DNA from: a virus | DNA: 30,027 bases | IMG/VR virus record: IMGVR_UViG_3300025137_000176 | Span: 1-30,027 of that record | Direction: 5' to 3' (one strand) | In this document: positions 1 to 30,027 of the stretch, one piece after another | Position numbering within the stretch: the first letter of the stretch is position 1 | Layout of the letters: every line of letters starts with the position of its first letter | Translations under genes and position numbers: made by a program | Notes under the pieces: model-generated | What the model was told of the DNA's origin: nothing | The model's database searches: none | Seen by the model: the letters and a program-made list of their open reading frames with translations, nothing else

Positions 1-1
1 A

Positions 2-130
2 AAAATGATCGCTGCTTTAGAAAATAGAGATTACGCTGAAGCATCTGCCCAGATGGAAGATAGTAAGTGGTTCTATCAAGTTAAATCTAGAGGTGTAGAG
101 CTATGCAATATGATGAAAGAGGCTGGATAA
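2..130 (+). CDS. Phage lysozyme, C-terminal end (5' end outside window)
   Basis: The reading frame is open from the window edge and ends at TAA 128-130, giving 42 residues. The tail reads ...AQMEDSKWFYQVKSRG... followed by ELCNMM, the usual C-terminal helix pattern of GH24 (T4-type) phage lysozymes, which cleave peptidoglycan at host lysis. Only the end is visible, so the catalytic Glu cannot be checked. On a circular phage map it would follow the tail fibre at the right end of this window. The family is inferred from a short piece and is moderately sure. Confidence 0.6.
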   Translation, partial: KMIAALENRDYAEASAQMEDSKWFYQVKSRGVELCNMMKEAG

Positions 131-162
131 AGAGGGGTACAATCATACACAGGCATGTCTTA

Positions 163-198
163 AAGCCAGTGTGTGGGCTTCCTAGAGCTTTTTATTTT
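163..198 (+). terminator. Weak hairpin between convergent genes
   Basis: AAGCC (163-167) pairs with GGCTT (176-180) around an 8-base loop, and a T-rich stretch ends near 198. It sits between the end of the lysozyme gene and the converging gene that ends at 192. The stem is only 5 bp, so the call is tentative. Confidence 0.3.
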
Positions 199-473
199 GC
201 TATTTTTCTTATTTTTGTAAATTGGCTTTCGATACCATTCAACAAACATTCTAATGCAAATGTATCTCCGTCTTTGCTAATCATAGATTTAAACATATCT
301 TCCATTGGTGTCTGTAAAACAATTTTAGCTTTAGTGTGATACCAATAATGATTGCATAACATTATACCATAGTTAATTTTTTTAGAACGAGGTGTTACCA
401 TAACCCAATTACTTTTAGGATAATGTTTATATTTTCTATCTTGTTTTATTGGTTGCAGAAAACTTAATTGCAT
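192..473 (-). CDS. Hypothetical protein (93 aa)
   Basis: I do not recognise this protein. It is basic, with aromatic residues in the middle (YGIMLCNHYWYHTKAK) and a helical-looking C-terminus, and no signal peptide or membrane segment. Its ATG (473-471) shares one base with the TAA of the upstream gene (a TAATG junction), so the two are almost certainly translated as a coupled pair. It lies between the lysis end of the map and attP, a usual place for lysogenic accessory genes. Function unknown. Confidence 0.55.
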   Translation of the reverse strand: MQLSFLQPIKQDRKYKHYPKSNWVMVTPRSKKINYGIMLCNHYWYHTKAKIVLQTPMEDMFKSMISKDGDTFALECLLNGIESQFTKIRKIAK

Positions 474-679
474 TAGTGATTATCCTTTTTTATGTACTTC
501 AACTGTCCTGATAGCATTCGTCTAGTTGACAAGTCTCTTCTTAAAGCTCCTAACTCTCTTGCGCTTTTAGCTTTAGACATTGGATGATTCTTTTTTGGAG
601 AGAAGTTAATTATGTTGTCTGTTAGGGTTGCTAATTCTTTTTTGAAATCTTCTTTTGTCATGTAACAAGCGTTATCCAT
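473..679 (-). CDS. Hypothetical small basic protein (68 aa)
   Basis: Not recognised. It is a Lys/Arg-rich, probably helical protein with the pattern KSARELGALRRDLSTRRML. The ATG at 679 has a good ribosome site, AAAGGTAGG, a few bases upstream. It is first in a two-gene leftward unit with the 192-473 gene. The unit is preceded by the operator-like site at 778-789, so it is probably under the same phage regulator as the other leftward operons. Function unknown. Confidence 0.6.
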   Translation of the reverse strand: MDNACYMTKEDFKKELATLTDNIINFSPKKNHPMSKAKSARELGALRRDLSTRRMLSGQLKYIKKDNH

Positions 680-735
680 TTGCCTACCTTTGTGTTCAAT
701 TTGTGCTGTTTAGGTTTAGGTTTTGCATTATCAAA

Positions 736-789
736 GGTATAATGCATTACATTAGTAGATAAGATTGTATAAGTTATTGCATTTATGCA
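736..789 (-). promoter_or_regulatory. Operator/promoter cassette for the 679 gene
   Basis: TGCATTTATGCA at 778-789 (TGCATAAATGCA on the coding strand) matches the repeated operator exactly. A degraded second copy lies near 736-746, about 42 bp away. Between them are weak hexamers at 17-bp spacing (ATAACT and TAATGT). A further inverted repeat, GCATTAT-N7-ATAATGC, spans 725-745 and overlaps the degraded copy. The operator word is certain; the promoter hexamers are weak. Confidence 0.5.
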
Positions 790-842
790 TGATTTAGCAT
801 AATAAAAAATGATGTTTAATATATTGAAATCATTGAGAAAAG

Positions 843-887
843 TGGTGGAGCGTACTGGGATTGAACCAGTGACCCCCACGATGTCAA
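843..887 (-). other. attP: attP core: 3' half of a tRNA-Val(GAC) gene
   Basis: Read on the minus strand, the segment forms the 3' half of a tRNA: a 7-base anticodon loop TTGACAT (887-881; anticodon GAC), 3' anticodon strand CGTGG, variable loop GGGTC, a perfect T-arm ACTGG-TTCAATC-CCAGT, acceptor strand ACGCTCC, discriminator A and encoded CCA (845-843). The 5' half is missing: nothing upstream can pair as an acceptor stem GGAGCGT. A 3' tRNA half 46 bp beyond the integrase gene is the standard layout of a phage attachment core, which rebuilds the host tRNA on integration. The exact core edges cannot be fixed without the host attB. Confidence 0.75.
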
Positions 888-933
888 TGTCATTATATAT
901 TATTCTAACCATCTGATTCATATAACTTAAATG

Positions 934-1899
934 TTAATCAAGTAAATTGATTGTGTCAATAATGTGTTGGTCAGATACAGATGCGTATCGCAAAACCATA
1001 CGCTCATCTTCCCATCCACCAAGTTTCATTAATACAGGTATTGATGCGCCTCTCATAACCAACCTTGAAGCCCAATGATGTCTCCAATCATGCACAGTAA
1101 AGTCTACAATACCTGCTTTCTTACACGCAGTTCTATGCATCTGTCCTATATTTTTACCTTCTTTATAAAATGTACCATTTCTGGTTGGAAAAATAATATC
1201 ATTATCAAATCTGATTGTTTCTTTTACACGCTTGTGCAATGGAATAATACGTCTGCTACCGCTTTTGGTAGTTTTATTATTGTTTGAATATTCAACTAGT
1301 ATAAGATTTTTTTCTAAATCAATATGTCTTTTGGTAAGTCGTATAGCCTCCCCTACTCTCAACCCTTGATAAGCAAGAGCGATAAACAATGGACGTATAT
1401 GGTCTGAGTAACACAATAACAAATGTTCTTGCTGTTCTTTAGTTAAATATCTTATGCGGTCTGTTTTATTTTTTTCAATAGGAAGTTTTATATTTCGATT
1501 AGCATAATTTAAAATAGCATTAAGTACATCTCGTATTCTATTTTGATAGGATTTTGCGCGACCATTTAAATATTCTTTTTTATATTCAAACCAATCATCT
1601 ACTGTAATTTCATTTATAAGTTTTTGGTGAAAAGCTACACATAATCGTGGCACACACCATGTATCAAAATGATTGCGTTCTTTTAGGTTTAGCCATTTGT
1701 TTGCTACTAAACTAAAAGGGGTGGTTTTATTCACCCCTTCTAGTTTGTATAATGCTTGCGCTTCTAACGATTGAAGGATTTGGACAGCTTCTTTTTTTGT
1801 TCTCGCCCCTGTAGATTGACGAACTGTGATGGATTTTTCATAGTTTGAAACTGTACCTCTGATGTGCCAGTAGTCTCCTCGTCTGTATAGTTTGAGCAT
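934..1899 (-). CDS. int: Tyrosine recombinase (phage integrase)
   Basis: This 321-aa site-specific recombinase should insert the phage genome into the host tRNA-Val gene and, with an excisionase, remove it. The catalytic set is complete: R181 (GLRVGEA), a likely beta-hairpin Lys near 212, H270 and R273 (HDWRH), W296 (GGW) and the nucleophile Y305 (RYASVS). Residues 1-50 look like an arm-type DNA-binding region (YWHIRGTV...STGARTKKEA), and about 60-145 form the SAM-like core-binding domain. The ATG at 1899 has only a weak upstream ribosome site. The excisionase-like gene overlaps its first 136 bp in another frame, and attP lies just past its stop. Length and motifs are normal for a phage integrase. 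Confidence 0.95.
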   Translation of the reverse strand: MLKLYRRGDYWHIRGTVSNYEKSITVRQSTGARTKKEAVQILQSLEAQALYKLEGVNKTTPFSLVANKWLNLKERNHFDTWCVPRLCVAFHQKLINEITVDDWFEYKKEYLNGRAKSYQNRIRDVLNAILNYANRNIKLPIEKNKTDRIRYLTKEQQEHLLLCYSDHIRPLFIALAYQGLRVGEAIRLTKRHIDLEKNLILVEYSNNNKTTKSGSRRIIPLHKRVKETIRFDNDIIFPTRNGTFYKEGKNIGQMHRTACKKAGIVDFTVHDWRHHWASRLVMRGASIPVLMKLGGWEDERMVLRYASVSDQHIIDTINLLD

Positions 1900-2057
1900 T
1901 TTGTTGTATCCAAAAATTTATTATATTGTTCTTCTGTAAAGAAGCGATTGTTACCTATCTTAGAATACTCAAGATTATTTTTTTTTATATATTTCATGAA
2001 TGCTTGAGTCTTCATCTGATACGTTTCTAATACTTGATTAAAATGGTATATCTCCAA
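1764..2057 (-). CDS. Excisionase-like small HTH protein
   Basis: This is a 97-aa protein if started at TTG 2057, which follows AGGAGG with a 6-base spacer; that ribosome site is inside the last codons of the upstream gene. The first half (MKTQAFMKYIKKNN...SKIGNNRFFTEEQ) has the shape of a MerR/excisionase winged helix, where a short helix-turn-helix is followed by a residue recognising a fixed position. The second half is polar and overlaps the integrase start by 136 bp. Position directly before int, overlapping it, is typical for xis genes. A later ATG at 2015 is possible. Xis as the role is inferred from context and fold pattern. Confidence 0.55.
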   Translation of the reverse strand: MEIYHFNQVLETYQMKTQAFMKYIKKNNLEYSKIGNNRFFTEEQYNKFLDTTKCSNYTDEETTGTSEVQFQTMKNPSQFVNLQGREQKKKLSKSFNR

Positions 2058-2454
2058 CTGATACCTCCTCTTCAACTTTCAGATTAGAAAATTTGTTTTC
2101 TGGTTCATCATCATTAACAGCTTCCTTTTTATATGGCTCTTTTGCTTTGAGGCTGAGATACTTGTTACCTTTCTGTGAGGTTTCATACCAAGCCGCCAAT
2201 TCTTTTGTCTCGTCTGAAAAACTACCTCTGTATGCTGGCTGTTTATTTTCTTCAGTCGCATTTTCATTCTTCATCATAAAGCCAATACGTTCTAAAATAA
2301 ATATAACTGGCTTGCCTTGTGCTGTTGTATCTTTCATCAATGCAACGTGTTTTTTCTCACCATCAATATCTAACTTACCTGTTAGAATTAGTGACTGGTC
2401 TGGGCGTGGTTGGAACACATTACCTGTGTTTGGTTTTTGTTGATATTCTGACAT
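2038..2454 (-). CDS. SSB-like DUF736-type protein with SSB-type C-terminal tip
   Basis: 138 aa from ATG 2454, preceded by AAGGA. The upstream in-frame extension is ignored because it would enter the ERF gene and lacks a ribosome site. Residues 9-105 (NTGNVFQ...GKLDIDGEKK...PAYRGSF...AAWYETSQKGNKYLSLKAKEP) resemble the small beta-barrel DUF736 family. The acidic C-terminus ends DIPF, the same last four residues as E. coli SSB, where this tip recruits replication and repair proteins. It lies 10 bp after the ERF annealing gene and two genes from the exonuclease. A single-strand DNA-binding role in phage recombination is likely but inferred. Confidence 0.7.
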   Translation of the reverse strand: MSEYQQKPNTGNVFQPRPDQSLILTGKLDIDGEKKHVALMKDTTAQGKPVIFILERIGFMMKNENATEENKQPAYRGSFSDETKELAAWYETSQKGNKYLSLKAKEPYKKEAVNDDEPENKFSNLKVEEEVSVGDIPF

Positions 2455-2464
2455 AATTTTTTCC

Positions 2465-3001
2465 TTAAAATGAGTTTGGTTCTTGTGTAATTTCGATTGG
2501 TTTGTTGGTAGATTTTGAGGCTTCGTTACCATCATCATCTTCTGATGGCAGTCCAAGCATGGACTGTAATCCATAACGCTTGGCATAGGTTATACCGCTA
2601 CCCATTTTCTGTGGGTCGGCTGGGTCTTTAGAACGTATGGGTGTGCGTGATGTTCTTGTCTCACCAGAGGGTGCGTGTATTAAAGTAGTGCGTACAAACA
2701 CCATTGAGGATTCTGCATCGAAGTCTATGTCTTGTGTAAAGCAAATACCAAATTGATTTGCTTGTGATGTAGCTTGTATTACAGCTTCAAGACTAGCGTA
2801 GTTAGATTTAAAGTGTGGGTTTTTGCTATCTTTGGTAGCTGATACATTGAGTTTTTGAAACTCAAGTAATGCAGTATTCAAGTTTTCTTTTTCCAAAATT
2901 GATTTAACTTCTTTATCTATGCGTTCGTTAATTCGTTGTTCATGTTTTTTAAATAATTCTTCGTTTGATTTTTTTGCTGCTAATGTGTTATCATTTGCCA
3001 T
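2465..3001 (-). CDS. erf: ERF-family single-strand annealing protein
   Basis: A 178-aa recombinase of the ERF family, which anneals complementary single strands during phage recombination and circularisation. The family signatures are clear: NPHFKSNYASLEAV (61-74), and GSGITYAKRYGLQSMLGL (134-151) followed by an acidic EDDDGN. The first 40 residues are a charged helical lead. ATG 3001 is preceded by AAGGAGC. It is the middle gene of a leftward exonuclease, ERF and SSB-like unit, a standard phage recombination set. At 178 aa it is a compact member of the family. Confidence 0.92.
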   Translation of the reverse strand: MANDNTLAAKKSNEELFKKHEQRINERIDKEVKSILEKENLNTALLEFQKLNVSATKDSKNPHFKSNYASLEAVIQATSQANQFGICFTQDIDFDAESSMVFVRTTLIHAPSGETRTSRTPIRSKDPADPQKMGSGITYAKRYGLQSMLGLPSEDDDGNEASKSTNKPIEITQEPNSF

Positions 3002-3037
3002 GATTAGCTCCTTGTGGGTTGATTGTTGTGTTAACTT

Positions 3038-3065
3038 AGGGGTGGCTTATGCTACCCCTTTTTTT
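3038..3065 (+). terminator. Hairpin with T7 tract at the exonuclease stop
   Basis: AGGGGTGGC (3038-3046) pairs with GCTACCCCT (3051-3059), 9 bp with one G-T pair and a TTAT loop, followed by seven Ts on the + strand. It overlaps the exonuclease stop codon (3047-3049). It is a good intrinsic terminator for rightward (antisense) transcripts. Leftward it is only a hairpin without a T tract, so the exonuclease and ERF genes may still be cotranscribed. Confidence 0.6.
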
Positions 3066-3868
3066 ACGGATATTCTTTTTGCGCCACGCTTATCACGCTT
3101 GATGGTAAGCAGGTCACAAAAGACTTCGCGTTCATTATCATTCATGGATGATGTTAATTCTTTTTTGTATTGCTCATTTTCTTTAGCAACATCTATTGTT
3201 TCAATGTATCGTTGTGCTGTTTGTACAAAGAAGTTTTCTGTGTTTGCATCACGCGCAATGAGATTATCAATCTCGACTGTCTTCCAGTCTAATGATACAG
3301 CATCCCCTGTTGGTGGTTCTGTGTCATCTTTGACGTGTTGCCAGAAGTTATACACAAGTTTGTGAACTTTTTTCCAATAGTCTTCATTGTATGTAACCTC
3401 TACATATTCATGCCTGTTGCCAAATATAACAGAAAACAAGCAGAATTTCTTACCACTAAGACGCATATACAAATGCATCTGCGGTAAGTAAGTATCGAGC
3501 ATATCATTCATATTTTTGTAGCTAGAAGTATGCTTGCACTCAACCACATGTGTTGATTGTTCTATTGATTGAATATCTTTAGATACAGCTATACCATCTA
3601 GCTGACCTTTGTACGGCACTCCTGATATCTTCATTGATACTTCAGTAACAACATGTTTATCAGTTTCTGATGGCATTACTATAAATCCGCTTTCATTGCG
3701 AAGCCATAGCATATTGAAATCTTCTGTATACTTACCCAGACTTACATTAAATAGATGAGATAAATCTTCTGGCTCTTTTCTGCCAGTTTTGATTAGCCAC
3801 AACTTATGCCAGTTTCCATTCGTAATATCATAGAGGTCTGAGCCTCCGATAAATCCTTTGCGTTCCAT
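3047..3868 (-). CDS. YqaJ-type viral exonuclease/recombinase
   Basis: A 273-aa PD-(D/E)XK nuclease of the YqaJ/lambda-exonuclease type, which resects double-stranded DNA to give single strands for the ERF partner. Visible motifs: GGSD near the start (8-11), E49 (TEDFN), D91 (GQLDGI), E110-C-K112 (VVECK) and Q130 (YLPQMHLYM), the expected catalytic order. ATG 3868 is chosen because AAGGAGGG lies just upstream; a start five codons earlier would place that ribosome site inside the gene. It is first in the recombination unit, behind an operator-flanked promoter (3879-3933). Confidence 0.88.
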   Translation of the reverse strand: MERKGFIGGSDLYDITNGNWHKLWLIKTGRKEPEDLSHLFNVSLGKYTEDFNMLWLRNESGFIVMPSETDKHVVTEVSMKISGVPYKGQLDGIAVSKDIQSIEQSTHVVECKHTSSYKNMNDMLDTYLPQMHLYMRLSGKKFCLFSVIFGNRHEYVEVTYNEDYWKKVHKLVYNFWQHVKDDTEPPTGDAVSLDWKTVEIDNLIARDANTENFFVQTAQRYIETIDVAKENEQYKKELTSSMNDNEREVFCDLLTIKRDKRGAKRISVKKGVA

Positions 3869-3878
3869 GAATCCCTCC

Positions 3879-3933
3879 TTCATTTATACACTGTTATATC
3901 ATGTTATATATTTAATTGCAATGCATTTATGCA
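3879..3933 (-). promoter_or_regulatory. Operator-flanked promoter of the recombination operon
   Basis: On the minus strand: TGCATAAATGCA (3933-3922), then directly TTGCAA, a 17-base spacer, TATAAC, two bases, and a second operator-like word TGTATAAATGAA (3890-3879; two mismatches to the first). The -10 is 5/6 of consensus and the -35 is 4/6. The downstream operator covers the likely start point and touches the ribosome site of the exonuclease gene. The upstream operator lies inside the end of the 3899-4504 gene. Confidence 0.65.
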
Positions 3934-4504
3934 GTTCTTCATACAACATTTTACGACACGAATATGGATATTTGATGTGTTTATAAAACTCTGCATAAGC
4001 TGGCATAAATGTACTAGTCTCCTCAACAATCTTGATAGATTGTACTACCATGTCTGCTGGAAACTCAGATAATCTTTTAGCAATAGCTGATAGTTTTGCT
4101 GTAGCTACAGTCCCATCAAAGTTAGTTGGCAAAGCCACAAGCAGTAATATATTTTTTAACCGCTCTTCGATTTCAATCGTAGGAAAAGTCTGTAAAGACA
4201 TAAGCACTTTAGTCATAGCAGTTTCTAGCTTATCTATCGCAATATCTTTTGGAATAACATATCGTGTTATTTCATAATGATTATTGTACTTTGTATCCAA
4301 GCCCACTAACTGCTCTAAGTATTTCTCCAGACTGCTTGTTATTTTGTATGGGGTATTTTCTGGTTGAAGCATTCTGTCTAGTGCTTGCTTCTGCTGTCCA
4401 TTTGATAACGTTACGACACCAATTTCTGTAGGCGGCATCGATGTCTTTGTACTGCTTTCCATTCGCAAGGCAGTAGTCTTTAAATTTATTTGCTTCAATG
4501 TCAT
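3899..4504 (-). CDS. Possible replicative helicase loader (lambda P-like role)
   Basis: 201 aa from ATG 4504, which follows GTGGAGC at a 9-base spacing. The C-terminal third (LSAIAKRLSEFPADMV...FMPAYAEFYKHI...CRKMLYEELHK) resembles the helical, 'YP'-type region of phage proteins encoded beside replication initiators and called helicase loaders. I see no Walker motif, so this would be the ATPase-free type. The start lies inside the initiator gene, giving a 224-bp overlap in another frame. Either the overlap is real or translation starts later (for example ATG 4372, which has no clear ribosome site). The role is inferred mainly from position after the initiator. Confidence 0.55.
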   Translation of the reverse strand: MTLKQINLKTTALRMESSTKTSMPPTEIGVVTLSNGQQKQALDRMLQPENTPYKITSSLEKYLEQLVGLDTKYNNHYEITRYVIPKDIAIDKLETAMTKVLMSLQTFPTIEIEERLKNILLLVALPTNFDGTVATAKLSAIAKRLSEFPADMVVQSIKIVEETSTFMPAYAEFYKHIKYPYSCRKMLYEELHKCIAIKYIT

Positions 4505-4904
4505 GATTTATAGCTCCACTTATATTATCAATTTGTTGTGTTAACTTTTCTGAAGGATTCCATCCCCCTATATTATTAGTATAGTTTACTGGTAGTTTAG
4601 TGTCCCGCTCTGGGACATGGTACTCTCTCTCTGGGACAGGTATGTCCCACTCTGGGACACATAGATAATAGCGTGTACTTCTGCCTTGATGACCAGATTC
4701 GCGATTAATAAGACCTGCATCTTCAAGCATTATTAATTTACGATTGATTGTAGATGTACCCATGCCAGTTCTATTGGATAAAGTTTTCTGAGATGGAAAG
4801 CATGTGCCAGCATTGTCTGCGTGGTCTGCTAATATAACAAGCAACCATTTCGACAATGCATCTGGTGTCTGAGCTTTCATAGCCCATGCTATGTGATGAA
4901 ACAT
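4281..4904 (-). CDS. Winged-helix replication initiator (lambda O-like)
   Basis: 207 aa from ATG 4904, preceded by AGGGG; an earlier in-frame ATG has no ribosome site. Residues 1-80 are a winged-helix domain (ALSKWLLVILADHAD...FPSQKTLSNRTGMGTSTINRKLIMLEDAGLI). Residues 83-103 contain three heptads VPEWDIP, VPEREYH and VPERDTK, encoded by 21-bp DNA repeats. A C-terminal helical segment (ANKFKDYCLANGKQYKDIDAAYRNWCRNVIKW) is typical of phage initiators. By analogy with lambda O, the N-terminal domain should bind the iterons in its own gene and the C-terminal part should recruit the loader. An operator-flanked promoter lies upstream. Confidence 0.8.
   Translation of the reverse strand: MFHHIAWAMKAQTPDALSKWLLVILADHADNAGTCFPSQKTLSNRTGMGTSTINRKLIMLEDAGLINRESGHQGRSTRYYLCVPEWDIPVPEREYHVPERDTKLPVNYTNNIGGWNPSEKLTQQIDNISGAINHDIEANKFKDYCLANGKQYKDIDAAYRNWCRNVIKWTAEASTRQNASTRKYPIQNNKQSGEILRAVSGLGYKVQ
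4601..4659. repeat. ori: Iterons inside the initiator gene: candidate replication origin
   Basis: CTCTGGGACA occurs at 4608-4617, 4629-4638 and 4650-4659, exactly 21 bp (two helical turns) apart. The first and third copies are parts of perfect palindromes TGTCCC-N5-GGGACA (4601-4617 and 4643-4659). The neighbouring 4500-4600 stretch is A+T-rich. Iterons inside an initiator gene beside an A+T-rich unwinding region match the lambda O arrangement. The repeats are certain; origin function is inferred. Confidence 0.65.
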
Positions 4905-4915
4905 TTTAACCCCTG

Positions 4916-4970
4916 TGTATAAATGCAACAATATAATAAAATAGTTTGACATAAGTAATGCATTTATGCA
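4916..4970 (-). promoter_or_regulatory. Operator-flanked promoter of the replication genes
   Basis: Minus strand: TGCATAAATGCA (4970-4959), TTACTT, a 17-base spacer, TATATT, two bases, then TGCATTTATACA (4927-4916), which is one mismatch from the operator. The layout is base-for-base the same as at 3879-3933 (43-bp repeat distance). The -10 is good and the -35 is poor, so the promoter may need an activator. The initiator ATG is 12 bases past the second operator. Confidence 0.6.
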
Positions 4971-5013
4971 AGGTAATGTTACGCGCAACAATCCCTGTTC
5001 ATGCGTTTATTGA

Positions 5014-5046
5014 GACTGGCTAGGAATCCCTCCCTCCTAGCCAGTC
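5014..5046 (-). terminator. Strong hairpin over the resolvase stop codon
   Basis: GACTGGCTAGGA (5014-5025) and its perfect complement (5035-5046) make a 12-bp stem with a 9-base loop. It covers the last codons and TAG stop of the resolvase gene. Leftward the next bases are TCAATAAA, not a T run, so it may work as an mRNA 3'-end protector or factor-dependent stop rather than a classic terminator. It separates the switch operon from the replication operon. Confidence 0.5.
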
Positions 5047-5358
5047 CATCAAAGCAATAGCAAGTTTGCTATCAGCTTCTATCACTATAAATTTTGCACC
5101 TGTTTTCTTTTTATAAAGATATAAATCTGCTGGTTGATTATGATGTGTTTTGGTTAGAAAAGAAAAGCCACGACCATCAGCCTGATATTTAGATTCAGCT
5201 ACCAGTCCTCCGATTCTTGTTTGTATTTTGATATCGCTTGCAAACTCTCCTCCCATTGCTCCACTGAGCGGTTGTCTTTTTGCAGCGCACCCTTTTTCTG
5301 TGAACCATTTACACCACCACCTTTCGTGATAGCTACCTTTGTTACGAGATAATCCCAA
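5020..5358 (-). CDS. Hjc-like Holliday junction resolvase / PD-(D/E)XK nuclease
   Basis: 112 aa. The nuclease pattern is E12 (NKGSYHERWW), D42 (EFASDIKI) and E55-x-K57 (VAESK), with the basic RQPLSGAMGG loop before D42, as in Hjc-type resolvases. These cut four-way junctions and branched concatemers, which fits a phage with its own recombination genes. The start is TTG 5358, placed 8 bases after GAGGAG; no usable ATG is near. The gene begins inside the preceding zinc-ribbon gene (160-bp overlap in another frame). Family by motif; substrate inferred. Confidence 0.75.
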   Translation of the reverse strand: MGLSRNKGSYHERWWCKWFTEKGCAAKRQPLSGAMGGEFASDIKIQTRIGGLVAESKYQADGRGFSFLTKTHHNQPADLYLYKKKTGAKFIVIEADSKLAIALMDWLGGRDS

Positions 5359-5492
5359 TCGTAATGCTCCTCACATTCAGAACAGAATGTCATGTCAGAT
5401 ACAGTAATAACAAACCATAGCTTATCTTCACCACAGTTATCACACTTAGCTGACTTACCTATTCTGTCGTATTTCAATTTGTATTTTGGCAT
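5199..5492 (-). CDS. Small zinc-ribbon protein
   Basis: 97 aa with C17-x2-C20 and C37-x2-C40 separated by 16 residues (KCDNCGEDKLW...TFCSECEEHY), a likely zinc ribbon. The second half (from about residue 50) overlaps the resolvase gene and is polar and less convincing as a fold. The start overlaps the end of the preceding HTH gene and shows no clear ribosome site, so it may be translated by coupling. Small phage zinc ribbons often bind DNA or RNA polymerase, but no specific function can be assigned. Confidence 0.5.
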   Translation of the reverse strand: MPKYKLKYDRIGKSAKCDNCGEDKLWFVITVSDMTFCSECEEHYDWDYLVTKVAITKGGGVNGSQKKGALQKDNRSVEQWEESLQAISKYKQESEDW

Positions 5493-5709
5493 CTAGTGCA
5501 TCAGCCCAACAGACAAACATAAAACCAGATGGTATTCTTTTGAACTGCTCCCACTTGTGAACAAGAGAAGCAGTACATCCTATTGTGTGCGCGAGTTTCT
5601 CTTGTGATATTTTTTTGCTGTTACGAATTGTAACCAAGTCAGCTACTACGTTTCTCCAGTCGTTTGTTATTGTCGTTGGAGTTATTAAGTGAGTAAATTC
5701 TGATGGCAT
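5455..5709 (-). CDS. XRE-family HTH regulator
   Basis: 84 aa from ATG 5709, which follows AAGGAAA. Residues 27-60 form a Cro/CI-type helix-turn-helix (VTIRNSKKISQEKLAHTIGCTASLVHKWEQ), followed by a short hydrophobic C-terminal piece (FVCWADALDAKIQIEI). It has no ligand or protease domain. It is the second leftward gene after the switch and overlaps the first by 71 bp. Possibly a Cro-type or early regulator whose targets could include the repeated TGCATAAATGCA operator. Confidence 0.7.
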   Translation of the reverse strand: MPSEFTHLITPTTITNDWRNVVADLVTIRNSKKISQEKLAHTIGCTASLVHKWEQFKRIPSGFMFVCWADALDAKIQIEIRQNR

Positions 5710-5863
5710 CTTCAACTTTCCTTGCTGTTGATAGACGCAAATCAATCCCATTATGTGCGCGATAATATGTTGATGTTGGTACATTTGCCAGCTTGAAAAA
5801 CTCAAGCAATGACCCTCCAGATTCATCGGATAAATTTTGTAGTTGATTTAAATATGTTTTCAT
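5639..5863 (-). CDS. Small HTH protein, Cro-like candidate
   Basis: 74 aa. Residues 14-55 (SGGSLLEFFKLANVPTSTYYRAHNGIDLRLSTARKVEDAI) match a phage regulator HTH with the second helix at VPTSTYYRA. The C-terminus is short and polar. ATG 5863 has no ribosome site. A candidate promoter TTGTGC-17-TATATT ends 6 bases before it, so the transcript may start at or next to the ATG and be leaderless. It is the first leftward gene of the switch, the position of cro in lambda. Cro role inferred. Confidence 0.65.
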   Translation of the reverse strand: MKTYLNQLQNLSDESGGSLLEFFKLANVPTSTYYRAHNGIDLRLSTARKVEDAIRIYSLNNSNDNNKRLEKRSS

Positions 5864-5869
5864 GATGTT

Positions 5870-5934
5870 AATATAATGCATTATTGCACCTTGCACAACA
5901 CTTGTTCATGTATTAGTGTGCATATATGCATAAA
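5870..5934. promoter_or_regulatory. Lysogeny switch: two operators and divergent promoters
   Basis: Two operators, TGCATTATTGCA (5877-5888) and the perfect palindrome TGCATATATGCA (5919-5930), lie 42 bp apart between the leftward HTH gene and the rightward repressor-like gene. The leftward promoter TTGTGC-17-TATATT (-10 at 5875-5870) has the first operator in its spacer. A rightward promoter is less clear; TTGTTC at 5902 is a possible -35 with the second operator downstream. Operators are clear, promoters tentative. Confidence 0.6.
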
Positions 5935-5950
5935 GAATTGGAGGGTTATT

Positions 5951-6310
5951 ATGTATGTAAAATTTCAAATTGAAGCTTCTCAAAGACAAAAATGGCGTAA
6001 CTTAAATAATGCACCCCCAAAAAAATCGCTGGAATATTTTTTTAGTGGACTTGAGCCTCCAATCAATATAAGCAAGATGGCGCAAGTTATCGATAATATA
6101 AGACGAATATTTTTGAGGGAAAATAATTATGTCATCCGACCCAATGAAGAGGTCAGAACAAAATTCCATAAGAGTATGGTTCAGAACTGTGATGAACGAA
6201 AAAGAATGGTCAGCAAATCAATGGGCATCATTGGCTGGAACATCCCCATCAAACATTACAAGATTTTTAAAAGATGGAAACTTCACACCCAGTTCTGCAA
6301 CGCTTGCTAA
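5951..6310 (+). CDS. Leader ORF overlapping the repressor gene
   Basis: 119 codons from ATG 5951, which follows GGAGGG. The first 59 residues (MYVKFQIEASQRQKWRNLNN...) are free of other genes and look like a small basic protein. The rest runs 182 bp into the repressor gene in a different frame. I do not recognise it. It is the first rightward start after the switch operators, so even if the product is not functional its translation would pass over the repressor start. The good ribosome site argues for translation; the overlap argues for caution. Confidence 0.4.
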   Translation: MYVKFQIEASQRQKWRNLNNAPPKKSLEYFFSGLEPPINISKMAQVIDNIRRIFLRENNYVIRPNEEVRTKFHKSMVQNCDERKRMVSKSMGIIGWNIPIKHYKIFKRWKLHTQFCNAC

Positions 6311-6713
6311 GTTAGCATATGTTGCAGGTTCACAACCTGCGTTCCATACTAGTTCTGACCTTACTTTAACCAAAACTCAACAGGTTATTCTATTTGATGA
6401 ATTAGACAATGAGATTAATCGTATAGGAGTATTTGGCGTGAGTGGAGAGTTGAAAGCATATCTTTCAAACTTTGTTTACACCCCACTAGGAATAAAACCA
6501 TCTGATACAATAGTTGTAAAAACAAAATGTAAAATACCAGATGGAAAGTTTTTATGCAGAACCGACGGAGTGATAAACTTAGTATTAGAATCAACCAATG
6601 ATGATAAGTTGCTGATTGATAAATCTACTGGTGATATTATTAAAAGAAAAGATTGTAATATAGTAGGAAGGATAGTCCAGATTGTTAAGAACCTAGACTA
6701 TCCAGAGGATTAA
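6129..6713 (+). CDS. CI-type repressor, HTH plus S24-like domain without visible protease residues
   Basis: 194 aa from ATG 6129, preceded by GAGGGA. N-terminal HTH at about 24-50 (EKEWSANQWASLAGTSPSNITRF). Residues 118-186 follow the LexA/CI C-terminal pattern (PLGIKPSDTIVVKT...DGKFLCRTDGVINLVLES...IVGRIVQI). The usual G-D-S-M serine motif is absent and no Lys sits at the expected VKRL position. It is the only clear repressor-like gene, facing right from the switch. It probably holds the lysogenic state through the TGCATAAATGCA operators (inference), but self-cleavage looks unlikely. Confidence 0.75.
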   Translation: MSSDPMKRSEQNSIRVWFRTVMNEKEWSANQWASLAGTSPSNITRFLKDGNFTPSSATLAKLAYVAGSQPAFHTSSDLTLTKTQQVILFDELDNEINRIGVFGVSGELKAYLSNFVYTPLGIKPSDTIVVKTKCKIPDGKFLCRTDGVINLVLESTNDDKLLIDKSTGDIIKRKDCNIVGRIVQIVKNLDYPED

Positions 6714-6721
6714 TATCCTCT
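6704..6721. terminator. Perfect inverted repeat at convergent stop codons
   Basis: AGAGGAT-TAAT-ATCCTCT, 7-bp stem, lies exactly where the repressor stop (6711-6713) and the stop of the opposite gene (6710-6712) overlap. There is no long T run on either side, so it would be a weak bidirectional terminator. Confidence 0.4.
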
Positions 6722-6919
6722 CTTAACAATAGAAATGGCAGAGCGAATATTCTCTGCCATAATCTTGTCAGCTTCATCATGTCTGTTGAGTGAACCCCTG
6801 ATATATAATTCAAGAGTACACTCAACAGTTTTGATAGCTGTTACAAAATCCATGCTATCATTATCATTTGATTCTTTTTGAATAGATGGAGTTGTTGGAA
6901 CATTAGTATACATCATCAT
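6710..6919 (-). CDS. Hypothetical protein (69 aa)
   Basis: Not recognised. A small acidic, mostly helical protein with a disordered start and a helical core (DFVTAIKTVECTLELYIRGSLNRHDEADKIMAENIRSAISIV). It starts at one of three consecutive ATGs (6919-6911) shortly after AGGAG. It overlaps the end of the upstream gene by 17 bp and so belongs to the 7268-to-6710 leftward pair. Its stop overlaps that of the repressor gene. Confidence 0.55.
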   Translation of the reverse strand: MMMYTNVPTTPSIQKESNDNDSMDFVTAIKTVECTLELYIRGSLNRHDEADKIMAENIRSAISIVKRGY

Positions 6920-7268
6920 TCATTCTCCTATCATCAATGTCTGATTGTGATATGTCAGGCGTATGGTTCATGCGTCTTTTGTCCATGATATCTTCAGACA
7001 TAGAAGTCATGTCACCATTGCTGGTATTCAAATAATCAGATTCCCAATCTTTTAATCCATCCTCAAAATTAATTTTAACTGCTGCATTTTCTAAAATTCT
7101 TAGGTCTTTGAATGCAGTTAATTTGTCCAGTTCAAATTGATAAGGTCCAAATGTTCCAAGTTCATATGCAAGTGTGCGAAGGTCAACTTCTTTTCTAACT
7201 TGCATAGGCTTGCCAAATGCTTCTCTGATTTTGTCATGCATTTCTTTTTCGTAATATAATCTATTCAT
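6903..7268 (-). CDS. Hypothetical acidic protein (121 aa)
   Basis: Not recognised. Residues 1-80 look folded and helical (YYEKEMHDKIREAFGK...LRTLAYELGTFGPYQFELDKLTAFKDL). The last 40 are acidic, Met/Asp/Arg-rich and probably disordered. No membrane segment or cysteine cluster. The ATG at 7268 lacks a clear ribosome site. It follows the DUF932 gene by 38 bp and is likely in the same leftward transcript. Confidence 0.6.
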   Translation of the reverse strand: MNRLYYEKEMHDKIREAFGKPMQVRKEVDLRTLAYELGTFGPYQFELDKLTAFKDLRILENAAVKINFEDGLKDWESDYLNTSNGDMTSMSEDIMDKRRMNHTPDISQSDIDDRRMNDDVY

Positions 7269-7306
7269 TAGACTGCTACTTTCATTTGATTGTTGTGTGT
7301 ATATTT

Positions 7307-8179
7307 TTAATTAGTCAAAGCCCATTCTGGGGACTTCAATGCTTTGGATAAAAGACCTTCACGAAGTCTGCGTGTGTTAGCTGGTGAAGATGTCTCATTG
7401 GTATGTGTAGCCCAGTAAGTACAAGCGTTGTACAAAGCCCATTTGTTTCTACCTAATGAGTGAATTTCATTACGATAGATGGACATGAGATTATCTAATT
7501 GTTTCTCATTCCATTTGAATGTTGATGTGTTGTTATTGATTTTACAAATGGCATACTTAAAGAACTTTTCAGCCCATTCATCAGTAATGGAAATATTCAT
7601 CCAATCTTGATACATTCCTTTTGTATTCATGAATGCATCAAGACCTACTTTTATCTTAGATGAAGAACCTTTTACTGATACATTGGCTGTGTGTTTAGCC
7701 CATGTTTTAGCTACAGTGTCTGCTGTTGTGCATCCATTCAAACACCATAGTCTCATGCCTTGTGCTTGTTGTTGGAATGCCCAGCTACCATCATAAGAAT
7801 TATAAAATAGAATCTGAAAGTTTATATAATCATCAACTTCAGGCTCGATAACTAAGTCAGGAAAATTGATGATGCCTCTCATCTTTGCACCATTTGCAAA
7901 CGTTTCAACATTTAGTGAATAATCTTGAGATACGTTCGCATCTGATACTGCATCCAGTATTGAGTTGACGACATCATCATGTTCAATTGGTTTGTACTTA
8001 GAACCATTGACACCAAGCACTTCATTGGTATCAGTACGCACGATAGCTTGTGACATACTTTTAGGTACAGATGCACCTTGAAATGTCTGAAGTTCATGCG
8101 TTGCAATTGGAAAGTCCCAATCAGATTTATTCATGTTCCATTCGATATCATTAACGGGTGTTTTTATTATCATATTCAT
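7307..8179 (-). CDS. DUF932 family protein
   Basis: 290 aa. DUF932 proteins are widespread in phages and plasmids and their biochemical role is not established. Family signatures: AIVRTDTNEVLGVNGSKYKPI (45-65), a central RLWCLNGC block with two Cys, and ALYNACTYWATH near the C-terminus followed by the end region. Length is normal for the phage form. ATG 8179 follows AAGGTGA. It heads a leftward unit with its own paired operators (8223-8276), so it is probably controlled with the rest of the early genes. It is often found near phage replication or recombination genes, as here. Confidence 0.85.
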   Translation of the reverse strand: MNMIIKTPVNDIEWNMNKSDWDFPIATHELQTFQGASVPKSMSQAIVRTDTNEVLGVNGSKYKPIEHDDVVNSILDAVSDANVSQDYSLNVETFANGAKMRGIINFPDLVIEPEVDDYINFQILFYNSYDGSWAFQQQAQGMRLWCLNGCTTADTVAKTWAKHTANVSVKGSSSKIKVGLDAFMNTKGMYQDWMNISITDEWAEKFFKYAICKINNNTSTFKWNEKQLDNLMSIYRNEIHSLGRNKWALYNACTYWATHTNETSSPANTRRLREGLLSKALKSPEWALTN

Positions 8180-8222
8180 TTCTTTTCACCTTTGATTGAT
8201 AGTTGTGTTAAGTTCATGGTAC

Positions 8223-8276
8223 TGCATTTATGCAGTTATTACAACAGTTATTTATTGTAATTAATGAATAAATGCA
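8223..8276 (-). promoter_or_regulatory. Paired operators ahead of the DUF932 gene
   Basis: TGCATTTATGCA (8223-8234, exact) and TGAATAAATGCA (8265-8276, one mismatch) lie 42 bp apart, the spacing seen at the switch. Between them, reading leftward, TTAATT and TAATAA are separated by 17 bases as weak promoter hexamers. Start codon 44 bases downstream. Confidence 0.55.
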
Positions 8277-8302
8277 CGTACTCGCACAAGTATTAGGAGC
8301 AT

Positions 8303-8337
8303 AAAAGGTTGGCACCTTTTAAGCTGCCAATCCTTTT
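8303..8337. terminator. Imperfect hairpin downstream of the 8394 gene
   Basis: AAAAGGTTGGCA (8303-8314) pairs with TGCCAA-(T)-CCTTTT (8325-8337), 12 bp with a one-base bulge and a 10-base loop. It is a second hairpin after the stronger terminator at 8350-8379 and ends in a T-rich arm in both directions. Confidence 0.4.
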
Positions 8338-8349
8338 GTGCTGTCAGAT

Positions 8350-8379
8350 AAGAAAAACAGAGACTTGTTACAGCCTCTG
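8350..8379 (-). terminator. Rho-independent terminator of the 8394-8891 gene
   Basis: On the minus strand CAGAGGCT (8379-8372) pairs with AGTCTCTG (8365-8358), 8 bp with one G-T pair and a 6-base loop, followed by TTTTTCTT. It starts 14 bases after the stop codon. Classic intrinsic terminator form. Confidence 0.7.
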
Positions 8380-8393
8380 CTTTCTGGGAGATA

Positions 8394-8891
8394 TTATGCT
8401 TTGGTTAGATACTTAGCTCTCATTGCATCAATCTTTGCTTGACGTTCTGATGAACTATCTACTTTAGGTATATGCTTCTTGACATATGGTGTGAATGTTT
8501 CACCTGTTAGTTGTTTAAAAGCTTCTTTTGCTGAATCACTTCTAGCTTTTAGGAAAACTACATCGCATTCTGTTTCAACCTGACGTTCTTCTATGTCTGT
8601 TGCGAGTTGTTCGTTGTAATGTGGCGCACCAATCACACCGCCATATTTACCAGCCATTAACACCGTTGCCTGACCCAAACTTGTCATATCTTCAGTAACG
8701 ATGTTATCGCTTGTGATTGTTGCGTGGTCAGCTAATAGCTGTGCAATGTCTTTTTCCTTCAACCCTATGAGCCATTCTGTTTGCTCAACATCTTTGCGGA
8801 TTAGGCTTTTGTATAGATATGTTGAATTTCTATGTTCTTGTGGGATATCTGTAGTTAATCCCTGTGCGTATTTGTTTAGTTTCGTATTCAT
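8394..8891 (-). CDS. Hypothetical protein (165 aa)
   Basis: Not recognised. A soluble, mixed helical protein with the patterns RKDVEQTEWLIGLKEKDIAQLLADHATI (32-60) and GETFTPYVKKHIPKVDSSSERQAKIDAMRAKYL at the end. It has no signal peptide, membrane segment or Cys cluster. ATG 8891 follows AAGGAGC. It stands alone between the structured non-coding strip and its own terminator, so it forms a single-gene leftward unit next to the packaging region. No exact copy of the TGCATAAATGCA operator is seen upstream. Confidence 0.65.
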   Translation of the reverse strand: MNTKLNKYAQGLTTDIPQEHRNSTYLYKSLIRKDVEQTEWLIGLKEKDIAQLLADHATITSDNIVTEDMTSLGQATVLMAGKYGGVIGAPHYNEQLATDIEERQVETECDVVFLKARSDSAKEAFKQLTGETFTPYVKKHIPKVDSSSERQAKIDAMRAKYLTKA

Positions 8892-8912
8892 TTCTAGCTC
8901 CTTTTCTAAGCG

Positions 8913-9064
8913 TATGCAGGAGGTTATTCCCCTGCGAATAAATCCGACCTACCTATTCAATAGGGGATGTTATACAAGGCAGAGCGGAGCGAACCAAAGG
9001 GAAGCCTTGTATGTTATACCCGAATAGGTAGATTGAGGATTCGAGCAGGGGAATCGACTGCATA
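8913..9064. other. Large nested inverted repeat: structured RNA or packaging-site element
   Basis: Four pairs of arms nest inside one another: TATGCAG 8913-8919 with 9058-9064; ATTCCCCTGC 8926-8935 with 9045-9054; CTACCTATTC 8949-8958 with 9022-9031; ATACAAGGC 8972-8980 with 9004-9012. All are perfect, 36 bp in total, with a 23-base apical loop. TGTTATAC also occurs twice (8968-8975 and 9012-9019). No credible gene lies here. It could be a non-coding RNA, or a pac/cos-type site, as it ends 161 bp before the small terminase gene. I do not recognise a known RNA family. Confidence 0.65.
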
Positions 9065-9141
9065 GCAAAGGAGCGGAAATGTTACTAAACATACGCACTG
9101 GGAGTGTGAAAGATATCCGAATGGACACGTGCGCTCTGATT

Positions 9142-9150
9142 TGTGCGTTG
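9142..9150 (+). promoter_or_regulatory. Late-region motif copy 1 (TGTGCGTTG)
   Basis: First of five exact rightward copies of TGTGCGTTG. It is 76 bp before the small terminase start and is followed after five bases by GCATCTGCA, a loose match to the operator word. Confidence 0.4.
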
Positions 9151-9178
9151 ACTAAGCATCTGCACAGAGGTGATACAT

Positions 9179-9201
9179 GGGGGGGAAACACAAAGGGGGG
9201 G
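9179..9201 (+). repeat. Twin G7 runs before the small terminase gene
   Basis: Seven Gs (9179-9185), AAACACAAA, seven Gs (9195-9201). A third G7 run lies at 9609-9615, just after the small terminase stop. Such runs are rare in an A+T-rich genome. They could be part of a packaging/cleavage site. With few G tracts a stable quadruplex is uncertain. Confidence 0.5.
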
Positions 9202-9225
9202 TCTTAGGATAAAGGATATTGCGAC

Positions 9226-9603
9226 ATGGGTGACGTAAGAACGAAGCATATTACAGCCAAGCAAAGGGCATTGGTTGATACTCTCGTAGCAAATGGGTGT
9301 AGCATCAAGGAAGCGTCTAGCTTGGCTGGCTATGCTTCTGGTGAGGCTGGCAGAGTAACAGCCAGTAAGACATTGCGACTACCGCACGTACAGCAGTATA
9401 TGATGCAGAGGATAGGAGAGACTATGGGTGTATCTGCTACGTTAGCCTCTGCGAAGCTGGTGCAACTCGCTAGAGGGGCTAAGAGTGAGTACGTGCAACT
9501 GGAAGCGAGTAAGGATATCCTAGACCGAGCAGGGTTCAAAGCCCCTGAGCGACATATGCACCTGCACGCAGGTGACATAACTGTGCAGATTGACTTGGGA
9601 TAA
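9226..9603 (+). CDS. terS: Terminase small subunit
   Basis: 125 aa. The N-terminal HTH pattern ITAKQRALVDTLVANGCSIKEASSLAGY (9-36) and the following helical region with LPHVQQYM match phage small terminases, which recognise the packaging site and present DNA to the large subunit. ATG 9226 follows AAAGGA. It is the first rightward gene after the structured strip. Its base composition is noticeably richer in G+C than the neighbours (32 of 60 in 9301-9360). Separated from the large subunit by eight small genes, an uncommon distance. Confidence 0.8.
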   Translation: MGDVRTKHITAKQRALVDTLVANGCSIKEASSLAGYASGEAGRVTASKTLRLPHVQQYMMQRIGETMGVSATLASAKLVQLARGAKSEYVQLEASKDILDRAGFKAPERHMHLHAGDITVQIDLG

Positions 9604-9690
9604 GTGGTGGGGGGGTTAAAAGTCTAGCCGTCAATATATCAACACGTCCCTCACTCTTATTTTTGCCACAAAGGTTCGATATAAAAAAGG

Positions 9691-9864
9691 ATGAACGATT
9701 TAGTAAATTACATATTTATTGTGTGCATAGATTTTTTATATTGGGTTGAAGCACAAACTGGTATTACCTATGAATGGTTGAATGTGGTTTTGTTTATATT
9801 TGTTCAACCTGCATTGATAATGTTATTTTTTATTTTGTGGATTAAGGCGCGTTTTGTGCGTTGA
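9691..9864 (+). CDS. Small two-segment membrane protein (57 aa)
   Basis: Begins MNDLVNYIFIVCIDFLYWVE and ends IKARFVR. Two hydrophobic stretches (about 5-19 and 32-51) are separated by AQTGITYEWLN, so two membrane passes are likely, with a basic C-terminus in the cytoplasm. The purine-rich AAAAAAGG directly abuts the ATG, an unusually short spacing. Small membrane proteins of this shape occur in many marine phages, and some are suspected holins or injection helpers; the function here is unknown. The second TGTGCGTTG motif overlaps its last codons. Confidence 0.6.
   Translation: MNDLVNYIFIVCIDFLYWVEAQTGITYEWLNVVLFIFVQPALIMLFFILWIKARFVR
9855..9863 (+). promoter_or_regulatory. Late-region motif copy 2 (TGTGCGTTG)
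   Basis: Lies in the end of the small membrane-protein gene, 34 bp before the next start (9897). That start has no clear ribosome site, so a transcript starting nearby would have a short leader. Confidence 0.35.
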
Positions 9865-9896
9865 GGTATTTTATCTAAATATGTTTTAGATACTGA

Positions 9897-10778
9897 ATGC
9901 CAAGTTTTTTACAATTAAAAGATACCTTTAATAATATTAATAACGCTTTGTTACCAGAGCATTTCAGCTTCTATGTGCGTGGTGTATTAAACTCTATGTA
10001 TGCACCTTTTCTTGGTGCATCTACCATTACAGAAGATAATGTATCTGGTGAGTATCTTGAGACATTAAGGTTTATCATTGAGAAGACGCACCCTGATATG
10101 CAAGTTGGGGATTCACGTTTTATTGATTACTCAGATACAAACAAACATCTTAATCTAACGAGTATTTTTAAAAGAGATTACGATATAGACAGTATTGGCG
10201 ATAGAATTAAAACAACACTTGGTGGGTTTTCTGTAACCAAAACAAAAGATGGCTATACTGTAAAAGATACTTATGACTATGAAGTTTTGGGTAATGTAGA
10301 ACGAGACGATTCTATTTTTTCTTTTGCTCAAGAAGCAAGTAGGCAATATGAAAAAGATCCTCGTTTATATGTACCTGCTAGAATTATGGGCGGTTACTTT
10401 ATGCCTGAGAATGCAGATGGCAGTTCATCTGAAGATGCATTAAGAGTTGCTATAAACATTCCAAATGAACCTAAAGTTATTGAAACAGTTTATGAAGAAG
10501 ATATTGAAGATGGAGTTCAAGAGCCTGTCTTTCGTGGCTCTATGACACCACAACGTAATTCTGTTTGGGGTAGTTTTAAAAACTTATTAGTTAAATCTGC
10601 TAATGCATCTGAAACACAGAGTGCAATACCAATATCAAAACCAGCTATACCAGATTCTTTTCTGCCACAAGAACAGCCAACACCTAGACCAGATATGTCA
10701 GAGCGTATAACAGAACAGCCGACACCTAGACCAGATATGTCATTAATGGCTCAAAGAAAAAGAGCAAGGAATAGATAA
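9897..10778 (+). CDS. Hypothetical phage protein with YTVKDTYDY motif
   Basis: 293 aa, function unknown. The N-terminal part (HFSFYVRGVLNSMYAPFLG) and the block TLGGFSVTKTKDGYTVKDTYDY (about 107-128) recall uncharacterised proteins near lysis or structural genes of marine phages. The C-terminal 60 residues are Pro-rich and contain a repeated EQPTPRPDMS, encoded by two 30-bp direct repeats 42 bp apart (10671-10700 and 10713-10742). No membrane segment. It shares a TAATG junction with the next gene. Confidence 0.65.
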   Translation: MPSFLQLKDTFNNINNALLPEHFSFYVRGVLNSMYAPFLGASTITEDNVSGEYLETLRFIIEKTHPDMQVGDSRFIDYSDTNKHLNLTSIFKRDYDIDSIGDRIKTTLGGFSVTKTKDGYTVKDTYDYEVLGNVERDDSIFSFAQEASRQYEKDPRLYVPARIMGGYFMPENADGSSSEDALRVAINIPNEPKVIETVYEEDIEDGVQEPVFRGSMTPQRNSVWGSFKNLLVKSANASETQSAIPISKPAIPDSFLPQEQPTPRPDMSERITEQPTPRPDMSLMAQRKRARNR

Positions 10779-11083
10779 TGGCAAAGACACCAGCATGGAC
10801 AAGAAAAGAAGGTAAGAACCCTCAAGGTGGTTTGAATGCGAAGGGTCGTGCTTCTTATAAGCAGGGAACATTAAAAGCACCAGTAAGGAGTGGCGATAAT
10901 CCAAGGCGTGCTTCCTTCTTAGCAAGAATGGCTGGCAACAAAGGACCTGATAGAGATTCCAAAGGTAGACCTACTAGAAAATTATTATCGCTTAGAGCTT
11001 GGGGTGCATCTAGTTCTTCTGATGCTAGGGCAAAGGCGAGAGCTATTACCAAACGAAACAAGGCAAAGAAGAGGACAGCATAA
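10778..11083 (+). CDS. DUF6321-like small basic phage protein
   Basis: 101 aa, very rich in Lys, Arg, Gly and Ser. The opening TPAWTRKEGKNPQGGLNAKGR matches a widespread small phage protein family with no known function. The middle (NPRRASFLARMAGNKGP) and the basic C-terminus (KARAITKRNKAKKRTA) suggest nucleic-acid contact. It starts in a TAATG overlap with the previous gene and ends in another with the next. First of a run of tiny basic proteins before the large terminase. Family assignment rests on memory of the N-terminal motif. Confidence 0.75.
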   Translation: MAKTPAWTRKEGKNPQGGLNAKGRASYKQGTLKAPVRSGDNPRRASFLARMAGNKGPDRDSKGRPTRKLLSLRAWGASSSSDARAKARAITKRNKAKKRTA

Positions 11084-11223
11084 TGCCAGAGGTTAATGGA
11101 AAAAAATTTGCCTATACAAAGGCTGGGATAAAGGCGGCTAAGAAAGCTAGTAAGAAGAAAGCTGGTGGTTCGATGTTAAAGAAGCGCACACCTGCCAAAG
11201 GTAATTACTCTAGGGGATATTAA
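11083..11223 (+). CDS. Tiny Lys-rich protein (46 aa)
   Basis: Begins MPEVNGKKFAYTKAGIKAAK and ends NYSRGY, with a long Lys/Ala stretch and no acidic cluster. Both ends are one-base stop/start overlaps (TAATG at 11081 and 11221), which strongly supports it as a real gene despite its size. Likely nucleic-acid-binding or unstructured. Function unknown. Confidence 0.7.
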   Translation: MPEVNGKKFAYTKAGIKAAKKASKKKAGGSMLKKRTPAKGNYSRGY

Positions 11224-11390
11224 TGGCAGTTAATGCGGCTGGTAACTATACTAAACCTACTATGCGTAAAGCATTATTCAATCGCATAAAAGCAGGTAAC
11301 AAAGGTGGCTCTAGTGGTCAATGGTCTGCTCGTAAGGCGCAGATGCTTGCTAAAGCATATAAGGCTAAAGGTGGAGGATATACTTCTTGA
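11223..11390 (+). CDS. Small basic protein with GNYTKP...GQWSARKAQ motif (55 aa)
   Basis: Contains AGNYTKPTMRKALFNRIKAG and GQWSARKAQMLAKAYKAKGGGY. The same pattern recurs in small proteins of many environmental phages, next to the other basic proteins found here. Predicted to be a short helical, positively charged protein. It starts in a TAATG overlap, and its TGA stop overlaps the TTG start of the next gene (TTGA). No function is established. Confidence 0.75.
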   Translation: MAVNAAGNYTKPTMRKALFNRIKAGNKGGSSGQWSARKAQMLAKAYKAKGGGYTS

Positions 11391-11632
11391 AAGCTCCTCA
11401 ACGTTCTCTTGTTAGCTGGACTAAACAGAAGTGGCGCACCAAGTCTGGTAAGAACTCTACTCAAGGTTCTAAAGCAACTGGGGAGAGATATTTACCAAGC
11501 GCAGCAATTAAAAATTTATCGTCAGCAGAGTATGCTCGTACGAGTGCCGCCAAGCGTAAAGCAAAAGCAAGTGGCAAGCAGTTTTCCAAACAGCCTAAGT
11601 CCATAGCAAAGAAAACAAAAGCATATAGATGA
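11387..11632 (+). CDS. DUF5872-like small basic protein
   Basis: 81 aa with TTG start 11387, overlapping the stop of the previous gene (TTGA). The pattern SLVSWTKQKWRTKSGKNST...RYLPSAAIKNLSSAEYARTSAAKRKAKASGKQFSKQPKSIAKKT follows the DUF5872 family: a Trp-rich opening, a Pro-containing middle and a QPK end. Charge is strongly positive. It is fourth in a coupled chain of basic proteins. The role of the family is unknown. Confidence 0.75.
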   Translation: MKAPQRSLVSWTKQKWRTKSGKNSTQGSKATGERYLPSAAIKNLSSAEYARTSAAKRKAKASGKQFSKQPKSIAKKTKAYR

Positions 11633-11660
11633 GTTACTTTTAAGATAAAGGATAAGATTA

Positions 11661-11879
11661 ATGTCAGTACCAAAAAATAATGGCAAGAAAAAAAGTCTTC
11701 TAAAAACTAATAAAGAAACAAAGACTGCTGAACTTACAAGTGGTGATATTAGATTGATGCATAATAACACTGGATTTCGTCAATATCTAAAAGACAAAGG
11801 AAAGAAGATTGAAAGCATACCAACAAAAAATATTATGTATGAAGAATTTATGAAGTATTTAAAAAGCACTGGTCAATAA
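11661..11879 (+). CDS. Hypothetical basic protein (72 aa)
   Basis: Not recognised. A Lys-rich N-terminus (NNGKKKSLLKTNKETK) is followed by a helical region (DIRLMHNNTGFRQYLKDKGKKIESIP...YEEFMKYLKS). ATG 11661 follows AAAGGA. It lies between the basic-protein chain and the genes leading to the large terminase. Confidence 0.6.
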   Translation: MSVPKNNGKKKSLLKTNKETKTAELTSGDIRLMHNNTGFRQYLKDKGKKIESIPTKNIMYEEFMKYLKSTGQ

Positions 11880-11887
11880 TATTTTAG

Positions 11888-12082
11888 ATGAGTTATTTTC
11901 TACACACTTTAAAGAAAGAGGATAGAGATATTCTAAGACAGGTTGTTAAGAAAGTACATCTGCAACACCACCCAGAAGAGTTCTGCACAAACACAGAAGC
12001 TGATAAAGTTATTAATACTATTGGTCCAGATGTCATAGAACGTATGATTAAGTTTGGTATAGATAATCGTGACCGCCTTTAA
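11888..12082 (+). CDS. Hypothetical protein (64 aa)
   Basis: Not recognised. A short, probably all-helical protein (FLHTLKKEDRDILRQVVKKVHLQHHPEEF...DVIERMIKFGIDNRDRL). It overlaps the GTG start of the large terminase by 14 bp and is probably translated together with it. Position alone hints at a packaging or head role. Confidence 0.6.
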   Translation: MSYFLHTLKKEDRDILRQVVKKVHLQHHPEEFCTNTEADKVINTIGPDVIERMIKFGIDNRDRL

Positions 12083-13583
12083 GTACAAACCTGATGGAAA
12101 AGTAATAAAGGATTTTATGAAAGATGACAGTTTCTTTCGTGGCATTCGTGGTCCTGTTGGTAGTGGTAAGTCTGTTAGTTGTTGTGTTGAAGTATTTAGA
12201 CGTGCTTTAGGGCAAAAAAAGAATGATGATGGTATTAGACGTTCTCGTTGGGCAATCATAAGAAACACCAATCCACAACTTAGAACAACAACAATTAAGA
12301 CATGGCTAGACTGGTTTCCTGAGAATGTATGGGGAAAGTTTACTTGGTCAGTTCCATACACGCATCACATCAAACAATCAGACTTAGACCTTGAGGTTAT
12401 CTTTTTAGCTCTTGATAGACCAGAAGATGTAAAAAAACTCTTGTCGTTAGAGCTTACTGGCATCTGGGTAAACGAGGCTAGAGAAATACCTAAGTCTATT
12501 ATTGATGCTTGCACTATGCGTGTTGGCAGATTTCCTTCTATGAAAGATGGAGGTTGTAGTTGGACAGGAGTAATATGCGATACCAATGCCCCAGAAGAAG
12601 ACCATTGGTGGGCAATCATGGCAGGGGAAGTTCCAATGCCAGACCATATACCAAAAGAAGAAGCCAAGATGTTAGTGAAGCCAGAGAACTGGCATTTCTT
12701 TACACAGCCAGAGGGCATGAAGGAAGAGAAGGACGAAGAAGGGAATATCGTAAAATACGTTCCAAACAAAAACGCAGAGAACGTAAACAATATGAGAAGC
12801 GATTATTATCCAAACATTGTACAGGGCAAGACGAAGAGTTGGATTGATGTTTATGTAATGAATAAACTAGGTAGTATTAAAGATGGCAAACCCATTTATC
12901 CCATGTTTGCACCTGATGTGCATATCGCCAAAGAAGAAATACCGATTGCTGATAGTATCCCTGTATATGTGGGTATTGATTTTGGTCTTACCCCTGCTTG
13001 TGTGTTTGCTCAAAAGGTAAGAGGCAGATGGCTCATACAAAAAGAAATAGTTGCTTTCGATATGGGTGTTGTAAAATTCTCTGAGCTTCTTAGAGCAGAA
13101 CTAGCTACTTACTATCAGAACTGTGAAGCTATAATCTTTGGTGACCCTGCTGGTGATTTCAGAGCGCAGACAGATGAATCTACTCCATTTCAGATATTAA
13201 GAGGTGCAGGTCTAGTAGCACGACCAGCCCCATCTAATGATGTATCTCTTAGATTAGAATCTGTGAGTGTTACTTTAAATAGAATGGTTGAAGGGCAGTC
13301 TGGTTTTATAATTGATTTAAGATGTAGGAATCTTATTAAAGGTTTTGAAGGTGGGTATCAGTATAGAAGACTGCAAGTATCTGGTGAACGCTTTGATGAC
13401 AAGCCAGATAAAAACCACTTCTCTCACATACATGATGCATTGCAATATTTAATGCTAGGTGCTGGTGAAGGCAGACAGGTAATGCAAACAGTTACTAAAG
13501 GCTCGTTCCAAGCCAAAAGAGAATATGATGTTTTCTCTCGTCAGCCTAAGAAACGCAGACAGGGTTTGTGGGCAAGACTTTAA
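12069..13583 (+). CDS. terL: Terminase large subunit
   Basis: 504 aa from GTG 12069. It powers DNA packaging and cuts concatemers at the portal. ATPase motifs: Walker A GPVGSGKS (28-35) and Walker B LTGIWVNEA (about 129-137, E136 catalytic). RuvC-like nuclease acids: D304 (VGIDFG), D359 (FGDPAG) and D456 (HIHDALQY). The C-terminus is basic, as in portal-docking tails. Length and motif order fit T7-like large terminases. The start overlaps the preceding small gene. The motif set is complete, so an active enzyme is expected. Confidence 0.95.
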   Translation: MTAFKYKPDGKVIKDFMKDDSFFRGIRGPVGSGKSVSCCVEVFRRALGQKKNDDGIRRSRWAIIRNTNPQLRTTTIKTWLDWFPENVWGKFTWSVPYTHHIKQSDLDLEVIFLALDRPEDVKKLLSLELTGIWVNEAREIPKSIIDACTMRVGRFPSMKDGGCSWTGVICDTNAPEEDHWWAIMAGEVPMPDHIPKEEAKMLVKPENWHFFTQPEGMKEEKDEEGNIVKYVPNKNAENVNNMRSDYYPNIVQGKTKSWIDVYVMNKLGSIKDGKPIYPMFAPDVHIAKEEIPIADSIPVYVGIDFGLTPACVFAQKVRGRWLIQKEIVAFDMGVVKFSELLRAELATYYQNCEAIIFGDPAGDFRAQTDESTPFQILRGAGLVARPAPSNDVSLRLESVSVTLNRMVEGQSGFIIDLRCRNLIKGFEGGYQYRRLQVSGERFDDKPDKNHFSHIHDALQYLMLGAGEGRQVMQTVTKGSFQAKREYDVFSRQPKKRRQGLWARL

Positions 13584-13585
13584 AA

Positions 13586-13594
13586 TGTGCGTTG
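13586..13594 (+). promoter_or_regulatory. Late-region motif copy 3 (TGTGCGTTG)
   Basis: Three bases after the large terminase stop. It is followed by TGAGCTATTAATGCACATC, whose TTAATGCA matches half an operator, as at 28480. A possible promoter TTGTGA-17-TATGTA starts inside the motif. The portal operon begins at 13640. Confidence 0.45.
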
Positions 13595-13639
13595 TGAGCT
13601 ATTAATGCACATCATATGTATAGCTAAAGGAGTTTGATT

Positions 13640-13858
13640 ATGTGCCTACCTAAACCATCAAGACCATCAAGACCTGCTGTTGATCCAAATGTTGCCGCTA
13701 TGAGAAATCAACAAGAAGCAACAGAGCGTAGAAAAAGAGCAGATGAAAAAGAAGAAGCACTAGAAGAACGTGTACGCAGAATGCGTGGTGGTTCTGGATT
13801 GCGCTCATTGTTAACAAGTAATCGTGGTGGTCTGGGTTATTATAGCGAGACATTGTAA
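13640..13858 (+). CDS. Small Pro/Arg-rich phage protein (72 aa)
   Basis: Begins MCLPKPSRPSRPAVDPNVAA, continues as a charged helix (EATERRKRADEKEEALEERVRRMRGG) and ends GSGLRSLLTSNRGGLGY. Short proteins of this form sit just before portal genes in many podoviruses; their role is unknown. ATG 13640 follows AAAGGAG. The Cys at position 2 could suggest lipid attachment but there is no signal peptide. TAATG junction with the portal gene. Confidence 0.75.
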   Translation: MCLPKPSRPSRPAVDPNVAAMRNQQEATERRKRADEKEEALEERVRRMRGGSGLRSLLTSNRGGLGYYSETL

Positions 13859-15396
13859 TGCATTCTAAGCATATGCTTGAGAAATATGAGAGAGCAAAAT
13901 CTCATCGCTCCCACTTTGAATCCTTGTTTGAGGAGTGTTACGAGTATGCTTTGCCAATGCGTAAGAGCTTCTTTGACCAAGGCATAGGGCAAAGACGCGA
14001 TGATAAAATCTTTGATGAGACTGCTGTTGTAGGCACACAGGAGTTTGCTTCTCGTTTGCAAGCAGGGCTAGTTCCAAACTTTGCAAGATGGGCAGACTTT
14101 ATAGCTGGCTCTGAAGTACCAAAAGAACAACAAGATGAAGTAAATAATCAGTTAGATGAGGTAACTGAATATGTATTTGAAGTTATACAAAATTCTAATT
14201 TTGGTCAGGAAATCCATGAAACATTTATGGACCTTGCTGTGGGAACAGGTGTCTTACTTGTTGAGGAAGGCAATGCAGTCAATCCAATACGCTTTAATGC
14301 AATTCCGTTACCAAGTGTTATACTTGATACTGGACCTGATGATAGCATCGACCACGTTTATAGGGAACGCGAACTTAAATATAGCGACTTATCTATCGCA
14401 TATCCAAAAGCGAATCTACCTGAAAAAGTACAAAGAGCAGTTGAAACAACACCAGAAGATAAAGCCAAAATCCTAGAAGTTGTTTGTAGAAATTATGAAA
14501 ACAAGAATGATGAGCGATATGATTACTATGTAATTGACAGACAGCATGGTGAGCAAATCTATTATGAGCAGTTTAAAGGTACTGGCTCTAATCCGTTTGT
14601 GTGTTTTAGATGGTCTAAAGCCTCTGGCGAGATTTATGGAAGAGGTCCTTTAGTCAACGCATTAAGTGCGATTAAAACTACCAACCTTACAATCGAGCTT
14701 GTATTAGAAAATGCACAGATGGCTATCTCTGGTATATATCAAATGGATGATGATGGGGTTATAAACACAGATACTATAAACCTCGTGCCAGGGACTATCA
14801 TTCCTAAAGCTCAAGGCTCAAGAGGATTACAGCCAATACAACAAGCTGGAAGCTTTGATGTTGCCAATCTTGTGCTGGGAGATATGCGTAATAATATTAA
14901 ACGTGCATTATATAATGATATGCTTGGCGATCCTAATAAAACACCAGCATCTGCAACAGAAGTAGCAGAAAGAATGGCTGACTTATCTAGACGTATTGGC
15001 TCTGCTTTTGGCAGACTACAAGCTGAAATGGTACAACCTGTATTACAGCGTGTTGTGTATATTCTAAAGAAACAAGGTCGTATTGATGTGCCAGTTATTA
15101 ATGGCAGAGAAGTTAAGATACGTTCTGTATCTCCATTAGCACAGGCACAGGCTAATCAGGATATATCGAATGTGTCACGATATCTTGGTCTTGTAGGTCA
15201 GACGTTTGGACCAGAGCTATTAAATCTTCTTGTGTCTTCTGAAGATACAGCAGTGTATTTGGCTAAGAAGTTTGGTGTACCTGATAGTCTTATTAGAGAT
15301 GATGCTCAAAGAAGACAGATTATAATGGCGGCACAACAGCTTCAACAACAACAACAGCAACAAGGTATGATGGATGAGCCAGCACCTAGGAATTGA
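13858..15396 (+). CDS. Portal (head-tail connector) protein, T7 gp8-like
   Basis: 512 aa, the usual size of the T7-type connector family. It forms the dodecameric ring at the capsid vertex through which DNA is packaged and ejected. Family pattern: an N-terminal helix with R..HFESLFEECYEYALPMR, SRLQAGLVPNFARWADF, the mid region NPFVCFRWSKASGEIYGRGP, and a C-terminal helical region with TPASATEVAERMADLSRRIG. It ends in a Gln-rich tail (QQLQQQQQQQGMM), which in such phages points into the head. Coupled by TAATG to the small gene before it; overlaps the next by 23 bp. Confidence 0.92.
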   Translation: MHSKHMLEKYERAKSHRSHFESLFEECYEYALPMRKSFFDQGIGQRRDDKIFDETAVVGTQEFASRLQAGLVPNFARWADFIAGSEVPKEQQDEVNNQLDEVTEYVFEVIQNSNFGQEIHETFMDLAVGTGVLLVEEGNAVNPIRFNAIPLPSVILDTGPDDSIDHVYRERELKYSDLSIAYPKANLPEKVQRAVETTPEDKAKILEVVCRNYENKNDERYDYYVIDRQHGEQIYYEQFKGTGSNPFVCFRWSKASGEIYGRGPLVNALSAIKTTNLTIELVLENAQMAISGIYQMDDDGVINTDTINLVPGTIIPKAQGSRGLQPIQQAGSFDVANLVLGDMRNNIKRALYNDMLGDPNKTPASATEVAERMADLSRRIGSAFGRLQAEMVQPVLQRVVYILKKQGRIDVPVINGREVKIRSVSPLAQAQANQDISNVSRYLGLVGQTFGPELLNLLVSSEDTAVYLAKKFGVPDSLIRDDAQRRQIIMAAQQLQQQQQQQGMMDEPAPRN

Positions 15397-15631
15397 TGGA
15401 TTTGCTAGAGACAGAGAAGATGATGAAGCTATTTCTCAAAACATACAAAGTTTATTTAGAACACCTAATGGCAAAGCAGTTTTAAGTTATTTGCGTTCTG
15501 TAACATTAGATTTGGTGTCAGGACCTAATGCATCTGATGGCGAGTTACGTCACAGAGAAGGGCAACGCTTTATCGTTGCGATTATAGAAAAACGTATTCA
15601 ACACGCACAAAGGATGAAAGATAATGGATGA
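15374..15631 (+). CDS. Bbp19-like small phage protein
   Basis: 85 aa. The pattern LFRTPNGKAVLSYLRSVTLD...ELRHREGQRFIVAIIEKRI resembles the Bbp19 family, small proteins found between portal and scaffold genes, whose function is not known. It starts inside the last codons of the portal gene (23-bp overlap) and overlaps the scaffold start by 8 bp, so all three are tightly coupled. Confidence 0.75.
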   Translation: MSQHLGIDGFARDREDDEAISQNIQSLFRTPNGKAVLSYLRSVTLDLVSGPNASDGELRHREGQRFIVAIIEKRIQHAQRMKDNG

Positions 15632-16316
15632 TGCTGTAGATAATGTGGAAGCTGTAGCAGAAGCACCTACGCGCCCAGAGTGGCTACCAGAGAAGTTTAA
15701 AACACCAGAAGATTTAGTAACTTCCTATTCTAGTTTGGAAACTAAACTAGGCACAAGTCAGGATGATTTAAAGGCTTCAATACTACAAGAGTTAGAGACT
15801 GAAGCATTACAAAACCGACCTGCAACTGTTGGTGATTATCAAGTACCAGAAGCATTAGATGAAAATCTTGTAAATGATAATCCATTGTTTCAATGGTGGG
15901 CTAATCATTCTTTTGAGAATGGCTATACCCAAGATGAATTTGAATCAGGTATTGGACAATACGCACAGTTTTATGAATCTATGCAACCAGACTTGGAAGG
16001 CGAGAAAACAAAGCTAGGTGAGAATGCTGATGCTCGTATTGAGGCTGTTGATTTATGGGCTAATAAATTCTTTCCAGAAGAATTATCTGATGCTGTATTA
16101 ACGCTTGGTCAATCAGCTAATGGCATTGAGGCTTTGGAGTTTCTTATGGATAAGCTGAGTGGTGCTAATATGTCAGGTAATGCACAACCAGCACAACAGA
16201 TTTCAGAAGCAGATTTACGTTCTATGATGAAAGATGAAAGATACTGGAATGTCTCTAAACGCGACCCAGCATTTGTTAAACAGGTAGAAGATGGTTTTTC
16301 CAGAGTCTTTCGATAA
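15624..16316 (+). CDS. Capsid assembly scaffold protein, T7 gp9-like
   Basis: 230 aa, acidic and mostly helical. The opening APTRPEWLPEKFKTPEDLVTSYSSLETKLG is typical of podovirus scaffolds, and the end (SEADLRSMMKDERYWNVSKRDPAFVKQVEDGFSRVF) is the C-terminal helix that usually contacts the coat protein. It guides procapsid assembly and is then removed. Located between portal and capsid as in T7. Start ATG 15624 follows AAGGATG. It is shorter than T7 gp9 (307 aa). Confidence 0.88.
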   Translation: MDDAVDNVEAVAEAPTRPEWLPEKFKTPEDLVTSYSSLETKLGTSQDDLKASILQELETEALQNRPATVGDYQVPEALDENLVNDNPLFQWWANHSFENGYTQDEFESGIGQYAQFYESMQPDLEGEKTKLGENADARIEAVDLWANKFFPEELSDAVLTLGQSANGIEALEFLMDKLSGANMSGNAQPAQQISEADLRSMMKDERYWNVSKRDPAFVKQVEDGFSRVFR

Positions 16317-16839
16317 ATATTTTCAGATAGATAATCATGTTGGGTTAATAAAATCTACTCATAAACACGCTCAATATCTTCAATCAAGACTTCGCAGTAA
16401 TGATATTATTGAATGTGCTATTCATGAGATAACACCATTTAGAGTATTGCATGAGGCTGTTGCTGATGATGATACGTTTTGTATTACAGCATTATATGAT
16501 GAAGAGCCTGTATGTATGTTTGGTGTTTCTCCTTTAATATTTTATGACGAAGTTCATGAGACTATGAATGAATTACGCATGGGCAATATCTGGATGCTTG
16601 GCTCAAATAAATTAAATACAATACGTAAAAGCTTTTATAAAACCTCTAAGAAGGTTGTTAACTGGTTATCAGAAGAGTTTGATTACCTAGAAAATGTTGT
16701 TCCTCTTAGTCATAAGAAAACTATTTTATGGCTATCTCTTCTTGGGTTTGATGTAGGTAAAGGTATTATAACAATTAATAATACTGAATGTGTACGTTTT
16801 GTGCGTTGCGCTCCTAACATCCAAGTGTCATTCCAATAA
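16291..16839 (+). CDS. DUF2833-type (T7 gp13-like) protein
   Basis: 182 aa. The pattern CAIHEITPFRVLHEAV, ITALYDEEPVCMFGVSPL, NIWMLGSNKLNTIRKSFYKTSKKVVNWL, LENVVPLSHKKTILWLSLLGFDV matches the GNAT-fold family that includes T7 gp13. In T7 this helps internal-core assembly and is not a known acetyltransferase. Here it stands between scaffold and capsid, not with the internal virion genes, and overlaps the scaffold end by 26 bp. Family fairly sure, role by analogy. Confidence 0.75.
   Translation: MVFPESFDKYFQIDNHVGLIKSTHKHAQYLQSRLRSNDIIECAIHEITPFRVLHEAVADDDTFCITALYDEEPVCMFGVSPLIFYDEVHETMNELRMGNIWMLGSNKLNTIRKSFYKTSKKVVNWLSEEFDYLENVVPLSHKKTILWLSLLGFDVGKGIITINNTECVRFVRCAPNIQVSFQ
16800..16808 (+). 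promoter_or_regulatory. Late-region motif copy 4 (TGTGCGTTG)
   Basis: Inside the end of the DUF2833 gene, 139 bp before the capsid gene. In both this copy and copy 2 the motif is read in the same codon phase (Phe-Val-Arg). Confidence 0.35.
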
Positions 16840-16870
16840 ATACAGCCTACTATAACTGACAGCCCTTATT

Positions 16871-16907
16871 TGGATAACTGGATGATGTGAAAAGTGGATA
16901 ACTGGAT
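16871..16907 (+). repeat. 13-bp direct repeat upstream of the capsid gene
   Basis: TGGATAACTGGAT occurs at 16871-16883 and 16895-16907, 24 bp apart, in the 99-bp gap before the capsid gene. It could be a protein-binding site boosting capsid expression. Nothing else is seen in the gap apart from the ribosome site AAGGAG near 16929. Confidence 0.55.
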
Positions 16908-16938
16908 AGTAATGTAATTTCTTTTTAAGGAGCTTAAA

Positions 16939-17754
16939 ATGGCGAATACAATAGATACCGCCTTTATAAAGCAGTTTGAATCTGAAGTTCACATGGCTTA
17001 TCAGCGTATGGGTTCAAAGTTAAGAAACACTGTTCGCACAGTTGGTAATGTCCGTGGTAGCGTTGTTCGCTTTCAGAAAATAGGAACAGGTACTGCTTCT
17101 ACTAAATCAAGAAATGGGGATGTAACCCCTATGGAGCTTGCACATACCACTGTGGAAGCAACAATGTCAGATTTTTACGCAGGTGAATATATAGATAAAC
17201 TTGATGAAATGAAGACAAACATTGATGAGCGTCAAGCTGTAGCAACATCTGCGGCGGCGGCACTAGGTCGAAAGACTGACGAATTGCTCATTACTGCAAT
17301 GGATGCAGGTGCAAATGGCACACAAATACATAATACAAGTTCTGCTGTAGAAAAAGCAGATTTATTATCTTTGTTTGAAACATTTGGTTCTGCAAATATC
17401 CCAGAAGATGGGGGTCGTTATCTTGCTATGCATCCAAAAGGATATGCTGATTTGTTTTCAATAAATGAGTTTGCATCATCTGATTTTGTTGGTGAGCAGA
17501 ATCTTCCTTATGCTGGCGGTATGACAATGAAAGAATTTCTTGGCTTTAAGATATTCTCAACCTCTGCTGTAGCGGCAGGTAAGAGTATGGCTTATCATAC
17601 TTCTTCTGTTGGTTTAGGCGTTAGTTCCGATGTTTCTACTGAGTTAAATTATGTACCTCAGAAAGCATCTCATCTTGCATTATCTATGATGTCAATGGGT
17701 GCAGTTGTTATTGATAGCAACGGCATCTATGAAGTCTTAGATAACAACACATAG
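16939..17754 (+). CDS. Major capsid protein
   Basis: 271 aa. It begins ANTIDTAFIKQFESEVHMAYQR, followed by a VRGSVVRFQKIGTG strand and a long HK97-like body (AHTTVEATMSDFYAGEYIDKLDEMKTN...AAAALGRKTDELLITAMDAGA). This is the pattern of capsid proteins in marine podoviruses. A strong ribosome site, AAGGAGC, precedes ATG 16939. Position after the scaffold and before the decoration-like and tail tube genes confirms the assignment. It is shorter than T7 gp10A (345 aa), so a small HK97-fold coat is expected. Confidence 0.88.
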   Translation: MANTIDTAFIKQFESEVHMAYQRMGSKLRNTVRTVGNVRGSVVRFQKIGTGTASTKSRNGDVTPMELAHTTVEATMSDFYAGEYIDKLDEMKTNIDERQAVATSAAAALGRKTDELLITAMDAGANGTQIHNTSSAVEKADLLSLFETFGSANIPEDGGRYLAMHPKGYADLFSINEFASSDFVGEQNLPYAGGMTMKEFLGFKIFSTSAVAAGKSMAYHTSSVGLGVSSDVSTELNYVPQKASHLALSMMSMGAVVIDSNGIYEVLDNNT

Positions 17755-17763
17755 GAGGATTAA

Positions 17764-18030
17764 ATGGCTTATTTAGCAAGTGGTCTTCATAGAATAGGTG
17801 GAGCAAGTGGTGTTAATCTTTGGATTTATCAAACGGCAGATACAATTGCGACTGTAAATACATCTGGTTATTTTACTGGTGAAGCAGTCAATATGTTGAA
17901 TGTTCGTGATTTGATTATTGTTCAAGATACAAACACACCAACAACAAACTTTGTGAATGTCTTATCAAATAATGGTTCTACTGTTGACGTAAGTAATGGT
18001 ACTGCCGTTGTTGAAACAGACAGCGATTAA
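17764..18030 (+). CDS. Hypothetical virion protein, possible capsid decoration (88 aa)
   Basis: A small beta-rich protein (LASGLHRIGGASGVNLWIYQTADTIATVNTSGYF...LNVRDLIIVQDTNTPT). Proteins of this form directly follow the capsid gene in many podoviruses and are suspected to be capsid-associated. ATG 17764 follows AGGAGG. It is the last gene before a strong hairpin, so it is probably expressed at capsid level. Function inferred from position. Confidence 0.65.
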   Translation: MAYLASGLHRIGGASGVNLWIYQTADTIATVNTSGYFTGEAVNMLNVRDLIIVQDTNTPTTNFVNVLSNNGSTVDVSNGTAVVETDSD

Positions 18031-18036
18031 AGGAGC

Positions 18037-18071
18037 TTGGGGGAAGTCAAGTCCTAGCTTACTTCCCCCAA
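18037..18071 (+). terminator. Strong hairpin after the capsid gene pair
   Basis: TTGGGGGAAGT (18037-18047) pairs perfectly with ACTTCCCCCAA (18061-18071), 11 bp, and AAG/CTT in the loop could extend it. No T run follows, so it may protect the capsid mRNA end and only partly stop transcription into the tail genes. Its end is only 8 bp before the next start. Confidence 0.5.
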
Positions 18072-18078
18072 ACATAAT

Positions 18079-18666
18079 ATGAGTTCAACAAGCGCATCAT
18101 CAGCATTAGAAATAAATAATCGTGGATTAATTCTAGTTGGAGCTAGTACCATATCTGCTTTTACAGAAGATAGTGAAGAAGGTCGCGTATCAACAGCAAT
18201 GTATGAAGATACAATGCAAACCTTACTTGTTTCTGCACGTTGGAGATTTGCAACTAAACAGGTTGCATTAAACCAATCTGGTTCAGACCCACTGGCACGA
18301 TATGAACATAAGTATCAACTGCCATCTGATTATCTTATGCTTCATGCAATTACTGTAAATGATTTAATATTAGAGTATAATGTTTATGGTGATGAGGTTT
18401 ATGCAGATTCAACATCAACAGATTCTTTAATAGCTGATTATACATTTAGACAATCAGAATCTAATTTTCCATCTTATTTTATTCTTTTAGCTGAGTATAA
18501 ACTTGCGAGTATATTTGCAACAGCATTAGCAAGAGATGAAAACTTGGCAGCTCTTTTTGAAAATCAGACAAATACATTAATGCAACAGGCTAAGACATTA
18601 GATGCACAGCAACAAACAACACGCAAATTGGTAACTTCTAGGTTTATTACTGATAGGAGGAGTTAA
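18079..18666 (+). CDS. Tail tubular protein A (gatekeeper), T7 gp11-like
   Basis: 195 aa, the same size as T7 gp11. It opens with a helix (EINNRGLILVGASTISAF) and contains the typical TLLVSARWRFATKQVAL and YEHKYQLPSDYLMLHAI segments, then a helical C-terminus (ILLAEYKLASIFATALARDENLAALF). It forms the ring linking the portal and the nozzle. TAATG junction with the nozzle gene. Clear by pattern, size and position. Confidence 0.88.
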   Translation: MSSTSASSALEINNRGLILVGASTISAFTEDSEEGRVSTAMYEDTMQTLLVSARWRFATKQVALNQSGSDPLARYEHKYQLPSDYLMLHAITVNDLILEYNVYGDEVYADSTSTDSLIADYTFRQSESNFPSYFILLAEYKLASIFATALARDENLAALFENQTNTLMQQAKTLDAQQQTTRKLVTSRFITDRRS

Positions 18667-21600
18667 TGCCAAGAGTGCGTATTCCCCTTAATAACTTTGC
18701 TTTTGGTGAGGTTAATCCTTCTTTATCTAGTAGAACAGACAATGCAATCTACGCACAGTCTGGTGAGATAGTAGAGAACTTTTACATAAGACCAGAGGGC
18801 GGTTTAAAAAAACGTGCTGGTACTTGGCTACATGATTCCATACCGCATGATGGGGTGTCTACTTCTACTTCTAATATGGATGTAAGGCTTGAGCCTTTTA
18901 TATTTTCTGATGATGAGAAGTATATAATTGCTTTTGATAGTGGAGGATTTACACCTTATATTGTAGAGCCAAATACTACTGATGCTATTGATAATACATT
19001 TGGTGATAGTCTTGGCATTACTCAGTTAGAGCGTATTACAAGTAGTGATAAATATAGAACAGTTACTGGTAACTTTCATATTACAGATGAGACTGCACAC
19101 ACGTCGAATGTTGCAAATGGAATAGCTACAGATGGTATTGTCAGTGGCGAAAATCAATTAGCCAGAAATAAATACATATTAAGAGATGATGCGACACATG
19201 ATAATTTTACAATGGGAATAAGACGCAATGGCATTATGATAAGACCTATCCCTTCTTCTGGTCATTCTCGTTTCTACCCTATCAATCATGTATTTTTTAA
19301 TGATGAGACATATACAGGAACAACTACTACTACTGGTATTGGTGGCACAGGTTTGAATGTAACTGTTACTACAATCAAAAGCGGTGTGAATGCGGCTAAT
19401 ACAAAATATAATTTTACATTTACAAACACTGATCCTTTTTGTTTACAGCCAGAAATTGATGGCTCTATTCGTTATATAAATACAAATCAATCTTTTGAGT
19501 TATTAAATCAATCATCAAATAGCTGGTCTGTTACGTTTAAAGAAGATGCAGTAAAAGAAATATACACAACTAATGCAAATACAGGCATTGTTATAAATGT
19601 AGGTACAAGCGGTACAGATTCACTTCTTACAAATTCTACTAAATATAATGGTGATACTGTACCAAATAATGATTACGATTTAGAATATTTAAGTTTCGAT
19701 CCTTATGGTTTTATTGATTATACCAATTCTTCAGATACAAATAATACAGATGTTATAAGCTGTCCTTGGACTAGTTCTACTTTAAATCAATTCACCTATA
19801 CGCAACGTGGTGATTTTATGATTATCTGTCATGATACATGGCAACCTGTTATGATTGTAAGAACTGGTTTAAATCAATTTGAGTTAAGACAATATGAGTT
19901 TGATAAATCACTAGACGGCAATACGATATTTCAGCCTTATTATAATTTTCAAGATAGCAATAATACTTTACAAGTATTAAGAGCTAGTAATATTCCATCA
20001 CTTAATAATGCTCAAACAACTCAAACAATTACATTAACTGGCGGTACTTATTATAATTTTACTGCTTCAGTAAGATACTCACGAGATAGTGCTACTCAAG
20101 AGCAAGCATATGGTGGATATCAAATGGGTTCTAATAGAGAAGATAGTGGAGTTACAGTTGCTGTAAGTGTAAGTGCAACAGGGGCTGGTAATTCTAATAC
20201 AAATCGAGATATAGGAACATTTTATAATAGCGTTAGTCAAGGTACTTCATTTACAGGACAACCGTTGTTAGCGGTTACTGATTTAGCTAGAGGTGGTGGA
20301 AGACACGCTGGTGGCAATCCTTTAGTTATTATTAATATAACCGTACAAGGTACACCTTCATCCGATACAGTTCTTACTTTTAATCCAAATGCTAGTTCAA
20401 CCCCATCTAGACAGTCTGGAAATAGTACCTTTGATTTACAAACGTTAAGTAATTCTGTAAGTACATCTGATGGAATTACTGGACCTGTGACTCTTTTAAC
20501 TTCTCAGGATTATTTTAATTTTGGTCATGTTGGTGTGACGTTATTAATTGGAGAAACAGAAGCAACAATCACAGCATTCACTGATGCAAGAACAGTTACA
20601 GCCTCTATACTTGGAACATTACAGTTTCAGTTAGATAAAAATCCATTTGCTATAAATAACGGTAGTAATAAATTAACAGTTACGCATGCACTTCATGGAT
20701 TACAAGCTGGTACTACTGTAACATTTTCAGAAGCATCTAGCTCTAGCACAACCGATAATAAAATTAGTGCAAGTGAAATAAATGGTGCGCGTGTTATTCA
20801 TAAAATTATTGATGAAAATACCTATCAGGTTACACTTCCTGATACTGCTGAAAATAATGATGAGGCTTTTGGTGGCTCTCCTTTTGTAAGTGCAACAGGT
20901 GCAACAACTGAATGGTTTGAGCAATCTTATTCAACCTATAGAGGTTTTCCTCAAGCTGTTGTTTTTCATGAAGATAGATTGTGGTTTGCTGGTACACCTT
21001 CTCAGCCTCTGGGTATATGGGCTTCTAAGACAGGATTATATTTTAACTTTGATATTGGTGATGGAGAAGAAAACGATAGCTTGGATATAGAAGCTAATAT
21101 AGGCGCGCAAGCACAAATACGTCATATGGTTAGCAATAGAGACTTGCAGGTATTTTCTTCTGAGTTTGAATTTTTTATACCAGCATTTACAGACCAAGCA
21201 ATAACACCTGCTAATGCAAAGATATCTTCTCAAACACCTTATGGTATTGGATATACAAAGCCTCTTCCTTTTGATGGTGTGTCTATATTTGCACAGGCTG
21301 ATGGTAAAACTATTAGAGATTTTATTTATTCAGATGCAGAAGGTGCATATGTATCTAATCCTATTTCCCTTTTGTCTTCTCATATGACAACAAATGTATA
21401 TCAATCTGCTGTTTTAAAAGGTGGGTTAAGTCAGTCTGGCTCTTACTTATTCCTAATGAGAAGCAAGTCAGATGCTGTTGATTACACTAATACAGAGTTG
21501 CTTGTATATTATCAGATAAGAGGTGATAGACGAGCTGGATGGGTAAGATGGTCTACAAGTTATGGCTATATGCAATCTATCTGTGTTGTTGGTAATCGTT

Positions 21601-22193
21601 TGTTTGTAGCTTGCAATAGACGCTCTGATGCAACTAAACGTTTTGTTATTGAAGAATTTACGAATGCTGTAAATGGAGAACACTGTGCTTCTCCTCACAT
21701 GGTCAATGATAGCACCGCAGGTACATATGTTGCTAGTAAAGCATCTGCACAATTTGATAACTATACAAGTCCTAAAGTTGTCATGTTTACATCTGGTAAT
21801 GTATTACTCAACGAATATACAGCTTCATCTGGTGAAATAGATGTTGGTGATTATAGCGTTGATTACTCTGGTGGCTATCTTGGTTTTCCATTTACAGCAA
21901 CTGCTCAGACGCAAAGTCTTGATGCTATGGTAGAAGGTGGACCTTTAACTGGCAGACCAAGGCGTATAACTAAAGTTGTAGCAGACTTACAAGATACTAA
22001 AAGCGTTGTAATTAATGGCACAGCTATGTTGCCTACTTATGTAAATGGTAATCTTAACCAAGGTATTAACGCAGTATCAGAGCGTAAAGAGTTTTATGTT
22101 AGAGGCATTACGAAAGACCCAAAGGTTTTAATTACACAAGATAAATCATTGCCATGTCAGATTGATGGAATAGTAGTAGAGGTAGCTTTTTAA
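18666..22193 (+). CDS. Tail tubular protein B (nozzle), T7 gp12-like, enlarged
   Basis: 1175 aa, against about 794 in T7. It begins PLNNFAFGEVNPSLSSR...NFYIRPEGGLKKRAGTW, typical of nozzle proteins, and the conserved core YRGFPQAVVFHEDRLWFAGT...IWASKTG...LQVFSSEFEFFI is near 758-840. The extra length is mostly between about 450 and 750 and is Ser/Thr/Gly-rich and beta-like. Around 672-735 is an E1 FCCH-like repeat (HGLQAGTTVTFSEA...INGARVIHKIIDENTYQV), a domain seen in other phage tail proteins. It forms the lower tail tube and fibre attachment. Coupled by TAATG on both sides. Confidence 0.88.
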   Translation: MPRVRIPLNNFAFGEVNPSLSSRTDNAIYAQSGEIVENFYIRPEGGLKKRAGTWLHDSIPHDGVSTSTSNMDVRLEPFIFSDDEKYIIAFDSGGFTPYIVEPNTTDAIDNTFGDSLGITQLERITSSDKYRTVTGNFHITDETAHTSNVANGIATDGIVSGENQLARNKYILRDDATHDNFTMGIRRNGIMIRPIPSSGHSRFYPINHVFFNDETYTGTTTTTGIGGTGLNVTVTTIKSGVNAANTKYNFTFTNTDPFCLQPEIDGSIRYINTNQSFELLNQSSNSWSVTFKEDAVKEIYTTNANTGIVINVGTSGTDSLLTNSTKYNGDTVPNNDYDLEYLSFDPYGFIDYTNSSDTNNTDVISCPWTSSTLNQFTYTQRGDFMIICHDTWQPVMIVRTGLNQFELRQYEFDKSLDGNTIFQPYYNFQDSNNTLQVLRASNIPSLNNAQTTQTITLTGGTYYNFTASVRYSRDSATQEQAYGGYQMGSNREDSGVTVAVSVSATGAGNSNTNRDIGTFYNSVSQGTSFTGQPLLAVTDLARGGGRHAGGNPLVIINITVQGTPSSDTVLTFNPNASSTPSRQSGNSTFDLQTLSNSVSTSDGITGPVTLLTSQDYFNFGHVGVTLLIGETEATITAFTDARTVTASILGTLQFQLDKNPFAINNGSNKLTVTHALHGLQAGTTVTFSEASSSSTTDNKISASEINGARVIHKIIDENTYQVTLPDTAENNDEAFGGSPFVSATGATTEWFEQSYSTYRGFPQAVVFHEDRLWFAGTPSQPLGIWASKTGLYFNFDIGDGEENDSLDIEANIGAQAQIRHMVSNRDLQVFSSEFEFFIPAFTDQAITPANAKISSQTPYGIGYTKPLPFDGVSIFAQADGKTIRDFIYSDAEGAYVSNPISLLSSHMTTNVYQSAVLKGGLSQSGSYLFLMRSKSDAVDYTNTELLVYYQIRGDRRAGWVRWSTSYGYMQSICVVGNRLFVACNRRSDATKRFVIEEFTNAVNGEHCASPHMVNDSTAGTYVASKASAQFDNYTSPKVVMFTSGNVLLNEYTASSGEIDVGDYSVDYSGGYLGFPFTATAQTQSLDAMVEGGPLTGRPRRITKVVADLQDTKSVVINGTAMLPTYVNGNLNQGINAVSERKEFYVRGITKDPKVLITQDKSLPCQIDGIVVEVAF

Positions 22194-22639
22194 TGGATCC
22201 AAGTTTTTTCTTATTTATGGGTGCTGTAAATGCCATGGGTCAGATGTCTGCTGGAAGAGCGCAAGCAGATTTATATAACAGACAAGCACAGCAATATGAG
22301 TTTGATGCTGATATGCAAAGATTACGAGGATTACAGGAAGGCAATGCTCTAGCTGAAAAGTTTAGTGCGTATCAACGAACAGCAAATGTACAAAGAGCAA
22401 AGTTAAATCGCTCAACAAATGACCGTTCTTTTGGAGCAATGATGAAGAAAGCGCGTACATCACAAGATGAAGAACAGGCAAGAAGCTTGTTACAAAATCT
22501 AGCTTCTGCACAACAATCAAGGGGCAGAGCTGATATCTCTCGTATGGAAGGAAGAGTTGCACAACAGACAGCTTTTTTAAATGGGATTAATTCCTTGTCT
22601 TCTGGTTTTTATCAATACAGCACGTTGAGTCCATCATAA
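22193..22639 (+). CDS. Internal virion protein B, T7 gp14-like
   Basis: 148 aa. A hydrophobic Gly/Ala-rich start (FFLFMGAVNAMGQMSAGRAQ) is followed by long helical, Gln/Arg/Ala-rich stretches, as in gp14. In T7 this core protein is ejected first and forms a pore in the outer membrane. It is placed exactly between the nozzle and the two large internal proteins. Shorter than T7 gp14 (196 aa). Identification rests on order and composition more than on motifs. TAATG junctions on both sides. Confidence 0.75.
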   Translation: MDPSFFLFMGAVNAMGQMSAGRAQADLYNRQAQQYEFDADMQRLRGLQEGNALAEKFSAYQRTANVQRAKLNRSTNDRSFGAMMKKARTSQDEEQARSLLQNLASAQQSRGRADISRMEGRVAQQTAFLNGINSLSSGFYQYSTLSPS

Positions 22640-24738
22640 TGGCTATACAGGTATATCGCAAAGAACAAAACTTTAATGCTCCTATTGGTGTGGCAGGTGT
22701 TAGCCAAGCTCCTACACGTCTTGCAAATGCTTTCTCCAAAGTAAGCGAAAACATTACAGGTATGGTTTACGACAGAACAGTAGAAGACCAGAAGCAAGAA
22801 GCAAGAGAAGATGTTGCAAACTTTACAATGCGTGATGAGAATGGAGAACTAGTTGTTAAGTCATTGCCAGATTCTTATTCAAGAATACAAAAAGGAGTTG
22901 CACAACCTATCCTTGATAGGATGTATGCACAGCAATTAGAAGTGGATATTAAGGCAAAGGGAGCAGAATTAGTAAGAGCGCATCCCAATGACCCAGAGGG
23001 ATTTCTTGAAGCATTTAATGGATGGGCAGAAGGATATGGACCTTCTTCTGGTCAATATGCACCAGCTGTAGATATTGCTGTCCAAAGCTACGGCTTGCAA
23101 TATGCTAATGCTTTGTATGTTGATAAAGCAAATCTCGAAGATACATTAGCCTTTAACAATGCAAGTCAATTACTTTCAGATAATGTAAAAGATATTGAAA
23201 GTTCAGCATTAGATTATTCTCCTCAATTTAATGTTGCTTGGTTAACAAAATCATTAGAACAAGTAGATGAGTTGCTTATTAATTATCCATCAAGATTCTC
23301 ATCTACTAATGCAGATACATTCAAAAAAAGAATATTTAAAGCATTTGCAAAAGTACCTGTTAATGGAGTTGTCAATCAACTTGCAAATACAATTTTTAGT
23401 TCAAATCCAGAACAACAAAGTAAAATGCTGGAAGCTTCAATTAATAAAATATCTCTAGCTTTAAGAGGTGTTAATACTTTAACAGAAGATGATTATAATT
23501 TGTTATCTGCTTTTGGATTTACAAAAGAATATTTAGCTAACACACCTCAGGTAATAAAAAGTGATTTAGCTTCTGAGCTTACAAATATTTCTAACACATT
23601 ATCAGAAAATTATAACTTAGAACTTAAGCAAACAAATGCGGCTATGTCTTTAGATATAATTAATAGTAATGGTGTTGTGTCTACAGATAAAGCTAGTAAT
23701 GTTTTAGAAACTATTTATGAAATTGAAACAGTAGAAGATTTTATGAGTAAGTTTTTTACTGGTGGACCTGATGATTCTATTGCTCCAGTAGATGATGTGA
23801 ATCATCCTTTATATAAAATGATTACTAACAATAAACAAGCACTTCCTAAAGTTGTAAGAGATATGTTTTCTAAGAGCAACCAGCTTGAAATTATTGCTAA
23901 TTCAAATTTCGATTCAAAACAAGTAAATCAATTTGTACGTTTATTTAATAGAATTACACGCGATAGAACTAACCAGTTCATGAGCAGAGGTTTTAGCGAT
24001 GAGACTATTACCTTTATGACAGAACTTGAAGCATTATCTAAAACTGCTCAAGCAACAAATATTGGTACTGTTCTTTCTAAAATAACAAATCCTGAATTTG
24101 ATATTAAAGCTATGTCTAAGTTTGCTTTAGCAGATGAAACACTACCACAATATATTGGTGATAACTTTAATATAAAAACACCACAAGAATTTAATTTTGT
24201 AAATAAAGTTGCACCACAACTGCTTGCTGTATATGGCAAAGACCTTGCAACTGATATTATAGAGCAAACACTTAATAGAAGATTTTATCGCAAGGGTTCT
24301 AAGTATATGGTTCCTGAGTTTGCTGTATCTCAGTTTGCACCAGAAAGCTTATATTCTGGAGATGATTTAGAGTTTTTTGATTTTACAATTGAAACTGCAT
24401 TATCACGAATAGGTACTGATACAAAACAAACTCGTTTTAATAGACAAGAACCTGTAATGGGCAAGAATGTTTTTTTAATGGAGCCTCGTAATGTTTATGG
24501 ACCATACCCTGATTACATTGTTGTTGATGAAGATAATGTTCCAATATTAACTAATGGTGAAATGTTAACAATACCTAGAGCAGGTATGATTAAATATCAT
24601 CAAGATTTAGGAAAACTACGTGAGAAAGAGATGATGGATTTCAGAACAAAGGCTGACCAAGGACCATATCAACCTGATACTGCATCAAGATTAAGCAAAC
24701 AAATAGAAGATATTAAAAAGGCTAATGAAAATAGATAA
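22639..24738 (+). CDS. Internal virion protein C, T7 gp15-like
   Basis: 699 aa, close to T7 gp15 (747). Mostly helical, no membrane segment. It begins with a polar lead (AIQVYRKEQNFNAPIGVAGVSQAPTRLANAF) and contains AHPNDPEGFLEAFNGWAEGY, the type of short tetra-helical motif seen in gp15-like proteins. The last part is basic and charged. It should form part of the ejected core channel together with the next protein. Assigned by gene order and size. Confidence 0.78.
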   Translation: MAIQVYRKEQNFNAPIGVAGVSQAPTRLANAFSKVSENITGMVYDRTVEDQKQEAREDVANFTMRDENGELVVKSLPDSYSRIQKGVAQPILDRMYAQQLEVDIKAKGAELVRAHPNDPEGFLEAFNGWAEGYGPSSGQYAPAVDIAVQSYGLQYANALYVDKANLEDTLAFNNASQLLSDNVKDIESSALDYSPQFNVAWLTKSLEQVDELLINYPSRFSSTNADTFKKRIFKAFAKVPVNGVVNQLANTIFSSNPEQQSKMLEASINKISLALRGVNTLTEDDYNLLSAFGFTKEYLANTPQVIKSDLASELTNISNTLSENYNLELKQTNAAMSLDIINSNGVVSTDKASNVLETIYEIETVEDFMSKFFTGGPDDSIAPVDDVNHPLYKMITNNKQALPKVVRDMFSKSNQLEIIANSNFDSKQVNQFVRLFNRITRDRTNQFMSRGFSDETITFMTELEALSKTAQATNIGTVLSKITNPEFDIKAMSKFALADETLPQYIGDNFNIKTPQEFNFVNKVAPQLLAVYGKDLATDIIEQTLNRRFYRKGSKYMVPEFAVSQFAPESLYSGDDLEFFDFTIETALSRIGTDTKQTRFNRQEPVMGKNVFLMEPRNVYGPYPDYIVVDEDNVPILTNGEMLTIPRAGMIKYHQDLGKLREKEMMDFRTKADQGPYQPDTASRLSKQIEDIKKANENR

Positions 24739-27700
24739 TGGATATTAGTCTTAGAGATACATTATTAACACCAGATGATATTTTGCAATATCAAGAAGAC
24801 CCATCATTTGGAGAAGCTTTCAAGGCAAATGTTGGTTATTTAAATATGCCTTTAATAGATACAGTAGTTGAAGGTTCTAGATTTGCAACACGTCCAAAAG
24901 ATAAAAACTTTAACGTATCAGAAGCTATACCAGAAGACTTACTGCCATATTATAAAGAATTATATCACGCTAAAGATGAAGAGCATTATAGGTTTTTAGA
25001 ACAAAACTTGCGTTATTCTTTGCAAAGAAAGAAGACTGTATCTGAGGGAGGCATATTACCAGCAGTTGCTTCACTACCTTTTGACCCATTATTTTTTGCT
25101 AGTTTTCTTCCTATATTAAATGTTTCTTTAAAAGGCAAGGGTTTGCTTGCTTCTACTGGTTTATTTGCAAAGCAAGGTTTTTATTATGGGCTTGCTTCAG
25201 AAGCAAGACGTGCGCCATTTGATGCTAATCAAGATGGAGAAGTAGTAACAAACATTGCATCAGCTACTATTTTTTCTGGTGCATTAGGTCTTGGATTAAA
25301 AGGTGTACCTGCATTAGCTAGAGGAGTTAAGAGTAGCGTTAATAAAACAGTTGGACTAGCTAGAGGCAAACAACCTAAATCTTTTATAGATGAAGATGGT
25401 AATATTAAGTTTGAGGATGGCACATATACTGAGTATGACAAATCAAAAGGTGAGTATGATTTAACAACAACTGACTTATTACCAACACCAACTAAGACTG
25501 TATTATCAGATAAATTAATTCCTCAATCTGTTAAAAAGTCTTTTTATAATCTAGCATATAATTCTTCTTTAACAGTAAATAGACAGCGTAAAGGACTAGG
25601 TGAGACTTCTGTTGCTCAGATGATAGCAACACATGAAGGTACATCGTTTCGTCTGATAGATGACATTGACCAAATATATGCAGATGACATTGATATAAGA
25701 AACAAAGGTAATTCTGTTAAGACTGATTTAACTGCTGATGAGTGGTGGGAAGATACTGTTAAGAGATACATAGAACAAGACAATCCTGACCCTACAATAT
25801 CAGGACCAGCTATCAATGATGCAACTGATGGACAGAAATTAGCATTTAGAAAAATAAAACAATTCTTTGATAGCTATGACCAAGAGGCACGTTTTGTTGG
25901 TTTGCTTCTTGATGACATACAAATTAAAAAACTTATAAAAGAAATAGATGATAAAGAAGCTAGAAGAACAAGCAGATTAAAACAAATTGAGGAAGACATT
26001 GCTAAAAGAAATTCAAAATTTAATAATGCTAAACTTGCTAATTTAGAAACTAGAGAAATAGCAAGAGATGGTATTGTTGATACTATTGAAGCTAATGCTA
26101 GAAAAAATAATGGTTATACAAGAGCGCAGTTAGAATTATTAGATAAAATTGAAGAAGAACGTTTACAGGATTTATTTAGAAGAATTCAAATTATTGAAGA
26201 CTTAGAAAAAAAAGTTAAACCTAAAACACTTATAGAAACAGAAGCAAAGATAATTGAGGGTAAAGGTAAAACTGTAAATGGTAGGTATATACCTGCATTT
26301 TTTAACAAGCAAACAAACACAATTACAATAGATAAAGATTTTATTCTGAAAGACTGGGTAAATAAATCTTGGACAAAACCTAAAGTAAAAGGTGTAAATC
26401 CATTACCAGAAAATCAATTCAAAACACCACAAGAATGGTATGACTTTGTATTAAGACATGAGGCACTACACACAAAAGTAAAACGTAATCCAAAAGAAAC
26501 TAAGGCATCTTATGAAAATAGAATTAATCAGTTAGCTCTTAAAGAAATAGATGAATTTACTGGTGGTATTCCATTAACAGCATCACAACAAAAATTGTTT
26601 GATAACTTTGCATTAGAAAAAAAAGAATCCTTTAAAAGGCGCATTGACTTAGAAGATATGTTGCAATCTCCTACTCGCAAATCTTTTAGATGGTCTATTT
26701 ATTATGATAGAGAAAAGCTTTTAACAGAAGAAGGTAAGAATGCTTTTCTTAAAATGGCATCAGCTTCTTATCAAAAACAAAGAAATCTTAATCCAAATAA
26801 AAAATATAATACATCTGTAGATGAAGATGCGCTTTCAACTTACAAAAGAATAATGAAAGATGGCGATGAGGAAATGGAAGCTGACTTTTCTGGTGGCTCT
26901 AAGCATCTTCGTTTTCGTAAAACAAACTTTGAAGAATGGGAAGTAGAACCGTTTATTCTTAAAGGCAAAGATGTAATTTATTCTTATGGCAAACGTATGG
27001 GTGGTCGCATTGAGTTTGCTCGTAAGTTTGATAATAAATCTGTAGATGATATTCTTGATGATATTGAAGCTGATATGAAATCAGCAAATATAGATGAAGC
27101 TAAGATTGCAAAAACTAAAGCATCATTTATTGCTGAGTATGAGCGTGCTACTGGTGGATTAATTAAAAATCCAGATAGATGGGATAATCAACTTGCAATG
27201 ATATTAAAGAATTATTCTGCTTGGGTGTATTTACCATTAGCAGGTATATCTGCCATTGGAGATTTAGGTACTGTTCTTCTACAACATGGTCTTAAAGACT
27301 CTATAGCAGGTGGTAGACAGGCTTTAAGTAACATTGGGTACACTGGTGCTGTAATTAAACAAGCGCGGTTTGGTGGCGATTTACTGGAATCTATAAGAGG
27401 TGATGTTCAAAGACGTCTTATTGGAGATACAATAAAACGTATGCAACTAAATAGAACAGAAAAGTTTATAGCTAAGACAAACAAGATTTATTATAATGTA
27501 AACTTTTTACAGCCCATAACAATGATAGGTAAAATATTAGACCAAGTTTTAGTAAACGACAAATTCTATAAACTGTCTGTAAATTATAAAAATCTATCTA
27601 AATTTGATAAAGAATATCTAGCACGATATGGCATTACTGAAGAAGATGCCGCTTATTATGCAAGTATGCCATTTGAAAAAGCGGATAATGGTAATTTTTA

Positions 27701-28478
27701 TTTTGCTAATATAAGTAAATGGAGTCAAACAACAGCTAAAGAAGTTGAGATGGCTCGTAAGTGGCAGTCAGCTACAACTGCACATTCAAATAATTCAGTA
27801 ATATTTGGACAACAATTTGATATTCCTTTGATTGCTAATGGTGTGGTGTATGCAAGAGACAATCCTTTTTTTCAAGGCGCACGTAAATTATTTCCTAATC
27901 TTTATAAGATAGATACTAAAGCATCGACTGCTAATGTTAAGTTAGTACGTCTTGAAAGTCAGTTAATGACATTGCCATTTACATTTATGAATTTTGCAAT
28001 GGCAGCTAATAATAAAATTTTAGGTAGAATACGCGACCCTAATCAACAGCATAGATTAACAGCGGTTGTTGGGCTTATTGCATTATCATATCTTGCTCTT
28101 GAACTTAAAAAACCTGCATGGTGGTTTAAAGATAAAGATGCAACTAATCTTGGATTGCGTATTATAGATCACTCAGGTGTAACTGGTCTGTATGGTGACC
28201 TTGGTTATATGGGATTACATATGGCATCAGGGGCTGGTTTATATGATATGGAAAAAGGTTTTATTAAAGGCAAGTACGCTCCAGATGGATTTGATTCTGT
28301 TCTTGAACCATTTGGTGCGCCCCCTGGCTTAATAGTAGATTATGGAAGAAGTGCTTTTGATTTTATCAATGGTAATACAAGCGAAGGTACAGATAGATTA
28401 GTTAACTCTATGCCTTTTATAGGATTGCCTCATATCTTTGGCGATACTAAAGCTATGCTTAAGGATTTGGGTCGTTAA
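24738..28478 (+). CDS. Internal virion protein D, T7 gp16-like, with zincin-like HEALH motif
   Basis: 1246 aa, close to T7 gp16 (1318). It should be the largest ejected core protein, spanning the cell envelope during DNA entry. No N-terminal transglycosylase pattern is evident. Instead residues about 515-610 (VNGRYIPAFFNKQTNTITID...EWYDFVLRHEALHTKVKRN) include H574-E575-x-x-H578, a possible metallopeptidase. A hydrophobic stretch near 828-850 (AWVYLPLAGISAIGDLGTVLL) may insert in the membrane. Long charged helices occupy 400-500. The C-terminus is aromatic and Gly-rich. Coupled to gp15 by TAATG. Confidence 0.78.
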   Translation: MDISLRDTLLTPDDILQYQEDPSFGEAFKANVGYLNMPLIDTVVEGSRFATRPKDKNFNVSEAIPEDLLPYYKELYHAKDEEHYRFLEQNLRYSLQRKKTVSEGGILPAVASLPFDPLFFASFLPILNVSLKGKGLLASTGLFAKQGFYYGLASEARRAPFDANQDGEVVTNIASATIFSGALGLGLKGVPALARGVKSSVNKTVGLARGKQPKSFIDEDGNIKFEDGTYTEYDKSKGEYDLTTTDLLPTPTKTVLSDKLIPQSVKKSFYNLAYNSSLTVNRQRKGLGETSVAQMIATHEGTSFRLIDDIDQIYADDIDIRNKGNSVKTDLTADEWWEDTVKRYIEQDNPDPTISGPAINDATDGQKLAFRKIKQFFDSYDQEARFVGLLLDDIQIKKLIKEIDDKEARRTSRLKQIEEDIAKRNSKFNNAKLANLETREIARDGIVDTIEANARKNNGYTRAQLELLDKIEEERLQDLFRRIQIIEDLEKKVKPKTLIETEAKIIEGKGKTVNGRYIPAFFNKQTNTITIDKDFILKDWVNKSWTKPKVKGVNPLPENQFKTPQEWYDFVLRHEALHTKVKRNPKETKASYENRINQLALKEIDEFTGGIPLTASQQKLFDNFALEKKESFKRRIDLEDMLQSPTRKSFRWSIYYDREKLLTEEGKNAFLKMASASYQKQRNLNPNKKYNTSVDEDALSTYKRIMKDGDEEMEADFSGGSKHLRFRKTNFEEWEVEPFILKGKDVIYSYGKRMGGRIEFARKFDNKSVDDILDDIEADMKSANIDEAKIAKTKASFIAEYERATGGLIKNPDRWDNQLAMILKNYSAWVYLPLAGISAIGDLGTVLLQHGLKDSIAGGRQALSNIGYTGAVIKQARFGGDLLESIRGDVQRRLIGDTIKRMQLNRTEKFIAKTNKIYYNVNFLQPITMIGKILDQVLVNDKFYKLSVNYKNLSKFDKEYLARYGITEEDAAYYASMPFEKADNGNFYFANISKWSQTTAKEVEMARKWQSATTAHSNNSVIFGQQFDIPLIANGVVYARDNPFFQGARKLFPNLYKIDTKASTANVKLVRLESQLMTLPFTFMNFAMAANNKILGRIRDPNQQHRLTAVVGLIALSYLALELKKPAWWFKDKDATNLGLRIIDHSGVTGLYGDLGYMGLHMASGAGLYDMEKGFIKGKYAPDGFDSVLEPFGAPPGLIVDYGRSAFDFINGNTSEGTDRLVNSMPFIGLPHIFGDTKAMLKDLGR

Positions 28479-28479
28479 T

Positions 28480-28505
28480 TGTGCGTTGTGTTTTGCATTA
28501 ATGCA
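28480..28505 (+). promoter_or_regulatory. Late motif copy 5 plus operator palindrome before the fibre gene
   Basis: TGTGCGTTG (28480-28488) followed by the perfect palindrome TGCATTAATGCA (28494-28505). A candidate promoter is TTGTGC at 28479 with CATAAT at 28504 (19-base spacer). The fibre ATG is 12 bases after the -10-like box and lacks a ribosome site, so the transcript may be nearly leaderless. This is the only virion gene with a full operator palindrome. Confidence 0.5.
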
Positions 28506-28520
28506 TAATACCTAATCAAT

Positions 28521-30027
28521 ATGACAGTAGCATCAGGTAATAATTCAAGAAGAATAACTTATACATTAAACGCAAATTTGTCTCAGAACAACTGGACTGT
28601 GCCATTTGAGTTTAATAATTATACTGAACTCACTCTTTTTTATCAGAGCAATAGTTCTTCTTCTGGTCCTCAGTTTTTTAATTCTGCTAATGGTGGATTA
28701 GCTTCTAATGAGGTTATTGGTGGTAATGGTTCAACAGGTTCAATAACAAAAACTCTTACAGGTCATTCTGGTTCTGGCTCTACAGTAGTTATTGTAAGAG
28801 ATGTAGCTTTAGCTAGAACAACAGATTTTCCATCAACTGGTGCATTTGATATTACTAAACTAAATACAGATTTAGATACATTTCTGTATATGGTTGCAGA
28901 TAATAAAGACAGGGCTGAAAGAGCATTAAGACTTCCAGAACAGGATGGAAGTATATCAACTGAAATACCTGAGGTTTTTCTACGAAAAAATAAAGTTTTA
29001 TCTTTTGATACCAATGGTGTGCCTTCTGTAACTAATGATTTTTCTGGTGCAACATTTGCAGTAAACACATTAAACAATGGCGAATCAGCAACTGTTTCAT
29101 ACAACTCAACATCAAATCAAGTAACCTTTGGAATACCAAAAGGTTCTATCGGAGCAACAGGCGCACAGGGCGCACAAGGACCTCAAGGACAGCAAGGTGA
29201 TACAGGTGGTACTGGCAATACAGGTGCTACTGGACCTCAAGGACAACAAGGCAATACAGGTTTAACAGGTGCTGATGGGTCTACTGGACCTCAAGGGGCA
29301 ACAGGTGCTACTGGTCCACAAGGACCAGCAGGTGCGGCTGGTCCAGCAGGTGCTGATAGCACAGTAGCAGGTCCACAAGGTCCACAGGGTGCTACTGGAC
29401 CTCAAGGTTCACAAGGGGCTACTGGCGCACAAGGACCTGCTGGCAATGATGGAGCAGATGGTAATGATGGAGCAGATGGAAATAATGGTGCAACAGGATC
29501 TCAAGGAGCAACAGGACCTCAAGGAGCAACAGGACCACAGGGACCGCAAGGACCGTCAGGCAACGATGGTGCAGACGGCTCTGATGGTGCTACAGGTAAT
29601 ACTGGGGCTACTGGTGCTACTGGTCCTACTGGTCCTCAAGGACCTACAGGCAATGACGGAGCTGATGGTAGTACAACATTTTTAGCTTTAACAGACACAC
29701 CTTCTTCATTTACAGCTAGTAAATTCTTAGCAGTCAACTCAGGTGGTTCAGCGGTAGAATTAGTTGATGCACCTTTATTAAAAGACGCTAATGATGACGT
29801 AATAATTGAAGGTACTGACGGTGGTTCTGGTGCAGACCCTACACTTGTACTTTATAGAAACAGTGCTAGTCCTGCCGTTTTTGACAGTTTAGGAAAGATA
29901 GAATTTAAAGGTAAGAACTCTAGTGGCGCAGACCATACTTATTTTTATATGCAAGCACAAGCATCAGATGAAACAGCAGGAACTGAAGATGGTGTTTTAA
30001 ATTTTTATCATACTATTGGCGGTAATG
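28521..30027 (+). CDS. Tail fibre protein, T7 gp17-type N-terminus with collagen-like shaft (3' end outside window)
   Basis: 502 codons are visible and the frame is open at the right edge. Residues 1-140 ([21 protein letters not shown]...[16 protein letters not shown]...[25 protein letters not shown]) match the T7 fibre N-terminal domain, which docks on the tail. Residues about 208-383 are Gly-X-Y collagen-like repeats with one interruption ([10 protein letters not shown]). After that a beta-rich head-like region begins ([22 protein letters not shown]). It binds the host surface. No ribosome site precedes ATG 28521. Confidence 0.88.
29142..29669 (+). repeat. Collagen-like Gly-X-Y coding repeats
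   Basis: A run of about 58 triplets of the type [18 protein letters not shown] inside the fibre gene, encoded by GGTGCTACTGG- and CCTCAAGGA-like units. Such tracts expand and contract by recombination and commonly vary between related phages. It forms a trimeric rod between the tail-binding and receptor-binding parts. Confidence 0.85.

Follow-up and report, generated by a model that had tools for sequence, protein, structure and literature searches.

Gene layout and integration site

The sequence under study is an AT-rich IMG/VR virus record of 30,027 bp, and "the window" refers to this whole stretch. With the exception of the CI-like gene, genes between 8.9 and 0.2 kb run leftward; they form the early and integration block: integrase, SSB-like protein, ERF, YqaJ/RecE-like exonuclease, O-like replication protein, 2 HTH proteins, and DUF932 (Table 1). 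From 9.2 kb onward, the genes run rightward and encode terminase and structural proteins. At its left end, the window is similar to the C terminus of the endolysin-like protein of the relative L007, which suggests that the record probably covers most of a ~34-kb genome. The CI-like gene diverges from cro, with operators between the two. An additional ORF (5951-6310, plus strand) lies between these switch operators and CI and overlaps the CI start in another frame; for its first 61 residues (5951-6127) no clear homologue was found in the fetched loci of relatives.

As for site-specific integration, the window contains both an integrase and an attP equal to the 3' part of tRNA-Val. A 28-base piece of this partial tRNA matches 16 GTDB contigs, 9 of which are titled SAR116 and the rest Alphaproteobacteria. 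ARAGORN reports tRNA-Val(GAC) wherever it finds the gene, and the 45 nt are exact in 14 of the 16 contigs. Judging by attP, the hosts are probably SAR116 bacteria. CI was not confirmed in any GTDB genome, and thus there is no annotated prophage. In 2 alphaproteobacterial contigs, L108 (~1002-1029) and L115 (~84-111), other sequence stands in place of the 5' half of tRNA-Val, which is how the far end of an integrated element should look.

Table 1. Coordinates of genes, predicted promoters, operators, and other elements in the window
Feature	Position	Strand	Comment
Operator near attP	778..789	-	exact word; partner decayed
attP core	843..887	-	45 nt, equal to the 3' part of SAR116 tRNA-Val(GAC)
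Tyrosine integrase	934..1899	-	
ERF single-strand annealing protein	2465..3001	-	
YqaJ/RecE-like exonuclease	3047..3868	-	
Proximal operator, YqaJ/ERF promoter	3879..3890	-	43 bp from 3922; followed by GGAGG ribosome site
Sigma70-like promoter, recombination operon	3893..3921	-	TTGCAA-17-TATAAC
Distal operator, YqaJ/ERF promoter	3922..3933	-	TGCATAAATGCA; abuts -35 upstream; counterpart L007 5218
O-like replication initiation protein (HTH_36)	4281..4904	-	
Proximal operator, replication-protein promoter	4916..4927	-	TGTATAAATGCA; 43 bp from 4959
O-like replication gene promoter	4930..4958	-	TTACTT-17-TATATT
Distal operator, replication-protein promoter	4959..4970	-	counterpart L007 4183
Second HTH_3 protein (HTH2)	5455..5706	-	retained by relatives without operators
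Cro-like HTH protein	5639..5863	-	gene most tightly linked to the operator across relatives
cro promoter	5870..5898	-	TTGTGC-17-TATATT; operator 5877-5888 within spacer
Proximal cro operator	5877..5888	-	TGCATTATTGCA; 25 bp before cro ATG; 42 bp from 5919
Upstream operator, cro promoter, CI-cro intergenic region	5919..5930	-	TGCATATATGCA
CI-like repressor	6129..6713	+	HTH and S24/LexA-fold C-terminal domain; catalytic Ser/Lys not recognisable
DUF932 protein	7307..8179	-	
DUF932 promoter	8216..8244	-	TTGTAA-17-TACCAT; operator 8223-8234 within spacer
Proximal DUF932 operator	8223..8234	-	exact word; 42 bp from 8265
Upstream operator, DUF932 promoter	8265..8276	-	TGAATAAATGCA; counterparts L006 9904, L007 970
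Late element	28479..28488	+	TTGTGCGTTG
Single late-region operator	28494..28505	+	TGCATTAATGCA; just 3' of the TTGTGCGTTG element, ahead of tail-fibre-like ORF

Operator word and promoter registers

The operator is a palindrome, TGCATNNATGCA, with ~10 sites in the window. The exact copies that the initial annotation placed at 778, 3922, 4959, and 8223 were recovered at these positions, as were the variants at 5877, 5919, and 28494; site 3879 reads TGTATAAATGAA on the other strand. Compared with 200 dinucleotide shuffles, TGCATNNATGCA has 6 exact matches against a mean of 0.11 (maximum 2), and 42/43-bp pairs, allowing up to 3 mismatches over both sites, number 5 against a mean of 0.01 (maximum 1), where the fifth pair, formed by 4959 and a weak match (3 mismatches) another 43 bp upstream, is probably due to chance. 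The word is also not equally common inside genes: 5 of the 6 exact matches belong to non-coding DNA, which totals only ~2 kb of the 30 kb, and the sixth (3922) overlaps ORF 3899-4504. Although the genome is AT-rich, an origin by chance or by composition is refuted by the shuffle counts and by the pair peaks of temperate relatives given below; the site positions are, moreover, conserved in many relatives, and this explanation deserves practically no weight.

Among the proposed pairs, 3879/3922, 4916/4959, 5877/5919, and 8223/8265 hold, whereas 736/778 does not. Position 736 was rejected as an operator owing to its poor match, and a half site at 743 sits 35 bp from 778. In L007, a half site, TGCAT, follows the counterpart of 778 (site 8249) at a distance of exactly 43 bp. 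The operator at 778, which is near attP, probably serves the small gene at 473-660(-).

Promoter hexamers were read by eye and transcription starts are unmapped, so all promoters are predicted ones. The pairs occupy them in 2 registers, each used at 2 window promoters and identical to the base. In register I (YqaJ, replication) the order is operator, -35, 17 bp, -10, 2 bp, operator, with a spacing of 43 bp; in register II (cro, DUF932) it is operator, 20 bp, -35, 4 bp, operator, 1 bp, -10, with a spacing of 42 bp. Thus, the base-for-base layout reported for 3879 and 4916 is real (TTGCAA/TATAAC and TTACTT/TATATT, respectively). The claim that pairs surround each promoter, however, applies to YqaJ/ERF and replication but not to 5877/5919 and 8223/8265, where the proximal operator lies inside the 17-bp spacer between -35 and -10. 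The estimate of about 4 helical turns between sites agrees with both registers (42-43 bp).

Since the spacing stays at 4 turns while the promoter shifts between registers, it is probably set by the binding protein. A different explanation takes 41-43 bp as a by-product of 2 independent CI/Cro operators bracketing a promoter, with no contact between proteins. Its arithmetic of 12+6+17+6+0-2 bp fits the YqaJ and replication promoters exactly, register I geometry alone giving ~41-43 bp. At the cro and DUF932 promoters, and at the YqaJ promoters of several relatives, however, the operator is in the spacer and its partner is still found 41-42 bp away, which makes the by-product explanation rather unlikely.

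CI-like repressor

The initial annotation singled out the HTH products of the genes at 6129 and 5639. The former is a CI-like repressor according to its predicted model (mean pLDDT 87, pTM 0.56), in which an HTH domain is joined to a C-terminal domain with structural matches to LexA, 186 CI, and lambda CI, the first two at Z 10-11. In a weak HMM alignment to LexA, the CI family profile has non-Ser and non-Lys residues at both catalytic positions, and a Peptidase_S24 match is reported for only 2 of 23 family members, which suggests that the autocleavage residues are missing. With no catalytic Ser or Lys visible in this alignment, induction by self-cleavage appears doubtful; by analogy with phage 186, an antirepressor resembling Tum possibly acts here.

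Operators and the Cro-like gene in relatives

Named phage records yielded no match to CI and only distant relatives of other window proteins, and neither YqaJ nor CI of the window, used as single-sequence queries, gave relatives (none found and none confirmed, respectively). Scanning with DUF932 produced 55 loci. L006 and L007 have the same operators at the same genes as the window, and relatives also have the cro operator at the corresponding position upstream of cro. Other Cro-carrying relatives have a looser operator, TGCRNNNNYGCA, at YqaJ and in the cro promoter spacer, and many have it upstream of DUF932 as well. When such relatives lack CI, the cro operator sits within the spacer between -35 and -10, and the cro ATG follows 23-26 bp later. 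L030, L033, L034, and the cultured Pelagibacter phage Hodr, all without a Cro-like gene, have no non-coding operators while keeping HTH2, and in Hodr the operator word is absent from all 34 kb. Integrase together with CI was detected in L007 alone among the 36 records searched (DUF932 set and Hodr).

The second HTH product singled out above, that of 5639, is a Cro-like protein, encoded divergently from CI by a gene that tracks the operators across relatives, and this co-occurrence points to it as an operator-binding partner. HTH2 was rejected as the most likely operator-binding protein, as it persists where operators are absent. That the phage might have borrowed a host regulator's site is very improbable: the word tracks the phage Cro-like gene, occupies phage promoters, and is missing from Hodr, which has no such gene. 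By eye, an NrdR-like ORF precedes HTH2 in L033 (1350-3360) and L034 (5500-7500), relatives with neither a Cro-like gene nor non-coding operators.

Pairing in CI-carrying relatives

A separate scan with a two-row CI alignment gave 38 loci, 37 besides L007. These loci encode Cro-like and HTH2 proteins, and most also contain the genes for replication, YqaJ, and integrase, as far as the contigs reach; most loci with a CI gene have an integrase where the contig reaches it. Since all of these records come from metagenomes and many of them are incomplete, the absence of CI or integrase in any one record may be an artefact.

In these relatives the operators come in pairs. Among 145 non-redundant temperate sites, 42, 22, and 16 have partners at 41, 42, and 43 bp, respectively, with smaller peaks at 31 and 34/35 bp and a mean of 3.5 per offset, peaks included. 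In contrast, 76 sites from CI-less relatives show fewer than 3 partners at each of 41, 42, and 43 bp, with no peak. Promoter clusters are paired in 11 of 14 temperate cases versus 0 of 9 CI-less ones for YqaJ, in 6 of 13 versus 0 of 12 for cro, and in 6 of 7 temperate ones for replication (which has no counterpart in CI-less relatives), but the clusters are not independent trials and Fisher p-values overstate their independence, since the YqaJ and HTH2 trees, which carry long-branch warnings, separate temperate and CI-less relatives into essentially 2 clades and the link between CI and pairing therefore rests on 1-2 evolutionary contrasts. The spacing is conserved across temperate phages whose YqaJ is ~35-55% identical to that of the window (30% in one), and, on the sequences compared, this conservation across diverged phages is a stronger argument than the cluster counts. 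Exceptions include spacings of 34/35 or 26 bp in some switch regions and 3 YqaJ clusters with 30-32 bp only. Some cro-CI regions have 3 operators at intervals of ~42 bp, the final one immediately ahead of CI.

These data also bear on the possibility that the operators serve the Cro-like protein alone, with pairing adding avidity and CI acting elsewhere. The operators do follow the Cro-like gene even without CI. Cro-only relatives, however, lack the 41-43-bp pairs, which among relatives occur only in viruses also carrying a CI-like gene, and the operators occupy the CI-cro intergenic region and, in several relatives, also immediately precede the CI start; this possibility is accordingly improbable.

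Proposed control of the early promoters

We consider it quite probable that the sites function as operators in the immunity and early control of the phage itself, in which CI and the Cro-like protein share the palindrome and CI pairs cooperatively. The analysis shows the sites and their statistics, gene context, conservation, the restriction of pairing to CI-carrying relatives, and the predicted CI fold, whereas binding, cooperativity, and which protein uses which site and when are inferred; the conserved 41-43-bp phasing is indirect evidence for cooperative binding. Both proteins probably read TGCATNNATGCA, and TGCNNNNNNGCA is the predicted binding word of the Cro-like protein of CI-less relatives. 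In the prophage, CI dimers would sit on both members of a pair, 41-43 bp (4 turns) apart on the same DNA face, and touch each other via their S24-like C-terminal domains, so that the cro, replication, YqaJ/ERF recombination, and DUF932 promoters would be shut together. During lytic growth the Cro-like protein on the proximal operator alone would damp the same early promoters, much as CI-less relatives appear to use their single operators. The suggestion that the repressor is a master control survives in part: one operator recurs at the promoters of recombination (YqaJ/ERF), replication (O-like HTH_36), DUF932, and the switch, a placement shared with close relatives and widespread among CI-carrying ones, but CI is unlikely to be its sole user, as CI-less relatives keep single operators and the Cro-like gene.

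Comparison with known systems

Like lambda-type CI/Cro systems, the window has a divergent two-domain repressor and a small HTH protein, operators that lie between the two genes and overlap promoters, and an integrase and attP nearby; the switch regions with 3 operators in some relatives are a further similarity. Operators in lambda OR are ~23-24 bp apart centre to centre, whereas here the spacing is 4 turns, the same pairs are present at replication, recombination, and DUF932 promoters, and the autocleavage residues Ser and Lys are not recognisable. P1 C1 operators are likewise dispersed at many phage promoters under one repressor, but they are asymmetric and not known to be uniformly paired, in contrast to the palindromic and usually paired sites described here.

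The C-terminal domain of the repressor model has the fold of phage 186 CI (Z 10.4, rmsd 2.5 over 100 residues), which is also common to LexA and lambda CI. Phage 186 CI represses as a high-order multimer on 5 operators, and the phage is induced through the anti-CI factor Tum (PMC7708051); here, however, several early promoters are each paired. As for the stoperators of L5 and D29, the similarity is in one repressor with dispersed genome-wide sites and in repressor-less relatives that keep their sites, as the lytic relative D29 does after repressor loss (PMC5712189). The ~24 sites of L5 have a non-palindromic consensus, GGTGGc/aTGTCAAG, and are oriented to transcription (PMC5712189), whereas those in the window are palindromic, number ~10, and are located at promoters.

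In the papers searched, no comparable operator set was found for pelagiphages or SAR116 phages, and no repressor system was found described for phages of the SAR116 clade. The kind of system, phage repressor/Cro operators, is ordinary; its layout is unusual and well conserved, and the phage group is almost undescribed. The sites allow an immunity regulon to be predicted for temperate phages whose hosts probably belong to SAR116, a clade that is abundant but hard to culture. With paired operators in temperate relatives and single ones in CI-less relatives, the role of pairing can be tested, and the sites could serve as metagenomic markers of lysogeny potential.

Late elements

A late element, TTTGTGCGTTG, is located ahead of late genes at 9141, 9854, 13585 (as ATGTGCGTTG), 16799, and 28479 (all on the plus strand). 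All 5 copies of TGTGCGTTG are on the late strand and none is on the opposite one, with 0.08 expected per strand. No clear -10 was found for the element in the window, and it may be a late promoter that depends on a dedicated activator or sigma. Nearly all relatives, CI-less and temperate, have the element 3' of the terminase gene (terL). Temperate relatives have an operator or its remnant a few bases downstream, whereas in CI-less relatives an operator beside the element is generally absent. This difference suggests that CI may also control late genes directly, the single operators beside late elements possibly widening its reach to them.

A more tentative reading, to which we give somewhat less than even weight, is that lifestyle shows in operator architecture. 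CI-less phages would use the Cro-like protein on single spacer operators, and temperate ones would have added CI on four-turn pairs at all early promoters and on single operators at the late TTTGTGCGTTG elements, with one repressor silencing early and late genes directly. Collagen-like Gly-X-Y repeats are visible by eye at 29140-29680, in the tail-fibre-like reading frame.
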